DNA of 64,000 nucleotides from positions 1 to 64,000 of the forward strand of contig JAFYXN010000006.1 in NCBI GenBank assembly GCA_017546145.1, read 5' to 3'. The notes below the pieces were generated by a model. It made no database searches, was not told the DNA's origin, and saw only the letters and a list, made by a program, of their open reading frames with translations. Below, piece by piece: positions 1 to 64,000 of the stretch. The stretch's first letter is position 1. Every line of letters begins with the position of its first letter. Origin of the DNA: Clostridia bacterium. Lineage in GTDB: Bacteria > Bacillota > Clostridia > Monoglobales > Monoglobaceae. Both the position numbers and the translations under genes were made by a program.

Positions 1-1
1 C

Positions 2-40
2 AACAATAACGAGTCAAAGAACAACAAGAATAACAGATAA
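2..40 (+). CDS. 3' tail of an upstream gene (partial)
   Basis: An open frame enters from the window edge and stops with TAA at 38-40. The visible residues are Asn/Lys rich (NNNESKNNKNNR). A rho-independent terminator follows directly, which supports this being a real gene end. Nothing can be said about function from 12 residues. Confidence 0.4.
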   Translation, partial: NNNESKNNKNNR

Positions 41-52
41 TTGAATTTGTAT

Positions 53-80
53 AAAAAAAAGACCGCTTCGGTCTTTTTTT
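53..80 (+). terminator. Rho-independent terminator upstream of spoIVB
   Basis: A-tract, then GACCG-CTTC-GGTC hairpin, then an eight-T run. It separates the upstream gene tail from spoIVB. Confidence 0.85.
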
Positions 81-198
81 TATTTACATAGAGATATTAC
101 AAACTATATTCCTCTGCAATGCGGAAAAAATAAAAGTAGTGTTTAGTTGCTGATTTATGCAGCAAAAAGCACCAGTATTTTACGAAAGGAGGGATTTA

Positions 199-1278
199 GT
201 GAAATTTAAAAAAGCTCTTATCGCTTTTTCTCTTATTTTTTCTACTGCTTTTTCTTTTTCAAGCGCAGAAAATTCATTTTTTAAAAACAAAAATACAAGC
301 CCGTGTATTGCGGAAATTACAGCCAATGAAACAGAAACCTCTGTTATACCCGGAGGAAATTGTATTGGTGTAACACTTTGCACCGATGGCGTTCTTGTAG
401 TAAGCACATCCGAAGTTACTTCCGAGGATGGCACTCATACCTCTCCTGCCGAAAATGCAGGAATAAAGCCGGGAGACCTTATTCAAAGCTTTAACGGTAC
501 AGAAATTTCAAGTGTGGAGGATTTAAACAATGCCATTTTGGACTCTGGAGGTAAAAATTCTTCAGTTGTTTTTAAACGAAAAAACAAGAATGTTGAGACA
601 CTATTAACTCCTAAAAAATCTTATCAAGACGGCACTTATCGCATTGGAGCATGGGTTAAAGACGCAGCATCCGGAATAGGGACAATGACCTTTTATAATC
701 CGAAAACAAAAAGCTTTGCCGCACTTGGACACGGAATCTGCGATTCAGATACAGGTAATATTTTAACCGTTGATACAGGAAGCATATTGCCTTCCACCAT
801 TGTTTCGGTGGATAAAGGTGAAAAAGGCGTTCCGGGTGAGCTTAACGGTGTATTTGAAGAAAATAGTATAACGATAGGCAGAATAACTACAAACTGTGAT
901 TCAGGTATTTTTGGAACTATAGATAACAATTTTACACCAAGCGGTCAATTGGTTTCAATAGAAAAAAGACAGAATGTTAAAATTGGAAACGCATATATTC
1001 TTGCTAATATAGAAGGAAACAGGGTAGAAAAATTTAATATTGAAATTATAAAAATTTTGCCTAAATCCATATCCTCTCAGAAAGGAATGATAATAAAGGT
1101 TACCGATGATAAGCTTTTATCCAAAACCGGAGGGATTGTTCAGGGCATGTCGGGTTCGCCGATAATTCAGAATGGCCGAATTGTGGGAGCTGTGACACAC
1201 GTATTTGTAAATGATCCAACAAGAGGTTATGGGATATTTATTGAAAACATGCTAGCGGAGGCTGAAAAAATTAAATAA
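199..1278 (+). CDS. spoIVB: SpoIVB peptidase (S55 family, sporulation signalling protease)
   Basis: SpoIVB is the forespore-secreted serine protease that triggers pro-sigma-K processing (established for Bacillus). The GTG at 199 is chosen because an AAAGGAGGG site (185-193) sits 5 nt upstream; the earlier in-frame ATG at 157 has no such site. That gives 359 residues. An N-terminal hydrophobic segment (about residues 5-25) looks like a membrane anchor or signal. A PDZ domain follows (about 60-125, ending near AGIKPGDLIQSFNG). The S55 peptidase domain carries the catalytic His motif GHGICDSDTG and the Ser motif GMSGSPI. It is shorter than the 425-residue Bacillus protein, but all key motifs are present. 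In many Firmicutes spo0A follows spoIVB; here an accessory island follows instead. A diverged copy of its last 43 codons lies at 6685-6861. Confidence 0.95.
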   Translation: MKFKKALIAFSLIFSTAFSFSSAENSFFKNKNTSPCIAEITANETETSVIPGGNCIGVTLCTDGVLVVSTSEVTSEDGTHTSPAENAGIKPGDLIQSFNGTEISSVEDLNNAILDSGGKNSSVVFKRKNKNVETLLTPKKSYQDGTYRIGAWVKDAASGIGTMTFYNPKTKSFAALGHGICDSDTGNILTVDTGSILPSTIVSVDKGEKGVPGELNGVFEENSITIGRITTNCDSGIFGTIDNNFTPSGQLVSIEKRQNVKIGNAYILANIEGNRVEKFNIEIIKILPKSISSQKGMIIKVTDDKLLSKTGGIVQGMSGSPIIQNGRIVGAVTHVFVNDPTRGYGIFIENMLAEAEKIK

Positions 1279-1284
1279 CTTTAG

Positions 1285-1312
1285 TGCTCACTTATACTGG
1301 ATATAGGTGAGC
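1285..1312 (+). terminator. spoIVB terminator
   Basis: TGCTCAC-TTATA...TATAG-GTGAGCA hairpin just after the spoIVB stop codon, followed by ATTTTTAT. The T-run is moderate. Confidence 0.7.
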
Positions 1313-1383
1313 ATTTTTATATAAAAGTAAAAAATTAAATGGGCATAATTAAGCCACAATAGAATTTAAGGAGGTAAAAGTAT

Positions 1384-1749
1384 ATGCCAAAATTTGTTCC
1401 ATTATCAACATTAAAAGACACAACATTTATCTGTGATATGTGTCAACAGATTAAAGAACCTATTTTTGTTACAAGAAATGGTTATACAGAACTTGTAATA
1501 ATGAGTTCTGACTTTTTCAACGAACATATGAGATATCGTGACTCCAACGGAAATGTTGATTACTCAAAAGAATATATTGGTGTCCCATACTCGTTCCCTA
1601 TTAAAACACTTAAACTCACAAGTGAAGTTTCTCTAAGATGTTCAAAAGCAGATGCGCCAATAAGCATTATAAAAAACGGATACGAAGTAATGGTCATTAT
1701 GAGCCAAGAGCATTATACGAAGAGAATTAATGACCTGTTTCAATTATAA
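1384..1749 (+). CDS. Tandem-domain Phd/YefM antitoxin-like protein (copy 1)
   Basis: 121 residues made of two copies of the N-terminal fold typical of Phd/YefM antitoxins. Residues about 6-45 read LSTLKDTTFICDMC...EPIFVTRNGYTELVIMS. Residues about 74-110 read IKTLKLTSEVSLRC...APISIIKNGYEVMVIMS. The signature 'P-I/V-x-I/V-T/I-R/K-N-G-x...VIMS' occurs in both halves. Canonical family members have one such DNA-binding domain plus a toxin-neutralising tail. Here the tail is missing and a second domain takes its place. A strong AAGGAGG site precedes the ATG. No toxin gene lies next to it; a paralogue with the same layout follows at 1865. It may be a DNA-binding regulator or an orphan antitoxin. 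The domain call is confident; the role is unknown. Confidence 0.75.
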   Translation: MPKFVPLSTLKDTTFICDMCQQIKEPIFVTRNGYTELVIMSSDFFNEHMRYRDSNGNVDYSKEYIGVPYSFPIKTLKLTSEVSLRCSKADAPISIIKNGYEVMVIMSQEHYTKRINDLFQL

Positions 1750-1864
1750 ACATTACAATTATGTTACATTTTTTATTGAGTGACCAGATTTTAGATTTTT
1801 CAATCGTTATTACCTTATAGAAGGGTAAATTTATAATGATAAAAAAATAAGGAGGATTTTTAAT

Positions 1865-2245
1865 ATGTCAAAGTACATCCCATTATCTTATTTGAAGGAC
1901 ACAAGCGGTATTGTTAATTACTGCAAAGAGTGCAAGATCCCGGTTTATGTTACACGCAATGGTACACCCGAAATGGTTATTATGGATGCAGACTTTTTTG
2001 ATAATTATCTCAGTCCATACATGATAGATGGCGAGATAGACGTTGCTAAAGTGCTTGAATATATGCCTTTGTTTATAAACATAAAAACTCTTAAAAACAC
2101 AGGAGAACTCAGCAAACGTTGTGCAGAAACTAAAAATGCAATCCACATTATAAAAAACGGCGTCGGAGAATTAGTTATTATGAGCTTAGAAGTGTATAAC
2201 AGATGCAAAGAAAGCGCATTATCAGCTATGCAAAATCATTTATAA
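1865..2245 (+). CDS. Tandem-domain Phd/YefM antitoxin-like protein (copy 2)
   Basis: 126-residue paralogue of the gene at 1384, with the same two-domain layout: LSYLKDTSGIVNYC...IPVYVTRNGTPEMVIMD in the N-terminal half and IKTLKNTGELSKRC...NAIHIIKNGVGELVIMS in the C-terminal half. AAGGAGG lies 9 nt before the ATG. The 115 nt between the two genes is AT-rich with no clear terminator, so they may be co-transcribed. The two proteins are clearly diverged, so this is an old duplication rather than an assembly artefact. No cognate toxin is adjacent. They may bind DNA as a pseudo-dimer or heteromer, but nothing in the sequence proves that. Confidence 0.75.
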   Translation: MSKYIPLSYLKDTSGIVNYCKECKIPVYVTRNGTPEMVIMDADFFDNYLSPYMIDGEIDVAKVLEYMPLFINIKTLKNTGELSKRCAETKNAIHIIKNGVGELVIMSLEVYNRCKESALSAMQNHL

Positions 2246-2391
2246 TTTATTGTATTTTATATAAAAATATTTAGGAAGCAAATGTATCGTTATAAATAAC
2301 ACTTAATTAAGTTATATAAAAATATTGTAGTTTACATATAACAAAAAGTATGGCATTTAATATGATAAGTAACAATATTTGGTTAATTATC

Positions 2392-2420
2392 TTGATTTAC
2401 TCGTTACTTTAGTATATAAT
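2392..2420 (+). promoter_or_regulatory. Sigma-A promoter for the beta-protein-like gene
   Basis: TTGATT and TATAAT separated by 17 nt, about 90 nt upstream of the start codon at 2513. The rest of 2246-2512 is AT-rich with no other recognisable feature. Confidence 0.65.
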
Positions 2421-2512
2421 ATTATTAAAGCAAAATTAAGTAATAGTTAGAATTATGTATATAACTCCTTGCCATTACTGAAAACTTTTAATTTTTTTTG
2501 GAAGGTGAATAT

Positions 2513-3604
2513 ATGTTTATTCCTATTTTGAAGTTTAGAAGCTCTGAAATGCGTGCAGCAAAAGCAGTTGTTGATATGCTCTCTTATGATATCGTCCCTT
2601 TGTTTGAAGTTTTTAAAGATACATATAAAACAAGATATGAAGTAGATGAGTTAACAGGTGAATTTAAAACAAAAATGAGTAGCAACGGCAGAAAAATGCG
2701 TATTAAGGCTCAACCTAATGACGATGATATAAACACTCTAGATTTAATCAATGATAGTATCAATGGCAAAAAAGCATTTGTAGATTTTTTAAGGGTAAAC
2801 GAAAACAAATATAAAAATTTTGATATTAACGAAGTTTCTTTGGGTATTAATCTTAGAAATTTTAATTATTATCGGGAACGCGTTATACAAATTACTAATT
2901 ACAGTAATTTTATCCCCGTTATTTCAATACAAAATGCATTTGAAAATAATTTGCAGCAAATGCAAGCGTTATATGACGAATTATATAGATTAACAGAAAA
3001 CATTGCAGTTAGAATAACTGCTGATTGCTATGAACAGTATATTTCATTGCTTAAAAACTTAAAAGAATCTGATTACATCTTATTTGATATTGAAGAGACC
3101 GATGTAAGGGGATTGAAATATGATATAAAAGATTTCATAGACCATTCCTTTAAAGCCAAATTAATTATTTTAAATTCTTCGCGCCCAAGAGATTATTATA
3201 ATAAAGATTTTGAAGTAGAAGGAAAAACTAACCTAATTAAAACAGATGTCATAAAATCTTTTAAAGAATTAGGATTCGTTGGATTTGGTGATTATTGTGG
3301 TTGCAGGGATGTATTGCCTTCTGCGGGAGTAGCTATTAAGGGTGCAGCTTTAAGCTTATTATACAATTTCAGTGATAATGCATTTTGGGTTAATACAAAC
3401 AAAGACACTTCGCTTGGCGCGTTGGGCTTTCGAGACATAAAGCCAAGAGTTATGGCCCAGAAACATTACCTTGATCCTGATGATTCTTGTTTGGCCTATA
3501 AGAAATTGTCTAGTGTCGATATAGGAAGTTATGCTACATGGATAGAAATTTGTATTATTAGATATATCAATCAACTTTATAACAATTTAATAGTCTGGAA
3601 TTAA
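2513..3604 (+). CDS. Beta-protein / sce7725-like family protein, putative defence-associated
   Basis: 363 residues from the ATG at 2513 (GGAAGGTG site upstream). The N-terminus FIPILKFRSSEMRAAK followed by IVPLFEV is the opening pattern of the phage-T4 beta-protein-like family (Pfam Beta_protein) and of the related sce7725 family. The C-terminal third has the family's 'GFGDYCGC...GVAIKGAALSLLY' stretch. The biochemical function is unknown. In many genomes sce7725 is paired with sce7726, and here the convergent neighbour at 3635-4417 looks like sce7726. That suggests a two-gene module, perhaps anti-phage (inference). The gene has its own promoter at 2392-2420. The family call is by pattern recall, not by search. 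Confidence 0.6.
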   Translation: MFIPILKFRSSEMRAAKAVVDMLSYDIVPLFEVFKDTYKTRYEVDELTGEFKTKMSSNGRKMRIKAQPNDDDINTLDLINDSINGKKAFVDFLRVNENKYKNFDINEVSLGINLRNFNYYRERVIQITNYSNFIPVISIQNAFENNLQQMQALYDELYRLTENIAVRITADCYEQYISLLKNLKESDYILFDIEETDVRGLKYDIKDFIDHSFKAKLIILNSSRPRDYYNKDFEVEGKTNLIKTDVIKSFKELGFVGFGDYCGCRDVLPSAGVAIKGAALSLLYNFSDNAFWVNTNKDTSLGALGFRDIKPRVMAQKHYLDPDDSCLAYKKLSSVDIGSYATWIEICIIRYINQLYNNLIVWN

Positions 3605-3605
3605 A

Positions 3606-3637
3606 TTAAGACACCGTGAAATTTTCACGGTGTCTTA
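3606..3637. terminator. Bidirectional terminator between convergent genes
   Basis: A perfect palindrome: TTAAGACACCGTGAAA followed by its exact reverse complement. It begins 2 nt after the stop of the beta-protein-like gene. The last three bases are the stop codon of the opposite-strand gene, so both genes share one hairpin. Confidence 0.8.
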
Positions 3638-4417
3638 ATAGTTATAAATAACACTTGGTTCGATTTGGTTCTTAAAAAACCATTGATAGTCTATATCGAA
3701 AATACTATCTTTATTACTAATTAGAAAGTTCCATTGCTTAGAATACTTTTCTTTTAATGTTTGTTTAAATACAAAATTGACTTTGGATGGATGAGAATTT
3801 ATATTAATTGAATATCTTATTTTATCTCTTTTGGATATTAACTCCAATTGTTTTGTATGGCATATATTATGCTTTTGTGAGGCTGGTTTGGTTTTAGTAA
3901 AAATGTAATTACCTAAACGATTAACTTTGTATGTATATATTCCAACACATTCTGGAATTGCTTCTAAGATACTAACATATTTATCTTCAGAGCAAATAAC
4001 ATATACTTCTTCAAATACATCCAAATAATCTGTTAATTGATTATTTAGTCGTTTTAAATTATCTAAATCCGTTTTTATTTCAAATGCAACGCTTTCACCA
4101 TTGATCTTACATAAATCAACACGGCAATTGTTTGTGTTTAATTCAAATATGGTTATATGGTTTTTAGTTTTAGATAAAACATTATTGATGAATGCTGATT
4201 TGATAGTTGTTTCATTTGGATACTTGCTAATGGTTGTATAATTAATGATTGAACGTGCATCTTTGGAGTCACATTGGAACCCATACTTTTCAAATAAAAT
4301 CTCTGTAAGTTTTTGATTAGATGACAAAGTGGAATAGGCTGCAAACATATTCGCAGCCTCTTCAAAAGTAATACTTTGGATTTTAGGATATAAAGTTTTT
4401 ATGCTTTTATCTAACAT
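3635..4417 (-). CDS. sce7726-like family protein with PD-(D/E)XK nuclease-type core
   Basis: 260 residues from the ATG at 4417 (GGTGA site upstream; longer in-frame starts lack one). The central part reads RVDLCKINGESVAFEIK, then TDLDNLKRLNNQLTDYLDVFEEVYVI. The D...E-x-K spacing followed by an amphipathic helix is the catalytic core pattern of PD-(D/E)XK nucleases and matches the sce7726 family as I know it ('EIKSDxDxLxRL'). The C-terminus is basic. It converges on the beta-protein-like gene and starts close to the divergent HigBA promoter. The sce7725/sce7726 pair is of unknown function; a nuclease role in phage defence is inference. It could instead be a restriction-like nuclease lacking a methylase, since no methylase is nearby. 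Confidence 0.65.
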   Translation of the reverse strand: MLDKSIKTLYPKIQSITFEEAANMFAAYSTLSSNQKLTEILFEKYGFQCDSKDARSIINYTTISKYPNETTIKSAFINNVLSKTKNHITIFELNTNNCRVDLCKINGESVAFEIKTDLDNLKRLNNQLTDYLDVFEEVYVICSEDKYVSILEAIPECVGIYTYKVNRLGNYIFTKTKPASQKHNICHTKQLELISKRDKIRYSININSHPSKVNFVFKQTLKEKYSKQWNFLISNKDSIFDIDYQWFFKNQIEPSVIYNY

Positions 4418-4476
4418 TATATATTCACCAATGTTTATTATAACACAAAAATCATTAAAAAAAAATACAAAAATTA

Positions 4477-4505
4477 TTGACCTCACAGGTTAATTGTGAT
4501 ATAAT
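4477..4505 (+). promoter_or_regulatory. higBA promoter with TCACA...TGTGA operator
   Basis: TTGACC and TATAAT separated by 17 nt. The spacer contains the inverted repeat TCACA-GGTTAAT-TGTGA, placed so that a bound antitoxin would cover the promoter. Autoregulation by HigA-type antitoxins through such operators is well established; binding here is inferred. Confidence 0.75.
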
Positions 4506-4539
4506 ACCATTGATAATTCTACGAGAAAGGAGTGTAAAT

Positions 4540-4854
4540 ATGGAAATTGACTATTCCTCCAATAAATTAAAAAAAATACTGGAAGACGAATTATTAATAA
4601 AAAAATATTATACAAACATATGCACTCAGCTAAAGAATAGGTTAACAGAATTAAGAACCGCTGATTGTCTAAAAGATATACCTGAAACACCTCCTCCTAG
4701 AAGGCATAAATTGACAGGGAATAAAAATGAAAAGTGGGGTATTTCAGTATCAAAAAACCAAAGATTAATATTAGAACCTGATGGTGATTATGATATAAAT
4801 GATCTAACTACAATTAAATCAATTAAAATTATATCTATTGAAGATTATCACTAA
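4540..4854 (+). CDS. HigB/RelE-family mRNA interferase toxin
   Basis: 104 residues from the ATG at 4540, preceded by GAAAGGAG. The order of features fits the compact HigB/RelE fold: an N-terminal helical part, a 'RLTELRTADCLKDIP...RRHKLTGNKNEKWGISV' core with basic residues, then a 'NQRLILEP' strand and a terminal 'IKSIKIISIEDYH' strand. Toxins of this family cleave mRNA at the ribosome. The next gene, 22 nt downstream, encodes an XRE-type antitoxin, giving the toxin-first order usual for higBA. A longer in-frame start at 4477 overlaps the promoter and is rejected. Confidence 0.8.
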   Translation: MEIDYSSNKLKKILEDELLIKKYYTNICTQLKNRLTELRTADCLKDIPETPPPRRHKLTGNKNEKWGISVSKNQRLILEPDGDYDINDLTTIKSIKIISIEDYH

Positions 4855-4876
4855 TAATTTTGAAAGGAGAATTGTT

Positions 4877-5953
4877 ATGTTTGAATCTTTTTTAGTTCCT
4901 ACTGGAAGCATTATTAAAGAATATCTAGTAGAATATGGATTTACTCAAAAAGAAGCTTGTCAAAGACTTGAAATTAGCGAAAAGCATTTTTCAAATGTAA
5001 TTAACGGTAATTCTAGATTGACCGAAGAATTTGCTTTAAAATTAGAAAACCTTCTACCTGTTCCTGCGTCTTATTGGCTTAATTTAGAATCAAAATATAG
5101 AGAATATTTGGCAAGGAAAAATCAGCAAAGCGCTTTAGCCAAATTAGATTTAAAAAATATAGCAAAACGTTTTAAGTTTTCTGAAGTTTTTCACGGACTT
5201 GATTGGTCCATAGAACGTCAAGCGGATGAAATGCTTAAGTTATTAAAAATAAATAGTTTTGAAAGCTTTGAAAAAGTATACGAAGCAATTCCAGCACGAT
5301 TTATGGAAGATGGGGGAGAAAAGGAATCCATCGCAATATGGCTGAATCTGTGCGAAAAAGAGATTGAAATTCAAAATGATATTCCGGAAGGGACTATCTT
5401 TTCAGTTAGTAAATTCAAAAAAGATTTGGATGAATTTAAGTATTTAGCGTTAAATGATAATGTATCAAGAGCTTTTTTGAATTGTAGAAAATTGTGCAAT
5501 AAAAACGGAATTAATCTTGTTGTAGTAGATGCATTAACGGGCTGTAAAGTGCGTGGCGTAATTACAAGCAAAAAAGGAGTTCCAACAATTTATTTAAGTG
5601 GTCGATTTAAAACACATGATCATATTTGGTTTGCTTTTATGCATGAAATTGGACATTTGTTGAAACACTTTAATTCACAAGATATGATTATAAGTGATGA
5701 TAATTTTAATTCTTCTGTTGAAAGTGAAGCCAATAATTTTGCAAGAGATTTCTTTGTTAATAAAGACTTATATGAGAATTTCAAACGACAAAAGAAATTT
5801 TCCGTATCAGACATTGTTGCTTTTGCAAAGTCTCAAAATGTTTTGCCGGGACTTATAGTTGCTTTTTTACAACATGATAAACAAATAGAAAATAGTAGTT
5901 TTTCTAATCTAAAAATACGATTTGATATTAAGGATGTAAAATTGGATTTATAA
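4877..5953 (+). CDS. HigA-type XRE antitoxin fused to an ImmA/IrrE metallopeptidase domain
   Basis: 358 residues from the ATG at 4877 (TGAAAGGAGA upstream). Residues about 8-70 form an XRE helix-turn-helix of the HigA kind (GSIIKEYLVEYGFTQKEAC...ISEKHFSNVINGNSRLT). The middle is helical linker. Residues about 220-310 hold a zinc-metallopeptidase domain with HEIGHLLKH (HExxH) followed by a conserved 'ESEANNFARDF' helix supplying the third ligand. Such fusions are known next to HigB-like toxins and in stress regulators in which the peptidase cleaves a repressor. It is downstream of the toxin under one promoter. The antitoxin role rests on the adjacency. The peptidase may cleave the HTH part or another regulator (inference). 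Confidence 0.8.
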   Translation: MFESFLVPTGSIIKEYLVEYGFTQKEACQRLEISEKHFSNVINGNSRLTEEFALKLENLLPVPASYWLNLESKYREYLARKNQQSALAKLDLKNIAKRFKFSEVFHGLDWSIERQADEMLKLLKINSFESFEKVYEAIPARFMEDGGEKESIAIWLNLCEKEIEIQNDIPEGTIFSVSKFKKDLDEFKYLALNDNVSRAFLNCRKLCNKNGINLVVVDALTGCKVRGVITSKKGVPTIYLSGRFKTHDHIWFAFMHEIGHLLKHFNSQDMIISDDNFNSSVESEANNFARDFFVNKDLYENFKRQKKFSVSDIVAFAKSQNVLPGLIVAFLQHDKQIENSSFSNLKIRFDIKDVKLDL

Positions 5954-6298
5954 GCAATTGAACAAATGTTTAGAGTGCCAGTGTAACAATCTCTATAAAA
6001 GACAACATTTTGAGTGAGTTGAGCCAATATGTTGAATTTCCTGAATGTTTAAAACTTTTCCTAAAAAACACAAAACATTGGCACCGCAATAAATAATTAA
6101 AGACTCCTAATCGAATTTTTATGTATCACAAGTTTAATCTTGTATAATTATAAAGGATTCTAATGTCTAAAAAATTGTATGATTTTTTAGACACGGAAAA
6201 TGTTTGATGTAAGTTTTGTAATAAAAGTTATATGATTTTTATTACATTTGAAACTATGTCAAAAGCAAATTTCAAAAATATTACTAGGAGGATTGAAA
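5954..6298. other. 345-nt intergenic stretch with inverted repeats and a decayed coding trace
   Basis: Three things are visible. (1) GTGCCAGTGT at 5975-5984 pairs, with one wobble, with ACATTGGCAC at 6075-6084. (2) Inside that, a frame without a start codon runs to a TAA near 6093 and reads like protein (DNILSELSQYVEFPECLK), suggesting the 3' remnant of a lost gene. (3) GTCTAAAAAAT at 6165-6175 pairs with ATTTTTTAGAC at 6182-6192 and could act as a terminator. No intact gene is seen. Confidence 0.45.
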
Positions 6299-6667
6299 AT
6301 GACCGAAGAATATATTCTAAGCAGGGGTTATCATAAAGAAAAACCTTCGCAATATGATGATAAAGCCGTAATTTGCAGATATCAAAAGAGGTTTGATGAT
6401 GAGATCGGCAAAAAGTATTTTATTGATATATTAAAGTATAATCTTAGCCACGTTCCTGAAAAAATGCGAACAGAACTGAAGGAGATAGATGCATATGAAT
6501 TTGAAATGCAAGTTACGATTGGCGAAGGGAACAAAGTTATAAATATGCGTTATTTCTGCGATTGGACATTAGATGATGTAGAAAAGTTCGCTGCAGATTT
6601 TTTTGATAAAATGAAAATAAACTATTATGAAATCGGTGACGAAAGGCATCTGCGTCCAGCAGAATAA
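6299..6667 (+). CDS. Hypothetical protein resembling small phage-type proteins
   Basis: 122 residues from the ATG at 6299, preceded by AGGAGGATTGAAA. The sequence is acidic, has no signal or membrane segment, and begins MTEEYILSRGYHKEKPSQY. The RFDDEIGKKYFIDILKY stretch and the C-terminal 'FxxDWTLDDVEKFAADFFDKM' helix resemble small hypothetical proteins that I associate with Clostridia phages and mobile elements. No function can be assigned. It lies at the right end of the island, 17 nt before the spoIVB 3' fragment, so it may mark the element boundary. Confidence 0.6.
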   Translation: MTEEYILSRGYHKEKPSQYDDKAVICRYQKRFDDEIGKKYFIDILKYNLSHVPEKMRTELKEIDAYEFEMQVTIGEGNKVINMRYFCDWTLDDVEKFAADFFDKMKINYYEIGDERHLRPAE

Positions 6668-6684
6668 AAAATATATGATTTAAA

Positions 6685-6861
6685 ATGTCGAATTTTAAAG
6701 AAATTTGTTGTCCCCTATTGACAACAGTCGTGAGCGGTTCTCCTATTTTACAAAACGGCAAATTAATCGGAGCTGTAACACATGTATTTGTAAATGACCC
6801 CACACGCGGGTATGGAATATTTATTGAGGATATGCTTTCAGAACTAGATAAAGTTAGATAA
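6685..6861 (+). pseudogene. Diverged 3' fragment of a second spoIVB
   Basis: From the catalytic-Ser motif onwards ([19 protein letters not shown]...[12 protein letters not shown]), 42 codons match the C-terminus of the intact spoIVB at 199-1278 with conservative changes, then a TAA and a terminator. Upstream of SGSP the similarity stops abruptly; the preceding residues ([12 protein letters not shown]) are unrelated. The peptidase His, PDZ and anchor are missing, so this cannot be active. The nucleotide sequence is clearly diverged from the intact copy (many third-position changes), so it is not a recent direct duplication. It marks the right border of the accessory island. Confidence 0.85.
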
Positions 6862-6904
6862 AAAGTCAACCATAAAGCGTTAAATGCTTTATGGTTGACT
6901 TTTT
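6861..6904. terminator. Bidirectional terminator after the spoIVB fragment
   Basis: AAAGTCAACCATAAAGC, a short loop, then GCTTTATGGTTGACTTT, with an A-tract before and a T-tract after. It serves the fragment on the + strand and the oxidoreductase operon on the - strand. Confidence 0.9.
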
Positions 6905-6906
6905 AG

Positions 6907-7866
6907 TTATTGGTTTACTGATTTACATACAACAAGAGATTTTTTTGCCTCGGATATAGGACAAAGATTTTCTTCAATACCCTCAATTGCGTTGAAGAAG
7001 TTTGTCGATTCTGCTCTGAACATATCGTTACGCTCTGTTTTAGCGGTTTCTATCTCCCACTTACCTGTTGCACGGGTATATGTCTTTAGCTCGTATTCAT
7101 CCCATGTTGAGAATGTCATAATTATTTGTCCATCTGTACCAAGAACGGTCATTGTACGTGTGCGCGGTGACTGGAAAAAGTCAAGATGCACATTGGCAAG
7201 ACAGTTGGGGAATTTCACAAGCAACTCCACTGTATCTGGCGATTCAAATCCCAGTTCACTGTATGAACCGTAAAAGCCTTCGTATTCAATCGGTGTTTCT
7301 TCAGCAAGGAATATAGCCAAATCCAAATCGTGAACTAATTCAAACGCACCTGAATACTTAACATAATAAGTTGACAGATAATCAGGTCTTACATCAGGAA
7401 AATGCTCACCTACCATGGCGCGGATTGAAACAATTTTTCCGATTTCGCCATTTTTAACTTTGCGTTTAAGCTCACGGATACCGTCATGGAACCTTAAACA
7501 AAACCCAACTTCTGCGACAACGCCCTTCTCTTCTGCAAGCGCCGAAAGCTCGTCCACACCCTCAAGTGAATTTGACAAAGGCTTTTCAAGAAAAACATTT
7601 TTTCCCAATTCAACAGCCATGCGTGCCTGCGAAATATGCAAATGTGTCGGCGAAAGAATGTATACACAATCAGCATCAGTCTTAAGCCCTTCTTCATAAG
7701 TATCTACTGTAGTTCCTTTGTATATCTCTGCAAGTTCAGCACTGCGAACCGGGTCAGGATCAAAGAAAACAAATTTTTCCACACCAATATCATGCAGACA
7801 CTCGGCATGTCTTTTTCCAATAGAGCCGCAGCCCGCAATAAGTACCTTACGATCTTTTATTGCCAT
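6907..7866 (-). CDS. Gfo/Idh/MocA-family oxidoreductase
   Basis: 319 residues. The N-terminal Rossmann fold has the dinucleotide motif AGCGSIGKRHAECL (about residues 10-24) and the family EKP motif (EKPLSNS, about residue 95). The C-terminal Gfo/Idh substrate domain follows. Enzymes of this family oxidise or reduce sugars, inositols or amino-sugars with NAD(P); the substrate cannot be told. The start overlaps the 3' end of the SDR gene by 10 nt, so the two are co-translated. The pair likely acts in one carbohydrate pathway under the divergent AraC regulator at 8746. Confidence 0.85.
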   Translation of the reverse strand: MAIKDRKVLIAGCGSIGKRHAECLHDIGVEKFVFFDPDPVRSAELAEIYKGTTVDTYEEGLKTDADCVYILSPTHLHISQARMAVELGKNVFLEKPLSNSLEGVDELSALAEEKGVVAEVGFCLRFHDGIRELKRKVKNGEIGKIVSIRAMVGEHFPDVRPDYLSTYYVKYSGAFELVHDLDLAIFLAEETPIEYEGFYGSYSELGFESPDTVELLVKFPNCLANVHLDFFQSPRTRTMTVLGTDGQIIMTFSTWDEYELKTYTRATGKWEIETAKTERNDMFRAESTNFFNAIEGIEENLCPISEAKKSLVVCKSVNQ

Positions 7867-8645
7867 GATGAGAAACCTCCGTCCACGAGAAGATTAATTC
7901 CTGTTACATAATCAGAAGCCGCTGTAGCAAGGAAAAGTGCAGCACCCTTAATATCCTTTTTAATTCGTCCCATATAACCAAGAGGTGTTCTGTTGCTGTA
8001 AAGACGAACAAAGTCCTCAGGCAATTCGCCTTTATCAAAGCCACCGGGTGAAATACAGTTTACATTCACGTTATACGGCGCTAAAACAGCCGCAAGGTCA
8101 CGTGTCAACGCAATAACTCCACCCTTTGCTGCAGCGTAGTCTACAGGCTGTTCCATCTTGTTTGCTTCATAGTACATACGTCTGTCACGGCCTACCACAC
8201 CTGCAATTGAACCAATATTAATTATTTTTCCGCTCTTTTGCTCCTTCATGTAACGGCCTACAGCCTTGCACACAAATATTGTTCCGGTAAGGTTGGTTTT
8301 AATCATGTTCTCAATAGCCTCATAGCTGCGGTCAAAGAGGTGTCCTTCACTTGCACCGCTTCCGCCACCGGAATTGTTTACCAGAATGTCTATGTGACCC
8401 TTCCAACCGAATGCTGCTTCAGCCAAAGCTTCAACACTTTCAACCGAGTTTACCTCCAGCGCAAGTCCAATTGCTTCAACACCATATTTTGCAGCTATCT
8501 CATCGGCTGCTTCCTGTGCCTTTTCCTGTGTGCGGCTTGTGATAATAATATCACATCCGTTTTCAGCAAACACCTCTGCCATATCGCGTCCAAGACCCGT
8601 TTTTGCTCCTGTGAGAAGCGCTACCTTTCCTTTTAAATCAAACAT
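7857..8645 (-). CDS. SDR-family oxidoreductase
   Basis: 262 residues, the typical length of classical short-chain dehydrogenases. The cofactor motif TGAKTGLGRDMAEVF is at about 12-26, NNSGGGSG at about 90, and the catalytic Tyr-Lys pair is in VDYAAAKGGV (about 168-177). A conserved 'NCISPGGF' follows. It probably oxidises a sugar acid or polyol (gluconate 5-dehydrogenase-like), but the substrate is not defined. A strong AAGGAGG site precedes the start. It is first in a two-gene operon with the Gfo/Idh gene and divergent from an AraC regulator. Confidence 0.85.
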   Translation of the reverse strand: MFDLKGKVALLTGAKTGLGRDMAEVFAENGCDIIITSRTQEKAQEAADEIAAKYGVEAIGLALEVNSVESVEALAEAAFGWKGHIDILVNNSGGGSGASEGHLFDRSYEAIENMIKTNLTGTIFVCKAVGRYMKEQKSGKIINIGSIAGVVGRDRRMYYEANKMEQPVDYAAAKGGVIALTRDLAAVLAPYNVNVNCISPGGFDKGELPEDFVRLYSNRTPLGYMGRIKKDIKGAALFLATAASDYVTGINLLVDGGFSSWQ

Positions 8646-8679
8646 ATAAATACCTCCTTGATATATAATTTTGCATCTA

Positions 8680-8708
8680 TTGACAAAAAAATGTCACGAT
8701 GCTAAAAT
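8680..8708 (+). promoter_or_regulatory. Promoter of the AraC-type regulator gene
   Basis: TTGACA and TAAAAT separated by 17 nt. The -35 box forms half of an inverted repeat (TGACA-AAAAAA-TGTCA, 8681-8696). It also lies upstream of the divergent SDR operon, so one bound regulator could control both directions. Confidence 0.7.
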
Positions 8709-8745
8709 ACAAATATAATAAGTACCAATGCAAAGGAGTGTTAAA

Positions 8746-9657
8746 ATGAGCGACAAAAGCGAAATATATTCAATTTCTCTTCAAAATACACACCTGCATT
8801 TTTTAATTCACAACGAAAGCTTTATTCAAAGCAAAAATGAACAATGGAAAAAAGCATTGCATTCACATGTATACTACGAAATACTGTTTTCTTTAAGTGA
8901 CCATAACAAGCTTATTCTGGAAAACCAAGAGTTTAAGCTTAATAACAATTCGTTTGCAATAGTAAATCCATATCAAAACCACGGCGCGTTTTTTGAATGC
9001 GCTACAGAATTGGTAAGCATAGGCTTTTATTACGAAAAAATCCGAAACAGTAACAATAAAAATAATCTTTATTCAATTTTGGACAAAACCCTTGCTTCAA
9101 AAAATAACATCGGCATCGCTGACAAAAGTATAGGAACATTAATTCTGAAAATTCAGGAGCTATGTAATACAAGCAATCCGTTATCCGAAGGATTAATGCT
9201 TACTCTGCTTACTCATGTACTGTACAAGCTTATATCTGTCCTGAATCACGAAAAAGACACGCTGGGCGTCACTTCAATCAGTACACTTGAAAAAACATAT
9301 TTGCCCAGAGGCAATGCCTTCAACGCTTTGTGTCAGGTAAATGATACACTTAACGAGAAATATATGGAAGATATAACTCCCGACTTGTTGTCAGAAAAAT
9401 ATTACATCAGCACAAAACAGATAAACCGTTATATATATAGCCTTTACGGTCAGACTTTTTTACAAAGACGAACAAAGCTCCGCATTCTTGCAGCTCAAAA
9501 ACGCTTAATCAACACAAAGGATTCAATTGCGAAAATTTCTGATGCCGTTGGCTATAACTCAATAAATACATTCTATTCTGCATTTAAATCTGTTTGCGGT
9601 ATGACACCCGATAAGTACCGTCACTCTAATTATAAATTATCCTCTGATGATTTGTAA
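8746..9657 (+). CDS. AraC-family transcriptional regulator
   Basis: 303 residues from the ATG at 8746 (AAAGGAG upstream). An N-terminal cupin-like sensor domain has HSHVYYEILFSL near residues 42-53. Two helix-turn-helix motifs fill the last 100 residues (DLLSEKYYISTKQINRYIY and ISDAVGYNSINTFYSAFK), ending with the standard 'GMTPDKYR'. It is divergent from the SDR-Gfo/Idh operon, which is its likely target. The inducer is unknown. Confidence 0.85.
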   Translation: MSDKSEIYSISLQNTHLHFLIHNESFIQSKNEQWKKALHSHVYYEILFSLSDHNKLILENQEFKLNNNSFAIVNPYQNHGAFFECATELVSIGFYYEKIRNSNNKNNLYSILDKTLASKNNIGIADKSIGTLILKIQELCNTSNPLSEGLMLTLLTHVLYKLISVLNHEKDTLGVTSISTLEKTYLPRGNAFNALCQVNDTLNEKYMEDITPDLLSEKYYISTKQINRYIYSLYGQTFLQRRTKLRILAAQKRLINTKDSIAKISDAVGYNSINTFYSAFKSVCGMTPDKYRHSNYKLSSDDL

Positions 9658-9724
9658 ATAACAGAACTAAGACATCTTTTTCGTAAAAAGGTAAAAATAT
9701 CGTATTTGAGTATATAGATAAAAT

Positions 9725-9760
9725 TAAAACCTTGAGTTGCTTACGCAAGTCAAGGTTTTA
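9725..9760. terminator. Bidirectional terminator between convergent genes
   Basis: TAAAACCTTGA pairs exactly with TCAAGGTTTTA, and an inner TTGC-TTAC-GCAA stem lies between them. It serves the AraC gene (+) and the small membrane protein gene (-). Confidence 0.8.
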
Positions 9761-9771
9761 TAATTCTAAAG

Positions 9772-9930
9772 TTATGCCAGTTCACGAATTGTATGGTTCA
9801 TTTTGTTCATCATTCTGCCTGCCCGGTGATATGCCTTGCGCATTGCTCTTTTGTTCATTGGATGAACTGCAAGTATTAAACTTGCCCCCATAACCGTACC
9901 CACCATTATACCAAGTGAAAAGTTACACAT
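9772..9930 (-). CDS. 52-residue single-pass membrane protein
   Basis: Too short for usual gene calls, but well supported. The ATG at 9930 follows a GGGAGGAG site, and the start overlaps the stop of the PRC-barrel gene by 8 nt (translational coupling). The frame ends just before a terminator. The protein has one hydrophobic segment (about residues 4-22, FSLGIMVGTVMGASLIL) and then a strongly basic, Met-rich tail (KRAMRKAYHRAGRMMNK). The pattern recalls YtxH-like or other small spore and envelope proteins. Function unknown. Confidence 0.7.
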   Translation of the reverse strand: MCNFSLGIMVGTVMGASLILAVHPMNKRAMRKAYHRAGRMMNKMNHTIRELA

Positions 9931-10402
9931 TTCCGCTCCTCCCTTCGTTTTTTTCTACAAATATAGTATTATCTTTTACCCATATTTTATTTACGCCAAC
10001 ACTGTTCTTTTTGCTGAAGATATTTTTAGAAAAAATTATATCTGTCATAGCACCCGTCTCAAAATTAAATTTTATATCTCTTAATCTATTGGCTCGGGAT
10101 GTGCCGTCCAGCACTTTACTTATTTTATTGAAATGTATTTGTCTTTCATCCGCCGGATTTTCTTTTTCCCGATTTTGTACAGTAATGTCTTTTTTCAGAA
10201 CAACTGCACCTTTTATAATGTTGTTTATACTGTTAAAGTCAATTACTTTTGTAATAGGAATTATGCTTATCGTTTCAACAAGTACAGTAATAACTTTGGC
10301 CGAGCGGCAATCAAAACAAATATCCGCAACAGTTCCCCACGGTTCGGTTGCCTCATGGTCATATACCTTAAATCCCTTTATATCTTTTGCACTTATTTCC
10401 AC
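9923..10402 (-). CDS. PRC-barrel domain protein
   Basis: 159 residues. The N-terminal part (MEISAKDIKGFKVYDHEATEPWG followed by VADICFDCRSAKV) is a PRC-barrel, the small beta-barrel found in RimM and in YlmC/YmxH-type sporulation-linked proteins. A second, weaker barrel-like stretch follows around residues 95-155 (RLRDIKFNFETGAMTDI...NKIWVKDNTIFV). It precedes and overlaps the 52-residue membrane protein gene. A barrel protein coupled to a small membrane protein suggests a membrane-associated complex, but no specific role can be given. Confidence 0.7.
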   Translation of the reverse strand: MEISAKDIKGFKVYDHEATEPWGTVADICFDCRSAKVITVLVETISIIPITKVIDFNSINNIIKGAVVLKKDITVQNREKENPADERQIHFNKISKVLDGTSRANRLRDIKFNFETGAMTDIIFSKNIFSKKNSVGVNKIWVKDNTIFVEKNEGRSGNV

Positions 10403-10443
10403 AAAGACACCTCCGCAATATATTTGTTGTTAAACGATAAAAC

Positions 10444-10473
10444 CCGCAAATCAATCTGAAATTGATTTGCGGA
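10444..10473 (-). terminator. SASP gene terminator
   Basis: CCGCAAATCAAT pairs with ATTGATTTGCGG, followed on the - strand by a T-rich run. It lies 37 nt after the SASP stop codon. Confidence 0.8.
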
Positions 10474-10509
10474 TTTTATACAATAATCAATATTCTTACA
10501 GAACCCGGC

Positions 10510-10719
10510 TTACTGACCGTTAGCTAAATCCTGCTCGTACTTTTTGATCATCTTCTTTACCATCTGGCCTCCGATAGAACCCGCCTGTCTTGATGTGAGT
10601 TCACCGTTGTAACCTTCTTTAAGCTGTACACCTACTTCGTTGGCAGCCTCCATTTTGAATCTGTTCATAGCAGCCTTTGCTTCGGGTACCATTGTCTTAT
10701 TTCTGCTGTTGTCTGACAT
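10510..10719 (-). CDS. Alpha/beta-type small acid-soluble spore protein
   Basis: 69 residues. The family pattern is clear: 'VPEAKAAMNRFKMEAANEVGVQL' in the first half, with the GPR protease site around E-VGV, and 'SRQAGSIGGQMVKKMI' in the second half. These proteins coat and protect spore DNA and are degraded at germination. It is monocistronic with its own terminator. Upstream on the - strand a GTATT...AATATTA arrangement resembles a sigma-G promoter, but that is a loose match. Strong evidence that the host makes endospores. Confidence 0.95.
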   Translation of the reverse strand: MSDNSRNKTMVPEAKAAMNRFKMEAANEVGVQLKEGYNGELTSRQAGSIGGQMVKKMIKKYEQDLANGQ

Positions 10720-10853
10720 TTCAAATTCACCTCGCTTTCTGTTTCAGAAAAACAATTCTTGACTGTTTGTCTGTCTTCAATAATATTTTAACCGCAGCAC
10801 CTTTAAATACACATTGAAATTTTTACTAAATTATTTCCTTTTTTTGTATTGGT

Positions 10854-10881
10854 TGACTTTTTTCATTAAATAATATATTAT
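10854..10881 (+). promoter_or_regulatory. Promoter of the acyltransferase gene
   Basis: TTGACT and TATTAT separated by 16 nt, 41 nt before the start codon. Confidence 0.6.
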
Positions 10882-10922
10882 ATATGTGTAATTTTTCAAT
10901 TCACACGAAAGGGAAAACAACT

Positions 10923-11927
10923 ATGAGAAGAAAGCTTTCTGAGATTTCATCGTATGAAACCGTGCTTTGTCTGTTTGTTGTTATGATACACATTCTGTCA
11001 GACAGTATAAACGGATACCCAAAGGGTTCTGTTCTTTCAGGTATATCCTATATATTTTCACGCACAATCACATTTGTTGTTCCGGCTTTCATTATTTCAT
11101 CAGGAATAAAATTTACTCATACATATTCAGACGGCAGTTTTAGTTATTTTTCATTTTTAAAAAGACGTATTACAAAAATATATATTCCATATCTTATTAT
11201 AGCAACTATATATTATCTTTATTTTGTTTTTCACAGACATTATTTTTCATTTGAATGGAGCGCTCTTTTTAAATACTTGTCACTTGGAACAATTGCTGCG
11301 CCGTTTTACTTCATCATAATAATTATGCAGCTCTACCTTATTGCGCCGCTTACCTACCATTTTTGCAGAAACATTTCACCGGTTGCAGGGCTTGCACTTG
11401 CCGCTGTTATAACAATTGTATCCAAATATCTTATGTTAGACTTCAAGTATTCTGACCGTATTTTTCTTGGATACTTTATTTACTGGATAATCGGTTGCTA
11501 TATGGGTCTTAACTTTGATATGAATCTTGACAGGCTGAAACGTTCAAAAGGCATTTGGTTAGTCCTTGGATTAATCTTTACCATACTTTATTCAGGCATT
11601 GCATATATGGAATTCTTAGGGTGGTTTCACTCGTTTTGGACAGAAGTCCTTAAAATCGCCTTTGCTTCATTTGCATCAATTATGTGGCTTTTGATAATGC
11701 CGGAATACCAACACGAGGGTGCAGATATTGTTTCACCCGCGACCTTTTATATTTACCTTATTCACTGTCTGGTTATTTTTGAAACAGAGCATTTATTAGA
11801 GCAATGGAACATTACCTCCACACCCGTCAGATTTTTGATACTTTCTGCCTTTGCGTATACAATATCCATTATAGCATCTGTGCTTTATTCAAGATTTAAG
11901 ATTCTTTTAAGTCGTGCTAAAATATAA
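10923..11927 (+). CDS. Acyltransferase 3 family membrane protein
   Basis: 334 residues from the ATG at 10923 (GAAAGGG site upstream). About ten hydrophobic segments span the chain. The N-terminal helix carries the family's His (VVMIHILSD), and FYFIIIIMQLYLIAPL and 'IYLIHCLVIF' are typical of acyltransferase-3 proteins. Such enzymes transfer acetyl or succinyl groups to surface polysaccharide or peptidoglycan-linked sugars. It has its own promoter and terminator and is monocistronic. The substrate is unknown. Confidence 0.8.
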   Translation: MRRKLSEISSYETVLCLFVVMIHILSDSINGYPKGSVLSGISYIFSRTITFVVPAFIISSGIKFTHTYSDGSFSYFSFLKRRITKIYIPYLIIATIYYLYFVFHRHYFSFEWSALFKYLSLGTIAAPFYFIIIIMQLYLIAPLTYHFCRNISPVAGLALAAVITIVSKYLMLDFKYSDRIFLGYFIYWIIGCYMGLNFDMNLDRLKRSKGIWLVLGLIFTILYSGIAYMEFLGWFHSFWTEVLKIAFASFASIMWLLIMPEYQHEGADIVSPATFYIYLIHCLVIFETEHLLEQWNITSTPVRFLILSAFAYTISIIASVLYSRFKILLSRAKI

Positions 11928-11945
11928 AATTTACAAAAAATTCTT

Positions 11946-11988
11946 AAAGCCCGAAACCCTGCTTACTTCAAGGTCTTCGGGCTTTTTC
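11946..11988 (+). terminator. Acyltransferase gene terminator
   Basis: AAAGCCCGAA, a 20-nt loop, then TTCGGGCTTT and a T-rich tail. Confidence 0.85.
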
Positions 11989-12003
11989 TTATTCCTTTTT
12001 ATG

Positions 12004-12032
12004 TTGACCCAAAGTATAAATTATGCTATAAT
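12004..12032 (+). promoter_or_regulatory. Citrate synthase promoter
   Basis: TTGACC and TATAAT separated by 17 nt, 36 nt upstream of the start codon. Confidence 0.75.
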
Positions 12033-12068
12033 TCCAATATATTATATATGAAACGGAGGCGACGTAAA

Positions 12069-13433
12069 ATGTCTGTTCGCAACTACTCAAGTATATCTGA
12101 TAAAATTTATGAGCTATCAGATAAAAGCATCAAAAACAGTTCAATTGACCCAACACTTTACACCGTACACGAGGTAAAACGCGGTCTTCGCGATTTGGAC
12201 GGCAAAGGCGTTGTCACCGGACTTACTGAAATATCAACAATACTCTCATCAAAAAACATAAACGGAGAGTATGTACCCTGCGACGGTGAGCTTTACTACC
12301 GTGGTATTAATGTACGTGATTTGGTAAACGGATTTGAATCAGATAACAGATTTGGCTTTGAAGAAACTGTATATCTTCTTCTTTTTGGCGAGCTTCCCAA
12401 TCAATCAGAGCTATCCGAATTTAATGATATGCTCAACGGCTACAGAACACTTCCCACAAACTTCGTCCGTGATGTAATAATGAAGGCTCCAAATCCTGAT
12501 ATTATGAATTCACTTGCGCGCAGTGTTTTAACGCTTTATTCATACGATAAAAACGCAAATGATTTAAGTATACCCAACAACCTTCGCCAATGCATACAGC
12601 TTATTGCAAACTTTCCGCTTCTTGCGGTCTATGCATATAATTCATACAGGCATTTTACCAAGGGCAAAAGCCTTTACATTCACCGCCCGTCCGCATCACT
12701 TTCTACAGCTGAAAATATTTTACGTATACTAAGGCCCGACAAGTCATTTACCGAGCTTGAGGCAAAGCTCCTTGACCTTGCACTTGTTCTTCATGCAGAG
12801 CACGGCGGCGGTAATAACTCCACCTTCACCACACATGTTGTTACTTCATCAGGAACAGACACGTATTCATCAATAGCCGCATCACTTTGTTCACTGAAAG
12901 GCCCTAAGCATGGCGGAGCAAACATAAAAGTTAAGCTGATGTTTGATGATATAAAGAAAAACATTTCCGACTGGACAGACGACTCAGAAATCAGCGCATA
13001 CCTTGAAAAACTTCTTAACAAAGAAGCGTTTGACCGCAGTGGTCTTATCTATGGTATGGGTCACGCTGTATACTCGCTTTCCGACCCGCGTTCTGATATT
13101 TTGAAAGAACACGTTGGCTTGCTTTCTAAGGAAAAAAACCGCACCAAGGAATTTGAGCTTTACACCAAAATCGCAGAGCTTGCGCCTTTGGTTATTGCAA
13201 AAAAACGCAAAATATACAAAGGCGTAAGTGCAAATATTGACTTCTACAGCGGATTTGTTTATTCAATGCTTGATTTGCCCGAAGAGCTGTATACGCCTAT
13301 TTTTGCAATTGCACGTGTTGCCGGTTGGAGTGCACACAGAATTGAAGAAATTATAAACTCAAATAAGATAATACGTCCGGCTTACAAGTCAGTTTCAACA
13401 CATATCGACTATATTCCCTTAAATAAAAGATAA
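12069..13433 (+). CDS. gltA: Citrate/2-methylcitrate synthase
   Basis: 454 residues from the ATG at 12069. An earlier in-frame ATG at 12048 is rejected because the CGGAGG ribosome site lies between the two. Catalytic landmarks are visible: HAEHGGGNNSTFTTH (substrate His), LKGPKHGGANIKV (catalytic His), YGMGHAVYSLSDPR, and a late 'FYSGFVYSMLDLP' with the active-site Asp. It condenses acetyl-CoA with oxaloacetate, probably for the partial TCA cycle to glutamate. It has its own promoter and terminator. It could act partly on propionyl-CoA; sequence alone does not decide. Confidence 0.88.
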   Translation: MSVRNYSSISDKIYELSDKSIKNSSIDPTLYTVHEVKRGLRDLDGKGVVTGLTEISTILSSKNINGEYVPCDGELYYRGINVRDLVNGFESDNRFGFEETVYLLLFGELPNQSELSEFNDMLNGYRTLPTNFVRDVIMKAPNPDIMNSLARSVLTLYSYDKNANDLSIPNNLRQCIQLIANFPLLAVYAYNSYRHFTKGKSLYIHRPSASLSTAENILRILRPDKSFTELEAKLLDLALVLHAEHGGGNNSTFTTHVVTSSGTDTYSSIAASLCSLKGPKHGGANIKVKLMFDDIKKNISDWTDDSEISAYLEKLLNKEAFDRSGLIYGMGHAVYSLSDPRSDILKEHVGLLSKEKNRTKEFELYTKIAELAPLVIAKKRKIYKGVSANIDFYSGFVYSMLDLPEELYTPIFAIARVAGWSAHRIEEIINSNKIIRPAYKSVSTHIDYIPLNKR

Positions 13434-13471
13434 AAAGTAACGAGAGATTAATTTCTCTCGCTACTTTTTTT
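13434..13471 (+). terminator. Citrate synthase terminator
   Basis: AAAGTAACGAGAGA and TTCTCTCGCTACTTT form a long stem closed by TTAAT, with seven T's after. Confidence 0.9.
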
Positions 13472-13482
13472 GTTTTTAGGTA

Positions 13483-13510
13483 TTGACTTTTTTAAAAAAT
13501 TGGTTATAAT
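13483..13510 (+). promoter_or_regulatory. tRNA-Asn promoter
   Basis: TTGACT and TATAAT separated by 16 nt, 20 nt before the mature tRNA. Confidence 0.75.
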
Positions 13511-13530
13511 ATTATCAGTTGAATAAATAT

Positions 13531-13606
13531 TCCTCCTTAGCTCAGTCGGTAGAGCGCATGACTGTTAATCATGATGTCGCTGGTTCAAGCCCGGCAGGAG
13601 GAGCCA
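13531..13606 (+). tRNA. tRNA-Asn (GTT)
   Basis: A 76-nt cloverleaf. The acceptor stem is TCCTCCT/AGGAGGA with G73 and an encoded CCA. The D-arm is GCTCAGTCGGTAGAGC. The anticodon arm is CATGA-CTGTTAA-TCATG with anticodon GTT at 13564-13566. The T-arm is GCTGG-TTCAAGC-CCGGC with one wobble pair. Confidence 0.97.
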
Positions 13607-13611
13607 GAAAA

Positions 13612-13638
13612 AAGCACTTCAGTTGAAGTGCTTTTTTC
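13612..13638 (+). terminator. tRNA-Asn terminator
   Basis: AAGCACTTC-AGTT-GAAGTGCTT followed by a T-run, 5 nt after the tRNA. Confidence 0.85.
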
Positions 13639-13768
13639 AATGAAATTTGCCTGAGGCAAGTGAAATACACTTCGTGTATGAAATATTGCTGCACAATATG
13701 AAATATGCCTTGCGGCATATAAAAAGGCAAATTTTATTTCACATCGAACGCAGTGAGATATTTCACCA
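13639..13768. repeat. Multi-hairpin repeat element with TGAAAT spacers
   Basis: Four short hairpins in a row (TTGCC-TGA-GGCAA; ATACAC-TTC-GTGTAT; ATATTG-CTGCA-CAATAT; ATATGCC-TTGC-GGCATAT). Each is introduced by TGAAAT, at 13641, 13661, 13679 and 13699. On the far side ATTTCA appears at 13736 and 13760. The first TGAAATTTGCC can also pair with GGCAAATTT at 13726-13734, closing the hairpins into a cruciform-like fold. There is no coding potential. It lies between tRNA-Asn and a convergent gene. Confidence 0.75.
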
Positions 13769-13802
13769 ATAAATAAGTGCATCTATACTATTCGGCTCTT
13801 TC

Positions 13803-13837
13803 AAAAAAGCGTACCGAATTTTTCAGTACGCTTTTTT
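13803..13837 (-). terminator. Terminator of the flavin reductase-rubredoxin gene
   Basis: AAAAAAGCGTAC pairs with GTACGCTTTTTT around an 11-nt loop, 17 nt past the stop codon on the - strand. Confidence 0.85.
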
Positions 13838-13853
13838 CTATTGCAATATAAAT

Positions 13854-14462
13854 TTATTTTATAGGTTCGAAGTCTGATGCCGGATGCTTGCACCAAGGAC
13901 AAATAAAGTCTTCGGGAAGTTCACTGCCTTCGTAAACATATCCGCAAATTTTGCAGACATACCCCTTCTTCTTTTCTTCAGGCTTTGGTTTTATATGGTC
14001 AAAATAATATTGATAAGTAACACTTTTTTCTTCAGAAAGCTTTAATGCTTCGGTAACATCAGCAATAAAAAGTGTATGCGTGCCACAATCAACTTCTTCA
14101 ATTACCTTGCCTGAAATAACTGCATTTGAATACTGGGTTAAATACAAAAGTCCGTTTTCAGTTCTTTCAACCTCTTTAAAGCTACTGAATTTATCTGTAT
14201 CTCTTCCGCTTTTAAAGCCAAATTCTTTAAATATCTCAAAGGGTGCCTTTTCGGTCAATACAGAAATATTAAATATCCCTGATTTTTTTATTATATCATG
14301 GGTATAGTTTTCTTTATTAACCGCAACCGTAATTTTAAGCGGCTCCTGTGTTATTTGCTGAACTGTATTGATTATGCATCCGCAATCCTTTTCACCTTTT
14401 GCAATAATAACAAACAGCCCATACGAAAGCTTAAACATACTATCGTTATTTATCTGTGCCAT
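13854..14462 (-). CDS. Flavin reductase-rubredoxin fusion (high-molecular-weight rubredoxin type)
   Basis: 202 residues. The first 150 are a flavin-reductase-like FMN-binding split barrel (SYGLFVIIAKGEKDCGCIINTVQQ, then GFKSGRDTDKFSSF). The last 40 are a rubredoxin: CKICGYVYEG...CPWCKHPASDF, with both C-x2-C iron ligands. This domain order matches Hrb of acetogens, which passes electrons from NAD(P)H via FMN to the rubredoxin iron for oxygen or NO detoxification (established for Moorella). It is monocistronic and divergent from der. The partner flavodiiron protein is not in this window. Confidence 0.85.
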   Translation of the reverse strand: MAQINNDSMFKLSYGLFVIIAKGEKDCGCIINTVQQITQEPLKITVAVNKENYTHDIIKKSGIFNISVLTEKAPFEIFKEFGFKSGRDTDKFSSFKEVERTENGLLYLTQYSNAVISGKVIEEVDCGTHTLFIADVTEALKLSEEKSVTYQYYFDHIKPKPEEKKKGYVCKICGYVYEGSELPEDFICPWCKHPASDFEPIK

Positions 14463-14520
14463 AATACATCCCTCCTATTTTATTTATTAGACAAGTTCTT
14501 GGGAATTCCTTTAAAAACAG

Positions 14521-14549
14521 TTGTATTTTCCCAAATATTGTGATAAAAT
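14521..14549 (+). promoter_or_regulatory. Promoter of the der-plsY-gpsA operon
   Basis: TTGTAT and TAAAAT separated by 17 nt, 34 nt upstream of the der start. Confidence 0.6.
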
Positions 14550-14582
14550 ATGTATATCTATACAAAGAAACGGAGAAACACT

Positions 14583-15908
14583 ATGAAACCGATAGTAGCA
14601 ATTGTTGGCAGACCTAATGTGGGTAAGTCTACTTTGTTTAATAAAATTTCCGGCAAACGTATTGCCATTGTTGAGGACACCCCCGGTATTACACGTGACA
14701 GAATTTATGCAGATGCAGAATGGCTGGGTAGAGAATTTACGCTTATTGACACAGGCGGTATTGAGCCTGACAGCAAGGATATTATACTTTCGCAGATGCG
14801 CAATCAGGCAAATCTTGCCATTGAAACAGCAGATGTTATTTTGTTTATGGTAAATGTCCGCGACGGCATGACTGCAGCTGACAAGGATATTTCGGCTATG
14901 CTTAGAAAATGCGGAAAGCCGGTAATCTTGGTGTGCAACAAAGTGGACAATCCGGGCGAGCCGCCTATGGAGGCTTATGAATTTTACAATCTTGGAATAG
15001 GTGACCCTGTTCTTATTTCAGCTTCTCATGGAATGGGTGTCGGAGACCTTCTTGACATGATTTGCGACTACTTTCCCGAAGATGATGCCGCAGACGAAGA
15101 CGATGATGTTACCTATGTTGCAATTGTCGGAAAACCAAACGCAGGTAAGTCATCGCTTGTAAACCGTCTTTTAGGTGAAGACCGCGTTATTGTGAGTGAT
15201 ATTGCAGGAACAACCCGTGACGCAATTGACAGCCGTCTTGAGAAAAACGGCAAAAAGTATGTCCTTATTGACACCGCAGGAATGCGTAAGCGCGGCAAAA
15301 TTGACGAAAGCGTTGAGCGCTACAGCGTTGTACGTGCGCTTGGCTCTATTGACAGGGCTGACGTATGTATTATTATGCTTGATGCAAGCGAAGGTGTTAC
15401 CGAACAGGACACAAAGATTGCAGGATATGTTCACGAACAGGGTAAGGCTGCGATTTTTGCAGTTAACAAATGGGATTTGATTGAAAAAGAAACCAACACC
15501 ATGAAGAACTTTAAGGACAGACTTCTTGAAGGCTTCAACTTTATGATGTACGCGGAATCAATTTTTATCTCCGCAAAAACAGGTCAGCGTGTTGACGGAC
15601 TTTTTGAAATGATTGACCTTGCGGTAAGCGAAAACAGAAAACGTATTTCAACCGGCTTGCTAAATGACGTAATAAACGACGCTATTGCTATAGTACAGCC
15701 ACCCTCCGACAAGGGTAAACGCCTCAAGATTTACTACGGCACGCAAGCTTCTGTAAAGCCGCCTACATTTGTTCTTTTTGTAAACAATGCAGAGCTTGCG
15801 CATTATTCGTATGTGCGATACCTTGAAAACAAAATCCGCGACGCATTCGGCTTTCGCGGAACGCCTATTAAGTTTATAATTCGCGAAAAGGGCGAAAAAA
15901 TACAATAA
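14583..15908 (+). CDS. der: Ribosome biogenesis GTPase Der (EngA)
   Basis: 441 residues from the ATG at 14583. There are two consecutive GTPase domains: the first with GRPNVGKSTLFN (about 9-20), DTGG and NKVD; the second with GKPNAGKSSLVN (about 186-197), DTAG and NKWD. A C-terminal KH-like domain follows (about 350-441). Der acts in 50S subunit maturation and is essential. It is the first gene of an operon with plsY (13 nt downstream) and gpsA, an order conserved in Firmicutes. Confidence 0.97.
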   Translation: MKPIVAIVGRPNVGKSTLFNKISGKRIAIVEDTPGITRDRIYADAEWLGREFTLIDTGGIEPDSKDIILSQMRNQANLAIETADVILFMVNVRDGMTAADKDISAMLRKCGKPVILVCNKVDNPGEPPMEAYEFYNLGIGDPVLISASHGMGVGDLLDMICDYFPEDDAADEDDDVTYVAIVGKPNAGKSSLVNRLLGEDRVIVSDIAGTTRDAIDSRLEKNGKKYVLIDTAGMRKRGKIDESVERYSVVRALGSIDRADVCIIMLDASEGVTEQDTKIAGYVHEQGKAAIFAVNKWDLIEKETNTMKNFKDRLLEGFNFMMYAESIFISAKTGQRVDGLFEMIDLAVSENRKRISTGLLNDVINDAIAIVQPPSDKGKRLKIYYGTQASVKPPTFVLFVNNAELAHYSYVRYLENKIRDAFGFRGTPIKFIIREKGEKIQ

Positions 15909-15921
15909 AAGGAGTATTTGT

Positions 15922-16542
15922 ATGATTGATATGACTATTGTTTTAAATGTTGTTACCTTGCTTATTGCATACCTTTTAGGCAGTATAAATACATCTATTA
16001 TTATTTCAAAAATTATGATTGGTGACGATATTCGCAATCACGGCAGCGCTAATGCCGGTGCGACAAATACCCTTCGTACTGTCGGTAAAAAAGGCGCACT
16101 TTTTGTTGTTATTGGCGATGTGCTAAAAACTGTTGCGGCAATTTTGATTGCACGCCTTATCTTAAAAGACAATTTAGCCGCAACCTACATAGCCGGCATC
16201 GGTGCAGTTCTTGGTCACAACTTCCCCTTGTATTTTAAATTTAAGGGTGGCAAAGGAATTATTGTATCAACTGTGGCTATGTTGTTTTCAGACCCGATTT
16301 TAGGGCTTGTAGTTGTTATTTTGGCTATTTTGATAATGGCAGTATCACGCTATGTATCGTTAGGAAGTATACTGGGTGCTGTGTTATTTGTTGTTTTAAG
16401 CATCCTCTTCCACCGCCAGGATTTGGATTTTATTGTTTTTGCCTTTATCCTTGCAGTACTTGCAATTTATATGCACAAGAGTAATATTCAAAGACTTATA
16501 TCAGGTACAGAAAACAAGCTTTCATTCGGCAAAAAGAATTAG
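15922..16542 (+). CDS. plsY: Acyl-phosphate:glycerol-3-phosphate acyltransferase PlsY
   Basis: 206 residues. It is a polytopic membrane protein starting with the family's 'YLLGSINTSIIISK' helix. Characteristic motifs are GSANAGATNTLRTVGKK, a GHNFPLYFKFKGGKGI loop, and AVSRYVSLGSILGA. It makes lysophosphatidate from acyl-phosphate and glycerol-3-phosphate. AAAGGAG lies upstream of the ATG. It sits between der and gpsA, so the enzyme and the supplier of its substrate are co-expressed. Confidence 0.95.
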   Translation: MIDMTIVLNVVTLLIAYLLGSINTSIIISKIMIGDDIRNHGSANAGATNTLRTVGKKGALFVVIGDVLKTVAAILIARLILKDNLAATYIAGIGAVLGHNFPLYFKFKGGKGIIVSTVAMLFSDPILGLVVVILAILIMAVSRYVSLGSILGAVLFVVLSILFHRQDLDFIVFAFILAVLAIYMHKSNIQRLISGTENKLSFGKKN

Positions 16543-16553
16543 GAGGGCAGATT

Positions 16554-17567
16554 ATGTCAAATATATGCATTTTGGGAAGCGGCAGTTGGGGCACAGCCAT
16601 TGCACTTTTACTTCACGGAAACGGTCACAAGGTAACGCTTTGGTCCTTTACAGAAGATGAATGTGCAGAACTTTCCGCCGCAAGAGAAAACAAAAGATGT
16701 CTTCCCGGAGTTTCTATCCCCGAAGAAATCACTCTTACATCAGATATAAACAGCTGTAAAAATCAGGATATAATTGTTATTGCAACCCCCTCTCACGGTG
16801 TTCGTGGAGTTGCACAACGCATAAAATCCGTTGTTCCTGCAGGTCAAATTATTTTAAATATTTCAAAAGGCATTGAAGAAGAAACCTACCTTACAATTTC
16901 ACAAATACTTAAGCAAGAGCTTCCGAATTGCAAAATAGCGGTAATGTCAGGGCCAAGCCATGCCGAAGAGGTATCGCGCGGAATCCCAACAACAAATGTT
17001 GTTGCAGGGGATGACACCGAAACCACCTCGCTTATTCAGGACATATTTATGAATCGCACCTTCCGCATTTATACAAATGACGACATTATTGGTGTGGAAA
17101 TCGGAGGCTCGGTTAAAAACGTAATTGCGCTGTGTTGCGGCATTCTTGACGGACTTGGCTGCGGCGATAACACAAAGGCAGCACTTATGACAAGAGGTCT
17201 TGTTGAAATGACGCGCCTTGGTGTAGCAATGGGTGCTAAAGCCGAAACATTTTCGGGACTTTCCGGAATTGGTGACCTTATTGTAACCTGCACAAGCCAG
17301 CATTCGCGCAACCGTCGTGCAGGTATCCTTATTGGTCAGGGAAAAACCGTAGACGAAGCTCAAAAAACCGTAAACATGGTTGTAGAAGGTGTTCGCAGCT
17401 GCAAGGCAGCAAAGGAGCTTTCTGATAAATTAAATGTTGATATGCCAATTGTTTCACAGGCTTATGACGTGCTGTTTCACGGCAAAAAACCGGCTGACGC
17501 AATTGAGAGTCTTATGCTAAGAACAAAAAAACACGAAACTGAGCAGTGTTTCCTGAATAGAATATAA
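16554..17567 (+). CDS. gpsA: NAD(P)H-dependent glycerol-3-phosphate dehydrogenase
   Basis: 337 residues. The N-terminal Rossmann motif LGSGSWGTAIALLLHGNGH, a 'SKGIEEETYLTISQIL' loop and the conserved Lys in GSVKNVIALCCGILDGLG are all present, followed by 'TFSGLSGIGDLIVTCTS'. It reduces dihydroxyacetone phosphate to sn-glycerol-3-phosphate for phospholipid synthesis. It follows plsY by 11 nt with an AGGAGGG site. Confidence 0.96.
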   Translation: MSNICILGSGSWGTAIALLLHGNGHKVTLWSFTEDECAELSAARENKRCLPGVSIPEEITLTSDINSCKNQDIIVIATPSHGVRGVAQRIKSVVPAGQIILNISKGIEEETYLTISQILKQELPNCKIAVMSGPSHAEEVSRGIPTTNVVAGDDTETTSLIQDIFMNRTFRIYTNDDIIGVEIGGSVKNVIALCCGILDGLGCGDNTKAALMTRGLVEMTRLGVAMGAKAETFSGLSGIGDLIVTCTSQHSRNRRAGILIGQGKTVDEAQKTVNMVVEGVRSCKAAKELSDKLNVDMPIVSQAYDVLFHGKKPADAIESLMLRTKKHETEQCFLNRI

Positions 17568-17591
17568 TAAAACCATTAAGGAGTGACCGCT

Positions 17592-18095
17592 ATGAATATG
17601 ACCGAATACAGTGAACTTATAAAAAAAGCTGCCGAAATCCTTCCTAAGGGTGCATTTTTAACCACCGCAAACAAAAATAAAACAAACACCATGACAATCG
17701 GTTGGGGAACCTTTGGTTTTCAATGGGGAATACCTACAACAGAGGTTATGGTAAGACAGAGTCGCTTTACCAAGGAAATTCTTGATAACTCAATGGAGTT
17801 TACCCTTACCTTTCCTTATGAAGAGTCCATGAAAGCAACTTTAGGATACTGCGGACAGAAATCCGGCAGAGATTGCGACAAGATAGGCGACTGCTCAATT
17901 TCTCTTGTCCCTGCAAAAGAAATCACAACACCTGTTGTTTCTTGTAAAGGCCTTGTTATTGAATGCAAGGTTGTTGCAAAAACAGAAATGCAGACAGAAC
18001 TTACCGATAGCAGTGTTTTTGATAAATGGTATAAAAACGGAGATTTGCACACAATTTACTATGGTCAGGTTCTTGCCTGCTATGAGCTTAATTAA
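17592..18095 (+). CDS. Flavin reductase family protein
   Basis: 167 residues from the ATG at 17592; AAGGAG at 17578-17583 decides this start over an upstream GTG. The split-barrel FMN-binding fold is suggested by KGAFLTTANKNKTNTMTIGWG, the internal 'SRFTKEILDNSMEFTLTFP', and GYCGQKSGRDCDK, the typical 'SG(R/K)D' loop. It probably binds FMN and serves as an NAD(P)H:flavin oxidoreductase or electron carrier. It follows gpsA by 24 nt and probably ends that operon, although it has no obvious link to phospholipid synthesis. It has no rubredoxin domain, unlike the relative at 13854. Confidence 0.8.
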   Translation: MNMTEYSELIKKAAEILPKGAFLTTANKNKTNTMTIGWGTFGFQWGIPTTEVMVRQSRFTKEILDNSMEFTLTFPYEESMKATLGYCGQKSGRDCDKIGDCSISLVPAKEITTPVVSCKGLVIECKVVAKTEMQTELTDSSVFDKWYKNGDLHTIYYGQVLACYELN

Positions 18096-18114
18096 AAAAT
18101 TTTTAAATTAAGTA

Positions 18115-18143
18115 TTGACAAATGATTTTTCAAGGTATATAAT
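18115..18143 (+). promoter_or_regulatory. Promoter of the T-box transcript
   Basis: Perfect TTGACA, 17-nt spacer, perfect TATAAT. Confidence 0.9.
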
Positions 18144-18164
18144 ACATGTAATTTGAATATCACA

Positions 18165-18418
18165 AAACAACTATGACGAAGACGGTCGGACAATGAATCC
18201 TAAAGAGAGTTGGCGGTTGCTGCAAGCCATCGGTGAAATTTTCCAATGACCCATCACTTCTGAGTTGGAGGACCGAAAGCATTAAGCGAGTAGACTCCTT
18301 CCGTAATGCTGCGTTAAAGCAAGGGCTTGATAGAGCCTACAAAGTGGCGGAAATTTTCCGCAATTTGAGTGGTACCGCGAGTTGTATAACCCGTCTCAAA
18401 ATCTGAGGCGGGTTTTTT
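18165..18418 (+). promoter_or_regulatory. T-box riboswitch leader, specifier probably AUC (Ile)
   Basis: The T-box core TGGTACCGCG is at 18370-18379, and a terminator (ACCCGTCTCA/TGAGGCGGGT plus T-run) is at 18389-18418. Stem I closes as AACT (18169)/AGTT (18263), then the ATGA/TGAG kink-turn, then GAAG (18178)/CTTC (18257). Just before CTTC, in the specifier-loop position, lies ATC (18253-18255) followed by A. The variable base of the T-box UGGN is U, which pairs with an A73 discriminator; tRNA-Ile has A73. Uncharged tRNA would favour antitermination and expression of the ligase fusion. The T-box call is firm; the Ile assignment is my reading of the fold. Confidence 0.88.
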
Positions 18419-18470
18419 GTTTTATTCAAATCCGCATAACAAAATCAGCGGAAAAGAAAGGAGCAAAAAA

Positions 18471-20774
18471 ATGGATTACAATTTAAAGGAAGTCGCAGGA
18501 AGAATCAAGGATTTGCGTGAAGCAAAAGGTTATTCCCCTGAAGAGCTTGCAAAGCTTACCGGTGTATCGGTTGAGGACTACAAGCTTCTTGAAGAGGGTG
18601 AAACAGATTTTAGTTTTACCTTTATCTACAAATGTGCTAAGGCGTGCAATGTTGAGGTAGTTGATATTTTAGAGGGTACAAGTTCAACTCTTACCTCCTT
18701 TGCAATTACAAGAAAGGGCGAAGGTCTTAAAATTATTAAAAAGCAGGGCTTTGTTTACAACAACCTTGCCCCCAAATTTAAAGATAAGCTTGCTGAGCCG
18801 TTTTTGGTTAAATTCCCTTACCTTGCAGAAGAACAGAATGCACCTATCAAGCTCAGCTCTCACAACGGTCAGGAATTTGACGTTATTGTAAAGGGTTCAC
18901 TTAAAGTTCAGGTAGGCAACCACGTTGATATTCTTCACGAAGGTGACTCTATCTTCTATAACAGTATCATTCCCCACGGCATGATTGCTGTAAGTGAAGG
19001 CGGCTGTGAATTTCACGCAGTTGTACTTAACCCGCAGGACGGTCATTTCAGCGAAGAATACCCTGAAGCACCGTTTATTGCAGCAAAAACGCTGTCTGCT
19101 TCAAAATCTGCTTTAAAAACAGTTGCAGACAACTTTATTGACACAACTGTTGACGAAAACGGTGTGTTCAACGGCATTACATTTAAAAATGACGATAAAT
19201 TCAATTTTGCATTTGACTGCGTTGATGAAATAGCAAAAAAGAACCCCGACAAGGTTGCTATGATGTGGGTTGGAAACGACAAATCCGAGCGTGCATTTAC
19301 ATTTAGTGATATGAAAAAGTACTCTGCAAAAACTGCTAACTACTTTGAATCACTTGGAATTAAGCGCGGTGACACTGTTATGCTTGTGCTCAAACGTCAT
19401 TACCAGTTCTGGTTCTGTATGCTTGCACTTCACAAAATCGGAGCAATTGCAATCCCTGCAACAAACCAGCTTGTTGAGCATGACTTTGAATACAGATACA
19501 AGGCAGCCGGTGTTAAGGCAATCGTTTGTACAGCAGACGGAGATGTTTCTGCCGAAGCGGAAAAGGCTGCTGCAGGCTTCCCCAATATGCTGAAAATTTT
19601 GGTTGGCGGCAAAAAGGACGGCTGGTGTGACTTTAACGAAGAAATTGAGCGTTTCAGCACACACTTCTTCCGAAATGATAATTCCCCCTGCGGTGACGAC
19701 CCCATGCTTATGCTCTTCACATCAGGTACAACCGGATACCCCAGAATTGCAACACATTCATACAAGTATGCCCTTGGTCACTATCCCACAGCTAAGTTCT
19801 GGCATAATGTAAATCCTGACGGCCTGCACTTTACAATTTCTGATACAGGTTGGGGTAAAGCACTTTGGGGTAAGCTATACGGACAATGGCTGTGTGAAGC
19901 AGGCGTATTCACCTATGACTTTGATCGTTTTCATCCCGATGATATACTTCCGCTTTTCAAGAAGTACAACATCACAACCTTCTGTGCCCCACCTACGATG
20001 TACAGATTCTTTATCAAGGAAGACCTTTCAAAATACGACCTTTCTTCTATTGAATATGCAACAACTGCCGGTGAGGCTTTGAATCCGGAGGTTTATAATC
20101 AATTCTATAAGGCAACAGGTCTTAAAATAATGGAAGGCTTTGGTCAAACCGAAACAACCCTTTCAATTGCAAACTTTGTCGGCTCAACGCCAAAAATCGG
20201 CTCAATGGGCAGACCCAGTCCGCTGTATGATGTTGTTGTTCTTGACCCTGACGGCAATGAATGCAAAACAGGTGATACCGGCGAAATCTGTGTGCGCACC
20301 AAAGATGGCGCACCCTGCGGATTGTTTATCGGCTATTATCTTGATGACGAAAAGACTAAAGATGTATGGCACGACGGCTTCTACCACACAGGTGACCAGG
20401 CAACTATGGACGAAGACGGCTACCTTTGGTATGTGGGACGTATTGATGATGTTATCAAATCATCAGGCTACCGCATCGGTCCGTTTGAAATTGAAAGTGT
20501 TATCATGGAGCTGCCCTTTGTTCTTGAATGCGCAATCACAGCCGTACCCGACGAGGTGCGCGGACAGATAGTTAAGGCAACTATTGTTCTTACCAAAGGT
20601 ACAGTCGGCACAGATGAACTTAAAAAAGAAATTCAGGAATACGTAAAAACCCACACCGCGCCTTACAAATACCCAAGAATTGTGGAATTTGTTGATGAGC
20701 TTCCAAAAACCATCAGCGGTAAGGTTCGCCGTGTTGAAATACGTAATAAGGACATGGAAAAAGCAAATAAATAA
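18471..20774 (+). CDS. XRE HTH - cupin - AMP-dependent acyl-CoA ligase fusion protein
   Basis: 767 residues from the ATG at 18471 (GAAAGGAG upstream). Three parts: an XRE helix-turn-helix (about 8-65, RIKDLREAKGYSPEELAKLTG); a cupin (about 130-195, GSLKVQVGNHVDILHEGDS...PHGMIAV); and a full adenylate-forming ligase (about 230-767). The ligase motifs are FTSGTTGYPRIATHSY, GFGQTET, 'YHTGDQATMDEDGYLWYVGRIDDVIK' (read in parts) and the C-terminal PKTISGKVRR with the catalytic Lys. In the P-loop-like motif the usual Lys after Pro is Arg. It resembles medium-chain or aromatic acyl-CoA synthetases. The first two domains alone would be a normal XRE-cupin repressor. Expression is under a T-box, suggesting a substrate related to an amino acid, perhaps a branched-chain acid (inference). 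Confidence 0.85.
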   Translation: MDYNLKEVAGRIKDLREAKGYSPEELAKLTGVSVEDYKLLEEGETDFSFTFIYKCAKACNVEVVDILEGTSSTLTSFAITRKGEGLKIIKKQGFVYNNLAPKFKDKLAEPFLVKFPYLAEEQNAPIKLSSHNGQEFDVIVKGSLKVQVGNHVDILHEGDSIFYNSIIPHGMIAVSEGGCEFHAVVLNPQDGHFSEEYPEAPFIAAKTLSASKSALKTVADNFIDTTVDENGVFNGITFKNDDKFNFAFDCVDEIAKKNPDKVAMMWVGNDKSERAFTFSDMKKYSAKTANYFESLGIKRGDTVMLVLKRHYQFWFCMLALHKIGAIAIPATNQLVEHDFEYRYKAAGVKAIVCTADGDVSAEAEKAAAGFPNMLKILVGGKKDGWCDFNEEIERFSTHFFRNDNSPCGDDPMLMLFTSGTTGYPRIATHSYKYALGHYPTAKFWHNVNPDGLHFTISDTGWGKALWGKLYGQWLCEAGVFTYDFDRFHPDDILPLFKKYNITTFCAPPTMYRFFIKEDLSKYDLSSIEYATTAGEALNPEVYNQFYKATGLKIMEGFGQTETTLSIANFVGSTPKIGSMGRPSPLYDVVVLDPDGNECKTGDTGEICVRTKDGAPCGLFIGYYLDDEKTKDVWHDGFYHTGDQATMDEDGYLWYVGRIDDVIKSSGYRIGPFEIESVIMELPFVLECAITAVPDEVRGQIVKATIVLTKGTVGTDELKKEIQEYVKTHTAPYKYPRIVEFVDELPKTISGKVRRVEIRNKDMEKANK

Positions 20775-20787
20775 GCTTTTAAAGGCG

Positions 20788-20815
20788 AAATCCTCACCCA
20801 TCAGGGTGAGGATTT
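20788..20815 (+). terminator. Ligase fusion gene terminator
   Basis: AAATCCTCACC-CATCA-GGGTGAGGATTT hairpin, 13 nt after the stop codon; the following T-run is weak. Confidence 0.75.
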
Positions 20816-20841
20816 CTGGTTTGTGTATTGCGTGACAACAA

Positions 20842-20888
20842 CCGGAGCTACGCTTTTATGTAAAAAAAGTGCGCAGCCGGAGCTACGC
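20842..20888. repeat. Direct 12-bp repeat CCGGAGCTACGC with stem potential
   Basis: CCGGAGCTACGC occurs at 20842-20853 and again at 20877-20888. The second copy can pair two ways: GTGCG...CGCAC around it, or GGAGCT with AGCTCC at 20902-20907. It has higher GC than its surroundings and no coding frame. Confidence 0.55.
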
Positions 20889-20912
20889 ACAAAAAACGCA
20901 CAGCTCCATTGA

Positions 20913-21020
20913 TGCGACTCAATTTATACATTTCTTGTTAGCAACAAATGCATACGGAACGTGCATTTTTATCAATAAGATAAAAATTTGCAGCTAACAA
21001 AAATATTAAATTGAGTCGCA
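20913..21020. repeat. Nested inverted-repeat element (108 bp)
   Basis: The outer arms TGCGACTCAATTTA (20913-20926) and TAAATTGAGTCGCA (21007-21020) are perfect 14-bp inverted repeats. Inside, TTGTTAGC (20935-20942) pairs with GCTAACAA (20993-21000). Inside that are two hairpins, AATGCA...TGCATT and TTTTTATC-AATAA-GATAAAAA. The result is a long stem topped by a branched head. It could be a small MITE or a structured RNA; no flanking target duplication is obvious. It lies between convergent genes. Confidence 0.7.
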
Positions 21021-21109
21021 ATATTATTCTACCATAATTTATCCATTTTGTAAAGTGTTTAATTAAAAGAATAACTATTCCCCCGTATAATGTCTGTTTT
21101 AATTCTTAT

Positions 21110-23617
21110 TTATTCAACTGATACAACCTTATATCCCTTATCCTCAACAGCCTGTTTCAGTACATCATTTTCAATTTCCACGTCAAATATCACAACCGCT
21201 GTGCCTTCCTTGTGGTTGACCTCAGCTGCGATAACCTTTTCAAGTCCTTCAAGAGCAGTCTTCACGTTTGCTTCGCAATGAGGACACATCATCCCCTCTA
21301 TTTTCATTATCCTTTTCATAATTTTTATTTCCTCCTTCATGTCATCATTTTTAATCATTGTTTTTCTTTTGTAAACCTTTGTAAAATTCAACCTCAGAGC
21401 ATTGGTAACCACACAAAAGCTTGAAAGGCTCATTGCGGCAGCTCCGAACATGGGGTTTAGCTGCCACCCCAAAACAGGAATGAACACCCCTGACGCAAGC
21501 GGTATTCCGATTACGTTATACACAAATGCCCAAAACAAATTTTCATAAATATTGGTCAATGTCGCTCTGCTGAGTCTTATCGCTGCTGCAACATCACAAA
21601 TACTGTTTTTCATCAGCACAACATCCGCCGCATCAACCGCAACATCAGAACCGGCACCTATAGCAACACCTACATTCGCTGTTGCAAGTGCAGGAGCATC
21701 ATTTATTCCGTCACCCACCATGGCAACCTTACCATGTTTCATCAGTTCTTTTAACACATCACTTTTTCCGTCAGGAAGCACCCCCGCAACAACCTCATCA
21801 ATTCCAGTTTGAGTTGCTATGGCTTTTGCTGTTTTTTCATTGTCGCCCGTAATCATTACAACCCTGATACCTAAATTTTTAAGCTCTTCAACTGCATCCT
21901 TGCTGTCGTCCTTTATTGTATCTGAGACTGCAATTATGCCAATCAAGCGGTCTTCCCTTGCAAAAAATAACGGTGTTTTGCCCTGCTTGGCAAGCTGAAT
22001 TGCTGTTTTTTCAGCAACATCCGGAATTTCTGCACAAGTTTGGATAAACTTTATGCTTCCTGCGGCAAATTTAATTCCGTCAATTTGTGCAACAACCCCA
22101 TTGCCGGGAATTGCCTCAAAATCATCTGCAGTTTCTGCTTCAATCAATGAGTCCTTAGCCTTTTTAACAATGGCTTCAGCCAAAGGATGCTCGCTTTTTA
22201 TTTCCAAGGATACAGCCGCCCTCAGAAGTTCTTCTTCACTTATATTTTCAAATGTAAATATATCTGTAACTCTTGGCTCGCCCTTTGTTATTGTCCCTGT
22301 TTTGTCAAGTGCGGCAATTTTAACCTTGCCCATTTCTTCAAGCGATGCTGCCGTTTTAAAAAGCACACCGTTTTTTGCGCCTACGCCATTGCCCACCATA
22401 ATCGCAACAGGCGTCGCAAGGCCGAGTGCGCAAGGGCAGCTGATTACAAGCACCGAAATACCCCTTGCAACAGCAAATCCTAACGTCTGACCAAGCAGCA
22501 GCCACACAACAAACGTAATTGCCGCAACAGTCATCACCACCGGAACAAAAATCCCCGAGACCTTGTCTGCCGCCTTGGAAACAGGTGCTTTTGATGAAGA
22601 AGCATCAGTGACTAATTTTATTATCTGTGCAAGTGTTGTATCTTCTGCAATTCGCGTTGTCTTGCACTTCACAAAGCCTAAGCGGTTTACTGTTGCTCCG
22701 GTCACCATATCACCCGGCATCTTGTCAACCGGAATGCTTTCGCCTGTAAGTGCAGATTCGTCTATCGCGGTTGTTCCCTCAATTACAACTCCGTCAGCCG
22801 GTATGCTTTCACCCGGTCTGACTGCAAATATATCGTCCACCTTTAATTCATCAACAGGAATGGTTTTCTCAACACCATCACGTATAACAACAGCTGTCTT
22901 AGGGGTAAGACTTATAAGGCTTTTAAGAGCATCAGCCGTCCTGCCCTTAGAGCGCGCCTCAAGCAGTTTGCCCACTGTTATAAGGGTCAGAATCATACCC
23001 GCCGACTCAAAATAAAAATCATGCATATAAAGATGTCCCGATTCATCATGCACAGCCGTCATTGCAAGCAGCACATAAAGACTGTATCCAAATGCAGCAC
23101 TCGCACCAAGTGCAACCAATGTGTCCATATTGGGGGCACGCTTTGCAAAGGCTTTAAACCCACTTATAAAAAACCTTTGATTAATAACCATTATAATGCC
23201 GCTCAAAACGAGCTGAAGTATACCCTGAGCAACAAAATTTTCAGAAAGAGTTTCAGGAAGCGGCCAGCCCCACATTGTGCTTCCCATGGAAATATACATC
23301 AAAGCAATAAGAAATCCAAGCGACGCAAACAGCCTCTTTTTTAGCATTGAAATCTCAGCTTCTGCTATATCTTCTGTTTTGGGCGTTTTTTCTTTGTTCG
23401 CAGATTTATCAAGACGCTCTGCGCCATAGCCTGCATCAGTCACCGCCTTAATAATTGTAGCGTCCGATGCATCGCCCTCAATATTCATTGAATTTGTTAA
23501 AAGATTAACCGAGCAGCTTTCAATACCCTCAACAGCCGAAACCGCCTTTTCCACCCGGGCACTGCACGCTGCACAGCTCATACCTGTTATACTGTACTTT
23601 TTCAAAGTTATCTTCAT
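21110..23617 (-). CDS. copA: Copper-exporting P1B-type ATPase with N- and C-terminal HMA domains
   Basis: 835 residues. An N-terminal heavy-metal domain has GMSCAACSARVEK (about 13-25). Then come the P-type core with TGES (actuator), SCPCALGLATP (the CPC metal site in the membrane), DKTGTITKGEP (phosphorylation Asp) and GDGINDAPAL (hinge). After the last membrane helices a linker rich in Lys and Glu leads to a second HMA domain, GMMCPHCEANVKTALEGL, ending at 835. That tail looks like a CopZ copper chaperone joined to the pump; usual CopA proteins carry HMA domains only at the N-terminus. It probably exports Cu(I). It has its own promoter on the - strand. The ATG is close to a GGG site, so the exact start is uncertain by a few codons. 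Confidence 0.92.
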   Translation of the reverse strand: MKITLKKYSITGMSCAACSARVEKAVSAVEGIESCSVNLLTNSMNIEGDASDATIIKAVTDAGYGAERLDKSANKEKTPKTEDIAEAEISMLKKRLFASLGFLIALMYISMGSTMWGWPLPETLSENFVAQGILQLVLSGIIMVINQRFFISGFKAFAKRAPNMDTLVALGASAAFGYSLYVLLAMTAVHDESGHLYMHDFYFESAGMILTLITVGKLLEARSKGRTADALKSLISLTPKTAVVIRDGVEKTIPVDELKVDDIFAVRPGESIPADGVVIEGTTAIDESALTGESIPVDKMPGDMVTGATVNRLGFVKCKTTRIAEDTTLAQIIKLVTDASSSKAPVSKAADKVSGIFVPVVMTVAAITFVVWLLLGQTLGFAVARGISVLVISCPCALGLATPVAIMVGNGVGAKNGVLFKTAASLEEMGKVKIAALDKTGTITKGEPRVTDIFTFENISEEELLRAAVSLEIKSEHPLAEAIVKKAKDSLIEAETADDFEAIPGNGVVAQIDGIKFAAGSIKFIQTCAEIPDVAEKTAIQLAKQGKTPLFFAREDRLIGIIAVSDTIKDDSKDAVEELKNLGIRVVMITGDNEKTAKAIATQTGIDEVVAGVLPDGKSDVLKELMKHGKVAMVGDGINDAPALATANVGVAIGAGSDVAVDAADVVLMKNSICDVAAAIRLSRATLTNIYENLFWAFVYNVIGIPLASGVFIPVLGWQLNPMFGAAAMSLSSFCVVTNALRLNFTKVYKRKTMIKNDDMKEEIKIMKRIMKIEGMMCPHCEANVKTALEGLEKVIAAEVNHKEGTAVVIFDVEIENDVLKQAVEDKGYKVVSVE

Positions 23618-23660
23618 CCCTTTTGTAAATTCAGACAGTTTGTCCTAACTAACCTATTAT

Positions 23661-23689
23661 ATTATAGTGCCAAAATTTATTAAAGTCAA
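23661..23689 (-). promoter_or_regulatory. copA promoter
   Basis: On the - strand TTGACT and TATAAT are separated by 17 nt, about 45 nt before the copA start. I see no clear CopY or CsoR operator. Confidence 0.75.
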
Positions 23690-23717
23690 GAAAAAATGGT
23701 ATTTTGTCCTTTTATTC

Positions 23718-23746
23718 TTGACTTTTTCCGCCATTTTATGTAAAAT
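23718..23746 (+). promoter_or_regulatory. putP promoter
   Basis: TTGACT and TAAAAT separated by 17 nt, 51 nt before the putP start; divergent from the copA promoter. Confidence 0.7.
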
Positions 23747-23797
23747 AATAAGCAGTTTTATAATTTATCATGATACTATAATAAAGGATGTGTTTTT

Positions 23798-25276
23798 ATG
23801 AATTTTTCAGAGCTTATTGCTATGAGCCTGTATCTCGCACTGGTTGTAGGTGTAGGAATTTACTTTTTCATAAAAGGCCGCAAAAGCAATGGCGGCGAAA
23901 AAGACTACTTCCTCGGCGGAAGAAATATGAATGGTTGGGTCGCAGCACTCAGTGCGGGTGCTTCGGATATGAGTGCTTGGGTTCTTATGGGTCTTCCCGG
24001 ATCAATTTTCCTTTACGGAATGGGTCAAGTGTGGATTTCGGCAGGTTTGTTTGTTGGAACTGTATGTTCTTGGATTTTTATTGCACCACGACTCAGACGG
24101 TATTCAATCCGTGCAAATGACTCAATTACCATTCCTCAGTTTTTGACAAACAGATTCAAAAGCAACAACAAGGCACTTCAGATTGTTTCTGCTATTGTGT
24201 TTGTAATTGTTTACTGTATTTACTCTGCGTCAAGCATTGATGCTTGCGGAACTCTTTTTAATACAGTTGTAGGAATGGATAAGGGTCTTGCAATGATTAT
24301 TGCAACTTGTGTAATTGTTGTATACACCTTTCTTGGCGGATTTAATGCTGTATGCTGGACAGACTTCTTCCAGGGTCTTTTGATGCTTGGTGCACTTATG
24401 TTAGCTCCTATCATTGCTGTATTTGCAATTAACCCTGCAGATTTTGTCGCACCTGCAAACTTCTATAACGTTCTTGAATCCGGAAAGGCAGACTGGACAA
24501 GCATTTCAACAATTCTTTCGGGTCTTGGATGGGGACTTGGCTACTTTGGTATGCCTCACATAATTGTAAGATACATATCAATTAAGTCCGAAAAAGAGAT
24601 GAAGAAGTCAAGAATTATAGGTTCTGTTTGGACAGGAATTATTCTGACTATGGCAACAATAGTTGGTTTGGTTGGAAGAAAATATCTTGGTGATAATGCA
24701 AACATTGCATCAAACAACAATCTTGTGTTTATTGAAATGGTCAGAGCAGTATTCCCTGCATTTATTGGCGGCATTCTTCTTTCCGCAATTCTTGCTGCAT
24801 CTATGAGCACTGCAGACTCACAGCTTCTTGCTTCATCTTCGGCTTTTGCCTCTGATGTATACAAACCTGTTTTCAGAAAGAACGCTTCAAATAAAGAAAT
24901 GCTTTGGGCAGGAAGAATCATTGTTATTCTTATCGCAATTGTTGCATTCATCATTGCTAAAAATCCTAACAGCGGTGGTATTATGGCACTTGTTGAATGT
25001 GCATGGGCAGGCTTTGGCTCCGCATTTGGTCCCGTAATAATCCTCGCTCTTTACTGGAAACGTCTTACCTATTCCGGTGCGGTTTCAGGTATTTGTATCG
25101 GCTTTATTGTTGACGCAATATGGTACTACTTCCTTTCTTCATCGACTGGCCTTTACGAAATTATTCCCGGCTTTATCTGCGGTTTGATTGCTGCAGTTGT
25201 TGTTTCGTTAGTTTCAAATAGCCCCTCACAAGAAGTCATTGATTTGTTTGAAGAATCAAAAAAACCTATTGACTAA
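23798..25276 (+). CDS. putP: Sodium/proline symporter (SSS family)
   Basis: 492 residues with about 13 hydrophobic segments. PutP landmarks: 'DYFLGGRNMNGWVAALSAGASDMSAWVLMGLPG' near the N-terminus (read in parts), the sodium-site helix 'LLSAILAASMSTADSQLLASSSAFASD', and ALYWKRLTYSGAVSGI near the C-terminus. It imports proline with Na+. It has its own promoter and a strong terminator and is monocistronic. Pantothenate or other SSS substrates are less likely given the PutP-like helices. Confidence 0.88.
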   Translation: MNFSELIAMSLYLALVVGVGIYFFIKGRKSNGGEKDYFLGGRNMNGWVAALSAGASDMSAWVLMGLPGSIFLYGMGQVWISAGLFVGTVCSWIFIAPRLRRYSIRANDSITIPQFLTNRFKSNNKALQIVSAIVFVIVYCIYSASSIDACGTLFNTVVGMDKGLAMIIATCVIVVYTFLGGFNAVCWTDFFQGLLMLGALMLAPIIAVFAINPADFVAPANFYNVLESGKADWTSISTILSGLGWGLGYFGMPHIIVRYISIKSEKEMKKSRIIGSVWTGIILTMATIVGLVGRKYLGDNANIASNNNLVFIEMVRAVFPAFIGGILLSAILAASMSTADSQLLASSSAFASDVYKPVFRKNASNKEMLWAGRIIVILIAIVAFIIAKNPNSGGIMALVECAWAGFGSAFGPVIILALYWKRLTYSGAVSGICIGFIVDAIWYYFLSSSTGLYEIIPGFICGLIAAVVVSLVSNSPSQEVIDLFEESKKPID

Positions 25277-25320
25277 AGTATAAAAACGGATGATGTAATT
25301 TCCATCAACGTGCTATAAAA

Positions 25321-25355
25321 ATGGTAGACACTATTTTTTGTGTCTACCATTTTTT
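25321..25355 (+). terminator. putP terminator
   Basis: ATGGTAGACAC and GTGTCTACCAT form a perfect 11-bp stem with a T-tail; GTGTCTAC then repeats once more downstream. Confidence 0.85.
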
Positions 25356-25417
25356 GTGTCTACTAACTATTGACTATGTCACTTGTATGAGGTCAGTTTT
25401 CTATTAACACTTTTAAA

Positions 25418-26641
25418 TTAAAATCCAAAATATTCTTTTGCGTTGTTATAGCAAACACCTTTTACAATTTGTTCAAGTGCTTTATAGTCCTTTGGATATT
25501 CTCCGTCTTCAACCCACTTTCCTAGCAAGTTACAAAGTATACGACGGAAATATTCGTGTCTTGGGTATGATACAAAGCTGCGTGAATCCGTAAGCATTCC
25601 AACAAATGTGCCAAGCGTACCAAGGTTTGCAAGTGCCTGCATTTGAGTTTCCATTCCGTCCTTGTTGTCGTTAAACCACCAGCCTGAGCCAAACTGGATT
25701 TTACCCATTGCAGGACCACGCTGGAAGTTGCCGAGCATTGTTCCAAGAACATAATTATCCTTGGGGTTAAGGCAATAAAGAATGGTTTTTGGAAGCATAT
25801 CCTTTTGGTCAAGAGCGTCAAGAAGCTTTGAAAGCCCTTCGGCAATCTGGAAATCATTTACCGAGTCAAAGCCCGTGTCTGCGCCAAGCTTTTTAAACAT
25901 TCTTGTGTTATTGTTACGCATAGCTCCGATATGAAGCTGCCATACCCAGCCACGCTTTGCATATTCCTCGCCTAAAAATACCAGCTTTTCAATAAGCTCG
26001 TCGTTCATCTCGTCTATTGCATGGTCTGAAAGACGGCATCCGTTTTGATGGAAGTAATCCATTCTGTCGGTAATATCACTTTTTATATCAGAAAGGTCAG
26101 GTCTGAACGCAGGCAGAACCTTTGTTTCAAAGTCTTTCAATTGCTTATGATATTCAAGGGTATCATAGGGATTGTCGGTTGTGCAGATTACATCTACATT
26201 GGAGCGGCGGATAAGCGTCTTTGCAGAAAAGTCATCACCCTTCAGCTTTTCGTTTACTGTATCCCATATTTCCTTTGCTGTATCAGGGGTCAGCGGTGTG
26301 TCAATGTCAAAATACCTTTTAAGTTCAAGCGCAGTCCAATGATACAACGGGTTGCCGATAAGGTACGGCATTGTTTTTGCAAAGCCAAGCCATTTTTCGT
26401 ATTCATCCGCGTCGCCTGTTATATATTCCTCATCAATACCCATTGTTCGCATCTGACGCCATTTATAGTGGTCACCGCCAAGAAACAAGTCATACGCGTT
26501 TTTAAATTGATAGTCCTCTGCTATCATCTTTGGTGACAGATGGCAATGATAGTCTATAATAGGCATATCCTTGGCAAAGTCATTGTAGAGCTTTCTTGCC
26601 GTTTCGTTTTTCAATAAAAAGTTATCGTTTATAATTCCCAT
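25418..26641 (-). CDS. uxaC: Glucuronate isomerase (uronate isomerase), short form
   Basis: 407 residues from the ATG at 26641; a longer frame would run into kdgK. Family hallmarks: [15 protein letters not shown] (metal-binding HxH), [35 protein letters not shown], '[14 protein letters not shown]' and LTDSRSF. It interconverts glucuronate/fructuronate and galacturonate/tagaturonate. It is 45-60 residues shorter than the E. coli or Thermotoga enzymes. The shortfall lies between 'AFRPD' and 'VFLGEEY', where two loop regions are missing, while the flanking motifs are in frame. It is the last gene of the hexuronate operon. Confidence 0.92.
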
Positions 26642-26663
26642 TTTTATTTCTCCTAACGAAAAT

Positions 26664-27767
26664 TTATCTTTGAACCCTTGCACCTGCACCACCCATAATG
26701 GCTTCAACCTCTTTTTTGTTTGCCATTGTGGTGTCACCGGGTGTTGTCATTGCAAGTGCGCCGTGTGCCGCACCGTAATTAACTGCGAGTTCGGGATCGC
26801 CGGTTGTCATAAGGCCGTAAACAAGACCTGATGCAAATGAATCTCCGCCGCCAACTCTGTCCATAATTTCAAGACCCTTGTAGTCTTTTGCCTTATAAAC
26901 TTCGCCGTTTGCCCAGCAAATTGCACTCCAGTCATTGACAGTTGCGGTCTTAACCTCACGGAGTGTTGTTGCTATAACCTTGAAGTTGGGATATGTTTTT
27001 GCAGCTTCCGCAATCATTTTCTTGTATCCGTCAAGGTTAAGTTCCTTGAGGTTTTCGTCATTGCCCTCAACCTTAAGTCCGAGGCATGCTGTAAAGTCTT
27101 CCTCGTTACCAATCATAACATCAACATACTTTGCAATTTCCTTATTAACCTCCTGTGCCTTTTCAAGACCGCCAATTGCACTCCACATGGATGGACGGTA
27201 GTTAAGGTCATATGAAATTATTGTTCCGTACTTTTTAGCGGTCTTAACCGCAGCAAGAACAGTTTCACAAGACTGGTCGGAAAGTGCTGCATAAATTCCA
27301 CCTGTGTGCAGCCAACGAACGCCAAGTGTTCCGAATATGTATTCAAAGTCAAAATCTTCGGGAGTTGCTTTTGAGATTGCGGTGTTTGCTCTGTCTGAAC
27401 AACCAACTGCACCACGGATTCCGTAGCCGCGTTCTGTGAAGTTGAGACCATTTCTGCATACTCTGCCGATTCCGTCTGTCTTCATCCATTTGATGAGAGA
27501 TGTGTCAACACCGCCCTGCTCAATGAAATCTTCCATAAGATATCCAACTTCATTCTCAGCAAACGCTGTGATAACGGCTGTATCCATCTTAAAGCATTTA
27601 TGAAGTCCGCGAATAACATTGTATTCGCCGCCGCCTTCCCATGCTCTGAAGTTTCTTGCAGTTCTGATTCTTCCCTCGCCGGGGTCCAGTCTGAGCATAA
27701 CTTCTCCAAGAGAAACTGCATCAAATTTACAATCTTTTTTATCTTTTAAATTAAGGTTTACGTTCAT
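26664..27767 (-). CDS. kdgK: 2-dehydro-3-deoxygluconate kinase (PfkB family)
   Basis: 367 residues. PfkB-type kinase with [17 protein letters not shown] at the N-terminus, sugar-binding '[11 protein letters not shown]', and the catalytic anion hole [17 protein letters not shown] (GGGD in place of the more common GAGD). It phosphorylates KDG to KDPG, the substrate of the aldolase encoded by the upstream gene (eda). It is the fourth gene of the operon, 13 nt after eda and 22 nt before uxaC. Confidence 0.9.
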
Positions 27768-27780
27768 TTTTTATTCTCCT

Positions 27781-28419
27781 TTATGCGCGAATACTCTTAA
27801 CAAGCTCAACTGCTTCTTTTGTCAGTGCTGTTATCTCATCAAATTTACCCTCTGCAATCAGGTCACCCTTAACCATCCAGCTTCCGCCACAGCATACAAT
27901 ATTGCTGCAAGAGAGGTATTCAGCCAGATTGTTTGCACTGATTCCGCCTGTGGGCATAAACTTAACCATTCCATAAGGAGCACCCATAGCCTTGATCATT
28001 GCAACTCCGCCTGCCTGTTCTGCAGGGAAGAACTTGATAACCTTAAGACCGCGTTTAACAGCCTGAGCAACCTCTGAGGGAGTGATGCAACCGGGGAAAA
28101 CAGGAATATTCTTTCCAAGACAGTAGTCCACAATCTCGGGGTCAAAACCGGGGCTTACAATAAACTTTGCACCTGCAGCAACTGCTCTGTCAACCTGCTC
28201 GATTGTAAGAACGGTTCCTGCACCAACCAGCATATCGGGATATTTCTCGCTCATAAGTCTGATTGATTCTTCTGCCGCATCGGTACGGAAAGTCACCTCT
28301 GCACATGAAAGACCACCCGCATAGAGTGCATCCGCAAGTGGGATTGCATCTTCCGCTTTTTTAAGCACAACAACCGGTACAACTCCATATTCTTCCAAAA
28401 TTTGTTCCATTGCTTTCAT
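27781..28419 (-). CDS. eda: KDPG/KHG aldolase
   Basis: 212 residues. A class I aldolase TIM barrel with VEVTFRTD-like SCAEVTFRTDAAEESI (about 35-50), MLVGAGTVLT, and the Schiff-base Lys in GLKVIKFFPAEQAGG. It cleaves 2-keto-3-deoxy-6-phosphogluconate to pyruvate and glyceraldehyde-3-phosphate. It sits between uxaA and kdgK, completing the Ashwell pathway. Confidence 0.95.
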   Translation of the reverse strand: MKAMEQILEEYGVVPVVVLKKAEDAIPLADALYAGGLSCAEVTFRTDAAEESIRLMSEKYPDMLVGAGTVLTIEQVDRAVAAGAKFIVSPGFDPEIVDYCLGKNIPVFPGCITPSEVAQAVKRGLKVIKFFPAEQAGGVAMIKAMGAPYGMVKFMPTGGISANNLAEYLSCSNIVCCGGSWMVKGDLIAEGKFDEITALTKEAVELVKSIRA

Positions 28420-28452
28420 ATCAAAAACTCCTATCTGTTTTTTTATTATCTA

Positions 28453-29823
28453 TTACAGCACGATTCCATCCTTGAAAATTGAAATTTCACTGTAGCCATT
28501 TATTTCATTTTGTGTCTGTTTGCCGGAGGCAACTGAAATTATGTAATCAAGGAATTCATCGGTAAGCTCGTTTCCGTCAAGCACCGGCGATGCATCAAAG
28601 TCAATCCAGTTTTTCTTTTTCTCCGCCAGAGCTCGGTTTGTAGAAATCTTTACAGTCGGAACCGGTGCACCAACAGGTGTTCCTCTGCCCGTGGTAAACA
28701 ACACCATATGTACCCCCGCCGCAGTAAGATTGGTTATGGCAACTATGTCATTGCCGGGACCATTAAGAAGTGAAAGTCCGTTCTTTGTCAGCACATCTCC
28801 TATCTGCAGCACGTCAACCACTGGACTCATACCGCCTTTTTGGATGCATCCCAGAGACTTTTCTTCCAGCGTGGTTATGCCGCCGGCTTTATTGCCCGGT
28901 GATGGATTTTCATAAATAACCTGATTATGTCTTGTAAAGTAATCCTTAAAATCGTTTATAAGGGCAACGGTTTTGTCAAATACCTCTTTTGTTACACAGC
29001 GTTTCATCAAAAGATGTTCTGCACCAAACATCTCAGGAACCTCTGTCAAAACACAACTTCCACCCATTGCAATAAGTCTGTCAGAAAGTCTGCCAACCAA
29101 TGGATTTGCAGTGATGCCTGAAAATCCATCACTACCTCCACATTTGAGACCAAGTTTCAACTTTGAAACGGGGATTGGTGTTCTTTTAAATGTATTTGCA
29201 TATGCTTTCAGTTCGTTTATCAGCTTAACGCCCTCTTCAATCTCATCATCGAAATCCTGGGTATTTAAGAATTTTACTCTGTTTGGATTATACTCACCGA
29301 GAATTTTTTTGAACTCCTCAATATTATTATTTTCACAGCCAAGACCAAGAACCAATACACCGCCTGCATTGGGTTGGTTCACAAGTCCCCGCAGGATAAG
29401 CTGTGTAGTTTTGTGGTCATCACCAAGCTGTGAACAACCAAAGGGATGCTCAAAACACAATACCCCGCACTTCTCTGCCAATTTTTTTGCAACCTTGTTT
29501 ACGCAGCCCACGGTATTTATTATCCAGATATCGTTTCTAATACCCACATCGCCGTTTTCACGAACATATCCCATAAATATTTTGTCCGAATCTATCTTTT
29601 CAACGGGCATAAAATCAGGCTCATATGTATATTCAAGATTTCCCAACAAGTTGGTTTTCACGTTGTGGCTATGAACATGCTCACCCTTTTTGATATCCTC
29701 TGTTGCATGACCTATTGGATTGCCATATTTAATTATATTTTCGCCCATTTTTATATCACAAATTGCATATTTGTGACCATTTTCAAGGTTTACTTCAACA
29801 TTGTCAAGCCTATTTATTAACAT
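28453..29823 (-). CDS. uxaA: Altronate dehydratase
   Basis: 456 residues. The N-terminal SAF domain (about 1-75) has NGHKYAICDIKMGENIIKYG. The catalytic dehydratase part has 'GYVRENGDVGIRNDIWIINTVGC', FEHPFGCSQLGDD, LKCGGSDGFSGITANP and the C-terminal TGRGTPVGAPVPTVKIS. It dehydrates altronate to KDG. The start overlaps the uxaB stop by 14 nt, indicating translational coupling. Mannonate dehydratase (uxuA) is absent here, so the operon points to galacturonate rather than glucuronate as main substrate. Confidence 0.94.
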   Translation of the reverse strand: MLINRLDNVEVNLENGHKYAICDIKMGENIIKYGNPIGHATEDIKKGEHVHSHNVKTNLLGNLEYTYEPDFMPVEKIDSDKIFMGYVRENGDVGIRNDIWIINTVGCVNKVAKKLAEKCGVLCFEHPFGCSQLGDDHKTTQLILRGLVNQPNAGGVLVLGLGCENNNIEEFKKILGEYNPNRVKFLNTQDFDDEIEEGVKLINELKAYANTFKRTPIPVSKLKLGLKCGGSDGFSGITANPLVGRLSDRLIAMGGSCVLTEVPEMFGAEHLLMKRCVTKEVFDKTVALINDFKDYFTRHNQVIYENPSPGNKAGGITTLEEKSLGCIQKGGMSPVVDVLQIGDVLTKNGLSLLNGPGNDIVAITNLTAAGVHMVLFTTGRGTPVGAPVPTVKISTNRALAEKKKNWIDFDASPVLDGNELTDEFLDYIISVASGKQTQNEINGYSEISIFKDGIVL

Positions 29824-31105
29824 ATTTTATAACCTCGTCATAAAGAAAGCTTAAATCCTCACCCCAAAGCTCGGTATTTGCAAGAATGGCTTTTATATCA
29901 GAATTTTTCATAAGCTCCATAACCTTTTCATCATCATTTGGCATGTCGGTTTTATAAAAATCTATCAGCTTTGCAAAAGACTTGATAAGATTCTGCGGCA
30001 TTTTGCCTGTGCGTTTTATGTATTCCAAAATTGACGGTAAAACTCTTACCTTAAACTTGCTTACCGAGTTTAAAGAAATAGATGCACAAAGATGCTTTAT
30101 AAAGGGATTTTGAAAACGCTCGAATACATCGTCTGCATAAGACTTAAGTTCTTTTTCAGGCAGGTCAAGAGTAGGGATTATTTCTTTATATACGCAGGTT
30201 TTTACAAAGCTGCTCATATTCTCATCCTTCATACAACCGCCTACTGTTTCAATACCCTCAAGCATAGCATAAGGAATCATTGATGTATGCGCACCGTTTA
30301 GAATACGAACCTTTCTTGTGCGGTAACGCTCTAAATTGTCGGTAACAATTATATTTAGGTCAGCTTTATCAAAGGGGAACTCTTCTGTTATACTATCTGC
30401 ACCTTCAATTACCCAAAGATGGAAAAGCTCACTTGTGTTAAGCATATTGTCCTCGTACCCAAGGTCAAATTTTTCGTCCTTTGGATAACCTGTTACAATT
30501 CTGTCAACCAAGGTGTTGCAGAAAGTGTTTTCATTTTCAACCCAAGCCTTAAAATCCGTTCCATAGCTCCAAAGCTCTGCATAATCAAGAATATACTTTT
30601 TAAGGGTTTCGCCGTTTTTGTCAATAAGCTCACACGGAAGGAATATAAATCCGCCCAGCCCCAAATCAAAACGTTTTTTAAGAAGCATTGTAACCTTTGC
30701 AGGGAATGTTACAAACGGTGCTTTTTCAGGTATGTCCTCTGCTGAATAAGCTATTCCTGACTCGGTTGTATTTGATATAACAAATCTGAAATCGGGGTTT
30801 TCAGCAAGACTTAAGTATGCATCAAAATCCTCATAAGGCTTAACACATCTTGAAATTACATCTATCTTTTTTGTATCAACTACCTCTTTGCCGACCTTCA
30901 AGCCTCGCATAATATGTGTATATACGCAATTTTGCTTTTCAAGCAGGTCGCACAGACCTTTTTCAATCGGCTGAACAACCACTACTCCCGCATTAAAATC
31001 TGACGCCTCATTGGTAAGCTGAACTATCCAGTCAACAAATCCGCGAAGAAATCCGCCCTCGCCAAACTGGATTATTTTTTCTTTTCGTACCGGTTTATTA
31101 TACAT
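29810..31105 (-). CDS. uxaB: Tagaturonate reductase (altronate oxidoreductase)
   Basis: 431 residues. Mannitol-dehydrogenase superfamily. The N-terminal FGEGGFLRGFVDWIVQL is the family's NAD-binding start; 'ISNTTESGIAY', 'LPCELIDKNGETLKKYIL' and ILNGAHTSMIPYAML with the catalytic Lys/His region follow. It reduces tagaturonate to altronate with NADH. It is the first gene of the operon and divergent from an AraC regulator. It is somewhat shorter than E. coli UxaB (483), without an obvious break. Confidence 0.92.
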   Translation of the reverse strand: MYNKPVRKEKIIQFGEGGFLRGFVDWIVQLTNEASDFNAGVVVVQPIEKGLCDLLEKQNCVYTHIMRGLKVGKEVVDTKKIDVISRCVKPYEDFDAYLSLAENPDFRFVISNTTESGIAYSAEDIPEKAPFVTFPAKVTMLLKKRFDLGLGGFIFLPCELIDKNGETLKKYILDYAELWSYGTDFKAWVENENTFCNTLVDRIVTGYPKDEKFDLGYEDNMLNTSELFHLWVIEGADSITEEFPFDKADLNIIVTDNLERYRTRKVRILNGAHTSMIPYAMLEGIETVGGCMKDENMSSFVKTCVYKEIIPTLDLPEKELKSYADDVFERFQNPFIKHLCASISLNSVSKFKVRVLPSILEYIKRTGKMPQNLIKSFAKLIDFYKTDMPNDDEKVMELMKNSDIKAILANTELWGEDLSFLYDEVIKYVNK

Positions 31106-31209
31106 CCATAATCACCTCTTGTATTTTACAGTTGATTTTTCTATCATTTTATAATAAAATACCAATATAAAGCTATACTTAAACTTTTATATATTAGGGG
31201 CAAACTTTT

Positions 31210-32088
31210 ATGAAAAAGATGTTAGTTTCAAACGTTACCCAAGAGGATTTTATTTCGGTAAGATACAACTTTTATCAATCAACAGTAAAGCATTCGCATA
31301 ACTTTTTTGAGCTTATGTATGTAGTTGAAGGCAGTCTTGTACATAGGGTAAACTCTCTTGAAGAGAGAGTTATGAAAACAGGTGACTATATGATTATGGA
31401 TATAGGAACCATACACGAATATACCGGCGATAATTTAAAGCTCATAAACGCCTCATTTCTTCCTCAGGCGATAGAGCCCGAGCTTAAAGATTGCAAAACT
31501 CTTACCGAGCTTTTAAAATACTCTTTATTTGACCTCAAAGAAATGCAGCATATCCCCTTTCCTGTCAACATCATACTTCACGATACTGACGGCAGTATTC
31601 TTTCAGTTATCGAGGCAATGGCATCCGTTCAGGGAAGCAGCAAAAAGCTGTCAGACAAAGTCTCAATACACCTTCTTGTTTCATTGCTCTTGCAAATACT
31701 GAATACGCAGGATGCTGTCAGATTTCATAACTCCACAACTGAGATAACCTCATATATATTAGAAACAATAAAAAAGCAATACGCAGACGATAACCTACTG
31801 GTCACAGCCGCACATGAGTTGAATTATTCTTTGTCATATCTGTCATATACATTTAAAAGAGATATGGGAGTTTCTTTTAAAGAATATCTGCAGAAATATA
31901 GAGCAGATGTTGCAGCAAAGCTGCTGGAAAGCTCTGATAATCCAATATATGAGATAAGCAACGCCGTAGGTTACAGCGACCTTAAAAGCTTTAACCGTAT
32001 ATTTAAAAGTCACATAAAAATGACGCCCTCAAAATACAGAAAAATCAAAAAGCTTTCAAAGCAGCTTGAAACAGATATAGCATTTTAA
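31210..32088 (+). CDS. AraC-family regulator, probable activator of the hexuronate operon
   Basis: 292 residues. The N-terminal cupin has KHSHNFFELMYVVEG (about 28-42) and TGDYMIMDIGTIHEY. The C-terminal AraC HTH pair has 'TAAHELNYSLSYLSYTFKR' and ISNAVGYSDLKSFNRIFK, ending 'MTPSKYRKIK'. It is divergent from uxaB with a 104-nt shared control region, which makes the uxa operon its likely target. The inducer, a hexuronate or intermediate, is inferred. The ribosome site (AGGGGC) is weak. Confidence 0.87.
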   Translation: MKKMLVSNVTQEDFISVRYNFYQSTVKHSHNFFELMYVVEGSLVHRVNSLEERVMKTGDYMIMDIGTIHEYTGDNLKLINASFLPQAIEPELKDCKTLTELLKYSLFDLKEMQHIPFPVNIILHDTDGSILSVIEAMASVQGSSKKLSDKVSIHLLVSLLLQILNTQDAVRFHNSTTEITSYILETIKKQYADDNLLVTAAHELNYSLSYLSYTFKRDMGVSFKEYLQKYRADVAAKLLESSDNPIYEISNAVGYSDLKSFNRIFKSHIKMTPSKYRKIKKLSKQLETDIAF

Positions 32089-32129
32089 ACCTTTTGCTGA
32101 CCTACTTCTTATTTACAAAAGTTTTAGTG

Positions 32130-33350
32130 CTATGGTCTTATCGCTTCTATAACTGCAGCAACCGCGTCGCCCATCTGCTTATATCCGTTTGCATTTGGGT
32201 GAACCCAGTTTGCCTGCTTCATAACATAATCATCGCAATATTTGTTTGCACGGTATGGTTCCTTATCAAAGCCAAAGACCGGGTCAAGATTTAAAAGTGT
32301 GCCCGAAATATAAATGCCTTCACAGCCGTCAAAGTGCTTAATCAGCGCATCTGCGGCACAAATAACAGCAAATCTGTACTGTTTTGAGCCTGAAACGCAG
32401 CCTAGTTGCTTTCCCCACGCATATTGCTCTGCGCCAATTACAGGAAGATTGATAATAATTTTAATATTTTTATCATACTCCCAAATCGAGGAAATTACTT
32501 TTTGAGTGTTTTCGACATACTCGGATACAACATCCATGCATTTTTCATACGAAACATATTGCAAATCATTTCCGCCCATAAGAAGTGATACCGCATCAAT
32601 ATGTCCCGGGTTGTATCTTTCAATATATTTTTTAAAGCTGAACTCCCACCGGGGATTCTCGTTTATAATTATATCTCCATTATCTTGTTTTTGGTACAGC
32701 TTACCATCTTTATGATAAATCATTCCGTCTTTAAGTTCAAAAGCTGGCAACCCGTCATAAGCGTATGTCGGTCTGTCATTTTTCTTCTTTGTTTCCTCAA
32801 AATCAATATCCCCATAATATTTCTTGCCTTCCACATCTTCAGGGAATACAAACGGTGAAACTCCACCCCAGCAGACAGTAGTATTTTCAAAATACCACCT
32901 GTATGACCAGCCGCCTCTGCCTTCCATATAAATGTGTCCGTCAAAGCTTCTTAAGCCTCTTGTTGTAATATTTTCAAGCTTATGTACAAACTGTTCAATA
33001 TATTTTGTACTGTGGGTCATGCTGTCACCGATTGACATAACCGAAAATTCAGCATTCTTATTTTTATCAACCAGACATATAATACAGGATTTTTCTGCAA
33101 TGCGAATGCCAATTTCATCATAAACCGCAATTGTCAGCGGAAAACAATCCCTGTCGTACGGAAATTCACAAATCCGCCAGAACTCACCGAAGTTTCCGCC
33201 GTACTCGCATTCTACTTTTATGTCGTATTCCTCTTTGTAGGGAAGAATAATATTTTTAAAATATATGCTGTATTCCTCGGTGTCCCGTCTTATATCCTCG
33301 TTTTCCTTAGGTCTTAAAATATATACCTTTGATGGTAACGCTATAATCAT
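32130..33350 (-). CDS. SGNH/GDSL hydrolase, possible carbohydrate esterase
   Basis: 406 residues. After an N-terminal beta-rich region (about 1-100) comes the SGNH core: SIGDSMT (block I Ser), GGWSYRWYF (block II Gly), LMGGNDLQ (block III Asn) and WVHPNANGY (block V, Asp/His position His). No signal peptide is seen, so it acts inside the cell. Relatives remove acetyl groups from plant polysaccharides such as rhamnogalacturonan or xylan oligomers. Its place after the hexuronate genes suggests deacetylation of imported pectin fragments (inference). It converges on the AraC gene. Confidence 0.8.
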   Translation of the reverse strand: MIIALPSKVYILRPKENEDIRRDTEEYSIYFKNIILPYKEEYDIKVECEYGGNFGEFWRICEFPYDRDCFPLTIAVYDEIGIRIAEKSCIICLVDKNKNAEFSVMSIGDSMTHSTKYIEQFVHKLENITTRGLRSFDGHIYMEGRGGWSYRWYFENTTVCWGGVSPFVFPEDVEGKKYYGDIDFEETKKKNDRPTYAYDGLPAFELKDGMIYHKDGKLYQKQDNGDIIINENPRWEFSFKKYIERYNPGHIDAVSLLMGGNDLQYVSYEKCMDVVSEYVENTQKVISSIWEYDKNIKIIINLPVIGAEQYAWGKQLGCVSGSKQYRFAVICAADALIKHFDGCEGIYISGTLLNLDPVFGFDKEPYRANKYCDDYVMKQANWVHPNANGYKQMGDAVAAVIEAIRP

Positions 33351-33449
33351 ATTTAATACCTGCCTTTATATAAATTTTATGTTTACTAATTTAATATTTT
33401 CAGATAATCCTACATTTAAGTTTGTGTCAAGTGGGTCCAGAACATCTAA

Positions 33450-34301
33450 TCATTTCAACGCAATCAACTCACTTACAACTATTACAGGCTTATTATTTAT
33501 TCTAAATGGGAAAATGCTGTTGCCAATCCCTCGACTTACTATCATACTTGTTGTGCCATTTTCATAAAGACCATCGTAGTATTTTGGCAGTAATCCTTGT
33601 CCCGGAGCAACCAAACCTCCTACAAAGGGGAGGATAAATTGTCCACCGTGTGCATGCCCCGACAGAACCAAATCAGCTTTATCCGCATACGCCTCAAAGT
33701 ACTCCGGTCTGTGTGCTAAAAGAACCTTGTAATTTGCGTTTTCCGGGACAATGCGCATAAGTTGATGTGAAATATTTTGTTCCATAGCATCATCAACAAG
33801 CTCCATTCTAAATCCCGGATCGTTTATTCCAATGATGGTTATTGTATCAGTTCCAACAGATATATCTGCTTTCTCATCTTCAAGTACAGTCACCCCTGAC
33901 TGCTTCAGCCTTGTTATTAAATGGTTGTATTCGGTATTACTAAGTCTTGATTCGTGATTTCCGTTCACATAATATGTAGGTGCAATCTTTACTGCACTTT
34001 CTGCAAAATATACAGCCTTATCTATGTTTGTTCTTCTTGAATCTACAATATCTCCCGTAATTACAATAATATCTGCGTCTGCTTTTTGTAACAAAGAAAT
34101 AAGCTTTATGTTGTTCTTTCCAAACTCTGTATTATGTAAATCTGATATCTGCGCTATTCTAAACCTATCAAATTCCATCGGCAAAGATTCAGATGAAACA
34201 ACTATTGTATTTATTTCCAAAGCACTGTTACCATAGACAACCCATATAATAAACAAAACTATAATAACAAGTATTGCAAATAGAATATATTTTTTAATCA
34301 A
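33450..34301 (-). CDS. Membrane-anchored metallophosphoesterase (YkuE-like)
   Basis: 283 residues. One N-terminal membrane helix (about 5-25) precedes a calcineurin-like domain with the five motifs: ISDLHN (D-x-H), GDIVDSRR (GD), 'GNHESR' (GNHE), 'LLAHRPEY' and 'LSGHAHGGQF' (GHxH). The 'PGQGLLPKYYDGLYENGTTSMIVSRGIGNSIFPFR' region (read in parts) is typical of the YkuE/UDP-diacylglucosamine-pyrophosphatase-like branch. It probably hydrolyses a lipid- or wall-linked phosphoester; the substrate is unknown. A broken copy of the 34-38 kb repeat lies 100 nt upstream. Confidence 0.88.
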   Translation of the reverse strand: MIKKYILFAILVIIVLFIIWVVYGNSALEINTIVVSSESLPMEFDRFRIAQISDLHNTEFGKNNIKLISLLQKADADIIVITGDIVDSRRTNIDKAVYFAESAVKIAPTYYVNGNHESRLSNTEYNHLITRLKQSGVTVLEDEKADISVGTDTITIIGINDPGFRMELVDDAMEQNISHQLMRIVPENANYKVLLAHRPEYFEAYADKADLVLSGHAHGGQFILPFVGGLVAPGQGLLPKYYDGLYENGTTSMIVSRGIGNSIFPFRINNKPVIVVSELIALK

Positions 34302-34404
34302 TATATTTCACCTTGCTTTCGACAATATTCGGTACTTTTTATAAAATTGGCAAACAATTTATATTCTAACTGTTTTAGCAAATTACGTTTATTTCGTAAG
34401 TTAA

Positions 34405-34475
34405 TTATATAAAGACTGTATAATCTATGTGCCCTTTGTTTTAAAACAAGCTCAAATCTGGTCAGGATTAAAAAC
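34405..34475. repeat. Cassette-boundary repeat, copy 1 (broken)
   Basis: TATATAAAGACTGTATAATCTATGTGCC matches the repeat core apart from two bases near its end (read in parts: TATATAAAGACTGTATAATCT, 34407 on). The left half (TTCGACA...) is replaced by unrelated sequence; a displaced TTTCGACAATATT occurs at 34317-34329. The tail GGTCAGGATTAAAAA (34460-34474) aligns with the AGTTARGACAAAAA tail of the other copies. Confidence 0.75.
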
Positions 34476-34477
34476 TT

Positions 34478-34509
34478 AACCGATGCAGACAGAAAGTTCT
34501 ACATCGGTT
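34478..34509 (-). terminator. Terminator after yafQ
   Basis: AACCGATGCAGA and TTCTACATCGGTT pair with one mismatch. On the - strand it lies 5 nt after the yafQ stop and is followed by AAGTTTTTAA. Confidence 0.7.
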
Positions 34510-34513
34510 TTAG

Positions 34514-34789
34514 TTAAAACAAATCGCTATGAGTACCAGTTCGAGTTAAGCCTAACACCAGTAAATCTTTCTCAATTCTGTAAATTAACAACCAATTCGG
34601 TTCAATATGACATTCTCTTGACCCTCTATAATCTCCGGATAGCGGATGATCAAGATATTTTTCAGGAAGTTTATCTCCGTTAGCTAAAATATCAATAACT
34701 TCCTTCAATAAATCCATATTATACCCTCGTTTTTTAGCAAGTTTATAATCCTTTTTAAAACGAGTTGACATTTCTATTTGGTACTTCAT
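34514..34789 (-). CDS. yafQ: YafQ/RelE-family mRNA interferase toxin
   Basis: 91 residues. YafQ signature: TRFKKDYKLAKKRGYNM at the N-terminus, LPEKYLDHPLSGDYRGSRECHIEPNW-type centre (with the catalytic His residues), then LLIYRI and a terminal 'TGTHSDLF' carrying the conserved His. It cleaves mRNA in the ribosome. The start overlaps the end of the dinJ-like gene by 4 nt. A terminator and a broken repeat copy follow. Confidence 0.9.
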   Translation of the reverse strand: MKYQIEMSTRFKKDYKLAKKRGYNMDLLKEVIDILANGDKLPEKYLDHPLSGDYRGSRECHIEPNWLLIYRIEKDLLVLGLTRTGTHSDLF

Positions 34790-35061
34790 GATTCTAAGTC
34801 CTCAAAAAGCTCTTTTGTACTTGAATATCTTTTCGCCGGTATCTTTCCACTTAACATATCGTCCATTTCCTTAATAGCAGCAACAGTTTCTGCATTTGGA
34901 ATATCAGTCGCAATTTCAAAAGGTATTCTGCCTTGTCTGACAACCTGCCTTAAAAACATATTCATAGCCGTTGTCATATTAAGCCCCATATCAGAAAACA
35001 TTGCGTCTGCCTGTTTTTTCAATTCAGTATCCATCCGAATACTCATATTTACAGTTGCCAT
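34786..35061 (-). CDS. dinJ: RelB/DinJ-family antitoxin
   Basis: 91 residues. The N-terminal ribbon-helix-helix (ATVNMSIRMDTELKKQAD, then MFSDMGLNMTTAMNMFLRQ) is the DinJ pattern, followed by 'GRIPFEI'. It neutralises the YafQ toxin encoded downstream and represses its own promoter. The promoter (35093-35121) and an imperfect palindrome around its -10 box lie between the gene and repeat copy 2, so the module carries its own control region. Confidence 0.92.
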   Translation of the reverse strand: MATVNMSIRMDTELKKQADAMFSDMGLNMTTAMNMFLRQVVRQGRIPFEIATDIPNAETVAAIKEMDDMLSGKIPAKRYSSTKELFEDLES

Positions 35062-35092
35062 AATATATTACCTCCTTACATTTAGTATATAC

Positions 35093-35121
35093 ATTGTACC
35101 ACAAAATATGTGCATTGTCAA
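35093..35121 (-). promoter_or_regulatory. dinJ-yafQ promoter with overlapping palindrome
   Basis: On the - strand TTGACA and TACAAT are separated by 17 nt. The -10 box lies in an imperfect palindrome (TACATTTAG-TATA-TACATTGTA, 35077-35098), a fitting operator for the RHH antitoxin. The promoter lies outside the repeat copy upstream. Confidence 0.8.
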
Positions 35122-35147
35122 TGCGCTTTTTGACTACAATGACCTGT

Positions 35148-35240
35148 TTTCGCCAAATTTCGACAATCCTTATATAAAGACTGTATAATCTAGATGCCAA
35201 CTTGAGTTATAACATCGTCATATCAAGTTAAGACTAAAAA
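35148..35240. repeat. Cassette-boundary repeat, copy 2 (complete)
   Basis: Parts in + orientation: TTTCGCCAAATTTCGACAA; a near-palindrome at 35163-35184 centred on TTATATAA; GTATAATCTAGATGCC; an imperfect dyad AACTTGAG...ATCAAGTT; and the tail AGTTAAGACTAAAAA. It ends exactly at the base before the dinD stop codon (35241). Confidence 0.85.
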
Positions 35241-36100
35241 TTATTCATCAAGCATCAAAGTTCCTTCTTTTGCTTTTTGTTTCAGTCTTTTCATCTGCTC
35301 TTTTTCAATTTGAGCAATGCTCTTTTCGGGAGTTGGCAAATCTTCAGGCATTGTACCGCCAATTTCTTCAATAGCTTTTCTGACTTCTCTGCCAACTGTA
35401 TTATGAACTTTGGTGGCAGTTTCTGCATTATCAACATTATCTTTTCTCAACTTTTCCTCTGTCTGTGAAATTCTGAAAAGATTTGCGATAAGTTCTGTGC
35501 TGCCCATATAATCAAGAATTTTTTGTCCTACTGCAAGACCTTTTCTTTTGTGGATATCTTCAACATCAAGTCCACCATAAAGCCCCATATAACCGGCATT
35601 TTGAAAAATTGCAAATTCCTCATTCGTTATAACACCGGCATTTCTTGCAGTTTCCGCCAGAAGCTGATTCCATTGTTTTATATCACCGCGAACAACCAAT
35701 CTTCTGCTATCTTCATCAAGCTGATTAAATCTGTCCGCAACTTCTTGTCTGTAAGTCTGTATGGCAAAGTATGTTTGCCCAAGTGCAATAACTTCTTTTC
35801 TTGGGTCGCCATTTTGAACAATCAAATAACAAGCATATCTTGTAAGTTCATAATCCAAGACAGGTTTTTCGGTTGCACCTGCTTTCACGATTTTCCTGAC
35901 CTCAGGAAAATCGCAATTAATATCGTGTCCGCTATTTTCACAAGCAATCATTGCACGCTTTATAACCTTATGAAAATTTTCCCATTTGTTATAATCTAAA
36001 ACAATCGCCAATTCTCTTGCAAACCAATATTCTGTACGTCTTCTTTAATATGCTTTATATCTTCAAAGCATTTGTATTCTTTTGCAATCAGATTGCTCAT
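35241..36100 (-). pseudogene. dinD: dinD (DNA damage-inducible protein D), frameshifted
   Basis: The ATG at 36100 (AGAGG site upstream) opens a frame that reads EYKCFEDIKHIKED and then goes off; the expected continuation, TEYWFARELAIVLDYNKW, is in another frame. The break is near 36037, where one base is missing between GAC and GTACAG (expected GAC-GGT-ACA). Downstream the frame is open for 250 codons with clear DinD features (YACYLIVQNGDPRKEVIALGQ, then YFAIQTYRQE). DinD is induced by DNA damage and inhibits RecA filaments in E. coli. A restart at 36011 would give a 256-residue protein lacking the first 30 residues. A sequencing error is the alternative explanation. Confidence 0.85.
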
Positions 36101-36120
36101 TTTATTACCTCTTTTCTTTT

Positions 36121-36210
36121 TCAACATTTTTCGACAGTCTTTATATAAAGACTGTATAATCTAGATGCCACTAATTATAGATCTTGTTCATATCGTTTTA
36201 GGAACAAAAA
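36121..36210. repeat. Cassette-boundary repeat, copy 3 (complete, perfect palindrome)
   Basis: The central part at 36134-36155 is a perfect 22-bp palindrome (ACAGTCTTTAT and its reverse complement). GTATAATCTAGATGCC follows, then a dyad region and the tail GTTTTAGGAACAAAAA. It lies between the dinD start and the GIY-YIG stop codon (14 nt away). Confidence 0.88.
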
Positions 36211-36224
36211 TCAGTTAATAATTA

Positions 36225-36662
36225 TTAACTATCCTTGCCATATTTTTTTATAAACTCTTCCATCCATTTTAACTGTTCTAGATCAACCGTCTTTTTTGTT
36301 CTATATAATTTTTTTAATTCTTCTCCAATTGGTACAATGCCATTTTCTCTGTAATATTCACCACAAAGTGCATTTATTGGTCCTTCGGCTAAATCTACAT
36401 TATATCCATTTTCGCACGAATCATAATAATCGATATAAAAGGTTTCAAAATATTCTGCTTCTTCTTTGTTTAAACCTTCCATCAAAACTAAATGTTCAAA
36501 ATTATCCCATCCGTATTCCTGTACAACTTTATAAAAAGCCTGTCTTTTGTATCCTTCTCCAGCATACCATCTTTTATTAGCAGCCTGCTTAGTTATTCCT
36601 ACATATGTTTTAGCAGTAATTTTATTTATATGGCAATATACTATATACTCTTTTTTATCCAT
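36225..36662 (-). CDS. GIY-YIG nuclease family protein
   Basis: 145 residues. The GIY-YIG core is at the N-terminus: EYIVYCHINK (as 'YIVY' for GIY), KTYVGITK (as 'YVGI' for YIG), a following Arg in NKRWYAGEGY, and a Glu further on (LNKEEAEYFETFYID). Proteins of this size with a degenerate GIY motif occur in phages and mobile elements. It probably cuts DNA. It shares a cassette with the Abi-alpha gene, 23 nt upstream, with no repeat between them, so the two probably work as one unit. Confidence 0.75.
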   Translation of the reverse strand: MDKKEYIVYCHINKITAKTYVGITKQAANKRWYAGEGYKRQAFYKVVQEYGWDNFEHLVLMEGLNKEEAEYFETFYIDYYDSCENGYNVDLAEGPINALCGEYYRENGIVPIGEELKKLYRTKKTVDLEQLKWMEEFIKKYGKDS

Positions 36663-36685
36663 TCTTCATCCTCAAAATTTTCAAA

Positions 36686-37465
36686 TTACAAACAAACTTT
36701 TATAAAATTTTTACCAAATGCCGTTAACTCAAATTTACCTTTTTTAATTTCGATTTTTTCATTTTCTTTAACAGGTTTATTTAATAACTGTTTAACAAAT
36801 GAATGTTCTTCTAATTCTTTGTATAACTTTTCATCTTTAAAATATGTTCCATATGGAATCTCAATCAATTTTAATCTTTCAAAATTATCTAAATACGAAA
36901 ATATCTCATTAGGACAATCACAAACATTTTCAGCAATATCAGTAAAATTATGAACTAACGTTATGTATCCTCCCTTTTTTATAGTTAAAACAACATCGAT
37001 CAACGGATAACCATTTTGATGTGAAAGTTTTTTCAACAACTTTGCCTCATCTGGAGTAAGCTGTTTAATAATGTCAACAAATGAAGGATGCACATTATAT
37101 TTCGTATCAATATTCATAGAAGAAGCAAGAAGATTTGCGTACATATCCCTTAACTCTTCACTGTCAAAGCAATACGAAATTTGTTGCAACGCTGGAACTG
37201 CCACATATCCTTCAGGTGAAACAATTTTTTCCTCAGGCACATCTTTCATTTTGTATGCCAATAGTTCCCTTGTTTTTTCAAAATTATATTGTTTTTCTGC
37301 AACCCATAACTTCGGTTTTGCAAGCGCCACATCAATAGCTTGAAAAGGAAGAGCAATAATATTTCCAATAGATTTAAATGTAGGTTTTAATGTATCGTTA
37401 TACCCTTCAACTGCAACTGCTTTAGCAGATTCAACTAAAAGTTCTTTCCCCAATTCTTCTGGCAT
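36686..37465 (-). CDS. Abi-alpha (DUF4393) family protein, putative abortive infection
   Basis: 259 residues. The family pattern is visible: TLKPTFKSIGNIIALPFQA near the N-terminus; 'VSPEGYVAVPALQQISYCF' and 'SEELRDMYANLLASSMN' in the middle; and VHPSFVDIIKQLTPDEAKLL. Pfam names this family Abi_alpha after a lactococcal abortive-infection link; the mechanism is unknown. A phage-defence role in this window is inference from family and neighbours. It is followed by a GIY-YIG gene in the same cassette. Confidence 0.78.
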   Translation of the reverse strand: MPEELGKELLVESAKAVAVEGYNDTLKPTFKSIGNIIALPFQAIDVALAKPKLWVAEKQYNFEKTRELLAYKMKDVPEEKIVSPEGYVAVPALQQISYCFDSEELRDMYANLLASSMNIDTKYNVHPSFVDIIKQLTPDEAKLLKKLSHQNGYPLIDVVLTIKKGGYITLVHNFTDIAENVCDCPNEIFSYLDNFERLKLIEIPYGTYFKDEKLYKELEEHSFVKQLLNKPVKENEKIEIKKGKFELTAFGKNFIKVCL

Positions 37466-37534
37466 TTATTTTTCTCCTTTGTGTAAAAATATTTTTATTA
37501 GTTTATATTACGATTAAATAACTTATTGTTATAT

Positions 37535-37584
37535 TCGTCAAAATTCGACAATCTTTATATAAAAACTGTATAATCTAGATGCCA
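37535..37584. repeat. Cassette-boundary repeat, copy 4 (overlaps a stop codon)
   Basis: TCGTCAAAATTCGACAATC, then TTATATAAAAACTGTATAATC, then TAGATGCCA. The near-palindrome spans 37548-37569. The TAG stop of the neighbouring 110-residue ORF is the CTA at 37575-37577 inside the repeat. The dyad and the AGTTARGAC tail of the other copies are absent; coding sequence takes their place. Confidence 0.85.
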
Positions 37585-37907
37585 ATGGTTTTTAAATCAA
37601 TTTTTAATTCATCACAGCAAGTATCTAAATTTCCATACCAACTCTCAGAAATATGCTTAATCTTTTTCCAGTCATCTTTTAACGTTATATTATCTATCGT
37701 AGTTGTATTGTACAATTCGTCCAGCGATTTAAACTTAATTTCTCCACTTTGTTCTTCAACAGTTCCGCATCTTTGAAAAGTCGGTCCATCATCATATTTA
37801 ATAATCATATATTCGTCATCTTTATCTTCAAAATATATACAAAATTCTGGTTCGCCGGGGAATAATTCATATATTTTTTTAAATATCTCATAAGTTACTG
37901 TTTTCAA
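37575..37907 (-). CDS. Hypothetical protein, 110 residues (cassette gene)
   Basis: No family recognised. The protein is acidic and aromatic-rich (FPGEPEFCIYFEDKDDEYM, then YDDGPTFQRCGTVEEQ), with no signal peptide or membrane helix. Its size and composition recall immunity-type or anti-phage accessory proteins, but that is weak. The start follows an AGAGGTG site. Its final codons and stop lie inside repeat copy 4, which could mean that cassette joining trimmed or fused its end. Confidence 0.6.
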   Translation of the reverse strand: MKTVTYEIFKKIYELFPGEPEFCIYFEDKDDEYMIIKYDDGPTFQRCGTVEEQSGEIKFKSLDELYNTTTIDNITLKDDWKKIKHISESWYGNLDTCCDELKIDLKTIGI

Positions 37908-37931
37908 AATAGCACCTCTTTTTCAACCTCT

Positions 37932-38021
37932 CTCAACAATTTTCGACAACCTTTATATAAAGACTGTACAATTTAGATACCGGACTTTTTAACTGAAGTT
38001 CATCTTAAGTTAGGACAAAAG
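37932..38021. repeat. Cassette-boundary repeat, copy 5 (complete)
   Basis: CTCAACAATTTTCGACAACC, near-palindrome at 37946-37967, GTACAATTTAGATACCGG, dyad TTTAACTGAAG...CTTAAGTTA, and tail AGTTAGGACAAAAG. It ends 1 nt before the stop codon of the 85-residue ORF. Confidence 0.85.
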
Positions 38022-38022
38022 A

Positions 38023-38280
38023 TTATTTTGTAACCTCTACAATTCCTTTTGATTCTAAAAATCCAATAAGCTTTTCAAGGTATGCTAATCGTTCATGGTT
38101 TATCGGCGGATTTTCCATATACCCTAAATCTCCACCAACACTTTCATAGCTTTCCTCACAATAACACATATGCAAAAGATATCCCCACTCCAATTCAACA
38201 TTATCTTCATTCAATAACTTTTCAAATGTTTCAATCGGCTCATTTTCAAACATCATCATGATTAAATCATGTTCTTTCAT
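38023..38280 (-). CDS. Hypothetical protein, 85 residues (cassette gene)
   Basis: No family recognised. Acidic, with a hydrophobic Met-rich start (KEHDLIMMMFENEPIETF), a CYCEESYESVGG stretch and a helical tail (HERLAYLEKLIGFLESKG). The AAAGGAGACC site upstream of the ATG is partly formed by the end of repeat copy 6. It is the first cassette in the direction of transcription. Confidence 0.6.
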   Translation of the reverse strand: MKEHDLIMMMFENEPIETFEKLLNEDNVELEWGYLLHMCYCEESYESVGGDLGYMENPPINHERLAYLEKLIGFLESKGIVEVTK

Positions 38281-38293
38281 TCCAAAGGTCTCC

Positions 38294-38320
38294 TTTCGCC
38301 AAAATTCGACATTCTTTATA
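38294..38320. repeat. Cassette-boundary repeat, copy 6 (half site)
   Basis: TTTCGCCAAAATTCGACATTC and TTTATA match the left half of the repeat (closest to copies 2 and 4). Beyond the palindrome centre the match stops and unique sequence begins. On the - strand TTGTGC, 17 nt and TATAAA span the junction and could be a promoter for the array. Confidence 0.75.
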
Positions 38321-38464
38321 TCCTCTTGTCAAATCACGCACAAAAACTATTTTTATTTAGTATAGCACAGACAAAAATTCATTACAATACATAAATCTGT
38401 TTTTTAATAACTGTTTTTTAATAACTTTTGTTTAAAACAAAAAATTACAACATATAGCAAAAAA

Positions 38465-38483
38465 GATGCTCTTTGCGAGCATC
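38465..38483 (-). terminator. spoIIIA operon terminator
   Basis: GATGCTC-TTTGC-GAGCATC hairpin. On the - strand it begins 5 nt after the spoIIIAH stop and is followed by TTTTTTG. The stretch 38321-38464 before it holds nothing recognisable beyond AT-rich sequence. Confidence 0.85.
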
Positions 38484-38488
38484 CTTTG

Positions 38489-39034
38489 CTATTTTTTGTT
38501 TGAAATCTTTATTTGAGTTGTTTTTGCGCCTGTTTGTTCTACCACTATATCCTTTATCTGTGCAACACCCTCTGCCTGAAGTTCGTCTGTTTTTACCACA
38601 ACTCTTACACTGTCCCGGTCTACAAATGCCACACAATCCAAGTAGCCTTTTGCTATAACCATATTTTCAATTGCCGTTTCATCCTCCATATTTTTTGCAT
38701 ACATCTCAAGCTTTTCAGCATTTTTTTCTGCAATCTGTTCACTTTGTTCTCCGTCTTGAGTTGACGCCGCAATAAGCTCTGCCGCTTCACTTCTTGCACA
38801 ATCACGCTCATAACGTGCCCTTGCAAAATAATCGTTATCGGTTTCTTCCAAAACGTTATCCTCTATCTTGGAAATCTGCTCTGAAGAATTTTCCAAAACG
38901 CTGTCATTCATAACAGCAACTGCATCCCCATGCCGTTCTGCCGTCCAGCGATAATACCCTGCAACCGCAACCAAGACCGCAAGTCCTGCTATAAGAATTT
39001 GTTTACTCCTTATACTTTTAAAAAATTTTTTCAT
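38489..39034 (-). CDS. spoIIIAH: Stage III sporulation protein AH
   Basis: 181 residues from the ATG at 39034 (AAAGGTG upstream; the ATG at 39046 lacks a site). A short basic N-terminus, one membrane helix (ILIAGLAVLVAVAGYYRW), a charged linker and a C-terminal ring-building domain (MVIAKGYLDCVAFVDRDS, then TTQIKISNKK). In the established model it forms the mother-cell ring that binds forespore SpoIIQ. Last gene of the operon. Confidence 0.92.
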   Translation of the reverse strand: MKKFFKSIRSKQILIAGLAVLVAVAGYYRWTAERHGDAVAVMNDSVLENSSEQISKIEDNVLEETDNDYFARARYERDCARSEAAELIAASTQDGEQSEQIAEKNAEKLEMYAKNMEDETAIENMVIAKGYLDCVAFVDRDSVRVVVKTDELQAEGVAQIKDIVVEQTGAKTTQIKISNKK

Positions 39035-39090
39035 AAAATTACACACCTTTCTGCCGCGTTATATTTTTACGGCTCTCCATTCTTGCTGTT

Positions 39091-39675
39091 TTAATCAAAA
39101 TTTCCTTGTGCAACCTTTATCCGATGCCCTGAAATCCCATAAAGCGCTTTTACTGCCTCGTAAATCTCAAGTCTGACAGTTTCACTGTCTGCACCTTCTG
39201 CCACCACCAAAACCCCCGACGGAACGGGCAGCTTTTCTTTGAGCACAAAGGGTTTCTCTTCTGTCCCTGATCCGTAAATAATTGCTGATTGTTCCTCTGT
39301 CATGCTTTGCCGGCTCTTTTCAGCTTCGGATTCCCTCAAAGTTTCCTTCTTTTTGTCCGACGCCAAAACTTTTTCGCCGTACTCACATACTGTAATCCTT
39401 GCCTTTACTCTGCCTGCGCCCTTTACTTTATTCAGTATTTCCTCAAGCCCCTTTTCAAGCTGTGCTGTGTATTCATCGCCGGAAAAGCTTTGGATATTCG
39501 GTTCACTTCGGGGCTTTTTATTATCCTCTCCTCCGGTTCCGCTAAGTGCAAATGCAATAACTGCCGCTATGATTATATATATCAGCCACATAGTTTTTTT
39601 GTTGGAATGTTTTACATTTCCATCCTCGTCAACTTCTATAATTTTGGGCTTCTTTTTTAAAAACCGAAAGAACAC
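39091..39675 (-). CDS. spoIIIAG: Stage III sporulation protein AG
   Basis: 194 residues starting with GTG at 39675 (AGGGGTG site upstream, overlapping the spoIIIAF stop). One membrane helix (MWLIYIIIAAVIAFALSG, about 29-46), then the ring-building domain with YTAQLEKGLEEILNKVKGAG and the late 'EAVKALYGISGHRIKVAQG'. It forms the large ring in the feeding-tube channel of the engulfed forespore. Confidence 0.93.
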   Translation of the reverse strand: MFFRFLKKKPKIIEVDEDGNVKHSNKKTMWLIYIIIAAVIAFALSGTGGEDNKKPRSEPNIQSFSGDEYTAQLEKGLEEILNKVKGAGRVKARITVCEYGEKVLASDKKKETLRESEAEKSRQSMTEEQSAIIYGSGTEEKPFVLKEKLPVPSGVLVVAEGADSETVRLEIYEAVKALYGISGHRIKVAQGNFD

Positions 39676-39681
39676 TTACCA

Positions 39682-40191
39682 TCACCCCTCTTCCGTTATA
39701 AAATTTATACCAATGTTTTGCAGAGGAACATCAAACTTTTGATGTGCAAATTTTTTTAAGCTTTGCGCATCAAATGCGTCACCATTTTTCAGCAAAACTG
39801 TTACATCCACTTTTTTTATGCTACCAAAATTTTTATCTTTTGCTTCCGCTGTCACACACACCTGTGTGTTTTGGTTATATACATTTTTAAATTCACTTTC
39901 CATCTTTTCTGCAAGCTTTTTTTCATATAGCTTTATAACTGTTTCCTGTTCCTTTAAATATATTTGTTCAGAAAATCCTGAATCATCAATAGTGCTGTAT
40001 TGCACCGAATCTATAGCTATATCTTTTTCCGAAAACCTTACCACAGGACCGATTACCGAAATAATCAGCACAAACCCCAAAACCGGTTTAATGTACTTTT
40101 TCATTTCGCCATCAATCATTACTATATCAAGCACCGCACCAACCGCAATCACTCCGGCAATCTGCATTATCCATTCCCTAAGCCAATCCAT
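39682..40191 (-). CDS. spoIIIAF: Stage III sporulation protein AF
   Basis: 169 residues. Two N-terminal membrane helices (about 1-60; DWLREWIMQIAGVIAVGAVLD is the usual start) and a ring-building-like C-terminal domain (VTVLLKNGDAF...AHQKFDVPLQNIGI). It ends 7 nt before spoIIIAG. Confidence 0.92.
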   Translation of the reverse strand: MDWLREWIMQIAGVIAVGAVLDIVMIDGEMKKYIKPVLGFVLIISVIGPVVRFSEKDIAIDSVQYSTIDDSGFSEQIYLKEQETVIKLYEKKLAEKMESEFKNVYNQNTQVCVTAEAKDKNFGSIKKVDVTVLLKNGDAFDAQSLKKFAHQKFDVPLQNIGINFITEEG

Positions 40192-40195
40192 AAGA

Positions 40196-41368
40196 TTACC
40201 TCCCCAGCATCAACGCAGTGTTTCCTATATTCAGTACAATAGTAAGTATGACAACAAATATTACAACAACCGCAACCGTCATAGACAGCACCGACGAAAC
40301 GCTGTCCCCCAGTTCTGTTATGCATTTGACACATCTTGCATCCGATATTGGCTGTATCACAGCGGCACAAAGTCTGAACATTATCAAACACGCTGCAACC
40401 TTTAGTATAGGAATAACATTAATTGCTATAACAATAATTATCCCTGCAACTCCAACAGAGTTTTTAATTACTACGCTGCAATTCATCACAGTTTCAACCG
40501 TTTCGGACAATATTCCTCCCACCATAGGTATCAGGTTTGACGCCGCAAATTTTGTAACCTTTACCGTCAGGCCGTCGGCACTGCCTGCCGCAATTCCCTG
40601 AAGACCGGTTATCCCCACAAAAAGTGTAAGCATAATTCCAAGCCCCCATTTGACCGACTTATTAATAAGCTGTACCAGCTTTTCAGCATTTAATCCTGCA
40701 TAAAGGTTGTTGGCAATATTAAGCGCTGATGACATCATAACAAGCGGCAAAAACAGCTTTTCAACCATCCACTGCGTAATCTCAATAACCGACATAAGCA
40801 CCATCTCGAAGGTGGTTGCCGATACAACCGCACCGCTTGATGCAAGGCTTACAAGTGTAACAGGAATAAGCACGCGCATAAACACCGATACATTTCTTAT
40901 TACCTCTCTTCCACAACCTATTACCTCAAAAAAAGCTGCCGCGGCAATACCTGCAATCAGGCAATAGCAAGCAAAAAACGAAGCCTGTGCCGCGCCCTTT
41001 ATCTTCATACCGTCCTGAATGCTTATTATATATGACCCTAAAATCGCCAATGCAGGTATAAATATTAAAACCTTAAGCGTATGTCTGACTTCTGCAAGCA
41101 AAAGCTCTGTACCCTTGCCCAATATCTCACCAGGCGAAAATATATTTTTGCCTTGTGTAAGGTCAGACAGGATTTCCTGAACGCTGAACCCCGGAATTAC
41201 CTTTTCAACATTACTGCTGCCCACGGCTGCTATACCGTCACCCAGAGTTTCTCCATACATACTTATATAATCATCAATCAGCTCATGCTCAACCTCAACG
41301 CCCTCTGCACAGACCGGCATACATATAAAAATCAATATAAGAGGTATTATCTTAAAAAATCTTTTCAT
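40196..41368 (-). CDS. spoIIIAE: Stage III sporulation protein AE
   Basis: 390 residues. A cleavable signal (about 1-22, ending VCAEG), then a polytopic membrane region. Typical stretches are VEHELIDDYISMYGETLGDG, FMRVLIPVTLVSLASSGA and NLIPMVGGILSETVETVM. It is the transporter-like membrane component of the SpoIIIA channel. Confidence 0.94.
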   Translation of the reverse strand: MKRFFKIIPLILIFICMPVCAEGVEVEHELIDDYISMYGETLGDGIAAVGSSNVEKVIPGFSVQEILSDLTQGKNIFSPGEILGKGTELLLAEVRHTLKVLIFIPALAILGSYIISIQDGMKIKGAAQASFFACYCLIAGIAAAAFFEVIGCGREVIRNVSVFMRVLIPVTLVSLASSGAVVSATTFEMVLMSVIEITQWMVEKLFLPLVMMSSALNIANNLYAGLNAEKLVQLINKSVKWGLGIMLTLFVGITGLQGIAAGSADGLTVKVTKFAASNLIPMVGGILSETVETVMNCSVVIKNSVGVAGIIIVIAINVIPILKVAACLIMFRLCAAVIQPISDARCVKCITELGDSVSSVLSMTVAVVVIFVVILTIVLNIGNTALMLGR

Positions 41369-41386
41369 TTGAATTTTCCTCTCGTT

Positions 41387-41779
41387 TCAGCCAAAATGTA
41401 TAATATCATTGACAATCTCAAGAAGCTTGTATACAAGAGGCATAGAAAGCGCCATTATCATAAGCTTGCCTGCAAACTCTATCTTGGACGCAACCGATGT
41501 TTCACCTGCATCCCGACAAAGCTCGGCGCCGAACTGTGCAATATATGCAATACCCGAAACCTTAAGCACAATCCTTATATAACGACCCTCTATACCAACC
41601 TGCTCAGATAAATTCTGAATCATTGCAATTACGGATTTAAGATACGGCATTACTGCAATAAATATTATCGCTGACGCCGCAAGAGAAATCCCTATTGCAA
41701 TTTCCGGTTTCCAGCCCTTTACAAACACTGCAAGCGTTGCTGCAGCAAGCCCCAGCCCCACTACCTTGAAAATATCCAT
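41387..41779 (-). CDS. spoIIIAD: Stage III sporulation protein AD
   Basis: 130 residues with four hydrophobic segments. FKVVGLGLAAATLAVFVKG at the N-terminus and the KVSGIAYIAQFGAELCRDAG motif are characteristic. It is related to SpoIIIAC and to flagellar export membrane proteins. Confidence 0.94.
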   Translation of the reverse strand: MDIFKVVGLGLAAATLAVFVKGWKPEIAIGISLAASAIIFIAVMPYLKSVIAMIQNLSEQVGIEGRYIRIVLKVSGIAYIAQFGAELCRDAGETSVASKIEFAGKLMIMALSMPLVYKLLEIVNDIIHFG

Positions 41780-41793
41780 CTTTCGGCCCCGTT

Positions 41794-41991
41794 TTAAAGG
41801 TCAAATACTGACTTGATAGTTTCAAACAGCAGACTTATCTGGTCTATTACCATAAAAAGTACCACCACAAGTCCTGCCAGTGTTGTCAGCATTGCCTGGT
41901 CTTCTCTTCCGCTTCTTACAAGCAGCTGATTTAAAACCGCAACAAGTATACCTATTGCAGCCACCTTAAATATCAAATCAACTCCACCCAC
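41794..41991 (-). CDS. spoIIIAC: Stage III sporulation protein AC
   Basis: 65 residues, two membrane helices (LIFKVAAIGILVAVLNQLL and LTTLAGLVVVLFMVIDQIS). Small but of normal length for the family and in the conserved AB-AC-AD order. Confidence 0.94.
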   Translation of the reverse strand: MGGVDLIFKVAAIGILVAVLNQLLVRSGREDQAMLTTLAGLVVVLFMVIDQISLLFETIKSVFDL

Positions 41992-42015
41992 AAATATACC
42001 TCCTCATTTGTAATG

Positions 42016-42534
42016 CTAAATCAAAACTATAACTATAAAAACCCCTGTAAGGATTCCAAGCCCGCGATACATTTTTACATTACACTCTGCGGCTGTGCGC
42101 GCCTCGTCCTCTGCCAGTTTAAGGCGCATAAGTGTCATTTTTATATTGTTCTTTTCCTTTTCTTTGTTGCCGGAGCCAAGCGTTTTTGAAAAATCCGTCA
42201 AAATTCTTTTGTCATCATCACTTAAAAACAAATCGTCTTTCGACCTGTCAATCGCACGCTTCCATACCATTTGCATATCGCAGCAACGATTTTTTCTGAG
42301 CCGGTCTGTAATATATAAAAACATTTCACTTATTGCTCCGCATGAATTTTTTGCAGCCTTTTCAAAGGATTCGTCAAGTGGTATGCTGAGATAGTCAATA
42401 TCAAATTCCAGTTGAGCAAATACATTTTCAAGCTCTACAAGCTGCTGCACCCGACGTCTGAAGCCTGATGCAAAAAACATCCCCAATGCAGCACAACCAG
42501 CCAATACCACCGCACCCGTAATCAGTTTTATCAT
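42016..42534 (-). CDS. spoIIIAB: Stage III sporulation protein AB
   Basis: 172 residues. Helices at both ends and a cytosolic helical middle. FASGFRRRVQQLVELENVF is the common start and GLGILTGVFIVIVLI the C-terminal helix. It resembles type II/IV pilus GspF-like proteins and partners the SpoIIIAA ATPase. Confidence 0.93.
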   Translation of the reverse strand: MIKLITGAVVLAGCAALGMFFASGFRRRVQQLVELENVFAQLEFDIDYLSIPLDESFEKAAKNSCGAISEMFLYITDRLRKNRCCDMQMVWKRAIDRSKDDLFLSDDDKRILTDFSKTLGSGNKEKEKNNIKMTLMRLKLAEDEARTAAECNVKMYRGLGILTGVFIVIVLI

Positions 42535-42535
42535 A

Positions 42536-43474
42536 TTAATTCACTTCACTGACTGTTCCAAAAATCTCGGTATTAAGACCCACTCCCTCTTTGCGAAGTA
42601 CAATAATCTGCTCGAATCCCATACTGCCAAACAAGTCCTTTAATATCGGCCTCGCACGTACATCCTCGGCATTGTCGCCATGAGTTGTTGCCACAACTGT
42701 AACACCTGTTCCAAAGCACTGCGAGATTGACTCTGCATCCTTAGCTGTAGAAATCTCGTCTGTAATTATAACCTGCGGTGACATGGAACGCAGCAGCATT
42801 ATAACAGCCTCGGCTTTGGACGCATTTTCAATCACATCGGTCTGAACACCTACATTATTCTGCGGAATACCCTTATAAATACAAGCAAGTTCGCCTCTGT
42901 CATCTGCTATTGAGGTTTTTATCCCCTGGTCTGAAATCTGTCTTGCCAAATCCCTCAGCACAGTTGTTTTACCTCCCATTGGCGGTGCAACCAGCAGGGT
43001 GTTCTTTACTTTGCCTGGTGTAATTATGCTGTCGACTATATTATTTGCGGCACCGACAACTTCTCTTGCCACTCTGATGTTAAGCGAGCTTATCTCTCTG
43101 AAGCTTTCCACCCTGCCCGAGCAAACTGACGCCCTGCCGGTAATTCCCACTCGATGTCCGCCGCGGATAGTCACAAAGCCCTGCTTTATATCCTCGGCAT
43201 AAGCATAGACCGAATTTTCACAGATTGCCTGAAACACGCGTTTTAAATCACTTGATTTAATTATGTAGGCGCCCCCCACAGCAGGAGAAATCTCACCGTT
43301 TGGCAACACTGCAAAGCTGCCATGACTGGTGTTTACAATCAGCGGAAGGCCGCACCGTATTCTGATTTCCTGAAGTGTGTCGCCTGTCAGTTCAAACGTT
43401 TTTCTTAGCATTACCCGCAAATTATCAGGAACATAGCCAAGAATTTCTGCAATTCGCATATTCATTCTTTTCAC
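42536..43474 (-). CDS. spoIIIAA: Stage III sporulation protein AA (secretion-type ATPase)
   Basis: 312 residues counted from a GTG at 43474; an ATG at 43465 follows an AGAAAAGAG site and could be the true start. The P-loop APPMGGKTTVLRDLARQ, the Asp-box DDRGELACIY, the Walker B VIITDEIS and a late 'ATTHGDN' identify the type II/IV secretion ATPase fold. It is the first gene of the sigma-E operon spoIIIAA-AH, which is complete here. No convincing sigma-E promoter could be picked in the 76 nt upstream. Confidence 0.95.
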   Translation of the reverse strand: MKRMNMRIAEILGYVPDNLRVMLRKTFELTGDTLQEIRIRCGLPLIVNTSHGSFAVLPNGEISPAVGGAYIIKSSDLKRVFQAICENSVYAYAEDIKQGFVTIRGGHRVGITGRASVCSGRVESFREISSLNIRVAREVVGAANNIVDSIITPGKVKNTLLVAPPMGGKTTVLRDLARQISDQGIKTSIADDRGELACIYKGIPQNNVGVQTDVIENASKAEAVIMLLRSMSPQVIITDEISTAKDAESISQCFGTGVTVVATTHGDNAEDVRARPILKDLFGSMGFEQIIVLRKEGVGLNTEIFGTVSEVN

Positions 43475-43550
43475 TCTTTTCTAAAAGGTTTGTTTTATCT
43501 ATATGACACTTTGTCCACACTTAGAACTATTTTTAACAAAACGTAAAAAA

Positions 43551-43580
43551 CTCCCCAATCTCAATATGAGATTGGGGAGT
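43551..43580. terminator. hflX terminator
   Basis: CTCCCCAATCTCA-AT-ATGAGATTGGGGAG, a near-perfect stem flanked by A- and T-tracts. It mainly serves hflX on the - strand, 10 nt after its stop, and insulates the spoIIIA operon downstream of it. Confidence 0.9.
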
Positions 43581-43589
43581 TTTGAAACC

Positions 43590-44846
43590 TTACACTATAT
43601 ACTTTTTTACCGAGTCATATACCGTAATATCAACCAACGCGTCAACAAGAATACCTTCTTCCTGATACTTTTCGTCAAACACCTTGCCCTTCTGGCGGAT
43701 AACATTCAGCCTGCCTGCATCAGGATAAGGAATCATAAGTGTCAGGCGCTTAACTGTAGGCTTTAGTGAGTTGGAAATTTCGTTTAACAACCGTTCAAAT
43801 CCATAACCCGTTTTGGCAGAAACAAACACCGTTTTTTCTCCCATTACTATTCCTTCATTGCCAAGCAAATCGCACTTGTTAGCAACAATAATCATAGGGA
43901 TATTTCCACCGCCAAGCTCTGCAATCTGACTTTTTGTAATCTCCACCTGCTGCAATGCCTCGCTTGATGATATGTCGCATACATTTAAAATTAAATCGGC
44001 ATTTACCGCTTCCTCTAATGTTGATTTGAACGCCTCAACCAGATTATGAGGCAGTCTGCTGACCAATCCTACGGTATCAACCAGCATAACCGTTCTGCCA
44101 TCAGGCAATTCCAACGCCCGCGCTGTTGGGTCAAGCGTTGCAAACAGCATATTTTCTGCCAACACCCCTGCTTTTGTCAAGGCATTGAGTATTGTAGACT
44201 TTCCTACATTGGTATACCCCACAATCGCCACAGTAGTGACACCGTCTTTTTTGCGCCGTTTATGAGCATATTCGCGGCGCTTGGTAAGTTCTTCAAGCTG
44301 ACCTTCCAATTTTTCAATCCTTCGTCTTATATATCGCTTGTCCGTTTCAAGCTTGGCTTCACCGGGGCCTCTTGAGCCTATACCTCCACCCTGCCTGGAG
44401 AGGACATTACCCAATCCGCCAAGTCGGGGAAGTCTGTACTTTAATTGGGCAAGCTCAACCTGAAGACGACCCTCAGCACTTTTTGCTCTTTGGGCAAAAA
44501 TATCAAGGATAAGTGTTGTCCTGTCAATCACCGTAACGCCGGTTGCATCTTCAATGTTTCGCATTTGAGAGGCTGTCAGTTCATGATTGAATATAACCAT
44601 TTCTACTTCGTTGTTTTTGCAAAAGTCCGAAAGCTTGGCAAGCTTGCCTGTACCTATACAGGTTGCCGCTTCAAACGCACGACTCTTTTGCACAAAATGC
44701 GCAATTACTTCTGCACCTGCGGTCTGTGCAAGGTTTTCAAGCTCGTCCATGGAGCGTTCCATATCAAACGCTCCGGTATCAACCGCGCAAAGTACTGCAA
44801 GCGGACATTCTTCGTCTGTGCGTATTTCTATCATTTCTGCCGACAT
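43590..44846 (-). CDS. hflX: GTPase HflX
   Basis: 418 residues. The N-terminal HflX domain (about 15-190) has IFNHELTASQMRNIED and the glycine-rich 'RQGGGIGSRGPGEAKLETD' linker. The GTPase domain has GYTNVGKSTILNALT, DTVGLVSRLP and VANKCD. It splits stalled 70S ribosomes, typically under heat or antibiotic stress. It is monocistronic. Confidence 0.96.
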   Translation of the reverse strand: MSAEMIEIRTDEECPLAVLCAVDTGAFDMERSMDELENLAQTAGAEVIAHFVQKSRAFEAATCIGTGKLAKLSDFCKNNEVEMVIFNHELTASQMRNIEDATGVTVIDRTTLILDIFAQRAKSAEGRLQVELAQLKYRLPRLGGLGNVLSRQGGGIGSRGPGEAKLETDKRYIRRRIEKLEGQLEELTKRREYAHKRRKKDGVTTVAIVGYTNVGKSTILNALTKAGVLAENMLFATLDPTARALELPDGRTVMLVDTVGLVSRLPHNLVEAFKSTLEEAVNADLILNVCDISSSEALQQVEITKSQIAELGGGNIPMIIVANKCDLLGNEGIVMGEKTVFVSAKTGYGFERLLNEISNSLKPTVKRLTLMIPYPDAGRLNVIRQKGKVFDEKYQEEGILVDALVDITVYDSVKKYIV

Positions 44847-44889
44847 ACACCAAGTCCTCCAAAGTTTTATAAGATAATCTGTCTGCTTT

Positions 44890-46275
44890 TTATTTGACGG
44901 AAGATAAATACCTGCTCATTACGTTGCGCGCAATTGGCGCTGCGGAATCTCCGCCGCTTCTTCCGTCATTTTCTAATATAACCGCAACAGCTATTTCAGG
45001 CGTCTCTGCAGGTGCAAAGCCCACAAACCACGCATGGTCTTTTTCATTTTCGTTTTCTGCCGTTCCTGTTTTGCCCGCAACTGTCACGCCGCTTATGCGG
45101 GCTTTTGTTCCTGTTCCTTCATTTACGGTTTCAATCATCCGTTCTTTAACATATTCTGCGCATTCTTCAGATATTGCCCTGCCAAGAACTTTTTCTTTGC
45201 TGCTTTTTACCACTGTTTCGTTTTTTGTTATGCTGTCAACAAGATACGGTCTTATTATTTCGCCGCCGTTGGCAATTGCAGAGCAAATTACAGCCATCTC
45301 CATTGGAGTTGTTAAAAGCTGACCCTGACCTATTGCAACCAGTGCAGAATCACTGTCTGACATCTTTTTATACTCGATGCGGCTTGCCGCAGTTTGAAGG
45401 TCAAATTCTATTGATTTGCCTATCCAAAATCGTTCGGAAATTTCCTTGATAATTTCGCTGCCAAGCTCAAAGCCTACGCTGCAAAATACCTGATTGCTGG
45501 AAACCGCAAACGCCTTTTCAATGCTGATTTCGCCGTACTTTTTGCCATTGTAGTTTTCCACAGTAAGGTCACCTACCGTAAATTTGCCTTCATCATTAAA
45601 TTTTGTTCCGGCTAAGCCATTTTCATACGCTGCCGCAGCCGTTACAATTTTGTAGGTCGAGCCGGGAGGATAAAGGCCCTGAACTGCTCTTGCAATCAAC
45701 GGTGAATTTTCATTTTCAACTATGTCGCCCCAGCTTTTCTCCAAAGTTGCGGCATTGGGGTCGAAATCGGGTAGACTTATCATTGCAAGGATTTTGCCGG
45801 TTTGGGGATTCATTGCCACCAACGCACCACGCTTGCCTCGCATCTGCTCATACGCATACTTCTGAAGTGAATTGGCTATCGTCAGGTTTAAATCAAAGCC
45901 CTTCTTTTTATCGCCTTGAAAAAGGTCAAGGTCGCCCTTGCCTAACAGTTCACTGTCATATTCTCTTTCAAGCAGGCTTTTTCCGTAAACCTGAGAGCAG
46001 TAACCAATAACATGGCTATAAATCCTTCCCTGAGGATATTTGCGCATCACACCGCCGGATTCGTTTTCAACGGTTTCAGCAAGAACAAGTCCGTCGGCAT
46101 CATAAATTGTCCCTCTTGTTACATACCTCTCGTCATCCCACTGTCTCCTGTTATATGGGTTTGTTGAAACTCTTTCCGCTTCAAACATATTAAAATACAA
46201 AAGATAGCTTAGCAGTGCAAGAAACAGCGCCGAAACCACAATCAACACGCGAATTATACGCCTATTCGTTTTCAT
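44890..46275 (-). CDS. Penicillin-binding protein 2 (PbpA/FtsI-like transpeptidase)
   Basis: 461 residues from the ATG at 46275 (AAAAGGAGG upstream), overlapping the ftsW end by 14 nt. An N-terminal membrane helix (VLIVVSALFLALLSYLLYF) is followed by a dimerisation/pedestal domain (TRGTIYDADGLVLAET). The transpeptidase has the three motifs: S-x-x-K in YPPGSTYKIVTAA, S-x-N in AVSSNQVFCSVG, and K-T-G in VAGKTGTAEN. It crosslinks peptidoglycan. The FHA-FtsW-PBP order resembles the actinobacterial and clostridial elongation/division cluster. Confidence 0.93.
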   Translation of the reverse strand: MKTNRRIIRVLIVVSALFLALLSYLLYFNMFEAERVSTNPYNRRQWDDERYVTRGTIYDADGLVLAETVENESGGVMRKYPQGRIYSHVIGYCSQVYGKSLLEREYDSELLGKGDLDLFQGDKKKGFDLNLTIANSLQKYAYEQMRGKRGALVAMNPQTGKILAMISLPDFDPNAATLEKSWGDIVENENSPLIARAVQGLYPPGSTYKIVTAAAAYENGLAGTKFNDEGKFTVGDLTVENYNGKKYGEISIEKAFAVSSNQVFCSVGFELGSEIIKEISERFWIGKSIEFDLQTAASRIEYKKMSDSDSALVAIGQGQLLTTPMEMAVICSAIANGGEIIRPYLVDSITKNETVVKSSKEKVLGRAISEECAEYVKERMIETVNEGTGTKARISGVTVAGKTGTAENENEKDHAWFVGFAPAETPEIAVAVILENDGRSGGDSAAPIARNVMSRYLSSVK

Positions 46276-47503
46276 CCCGCTCTGTACCTCCTTTTCTTGC
46301 CTCAAGTGCCGAGATTGCCTGCATAATTCCCAATGATGCAAAGCTTACCACAACAGATGTTCCGCCATAGCTGACAAAGGGCAGAGTAATACCGGTCAGC
46401 GGAATAAATTTTGTCACACCGCCAATGATTATAAAAGTCTGCAGTGCAAACATAAGGGTTATTCCAAGTCCAACTGCTTTGTTATATAGGTTTTTTGTGT
46501 TAAGTGTTATTTTAAAGCACCTGTAGGCAAGCAAAAAGAACAAAATAATAACCGCAGCACCGCCAAACACGCCCATTTCCTCGCAGATTGCAGAGAAGAT
46601 AAAGTCGGTATGCACCTCAGGGATGTAATCTGGAGCACCGTTCCCCAGCCCTCTGCCAAAATATCCGCCTGCAGCAATTGCAAACAGGGACTGCGCTATC
46701 TGATAGCCTTTGTTTGAAACATCTGCCCAAGGGTCAAGCCACACGCCCACACGCACCTGAATATGATAAAGAAACAAATATCCAAAAGCCGCCACAACCG
46801 CCGCTGATGCAATATTTGCAAACAAAAACCACTTCTGCTCCTCATACACATAAATCATAAATATAAAAATCAGAAAAACAACCAGTATTGTTCCCCAGTC
46901 ACGCTGAAGAACCAAAAACAGTATATAAACATACGTTACTGCGCCTGTCATAAGGGTTGGCGAAAGTCTTAAAAAAGGCTTTGTCCAGCTTCCCGAATAG
47001 TGGCAGGCAAGAAACATTATATAAAAAATTTTTATAATTTCGGAGGGTTGAAATGACAACGGTCCAAAGCTTATCCAGTTGCGTGAGCCGTTTACGGTTT
47101 TGCCCAATACCAAAGTAAGTACAAACAGTATAATTCCGCCTGCAGCATAAAGAAACCACATTCTGTTCCAAAACCTGATGTTGTAGTATATACAGTAGGT
47201 TACAAAAAATACCATTCCTCCAATGCATATCCATACAATCTGCCTTGCACCCATAATTATATCAAGTCTGCACAGCATAAGCACGCCAAGGGTCATAAGC
47301 ATTGATGCAATAAGAACCAAAAACTTATCTCCCATATTGCATATTACCAGTATTGAATAAATCAGAATGAATAACCCCAGCAAGCCAAGACCAACATACA
47401 GCACATTTGCACGATAGTCATTTGCCATAAATAAAAGAAGAAACCCCAAAGCATTCATAATTATCAGCAGATATGCCGGTAATTTAAAATTTGCCTTTTC
47501 CAT
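46262..47503 (-). CDS. ftsW: FtsW/RodA/SpoVE-family lipid II polymerase
   Basis: 413 residues with about ten hydrophobic segments. GSRNWISFGPLSFQPSEIIK is the SEDS family loop, and 'YFGRGLGNGAPDYIPEVHTDFIFSAICEE' (read in parts) and 'ITLPFVSYGGTSV' are diagnostic. It polymerises lipid II together with the partner PBP encoded downstream. The start overlaps the FHA gene stop by 1 nt. Assignment to FtsW, RodA or SpoVE cannot be settled from one copy. Confidence 0.93.
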   Translation of the reverse strand: MEKANFKLPAYLLIIMNALGFLLLFMANDYRANVLYVGLGLLGLFILIYSILVICNMGDKFLVLIASMLMTLGVLMLCRLDIIMGARQIVWICIGGMVFFVTYCIYYNIRFWNRMWFLYAAGGIILFVLTLVLGKTVNGSRNWISFGPLSFQPSEIIKIFYIMFLACHYSGSWTKPFLRLSPTLMTGAVTYVYILFLVLQRDWGTILVVFLIFIFMIYVYEEQKWFLFANIASAAVVAAFGYLFLYHIQVRVGVWLDPWADVSNKGYQIAQSLFAIAAGGYFGRGLGNGAPDYIPEVHTDFIFSAICEEMGVFGGAAVIILFFLLAYRCFKITLNTKNLYNKAVGLGITLMFALQTFIIIGGVTKFIPLTGITLPFVSYGGTSVVVSFASLGIMQAISALEARKGGTERDENE

Positions 47504-48036
47504 TATGCTTCCTCCTCAAAAATCACCTGAAGTCCGCCAAATGAAATCTCGTCGCCGTCGTATAAGGTCTTAACCTTTTTGAGGCGCACTTCGTTTAAGA
47601 AGGTGCCGTTTTTGCTGCCCATATCGCCTATGTACCACAATCCGTCCTCATGCCAGATTTGAAAATGCTCAACCGACAGATACATATCTTTGATTGAAAT
47701 ATCACAGTCCTTGCCACGCCCGATTATCGCACCCTTTTCACCTATTCTGTATGCAGCCTTCATTCCGCACTCCTTGGCTTCACGGCTTTTTACCGTACGC
47801 AAAATCGCCGAAGGCTTGTGTTTTTTTTCTTTAGGGGTTTCCGGCTCATCTTCAACAGGCTCGTCCTCCAACATTTCAGCGGTATCAAGCTCATCAAAAT
47901 CGTACCCGGTCTTTTCGCCGCGGTTTGCACGTTTTATATCCATATAAATAAGCGCAATAACACTGAAAATAAACAGATAAATAATTGTAGTAAAAACATA
48001 GCTTAAAAATGAAGAAACCAGTGAATAAGCAGACAT
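47503..48036 (-). CDS. FHA-domain membrane protein
   Basis: 177 residues. An N-terminal membrane helix (TTIIYLFIFSVIALIYM, about 16-32), an acidic linker (DELDTAEMLEDEPVEDEPE), and a C-terminal FHA domain with GRGKDCDISI, the conserved SVEHFQIWHE, and GSKNGTFLN. FHA domains bind phosphothreonine, so this probably links a Ser/Thr kinase to the adjacent FtsW and PBP cell-wall machinery. No kinase is in this window. Confidence 0.9.
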   Translation of the reverse strand: MSAYSLVSSFLSYVFTTIIYLFIFSVIALIYMDIKRANRGEKTGYDFDELDTAEMLEDEPVEDEPETPKEKKHKPSAILRTVKSREAKECGMKAAYRIGEKGAIIGRGKDCDISIKDMYLSVEHFQIWHEDGLWYIGDMGSKNGTFLNEVRLKKVKTLYDGDEISFGGLQVIFEEEA

Positions 48037-48113
48037 AACATTCCGCCTTTCTCTTTAGATAGTTCAAAAAAGCAACGGCGTACCGTTTGCACACCGTTGC
48101 CTCCGAATTTTGA

Positions 48114-49589
48114 TTATTCTGCGTCTGTTTGTGCCTCAGCAGTATCATCCGTAGGCGCACCAAAGTAGTCATTAAGGTCAATTGTAACCTTCATATTGTC
48201 ATATACGCCCTTTTTAATCCTTACATCAACTGTTTTCTGAAGCATTTCGATATATTCATCGGCAGTAATTTTTCTTTCAATTCTTTTGATAATGTGATAA
48301 CCGTAAGTTGTTTCAACCAACTCACTTGTTGCGCCTATCTCCAGTGCAAACGATGCATCAGCAAATTCCTGAACCATGGTTCCGTCATTTGCAAAGGTAT
48401 AGCCTTCATCAGTTGCACCCGGGTCGTCATTATATTGCTCAATGAGCTTATCAAAATCCTCGCCGGCTTTAACCTTGCTCAGAACTTCTTCTGCCTTTTC
48501 TTTTGCCTTAGCCTTTGCGTCATCTGTAACCGCACCTGTCTCGTCCTCTTCGAACTTGACAAGAATATGCTTTACTGTAACCTTATCATCCGAAAGATGC
48601 GCCTTCATTTGCTTTGGCGTTGCATATTTTGTAACGTCCTTTGAAATATCTTCATATACCTTCTGCATGTGAAGCTGAATTCTTTGGATTTCGGCAAGAG
48701 TTTCTTCGGTTTCGTAACCGCTCTTTTTAAGAATGCTTTCAAACTCGTCGCCATAGTTTGCCTTCTGCTCTGCAATCCAGTCTGCAATTTTCTTTTCATC
48801 ATCTTCGTCAAGAGTAATTCCGTGCTTTTCGCCCTCTGCAATTACCGCATAAATCGGAATAAGAGTTTCCACCGCCATACCCTTTGATACTTCAAGGTAT
48901 GAAAGGTCAGAGGTTTCATCAATTGCATTCCAATCAAAATCGTCAAGACTTTTAATCATCTGCATCTGCATAAGAGTATAAACACTGTTTATACCCGACG
49001 AATTGACAACAAAATTAAGAACATCGCGGTTAACCTTTTCGCCGTTTATGGTAATTGCAACATCCTTGTTTTTGCCTGTAATCTTGTCAAATGCAGCAGC
49101 AAGAGGATTCTCATACTTGATGTTATCGGTGCTGAGAGCATTCTTTACCGCTCCTGCGTCGCCAGCTGTCTGTGACGCTGTAATCGGCTTGCTTACAATT
49201 GTGTTGCTGCCCACGCCTTCAATAGCACATACAAAGTATGCCATTATAGCAATAACGACAACAACTATTGCAGATATAATAATCCCCTTCTTACGTCTTC
49301 TGCGTTTGATTTCACTCAAAGCCGCAAGCTCCTCTTCGGTCAGTTCAGTAGTTTGTGCGTTTTCTTCAACAGCCTCAACAGCCTGATTTTGCCATTCGTC
49401 GCCAATTACATCTTCGCTGTCTTCAGCAGAATCTGTACTCTCGGGAATCTCGTCAATTACAGTATCAGCTTCGGATACTGCACCGTCAACCTCATCCGCT
49501 GATACCGGTGTTATTTCGTTTTCAGACACCTCGGGAGTAATTTCCTCCTCCGTAAGGTTTTCATTTTCACGTATATTTTCGTTTTCCAT
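48114..49589 (-). CDS. Membrane-anchored parvulin-type peptidyl-prolyl isomerase (PrsA/SurA-like)
   Basis: 491 residues from the ATG at 49589 (GAGGA upstream); longer starts run into the mfd upstream region without a site. A very acidic cytosolic N-terminus (about 1-95) precedes one membrane helix (IIISAIVVVVIAIMAYFVC). A SurA-N-like chaperone part follows, then a PPIC rotamase domain (about 335-430: VTVKHILVKFEED, GATDEGYTF, VETTYGYHIIKRIE). It probably folds exported proteins at the membrane surface. The long acidic tail is unlike classical PrsA, which is a lipoprotein. Confidence 0.87.
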   Translation of the reverse strand: MENENIRENENLTEEEITPEVSENEITPVSADEVDGAVSEADTVIDEIPESTDSAEDSEDVIGDEWQNQAVEAVEENAQTTELTEEELAALSEIKRRRRKKGIIISAIVVVVIAIMAYFVCAIEGVGSNTIVSKPITASQTAGDAGAVKNALSTDNIKYENPLAAAFDKITGKNKDVAITINGEKVNRDVLNFVVNSSGINSVYTLMQMQMIKSLDDFDWNAIDETSDLSYLEVSKGMAVETLIPIYAVIAEGEKHGITLDEDDEKKIADWIAEQKANYGDEFESILKKSGYETEETLAEIQRIQLHMQKVYEDISKDVTKYATPKQMKAHLSDDKVTVKHILVKFEEDETGAVTDDAKAKAKEKAEEVLSKVKAGEDFDKLIEQYNDDPGATDEGYTFANDGTMVQEFADASFALEIGATSELVETTYGYHIIKRIERKITADEYIEMLQKTVDVRIKKGVYDNMKVTIDLNDYFGAPTDDTAEAQTDAE

Positions 49590-49671
49590 AAAGTTTTTCC
49601 TCATTTCTTTATTTAATTTATGAAATGTCACATTCGCGCAAGTCCATTATACAACATATTAAAAAATTTTG

Positions 49672-52600
49672 CTATACTTTTTCGATAAATTCTTTAATAA
49701 TATTTAAATATTCACGCACCGATGTAAATTTGCCGGTTTTATAGATAACTTTTGGCTTTTTGCCGGTTTTTAAGGCGCATTTCCCCGACATAAACACCTC
49801 ATCCACCACAAGACCGCTCAGGTCAGGAGCGTTTTGCGGGTCAAACATCAAAATAAGCTGCTCTTTGTCACCCTTTACCTCGGTAAACTTTCTTTTTGAT
49901 GCCATCGAACGGATAAGTGAAAGCTCCATCAGATTGTTTACTACATCCGGAACATCTCCGTATCTGTCAAGAAGTTCGTCATATACATCGCCCAAATCCT
50001 CACGCGTTTCAATTGCCGCAATTTTTTTGTAAGCCAAAATTCTTTGCGAATGTGCCGAGATGTATTTTTCGGGAATAAACGCACTTAACGGAAGATCAAT
50101 ACTTGTTTCAATCTCCTGCTCCAGAGGTACTCCGCGCATCTCGCTTACTGCCTCAGCAAGAAGCTTGCAGTACATCTCATAGCCCACGCTTTCCATGTGC
50201 CCACTCTGCTGCGGGCCTATCACATTGCCGGTGCCGCGGATTTCAAGGTCGCGCATTGCAATCTTGAAGCCCGAACCAAACTCCGTAAACTCACGTATCG
50301 CACGAAGACGCTTTTGTGCGTCCTCATTGAGAACCTTATCCCGCCGGTAGGTAAGATATGCGTATGCAAGTCTATTCGAGCGCCCCACTCTGCCGCGCAG
50401 CTGATACAGCTGAGCTAATCCAAGTCTGTCGGCATCCTCAATTATAATTGTATTTACATTTGCTATATCAAGTCCCGTTTCAATTATAGTTGTGCATACC
50501 AAAACATCAATTGCGCCCTCGGACATATCAAGCATAATACTTTCAAGCTCGCGCTCCGACATCTTTCCGTGAGCAGATGCGACACGCGCCTCGGGCACAA
50601 GCTGTTCAATAGTGGCAACAGCCTTTTCAATACCCTGCACACGATTGTGAAGATAATAGACCTGTCCGCCCCTTGAAAGCTCCTTGCTGATTGCCTCACG
50701 GATTATGTCTGCATCGTATTCCATAACATAGGTTGCAACAGGATAGCGGTCACTCGGCGGCTCGGCAAGCACGCTCATGTCACGTATTCCTGTCATTGAC
50801 ATGTGCAATGTTCTGGGGATGGGTGTTGCCGAAAGGGTCAGCACGTCTATCTCTTTTCGCATTTCTTTTATGCGTTCCTTGTGTGCCACACCAAAACGCT
50901 GTTCTTCGTCTATTATAAGAAGTCCAAGCTTTTTAAAGCTGATATTCTTCTGCAATATTTTGTGTGTGCCGATAACAATATCAACCTCACCGTTTTTCAG
51001 CTGTTTTGCCACATTCTTTTGTTGGGTTGGCGTGACAAACCTTGAAAGCGTTGCAATATTTATCGGGTAGTCCTTCATTCTTTGTCTGAAGTTGTTATAG
51101 TGCTGATTTGCAAGAATAGTCGTCGGCACAAGGTATGCCACCTGATAGCCGTCCATAACAGCCTTGAACGCTGCACGCATTGCCACTTCAGTTTTGCCAT
51201 AGCCCACATCACCGCACAAAAGACGCTCCATCGGATGGGCTTTTTCCATATCTTTTTTGACCTCGGCTATACATCTGAGCTGGTCATCTGTTTCATCATA
51301 AGGAAAAGCCGCCTCAAAATCCTTCTGCCATTCTGTATCGGCAGAAAAGCTGATGCCGCGGATTGATTCACGCTGAGCATAAAGCTCAACCAGTTCTTTT
51401 GCCATATCCTCACAGGATGCTTTTACCTTTTGCTTTGCACGGTTCCAGTCCTGTCCGCCAAGATTACTCAGCTTTGCCTGAGCACCTTCGCTGCCGGAAT
51501 GCTTGTATATCATATTAAGCTGGTCTGCAGGGATGTATAAAAAGTCGCCGCCCTTATAAATAATTTTCAAATAGTCCTTTTGTGCGCCCTCTACCGTAAG
51601 CCGCTGTATGCCCATATACTGACCTATACCATGGTTTTGGTGCACAACAAAATCGCCCACCGAAAGGTCGGTAAAACTGTCAATTTTATTCTTTTTATCC
51701 ACCTTAAAGCGTTTGCGCCGACGCTTTTCCTGACCAAAGATTTCCCTGTCGCTTATAACCACTGTTCTGATTAACGGATACTCAAAGCCGCGGCTGAGTC
51801 CGCCATGGGTCACAATTATGCCGCCCGCATTTGGAAGCTCGTCAAAGTTTTCGGCTCTTGCGCAGGGAATTTCTTCATCCTCAAGCTGCTTTGCCAGATT
51901 TTCGGCACGGTGCTGTGAACCGCCAAGAATGATTATTCTGTATTTATTCTTTCGGTAAAAATTGAGTGCGTCAAAGAAAAACTCCATCTTGCCGCCATAA
52001 TTATTAAGGCTTTTGGCAGTTAAATTGACCAGCTTTTGGGGTTTTATATCCGTATTTGAATGTGAAAGCGGGCAAAGCGCCACCATACCGCTGTCCGACA
52101 GTTGCTTTATTGCATCAGCATAGTCTGCGTGATACCGAAATTTACCGCCCGGCAAAATACCACGTTCAATAAGGTCTTTCAAGGTTTCGGTTTCTCTTTT
52201 GTCATCGCCCTTCACTGTATCGGATACTCTTTGCGGGTCATCAATAAAGGCAATATACCCGTCCTGCAGGTAATCCAGTATTGTTGGCATTTTGTCCTGA
52301 TAAAGCTGTGGAATATATTTATCTCTTGAAGGAAAAACAAGACCTTGTTCTATCCTCTCAATATCCTTTTTTAAGGTTGAAATCAGCTTAATTTGGGGTT
52401 CGTCACGATTTTCTTTATTCTCTGCTGCTTTAAGCTTTTGCGACAGCTGCTTCACCGCGTCAGCCCGCGACTTTGCATCTGTTACTATCTCGTCCGCAGG
52501 GGTAATTCGTGCAACTGCCTCCTCGTCGCTGCTCACCGTTCTTTGCGTTTCGGCATAAAACCTCCTCACCGAGTCAACCATTGTGTCAAAGAACTCAATA

Positions 52601-53178
52601 CGGAAAGGCATATCACTCCAATAAGGGAAATAATCAAAAATTCCGCCCCTCACGCTGAACTGTCCCGGCCCTTCAACTATTTCTTCACGCTTATAACCAA
52701 AATCCACCATTATCCGGCACAGGTCATCAAGCTCTATTTCATCACCCACATTTAATGTCAAAGTCCGGCTTTGATACACAGCTTTGGGAACTGTAGCACT
52801 AAGTAATGCCGAAACCGTTGTAACCACTGCATACTCGCCATCGCTTTGCGCCAGCTTGTCGATAACATCAAGGCGTTTTTTCTTAATATCATTTGCTGAC
52901 GCTTCAATATCATAGAACATAAGGTCTTTTTCAGGAAACAAAAGCGCTTTGCCCCCGAAAAAATAATTTATATCATCAAAAACAGCCCTTGCCTGAGCCT
53001 CGTTTGAGGTAATAACAAGAGCATTTTTATTAAGTGCTTTACATGTACAAAATATCAGATGTGACCTTACCGAATCACCGGCACCCGTAACGCTGACAGG
53101 GGATTGAGCACGCTTCAATCCCCCGGTTATTTCCTCAAAATCAGCAAGGCTGTCTAATATTTTTAAAAATCCGTTCAT
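49672..53178 (-). CDS. mfd: Transcription-repair coupling factor Mfd
   Basis: 1168 residues. UvrB-like N-terminal modules (about 1-340, including FSVRGGIFDYFPYWSDMPFR), an RNA-polymerase-interacting domain (about 475-560, DLSVGDFVVHQNHGIGQY), a RecG-like translocase (Walker A GDVGYGKTEVAMRAAF, DEEQRFGVAHKE, then VLTLSATPIPRTLHMS; TRG motif near 'ELRGRVGRSNRLAYAYL'), and a C-terminal regulatory domain. It removes stalled RNA polymerase and recruits UvrA. It is adjacent to pth (29 nt), the usual Firmicutes pair. Confidence 0.97.
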   Translation of the reverse strand: MNGFLKILDSLADFEEITGGLKRAQSPVSVTGAGDSVRSHLIFCTCKALNKNALVITSNEAQARAVFDDINYFFGGKALLFPEKDLMFYDIEASANDIKKKRLDVIDKLAQSDGEYAVVTTVSALLSATVPKAVYQSRTLTLNVGDEIELDDLCRIMVDFGYKREEIVEGPGQFSVRGGIFDYFPYWSDMPFRIEFFDTMVDSVRRFYAETQRTVSSDEEAVARITPADEIVTDAKSRADAVKQLSQKLKAAENKENRDEPQIKLISTLKKDIERIEQGLVFPSRDKYIPQLYQDKMPTILDYLQDGYIAFIDDPQRVSDTVKGDDKRETETLKDLIERGILPGGKFRYHADYADAIKQLSDSGMVALCPLSHSNTDIKPQKLVNLTAKSLNNYGGKMEFFFDALNFYRKNKYRIIILGGSQHRAENLAKQLEDEEIPCARAENFDELPNAGGIIVTHGGLSRGFEYPLIRTVVISDREIFGQEKRRRKRFKVDKKNKIDSFTDLSVGDFVVHQNHGIGQYMGIQRLTVEGAQKDYLKIIYKGGDFLYIPADQLNMIYKHSGSEGAQAKLSNLGGQDWNRAKQKVKASCEDMAKELVELYAQRESIRGISFSADTEWQKDFEAAFPYDETDDQLRCIAEVKKDMEKAHPMERLLCGDVGYGKTEVAMRAAFKAVMDGYQVAYLVPTTILANQHYNNFRQRMKDYPINIATLSRFVTPTQQKNVAKQLKNGEVDIVIGTHKILQKNISFKKLGLLIIDEEQRFGVAHKERIKEMRKEIDVLTLSATPIPRTLHMSMTGIRDMSVLAEPPSDRYPVATYVMEYDADIIREAISKELSRGGQVYYLHNRVQGIEKAVATIEQLVPEARVASAHGKMSERELESIMLDMSEGAIDVLVCTTIIETGLDIANVNTIIIEDADRLGLAQLYQLRGRVGRSNRLAYAYLTYRRDKVLNEDAQKRLRAIREFTEFGSGFKIAMRDLEIRGTGNVIGPQQSGHMESVGYEMYCKLLAEAVSEMRGVPLEQEIETSIDLPLSAFIPEKYISAHSQRILAYKKIAAIETREDLGDVYDELLDRYGDVPDVVNNLMELSLIRSMASKRKFTEVKGDKEQLILMFDPQNAPDLSGLVVDEVFMSGKCALKTGKKPKVIYKTGKFTSVREYLNIIKEFIEKV

Positions 53179-53207
53179 AACTCAACCCTTCCTTTAAGCA
53201 GGTCAGA

Positions 53208-53768
53208 TTAATTAAAGGCAGACATTGCCTTTTCTACGCCGTTTTTTATTATTTCGCCCACTGCCTCCGCCGCCTTTATTGCCATGGGAATAAGTTCTTT
53301 GACTTCTGCTTTGCTGAACCTTCCCAGAACATAATCCGCAAGGTCATAGTCAGGATTTTGTGGGCTTCCTACTCCGATTTTTATTCTCGGAAACACATCG
53401 GTATTCAGATTGCATATAATGCTTTTCATTCCGTTGTGTCCGCCGGCACTGCCTTTGGAGCGTATCCGCATTTTGCCAACAGGCAATGATACATCGTCAT
53501 ATATTATAATTATTTGCGAGTCCTCAACCTTATGCCATGCTTTGAATTCACGTATGGCGTCACCGCTGAGATTCATAAAGGTCTGAGGCTTTACCAAAAC
53601 GACCCTCTCGCCCTCAATTGTGCCTTCGCCGTAAAGCGCATTAAACTTTGATTTTTTAACAGCAATATCATACTTTGCCGCAACAGCATCAAGGGCATCA
53701 AAACCCATATTGTGCCGTGTGTTTACATATTTTCTGCCGGGATTTCCCAGCCCTGCAATTATATACAT
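53208..53768 (-). CDS. pth: Peptidyl-tRNA hydrolase
   Basis: 186 residues from the ATG at 53768 (the in-frame extension overlaps the potCD gene and is rejected). Motifs: IAGLGNPGRKYVNTRHNMGF (His catalytic residue), KPQTFMNLSG, DDVSLPVGKMRIR, and GSAGGHNGMKSI. It releases peptides from peptidyl-tRNA that drops off ribosomes. Confidence 0.96.
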   Translation of the reverse strand: MYIIAGLGNPGRKYVNTRHNMGFDALDAVAAKYDIAVKKSKFNALYGEGTIEGERVVLVKPQTFMNLSGDAIREFKAWHKVEDSQIIIIYDDVSLPVGKMRIRSKGSAGGHNGMKSIICNLNTDVFPRIKIGVGSPQNPDYDLADYVLGRFSKAEVKELIPMAIKAAEAVGEIIKNGVEKAMSAFN

Positions 53769-53781
53769 TCTGCACCTGCTT

Positions 53782-55638
53782 CTACTGTGACTTGACCTTT
53801 GTCCAAAGTTCTGCACAGTATCTTTTTATTTCCGGCTCCTGATACCGGAAGAATTCATCATTTTGATTATCCTGACGCGGAACATACGCCTCGTTATCCG
53901 CATATACCGTCATGCTTATCTCTTTGTATGCCTCCTCAACCGGTGATGAATATCCCACTGTTTCAGAGTTTAACGATGCATTTTGAGGCTCGAGCATAAA
54001 ATCAATCCATTTATATGCCAAATCATCATTCTTACACTCGTTTGTTATAACCATTCCGTCAATCCAGAGGTTTGTGCCGCTTTGCGGTGTATAAAAACCA
54101 AGGTTTTCATTCTCAGACATAATATATGCTGCATCTCCGGAATATACTATTGCCATCGCTTTGTTTCCGGCAATCATACTGTCAATGACCTCGTCACCCA
54201 TATAAATCGGATTTACACGTTCTTTTTGTTCAACAAGCCATTTATATGCCCTGTCAAGCTCTGCTCTGTCACTTGTGTTGAGTGAATATCCAAGCGCCTT
54301 CAGCGCAATCATAAACGAGTCGCGCTCTGAGTTGTACATATAGATATTATCTTTATACGCAGGGTTTCTGAGAACCTCCCAGCCTGCCTCCAAATCTTCA
54401 GTCTTCACAACAGTTTTGTCATACAGTATACCCACATTTCCCCAAAAATACGGTATTGAATACTTATTTTCAGGGTCAAATGGCTGATTCATAAGCCGCG
54501 GCATAATATTACCAAGGTTTTTAAGCCTATCCTTGTCTATCTCCTGAAGGAACTTCTCTTTTGCAAGACGTTCTATCATATAATCAGACGGAATAATTAT
54601 ATCATACTTTTCGCCGCTCATAACCTTTGTATACATGGATTCGTTTGAATCAAAGGTTTCGTAAATAACCTTGCATCCATACTCTTCTTCAAATGCAGTA
54701 ACCAATGAATCGTCAATGTACTCACCTGCATTGTAGACTTTTAGAGTTTTTGCATCACCACCGCACCTTAAAAGTATAACAAAAATTAACACGCCGCATA
54801 CTGCCTCAAATACCCGTCTTGTCTTTTTCGGTATTTTTTCATTAAGTGCACAAAACCAGCTTGTGCTCCTTACCTTTGGAGCAAGCTTTACCACAACCAC
54901 AGCGAAAACTATTGCAAGAATAACTATTGTCGAGAGCGCATTTATTGTAGGGTTAATCCTCTTTGTGGCATTGTATACAATCATAGATATATTTTCAACG
55001 CCGTTGCCGCTTACAAAATACGATATAACAAAATCGTCAATTGACATGGTGAATGCAAGCAGCATCCCTGCATAAATTCCGGGTTTAATCATGGGAACAA
55101 TAACCTTAACAAGAGCCTGAAACGGTGTTGCACCCAAGTCCATTGCAGCGTTTGCAATGTTGTTGTCAAGTTCGCGGATTTTGGGGTACACGCTTGTTAT
55201 TACATAAGGTGTACAAAAACAAATATGTGCAAGAAGCATTGTTATATAGCCTTTTTCAATCTTAAGGGATGTAAACAATATCATTAGCCCTATTGCCGTA
55301 ACAATATCCGGATTCATTATAGGGATATTATTTATATTCAGTATCCATTCCTTCAAAATCCTGCGGCTTTTTGAAAGACCTATTGCAGTAATTGTGCCAA
55401 GCACGGTTGAAATCGCTGTTGCAAACAGTGCAACCGAAACAGACACCCCTACTGCAGCCATAATTTCAGAATCATTTATTAAAGCCTGATACCATCTTAA
55501 CGAAAATCCCGTATATTTTGCAAATGACCTTGACGAATTAAACGAGAATATCATTGTTATAATAATCGGCACATAGAAAAATGCAAAACACAAAGCTACA
55601 TAAAGTCCTGATGAGATACGTGCTAATTTTTTCAACAC
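53782..55638 (-). CDS. potCD: PotC-PotD fusion: polyamine ABC permease joined to its binding protein
   Basis: 618 residues. The first 265 are a PotC-type permease (six hydrophobic segments; EAA loop 'ANAAMDLGATPFQALVKVIVP'). A further helix with LLRCGGDAKTLKVYN at about 295-310 looks like a former lipobox/signal region. It leads into a complete PotD-type spermidine/putrescine-binding protein (EYIDDSLVTAFEEEYGCKV; GEKYDIIIPSDYMIERL; PYFWGNVGILYDK). One frame without a stop covers both. The fusion tethers the binding protein to the pore. Similar fusions are known in some Firmicutes. Last gene of the potRABCD set. Confidence 0.92.
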   Translation of the reverse strand: MLKKLARISSGLYVALCFAFFYVPIIITMIFSFNSSRSFAKYTGFSLRWYQALINDSEIMAAVGVSVSVALFATAISTVLGTITAIGLSKSRRILKEWILNINNIPIMNPDIVTAIGLMILFTSLKIEKGYITMLLAHICFCTPYVITSVYPKIRELDNNIANAAMDLGATPFQALVKVIVPMIKPGIYAGMLLAFTMSIDDFVISYFVSGNGVENISMIVYNATKRINPTINALSTIVILAIVFAVVVVKLAPKVRSTSWFCALNEKIPKKTRRVFEAVCGVLIFVILLRCGGDAKTLKVYNAGEYIDDSLVTAFEEEYGCKVIYETFDSNESMYTKVMSGEKYDIIIPSDYMIERLAKEKFLQEIDKDRLKNLGNIMPRLMNQPFDPENKYSIPYFWGNVGILYDKTVVKTEDLEAGWEVLRNPAYKDNIYMYNSERDSFMIALKALGYSLNTSDRAELDRAYKWLVEQKERVNPIYMGDEVIDSMIAGNKAMAIVYSGDAAYIMSENENLGFYTPQSGTNLWIDGMVITNECKNDDLAYKWIDFMLEPQNASLNSETVGYSSPVEEAYKEISMTVYADNEAYVPRQDNQNDEFFRYQEPEIKRYCAELWTKVKSQ

Positions 55639-55674
55639 ATAGCCTCCTTATACAAAATTTAAAGTATTGGCAAA

Positions 55675-56448
55675 TTAATTTTCTCCCTTGTCAATCTTCT
55701 TCATCCAGCGTATTGAAAACAGGATGATAAGTGCAAGCAGCAAGGATACCGCACTTCCGAAGTTCCAGTCGCCCACTTCAATAAACTGCTTTTCTATCAG
55801 GTTTCCGATAAGCATATACTGTCCGCCGCCCAATATCTGCGGAATCATAAACGTGGATATTGACAAAAGAAAGACCATTATAACGCCATTTAAAACCCCC
55901 GGTATAGACAGCTTGAAGGTCACTTTGAAAAATGTCTGAACGGGATTTGCACCAAGGTCATACGCGGCTTCAACAAATGACTTGTCCATCTTGCTGAGCG
56001 AGGTATGTATTGGAATTATCATAAACGGCAAAAACTCGCAAATCTGCCCTACCATAACCGCAAAATCGGTATGCATAAGACCAAGCGGCTCTAAAATACT
56101 CTTCCATGCATATATTCTTATAAGCATATTTATCCACATAGGTATTGTTACGAGCAGAATCAGAAAATTCTGAACCTTCTCTTTCTGCCTTGCAATAATA
56201 TACGCCATAGAATACCCCAAAACAAGGCATATTGCCACGGTAATAAGTCCCAGCCTTATGGAATTTATAAAAACTTCAAGATAAACAGGCTCAACAAATT
56301 TGCCAAAGTTATTCAGAGTAAACTGTATATTTATAAGAGAATTACCGCTGTTTGTAACAGCGTACAAAAATATCATAAAAAGCGGAACAAGAACAACTAT
56401 AAAAGACCACACAAGATACGGTCTTACCAGACTTTTAAAATATTTCAT
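55675..56448 (-). CDS. potB: Spermidine/putrescine ABC transporter permease PotB
   Basis: 257 residues, six hydrophobic segments. The EAA loop is 'VEAAYDLGANPVQTFFKVTF'; FTLNNFGKFVEPVYLEVF is the usual PotB periplasmic-side start. It pairs with the PotC half of the fused protein. Confidence 0.93.
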   Translation of the reverse strand: MKYFKSLVRPYLVWSFIVVLVPLFMIFLYAVTNSGNSLINIQFTLNNFGKFVEPVYLEVFINSIRLGLITVAICLVLGYSMAYIIARQKEKVQNFLILLVTIPMWINMLIRIYAWKSILEPLGLMHTDFAVMVGQICEFLPFMIIPIHTSLSKMDKSFVEAAYDLGANPVQTFFKVTFKLSIPGVLNGVIMVFLLSISTFMIPQILGGGQYMLIGNLIEKQFIEVGDWNFGSAVSLLLALIILFSIRWMKKIDKGEN

Positions 56449-56476
56449 TGCTTTCTCCCTTCAGATTTATTTATGA

Positions 56477-57514
56477 TTAAACCATCTTCCACATAACATG
56501 TATATCCTCGGGACCAAAAGCAAGTCCTACCTCAAGTCCCACTTCGTGATAGTCGGTTGTATGTATCATATACTGTCTGTATTTTGATTGCACCATAATT
56601 TCATAGTGAACACCCTTAAACACAATACTTGTAACCGTGCCGGTAAGCTTTGCCTTATCCGCTGCTACAATATCAATATCCTCAGGTCTTAACACAACCT
56701 CTATTTCCTCGTTTTCTTTAAAGCCCTTATCAACACATTCAAACTCGAAATCGTCAAACGCAACAAGACAATCTCGAATCATTGTTCCCTCAATTATGTT
56801 GGACTCACCTATAAACTGAGCAACAAATCTGTTTTCAGGCTCGTTGTAAACATCTGTCGGTGTTCCTATCTGCTGAATATATCCGTCATTCATAACCACA
56901 ACCGTATCGGACATAGAAAGTGCTTCTTCCTGGTCATGGGTTACATATATAAATGTAATTCCGACTTCCTTCTGAATTTTTTTCAGCTCAAACTGCATCT
57001 CCTTGCGAAGCTTTGCATCAAGCGCACCAAGCGGCTCATCAAGAAGCAGCACCTTTGGTTTGTTTATCAGTGCTCTTGCAATGGCAACACGCTGCTGCTG
57101 ACCGCCCGAAAGCGATGTAACATCACGCTTTTCAAAGCCTGAAAGTCCCACCAGCTTAAGCATTTTTTCGACTTCCTGCTTAACCACTGACTTTTCTGTC
57201 TTTTTTATATTAAGCCCGAATGCGATATTATCAAAAACATTCAGATGCGGAAACAGCGCATACTTTTGAAACACAGTATTAACCTCGCGCTTATACGGAG
57301 GCTGCTTTGAAATTTCAATACCGTCAAAAAGCAGCTCGCCGCCGTCAGACTCATCAAAGCCTGCAATAATTCTGAGTGTTGTGGTCTTTCCGCAGCCAGA
57401 TGGGCCAAGAAGGGTTAAAAACTCATTCTCATAAATTTTTAAATTTATCCCTTTGAGTATTTGCTGGTCATCAAATGTTTTTGTTATGTTTTTAAGTTCA
57501 ATTAATGCATTCAT
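56477..57514 (-). CDS. potA: Spermidine/putrescine ABC transporter ATPase PotA
   Basis: 345 residues. Walker [18 protein letters not shown]-loop, signature [15 protein letters not shown], Walker [13 protein letters not shown], and a C-terminal TOBE domain (about 270-345). It energises the PotB/PotCD transporter. Confidence 0.95.
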
Positions 57515-57544
57515 ATTTTACTCTCCTATCTGAAGTCGTAATCT

Positions 57545-58078
57545 TTAAAAAAACGGCGGTGTTGAAATCCATATAATTTCACAGTTCTTTTTGGCATTGT
57601 TTTCAAGGTGATAACTTTCGTTGCAATAAACATAGAACGTATCGCCCTTTTTAAGATGATGCTTTTCACTGCCGTAAATCAAATCAGCGTTGCCTGAAAT
57701 CATATACCCAAAATCTTCTCCGTCGTGCGGAATAATTGTCTGCGACCTGCCTCCCGGATAAATAGTAATCTTTATCGGTTCTACCGAGTTCTTTTGCGCA
57801 TTGGGAACAAGATAGTCTATCTTGTACTCCTCCTGCTCGTTTTCAAAATAATCTTTGGGTGTAAATACAATTGTGTCTTCTTTATTCTCGGCAAAAAACT
57901 CCTGAAGTGACGAGCCAAGAACCTCAAGTATATCTTCAAGCGTAGAAATCGACGGAGAACAGTTGTTATTTTCAAGCTGGGACAAAAATCCCTTTGAAAG
58001 TTCGCTTCTGTTTGCCACATCCTCCAAGGTCAGCTGGTTCTTTATTCTGAGCTGTTTCAGCTTCTTTCCTATATCCAC
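57545..58078 (-). CDS. XRE-cupin regulator of the polyamine transporter (PuuR-like)
   Basis: 177 residues starting with GTG at 58078 (GAGGTG upstream). XRE HTH (about 5-60, KLKQLRIKNQLTLEDVANRS) and a C-terminal cupin (about 105-175, GEDFGYMISGNADLIYGSEK...KGDTFYVYCNESYHLE). This layout is typical of regulators of pot and puu genes, which sense polyamines or related ligands. It lies first in the operon. Upstream, TTACAA and TTGTAA half-sites at about 58110-58135 flank an AT-rich spacer and may be its operator. Confidence 0.87.
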   Translation of the reverse strand: MDIGKKLKQLRIKNQLTLEDVANRSELSKGFLSQLENNNCSPSISTLEDILEVLGSSLQEFFAENKEDTIVFTPKDYFENEQEEYKIDYLVPNAQKNSVEPIKITIYPGGRSQTIIPHDGEDFGYMISGNADLIYGSEKHHLKKGDTFYVYCNESYHLENNAKKNCEIIWISTPPFF

Positions 58079-58217
58079 TTTGTTTCACCTCAAAATTTAG
58101 TATTACAAAACTTTTATTTTATTATTGTAAAACAATTGGTATTATACATTATTATGCCAATATAATCAAGTACTTTTGTAAAATTTTCGACATTTTTTAT
58201 ATTCTTTGCAAAACAAA

Positions 58218-58242
58218 CGCGGAAGCAATCAATACTCCCGCG
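58218..58242 (-). terminator. Aldo/keto reductase terminator
   Basis: CGCGGAAG and CTCCCGCG pair imperfectly on either side of a 9-nt loop, 7 nt past the stop codon; TTTGTTTTG follows on the - strand. Confidence 0.7.
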
Positions 58243-58248
58243 AATTTT

Positions 58249-59199
58249 TCAGCCTATGTTAAGTTTAAACAGCTCTCTCAGTTCGGTTTTTTCTATTTCA
58301 AGGTCTGCACCGCTAATGGAATCCTCAATCTGGCAAACTGTACGTCCACCTATAATCGGGAAGACATCAGGGCAATTTATAGAGCACAAAGCACCGCACA
58401 CCACTGCCGCAACACTGCATTCATATTTAGCGGAAAGCTGTTTTATATAATCAAGTCTTGAAAGATTCTCGTCACAGAGGTATCGCACCTTTGCTTTGTC
58501 CGAAAGTCCTTTATCTCCGTACTGTGCCATTTTTGAAAAAAAGCCCTTTGCCTGTGACGCATAGCCGGCAACAGGAATTTTTGCCGACTTATAAAGCTCA
58601 AACTCCTGCTTTGTCATTTCGACCAGTGTATTGTCTGAATTTCCGCCCGGCACACATATTGCAGGGCTGAAACGTATCTGACTTCCCGAAAATCCCAAAA
58701 GCCCCTGAGCCTTAGCGTAGTCATTTGCCCCCAGGACGCGGTAAGCCTTCCAGTTTGATGCCCCAAAACGAATAATTTTGCCTTCTTTAACCAGCTTGTT
58801 CATTATCTCAATTACCTCACCTGCAGGGATTGACTCATCATCGCGGTGCAGCCAGTAAAAATCAATACAGTCTGTTTCCAATGCTTTAAGGCTTGTTTCA
58901 AGGTCAAATCGGATTTCTGCTTCAGACAGTCGCGAAGCTTCGGGATTGTCCTCTGTTGGAAAACCGCCCTTGGTTGAAACAAAAATTCCTTTGGGGTTTC
59001 TGTCCTTCATCCATTTTGCAATTACTCTTTCCGATTCGCCGTCTGAATACATTCTTGCAGTATCAATATGACAGCCGTCCAGCTCACAAAACCTGTCCAA
59101 AAGGCTGAACGCATCTTCAAGCGGAATTAAGCTTCCAAAATAGGTTGTTCCCAAAATTATTTTTGAACTTTTTTTACCAAAGCTGTATGTATACTTCAT
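58249..59199 (-). CDS. Aldo/keto reductase
   Basis: 316 residues. The AKR tetrad is visible: CHIDTARMYSDGESE (Asp, Tyr), FVSTKGGF (Lys), and DFYWLHRDDESIPAGEV (His). A GASNWKAYRV loop follows. It reduces aldehydes or ketones with NADPH; the substrate is unknown. It is divergent from gatC and has its own terminator. Confidence 0.88.
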   Translation of the reverse strand: MKYTYSFGKKSSKIILGTTYFGSLIPLEDAFSLLDRFCELDGCHIDTARMYSDGESERVIAKWMKDRNPKGIFVSTKGGFPTEDNPEASRLSEAEIRFDLETSLKALETDCIDFYWLHRDDESIPAGEVIEIMNKLVKEGKIIRFGASNWKAYRVLGANDYAKAQGLLGFSGSQIRFSPAICVPGGNSDNTLVEMTKQEFELYKSAKIPVAGYASQAKGFFSKMAQYGDKGLSDKAKVRYLCDENLSRLDYIKQLSAKYECSVAAVVCGALCSINCPDVFPIIGGRTVCQIEDSISGADLEIEKTELRELFKLNIG

Positions 59200-59294
59200 A
59201 AACTTCTCCTAAGTGTTTATTTTATATTTCATAATTTTACCACATTGCAGGATTGATATGCAAGTAATAAACAAAATTTAAATTAAAATTTATA

Positions 59295-59323
59295 TTGCAA
59301 AAGCCTTGCAAAAATGCTAAAAT
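59295..59323 (+). promoter_or_regulatory. gatCAB promoter
   Basis: TTGCAA and TAAAAT separated by 17 nt, 43 nt before gatC. Confidence 0.6.
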
Positions 59324-59366
59324 ATAGTAGATTGTCAATACTATGAACAAAAGGAAGTGATTCTTT

Positions 59367-59651
59367 ATGATAACAACTGAAAACCTCAAGCTTTTGTGCG
59401 AGCTTTCAAAGCTGCATCTTTCAGATGCCGAGCTTTTGGAATACGGCAAGGAAATGACCGATATAATAGGGCTTATGGATACCATTGGCGAATCAAACTT
59501 TGAGTATAATCCAATCGATACGGCAAACGCTGTTCCCTTTTTAGAGCTGCGCACCGACAACATTGAAACCTTTGACAATATGGACGGTATTGTAGAGCGC
59601 GGCCCGCAGGTTATTGAACATCAATTTGTTGTACCCAAGATTGTTGACTAA
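59367..59651 (+). CDS. gatC: Asp/Glu-tRNA amidotransferase subunit C
   Basis: 94 residues. LCELSKLHLSDAELLEYGKEM is the conserved start and PFLELRTDNIETFDN the GatA-binding tail. It stabilises GatA-GatB. First in the gatCAB operon. Confidence 0.93.
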   Translation: MITTENLKLLCELSKLHLSDAELLEYGKEMTDIIGLMDTIGESNFEYNPIDTANAVPFLELRTDNIETFDNMDGIVERGPQVIEHQFVVPKIVD

Positions 59652-59671
59652 ATTATAAGGAGAATTTTAAA

Positions 59672-61105
59672 ATGGTTACTGTTTCCGAACTAAGGAAAAA
59701 GCTTGACGATAAACAGATTTCGTCGGTTGAACTAACAAAAGAATATCTTAAAAATATAAAAGCAAACCCATCTCTTGAAGCATATAACACAGTATGTGAG
59801 GACGAGGCACTCAAGGCTGCAGAACTTGCGGACAAAAAAATTGCATCGGGCGAGGCAATGTCGCTTACCGGTATTCCCCTGGCAATAAAAGACAACATCT
59901 GCACCAAGGACATAAAAACAACATGTTCTTCAAAAATGCTTGAAAGCTATACCCCTCCATACAACGCAACCGTTATGGAAAAGCTGAATGCTCAGGGAGT
60001 AGTTGTTCTGGGTAAAACATCAATGGATGAATTTGCTATGGGCGGGTCGTCACAAACCTCAGCCTTTGCAAAGCCCAAAAATCCGTTTAATACAGATTGC
60101 GTCCCCGGCGGCTCTTCCGGCGGAAGCGCAGCTGCAGTTGCAGGCGACCTTTGCGCTGCAGCACTTGGCAGTGATACCGGCGGTTCAATCCGTCAGCCGG
60201 CAAGCTTCTGCGGCATTACCGGCATGAAGCCTACCTACGGTACGGTTTCACGTTTTGGGCTTGTTGCCTTCGGCAGTTCCCTTGACCAGATTGGTCCGAT
60301 GGCACACTCTGCCTCAGACTGTGGTATCATCCTGAATGCAATTGCCGGACAGGATGTACATGACAGAACCACAAGAAAGCACAGCATTGATTTTACATCA
60401 CGTCTTGGAATGGATATAAAGGGAATTAAAATAGGTATTCCAAAAGAGTTTTTTGCAGACGGTATTGACGAGGAAGTTAAAAAGTCTGTAATGAGTGCGG
60501 CAAAGTTTTATGAAGGTCTTGGGGCGGAACTTATTGAGGTTTCAATGCCCACACTTAAATATGCAGTTTCTGCTTATTACCTTTTGGCTTGTGCCGAAGC
60601 AAGCTCAAACCTCTCACGCTATGACGGTGTGAAGTACGGATACCGCACAGACTCACCCGAAAGCTATGACGAGCTTATCAAAAAAAGCCGCAGCGAAGGC
60701 TTTGGAACCGAAGTTAAACGCAGAATACTTCTTGGAACTTACGCACTTTCAAGCGGATATTATGACGCATATTACAAAAAAGCTTTGGCTGTTCGTCAGC
60801 AATGCCGGGCAGAACACGATGAAATCTTTTCAAAGTGCGACCTTATGCTGACGCCTACTGCACCCACTGTTGCATACAAGGCAGGCGCAAACATTGACGA
60901 CCCCGTAAAGATGTATCTTGCAGATATTTGTACAGTTACGGCAAACATCGCAGGTATCCCTGCGATTTCTGTCCCCTGCGGATGTGATAAAGCCGGAATG
61001 CCAATCGGCTTCTCACTGTCTGCAAAGCGTTTTGACGATGCACTTCTAATCGGTGCGGCAGACGTTTATGAAAAAGACCATCCACACCCAATTGCTAAAA
61101 TATAA
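59672..61105 (+). CDS. gatA: Asp/Glu-tRNA amidotransferase subunit A
   Basis: 477 residues. Amidase-signature enzyme: GIPLAIKDNICTKD (catalytic Lys), GGSSGGSAAAVAGDLC and SDTGGSIRQPASFCG (the cis-Ser and nucleophile Ser). It releases ammonia from glutamine for Gln-tRNA or Asn-tRNA formation. Its presence implies the indirect route for Gln-tRNA, usual in Firmicutes. Confidence 0.97.
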   Translation: MVTVSELRKKLDDKQISSVELTKEYLKNIKANPSLEAYNTVCEDEALKAAELADKKIASGEAMSLTGIPLAIKDNICTKDIKTTCSSKMLESYTPPYNATVMEKLNAQGVVVLGKTSMDEFAMGGSSQTSAFAKPKNPFNTDCVPGGSSGGSAAAVAGDLCAAALGSDTGGSIRQPASFCGITGMKPTYGTVSRFGLVAFGSSLDQIGPMAHSASDCGIILNAIAGQDVHDRTTRKHSIDFTSRLGMDIKGIKIGIPKEFFADGIDEEVKKSVMSAAKFYEGLGAELIEVSMPTLKYAVSAYYLLACAEASSNLSRYDGVKYGYRTDSPESYDELIKKSRSEGFGTEVKRRILLGTYALSSGYYDAYYKKALAVRQQCRAEHDEIFSKCDLMLTPTAPTVAYKAGANIDDPVKMYLADICTVTANIAGIPAISVPCGCDKAGMPIGFSLSAKRFDDALLIGAADVYEKDHPHPIAKI

Positions 61106-61120
61106 AAGGAGGTAACTGAT

Positions 61121-62545
61121 ATGTGCAAAAAATATGATACAGTCATCGGTCTTGAAATTCATGCCGAGCTTTCAACCAACACAAAAGCATTCTGCACTTG
61201 CGACGCCTCCTTTGGCGGCGCTCCGAACACACATATATGCCCTGTCTGCACAGGTCAACCGGGAGCACTTCCCGTTATCAACCACGCCGCAGTGGAATAC
61301 GCAATCCGCGCAGGACTTGCCCTTAACTGTGACATCAACCGTTATACCAGATTTGACAGAAAAAACTACTTCTACCCTGACCTTCCCAAAGCATACCAGA
61401 TTTCTCAGCTTGATTTGCCGCTTTGTATAAACGGACACTTAGAGCTTTCAACAGGTACGGTTGTCAGAATACACCAGATTCACCTTGAGGAGGATGCAGG
61501 CAAGCTTGTTCACGATGACTACCACGGCGAAAGCTGGGCAGACTACAACCGTTGCAGCGTTCCGCTGATTGAAATTGTTACCGAGCCGGATATTAAATCA
61601 TCTGAGGAAGCCGCAGAGTTTGTTTCTAAAATTGCTCTTTATCTTAAATATCTGAATGTCTGCGATGCAAAAATGCAGGAAGGCTCAATCCGTGCAGACG
61701 TAAACGTATCACTGAAGCCTGCAGGCTCAACTGTTTTAGGTGACAGAGCAGAAATCAAAAACCTCAACTCATTCCGCTCAATTCAAAGAGCAATTGAGTG
61801 TGAAATTGCGCGCCAGACCGAAATTCTGGACGGCGGCGGTAAGGTTGTTCAGGAAACCCGACGCTTTGATGATGCAACGGGTACTACTTCGTCGCTTCGC
61901 AGTAAGGAAAACGCAAACGACTACCGTTACTTCCCTGAGCCTGATATTATGGCAATCAGTTTTACAGAGGAAGACATCCAAAAAGCAAAGAACGAAATTC
62001 CGCTTTTGCCCCATGAACGTGTGACAAAATATATAAAAGAATATGGACTTACAGATGAAGACGCACGAGTTCTTACATCAGAGAAATATCTGTCGGACTT
62101 CTATGACGAAACGGTTGCGGTTTATCCCGAATACAAAAGCGTATCCAACATGTTTCAGACCGAAATTATGCGCCGTGTAAAGGATACTGATGATGAAGAA
62201 GTGCCTATCTCGGCACAGGATTTTGCAAAGGTCTGCGAAATGGCTGACAAAAACACCGTCAACCGAAACGATGCAAAGACCATAATCCGCATTATGTTTG
62301 AAGAAGGCGGAAGCCCTGAGGAAATTGCAAAGACAAACGGCTTTATAGTGGTTGAGGACACCGCTGCAATTGCCGAGGTTGTTGACGCACTCTTTGCAGA
62401 GCGACCCGACCTTATTGAAGACTATAAAAACGGCAAAACAAATGTATTTGGTTTCTTTATGGGTCAGGCAAACAGAGCCTTAAAAGGTAAGGCTACACCA
62501 ATGTCGGTAAAGGCTTATATTGAAAAGAAATTTAGTGAGATTTAA
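61121..62545 (+). CDS. gatB: Asp/Glu-tRNA amidotransferase subunit B
   Basis: 474 residues. N-terminal cradle domain: IGLEIHAELSTNTKAFC, 'PNTHICPVCTGQPGALPV' (zinc Cys pair) and RFDRKNYFYPDLPKAYQIS. C-terminal YqeY-like tail: DLIEDYKNGKTNVFGFFMGQ. It phosphorylates and transamidates Glu-tRNA(Gln). It follows gatA by 15 nt with an AAGGAGG site. Confidence 0.97.
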   Translation: MCKKYDTVIGLEIHAELSTNTKAFCTCDASFGGAPNTHICPVCTGQPGALPVINHAAVEYAIRAGLALNCDINRYTRFDRKNYFYPDLPKAYQISQLDLPLCINGHLELSTGTVVRIHQIHLEEDAGKLVHDDYHGESWADYNRCSVPLIEIVTEPDIKSSEEAAEFVSKIALYLKYLNVCDAKMQEGSIRADVNVSLKPAGSTVLGDRAEIKNLNSFRSIQRAIECEIARQTEILDGGGKVVQETRRFDDATGTTSSLRSKENANDYRYFPEPDIMAISFTEEDIQKAKNEIPLLPHERVTKYIKEYGLTDEDARVLTSEKYLSDFYDETVAVYPEYKSVSNMFQTEIMRRVKDTDDEEVPISAQDFAKVCEMADKNTVNRNDAKTIIRIMFEEGGSPEEIAKTNGFIVVEDTAAIAEVVDALFAERPDLIEDYKNGKTNVFGFFMGQANRALKGKATPMSVKAYIEKKFSEI

Positions 62546-62548
62546 AAT

Positions 62549-62578
62549 AAAAGCGATGTGAAAAATCACATCGCTTTT
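62549..62578. terminator. Shared gatB/ligA terminator
   Basis: AAAAGCGATGTGA-AAAA-TCACATCGCTTTT, perfect stem with A- and T-tracts, between convergent gatB and ligA. Confidence 0.92.
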
Positions 62579-62583
62579 ATTTT

Positions 62584-64000
<1,417 letters not shown>

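What the first reader, a model, noticed from the sequence alone, without database searches (positions are those of the whole stretch)
34405..38320. Integrase-less gene-cassette array built on a novel ~90-bp repeat
Six copies or part-copies of one repeat separate five units, all transcribed on the - strand: DinJ-YafQ, dinD, GIY-YIG plus Abi-alpha, and two unknown small ORFs. The three complete copies (35148, 36121, 37932) lie 0-14 nt from the stop codon of the gene before them in transcription order, and all full copies have the same orientation. Each has TCGACA, a palindrome centred on TTATATAA, TATAATCTAGATGCC, an imperfect dyad, and an AGTTARGAC tail. This is the architecture of integron cassettes (ORF plus 3' recombination site), with typical cargo of TA and defence genes. 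The sites do not fit the canonical attC RYYYAAC/GTTRRRY boxes, and no tyrosine or serine recombinase is in the window. It may be a new recombination-site family or a relic (CALIN-like) array in Clostridia.
Basis: partly seen in the sequence, partly recalled or inferred. Interest (0 to 1): 0.87.

Follow-up and report, generated by a model that had tools for sequence, protein, structure and literature searches.

The report
New gene-cassette family in gut Clostridia
This stretch of a Clostridia-like bacterium's chromosome is a row of small genes, each ending in the same kind of short DNA tag; in other gut Clostridia the same gene-plus-tag units sit beside different neighbours, joined at one fixed base, so they are likely mobile gene cassettes moved by a still unknown enzyme and unlike the integron cassettes known so far.

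Summary
The repeat array is real and not chance. It belongs to a large family of gene cassettes: an exact pattern scan of one collection (84,980 species genomes) found the core in 92 stretches from 56 MAGs, all titled Clostridia or Oscillospiraceae bacterium. A cassette is a short leader, one or two ORFs and a 3' site. Three site types occur: A (about 29 nt), II and III (an A-like core plus a module of about 42 nt). In 104 ORF-bearing units, 125 of 130 ORFs face the site's way. The same cassette is found with different neighbours; homology stops within 0-5 nt of the joint in 17 of 29 close pairs. The window's dinD-like and DinJ-YafQ cassettes show this too. One cassette is 91.5% identical between genomes of two families. 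The sites are not attC (0 of 244 have the boxes). No integron integrase passed its cut-off in 60 genomes (without a positive control), and limited searches saw no recombinase around the sites. Mobility as units is well supported; the enzyme is unidentified, and RecA exchange between repeats remains a live rival.

The parts
38319..38345 (-). Type-A site (TTTTGTGCGTGATTTGACAAGAGGATA); joint between 38319 and 38318; left end of the array
   Evidence: 7 mismatches to the A consensus, the only hit in 64 kb at that limit; searches show the type elsewhere
38023..38280 (-). Cassette 1 (38318-37956): leader 38292-38316, ORF of 85 aa, unknown
   Evidence: no Pfam or PADLOC match
37956..37981 (-). Type-III site closing cassette 1 (3 mismatches); A-like core upstream (about 37996-38021, by eye)
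37575..37907 (-). Cassette 2 (37955-37558): ORF of 110 aa, unknown; its stop codon lies inside the site
37558..37583 (-). Type-III site closing cassette 2 (1 mismatch), without A-like core
36686..37465 (-). Cassette 3 (37557-36144), gene 1: Abi_alpha, PADLOC candidate defence protein PDC-S47
36225..36662 (-). Cassette 3, gene 2: GIY-YIG protein
36144..36169 (-). Type-III site closing cassette 3 (exact)
35241..36100 (-). Cassette 4 (36143-35173): dinD-like gene (name from the finding) in two frames: short 5' piece from 36100, main ORF 35241-36011; PADLOC PDC-S13; Pfam Bro-N below its cut-off
35173..35198 (-). Type-III site closing cassette 4 (exact)
   Evidence: the dinD-like end with its site occurs in L050 before a different unit
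34786..35061 (-). Cassette 5 (35172-34408), antitoxin DinJ (RelB family)
   Evidence: own promoter-like TTGACA-17-TACAAT at 35121-35093
34514..34789 (-). Cassette 5, toxin YafQ; terminator-like hairpin 34509-34478 follows
34408..34433 (-). Type-III site closing cassette 5 (2 mismatches)
33450..34339 (-). Possible decayed sixth unit: leader 34315-34339 and metallophosphoesterase 33450-34301, then an A-like core about 33411-33440 (by eye)

Best explanation
The window holds five one- or two-gene cassettes in a row, each ending in a short 3' site, and such units sit beside different neighbours in other genomes with the joint at one fixed base, so they are likely moved whole by a site-specific recombinase supplied from elsewhere in the cell. 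Shown: a cassette runs from two variable bases plus a leader (most often NNAAGAYTGTCGAA-3-TGTCGAAAGGAG) through the ORF to a 3' site of type A, II or III. Shown: the bases up to ..TATA stay with the upstream cassette, and the two bases after it stay with the downstream one in 14 of 25 close pairs. Inferred: the leader's AAAGGAG is the ribosome-binding site; an excised cassette is a circle closed at TATA|NN; it re-enters at the right end of a resident cassette or at a weak A-like sequence after a chromosomal gene. Inferred: the enzyme is a tyrosine recombinase acting in trans, because inverted arms (CAGTCTT and AAGAYTG; TTGACAAAATC and GATTGTCGAA) flank the joint.
For: Pattern scan: 92 stretches, 56 MAGs. 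Architecture: 130 units, 104 with ORFs, 125 ORFs in the site's direction and 5 against; median stop-to-joint 71 nt (III), 69 (II), 38.5 (A). Of 15,051 pairs among 174 joints, 52 share the upstream side only, 46 the downstream side only, 1 both. At 85% identity or more, homology ends 0-5 nt past the joint in 17 of 29 pairs and begins at -28 to -26, the edge of the shared core, in 17 of 25. The SGNH-type cassette of L115 and L060/L047 is 95% identical in two species; to its left only an A-like stretch is shared, and homology stops at TTTATA| on the right. L105 (G092, family f10) and L129 (G066, family f22) share a cassette at 91.5% over 600 bp (contig identity checked). Window cassettes: the dinD-like end is followed by another unit in L050; DinJ-YafQ is preceded by another cassette in G004 (L145), and its 3' part is followed by others in G004 (L155/L161) and RGIG379 (L104). 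Genes resembling DinJ-YafQ occur in G035, G018, G010 and G021, where the III pattern has no match.
Against: No recombinase was found near sites: home-made tyrosine and Y1 profiles and a short serine seed over about 650 kb (L041-L132) gave nothing significant. The conserved repeat itself ends at the joint, so RecA exchange between repeats would give the same break point. In 12 of 29 pairs homology runs 8-45 nt past the joint, which I put down to shared leaders; 2 of the 29 (L058-L059, L087-L117) have 22 nt or less to compare. Six of the 25 right-hand pairs start at -72 to -31 and two at +23 or +25; NN differs in 11 of 25. No circular form and no clean empty site was seen. Types II and III do not show the same arm spacing as type A. 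Many ORF-less pairs are copies of a few hairpin cassettes and are not independent. Some relaxed A matches (up to 7 mismatches) are probably chance.
Confidence: 0.55

Rival explanations
1. Host XerC/XerD moves the cassettes, as is assumed for dif modules: the sites would be divergent dif-like sites and need no own recombinase.
For: The most widely shared tyrosine-recombinase group is an Xer-like one of about 300 aa, in 13 of 17 genomes by my reading; the name Xer is my recall. No linked recombinase was found. dif modules are assumed to use XerC and XerD (passages of PMC13141974) and carry toxin-antitoxin genes (search listing).
Against: All six sites of the window face the same way, whereas dif modules sit between inversely oriented sites. 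By eye, types III and A lack the TTATGT arm of pdif; type II has TTATGT but the joint lies outside it. A Firmicutes-like dif pattern, recalled, gave no convincing site in 40 genomes, so the host dif is unknown.
Confidence: 0.17
2. Units are exchanged by homologous (RecA) recombination between dispersed repeats that are really intergenic regulatory or promoter elements; no dedicated enzyme exists.
For: The conserved core ends exactly at the joint, so exchange inside it gives the observed breaks. Type III with its leader reads as promoter-like on the opposite strand (TCGACA-18-TATAAT, 11 of 12).
Against: A cassette bounded on both sides in unrelated surroundings (L115) shares only a weak stretch of about 28 nt on the left. 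A 40-nt unit made of little but the core exists (L049). The core is joined to coding sequence so that it supplies the stop codon (37575; L119). Promoter-like matches in the region as a whole are no more frequent than in shuffles (22 against 21.8).
Confidence: 0.15
3. The cassettes are terminal-inverted-repeat transposons without transposase that insert at each other's ends (TA target), mobilised by a DDE transposase in trans.
For: Leader and right ends are imperfect inverted repeats by eye; some left ends carry AGGGACAAAA, the inverse of the TTTTGTCCCT of type A. A type-A end joined to the left end of a ParA-ParB element would make TTGACA-17-TATAAT, as in transposon circles (the comparison is recalled).
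Against: Strict co-orientation of ORFs (125 to 5); no target-site duplication demonstrated; I recognised no recurrent transposase among the ORF clusters printed or among the 25 of 63 Pfam families shown for 73 cargo proteins.
Confidence: 0.1
4. A decayed or very divergent integron (CALIN) with unusual attC sites.
For: Cassette architecture and cargo.
Against: 0 of 244 sites have RYYYAAC..GTTRRRY in either strand; type-III upstream folding z is -0.46 against -0.52 in control; 0 of 60 genomes pass the integron-integrase cut-off (no positive control).
Confidence: 0.03

Closest known systems
Integron gene cassettes / CALIN
   Same: One ORF (sometimes two) plus a 3' site, same orientation, tandem arrays, toxin-antitoxin, defence and unknown cargo, ORF-less units, units with different neighbours in different genomes.
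   Different: No IntI over cut-off, no attC boxes, no conserved site hairpin in type III, many small arrays and single units, three site types with a nearly invariant 26-nt core (partly ascertained by the search).
dif (pdif) modules of Acinetobacter plasmids
   Same: Small gene modules including toxin-antitoxin pairs, no own recombinase, shuffling.
   Different: Sites all face one way in the window, the joint lies at the 3' edge of the site, no XerC-6-XerD arm arrangement recognised, found in Clostridia MAG contigs and not in the plasmid collection searched.
MITEs / REP elements
   Same: Imperfect inverted ends, dispersed copies, hairpin-rich ORF-less units.
   Different: Carry single genes in fixed orientation and abut end to end at one base.

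Membership tests
Integron / CALIN | Integron integrase (IntI) in the genome | tested here: not met
   TIGR02249 over cut-off in 0 of 60 genomes, own included (own genome 89.5% complete); the 14 control genomes also gave 0 over cut-off, so there was no positive control
Integron / CALIN | attC R boxes RYYYAAC..GTTRRRY (consensus as given in the finding) | tested here: not met
   0 of 160 III, 0 of 39 A, 0 of 45 II, either strand (shuffled expectation 0.6, 0.1, 0.1, so the test says only that the boxes are absent)
Integron / CALIN | attC conserved as a folded hairpin | tested here: not met
   III z -0.46 (n 154), II -0.23 (47), control -0.52 (156); type A has a short dyad, z -1.09 (31)
Integron / CALIN | Cassette = ORF plus 3' site, same orientation, shuffled | tested here: met
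Integron / CALIN | attI site next to an integrase | tested here: inconclusive
   no tyrosine recombinase in the loci around sites; many MAG contigs end near sites
dif (pdif) module | Module bounded by inversely oriented sites | tested here: not met
   six sites of the window all on the - strand; elsewhere only same-strand neighbours were counted
dif (pdif) module | XerC arm, 6-bp spacer, XerD arm (TTATGTTAA-like) | tested here: inconclusive
   by eye against the table in PMC13141974; host dif not found
dif (pdif) module | Recombined by XerC and XerD | not testable with these tools
   needs binding or recombination assays
TIR transposon / MITE | Terminal inverted repeats and target duplication | tested here: inconclusive
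   imperfect inverted ends by eye; duplication not demonstrated
IS200/IS605 or REP moved by Y1 transposase | Y1 transposase in carrier genomes | tested here: inconclusive
   none in site-bearing G003, G004, G007, G043 (MAGs 68-89% complete), but present in other carriers such as G000, G002, G005, G006, G066, G092; none in the loci around sites

The most novel reading that the evidence does not exclude
A gene-capture and shuffling system of gut Clostridia unrelated to integrons: single-gene cassettes with three interchangeable 3' site types, cut at one fixed base by an unknown recombinase acting in trans, scattered over chromosomes as many small arrays and passed between bacterial families.
Probability: 0.45. 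Interest if true: 0.92.

Novelty: new variant of a known kind. Interest (0 to 1): 0.85.

Why it matters
Integrons are very rare in Firmicutes (IntegronFinder 2.0 reports one complete integron there and a few CALIN; passage seen). A separate cassette system in gut Clostridia would explain how these bacteria trade small toxin-antitoxin, defence and unknown genes, would give a site motif with which to harvest many uncharacterised mobile genes, and poses a sharp open question: which enzyme does it.

Tried and rejected
Recombinase hunt: TIGR02249 in 60 genomes; Pfam PF00589 in 17 genomes; a home-made Xer profile over loci L041-L132 (best hits E 0.1 and 0.9) and the window; Y1 in 100 genomes; Y1 profiles and a serine seed over the loci. 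A family of tyrosine recombinases of about 279 aa in several site-bearing genomes looked promising, but the fetched flanks hold no A, II or III site, only one leader-like match in L237, and the genes are followed by inverted ACCACATAAT..ATTATGTGGT-like repeats, so they look like invertible-promoter switches.

The ParA-ParB element that lies exactly after type-III sites was followed in the hope of an integrase at its other end; contigs end inside it, and the best relative (G047) did not settle it. The region downstream of spoIIIAH in relatives gave no usable empty site. Firmicutes dif pattern: uninformative. Viral contigs: 0 matches for five patterns. Plasmids and phages: no match to a 111-nt site stretch at E 0.01. 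Rfam: nothing over a gathering score at the sites (whole window); with a lax limit only weak hits, E 0.2-1.9 in 34200-38600, and in eight other loci hits that lie elsewhere or below the gathering score.

Literature: six searches aimed at it (two of them listed no paper) showed no title or abstract describing this repeat; two more were for comparison. Only open-licence PubMed Central papers were searched, so this is weak evidence. Papers: passages of PMC9024848, PMC8618304 and PMC13141974, outline with abstract of PMC5385486; the rest search listings only.
Full report
Observation. Reading the - strand, the window has five copies of one core, GGCATCTAGATTATACAGTCTTTATA, at 37956-37981, 37558-37583, 36144-36169, 35173-35198 and 34408-34433, with 0 to 3 mismatches. 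The same 64-kb scan lists four further matches, all at the limit of 8 mismatches; the reversed control pattern gives none at up to 8. A sixth joint at 38319 is a different site type.

A family, not a local repeat. The core with up to 3 mismatches occurs in 13 of 38 genomes of the family and 8 of 9 of the genus, own genome included, with no reversed-control hit. A longer pattern across the joint matched 14 of 100 relatives, again with no control hit. An exact degenerate scan of the collection of 84,980 species genomes returned 92 stretches, all held as L041-L132. By their titles they come from 56 MAGs (titles, recount), all named Clostridia or Oscillospiraceae bacterium: 39 RGIG titles name sheep, goat, cattle, buffalo, deer or yak gut, while 16 SIG titles and one other name no host.

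Anatomy. Aligning 155 copies (window included) shows at least 94% identity at 24 of the 26 core positions and an abrupt fall to 53% at the next base. Part of the invariance is ascertainment, because the same 26 nt were the search pattern. What follows the joint is heterogeneous: most often NNAAGAYTGTCGAA, otherwise AAGTTTGATATACAAGGGACAAAA, hairpins, the start of a ParA-ParB element, or unique sequence. Searching from the leader side revealed two further site types before the same leaders: type A, TTTTTTGTCCCTAACTTGACAAAATCATA, and type II, AAAAGGTTTGCATCTAAACCTTATGTGTCGCAAT. By eye, types II and III are related modules of about 42 nt placed after an A-like core. The leader repeats TGTCGAA at 10-nt spacing in 54 of 76 leaders tested. 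The leader motif with at most one mismatch is present after 78 of 160 III, 25 of 39 A and 16 of 45 II sites; shuffles of the III set give 4.15.

Cassettes. Between successive same-strand sites at most 3.5 kb apart there are 130 units: 104 with an ORF of 60 aa or more, with 125 ORFs in the site's direction and 5 against, and 26 ORF-less units of 94-257 bp. The last stop lies at a typical distance: median 38.5 nt before type A (18 units), 69 before II (18), 71 before III (66), with outliers up to 451. Pfam over 73 cargo proteins gives 63 families, of which 25 were shown; the commonest is DUF559 with 5 members, then AAA (4), PHP (3) and others with few. In the window the cargo is Abi_alpha (PADLOC PDC-S47), GIY-YIG, a dinD-like protein (PDC-S13), DinJ-YafQ and two unknowns.

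Movement. Of 15,051 pairs among 174 joints, 52 share the upstream side only, 46 the downstream side only and 1 both; no pair is in both lists. With at least 85% identity there are 29 and 25 pairs. Left-shared homology ends 0 to 5 nt after the joint in 17 of 29; the other 12 run 8 to 45 nt on, which I ascribe to similar leaders. Right-shared homology begins at -28 to -26 in 17 of 25, that is at the edge of the shared core; six begin earlier (-72 to -31) and two later (+23, +25). The two bases after the joint agree in 14 of 25 right-shared pairs. Two left pairs have 22 nt or less to compare and several pairs repeat the same hairpin cassette, so the counts are not independent events. The cleanest single case is an SGNH-type cassette (name by my reading), 95% identical in RGIG9545 and SIG450: its homology starts in an A-like stretch and stops at TTTATA|. 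A cassette shared by G092 (family f10) and G066 (family f22) is 91.5% identical over 600 bp (contig identity checked), which points to transfer between families.

The window's own units. The dinD-like end with its site (82% over 244 bp) is followed by another unit in RGIG7507 (L050). The DinJ-YafQ cassette (84% over 524 bp) is preceded by a hairpin cassette in G004 (L145); its 3' part occurs in G004 (L155, 82% over 309 bp), where it ends in a type-A site (L161), and in RGIG379 (L104, 76% over 102 bp), where a type-III site is followed by another leader. Gene pairs resembling DinJ-YafQ in G035, G018, G010 and G021 (65-69% identity) begin to match at window 35122-35123, next to the gene's own promoter-like sequence and not at a site, and those genomes have no III match. 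The own genome holds another site at C30 after a gene that I read as Fic-like.

Not an integron by test. No site of 244 has the R-box pair. Upstream folding of type III equals the control. TIGR02249 passes its cut-off in 0 of 60 genomes; the best full-size hits look like Xer proteins to me, but the 14 control genomes also gave none over the cut-off, so there was no positive control. Around sites (650 kb, L041-L132) no tyrosine, Y1 or serine recombinase was detected, with home-made profiles and a short seed of limited reach. Y1 transposases are absent from four carrier MAGs but present in others.

Mechanism. I commit to conservative site-specific recombination by a trans-acting enzyme, most likely a tyrosine recombinase, at TATA|NN between inverted arms. 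Shown: unit boundaries, exact joints in most close pairs, different neighbours. Inferred: circular intermediate, enzyme class, re-entry sites. RecA-mediated exchange between repeats predicts the same joint because the repeat ends there, and host XerCD would explain the missing enzyme; both are kept as rivals. The cassette in L115, the 40-nt unit in L049 and sites that supply a gene's stop codon (37575) favour a dedicated reaction.

Verdict. Six literature searches aimed at it showed no title or abstract describing this repeat.

Noticed in passing
L233-L240, L243-L245 (G007, G005, G008, G002, G043, G092, G066, G010): Tyrosine recombinases of about 279 aa followed by a region bounded by inverted ACCACATAAT..ATTATGTGGT-like repeats: likely invertible-promoter phase-variation switches.
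   Followed up: partly
L072 (- strand), L073, L121, L132, L192: An element that begins ParA-ParB-RelE-CpaE (genes seen in L072, names by my reading) has its left end exactly after a type-III site in four loci; joined to a type-A end it would form TTGACA-17-TATAAT.
   Followed up: partly
window 35160-35189, 36131-36160, 37545-37574 (+ strand): Across III|leader joints the opposite strand reads TCGACA-18-TATAAT, 11 of 12 to a sigma-70 promoter, pointing back into the upstream cassette.
   Followed up: no
window 38292-38316 and the other leaders: Two TGTCGAA at 10-nt spacing next to a likely ribosome-binding site resemble tandem Spo0A boxes (recalled, not tested); cassette genes might be under sporulation control.
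   Followed up: no
window 35996-36100: The dinD-like gene is split by a frameshift after about 34 codons; could be decay or a MAG assembly error.
   Followed up: no
L191 (G038:C144): A related ParA element end interrupts what I read as a large serine recombinase gene.
   Followed up: no
window 13531-13709 and 18164-18401: tRNA followed by a Gut-1 RNA, and a T-box leader.
   Followed up: no
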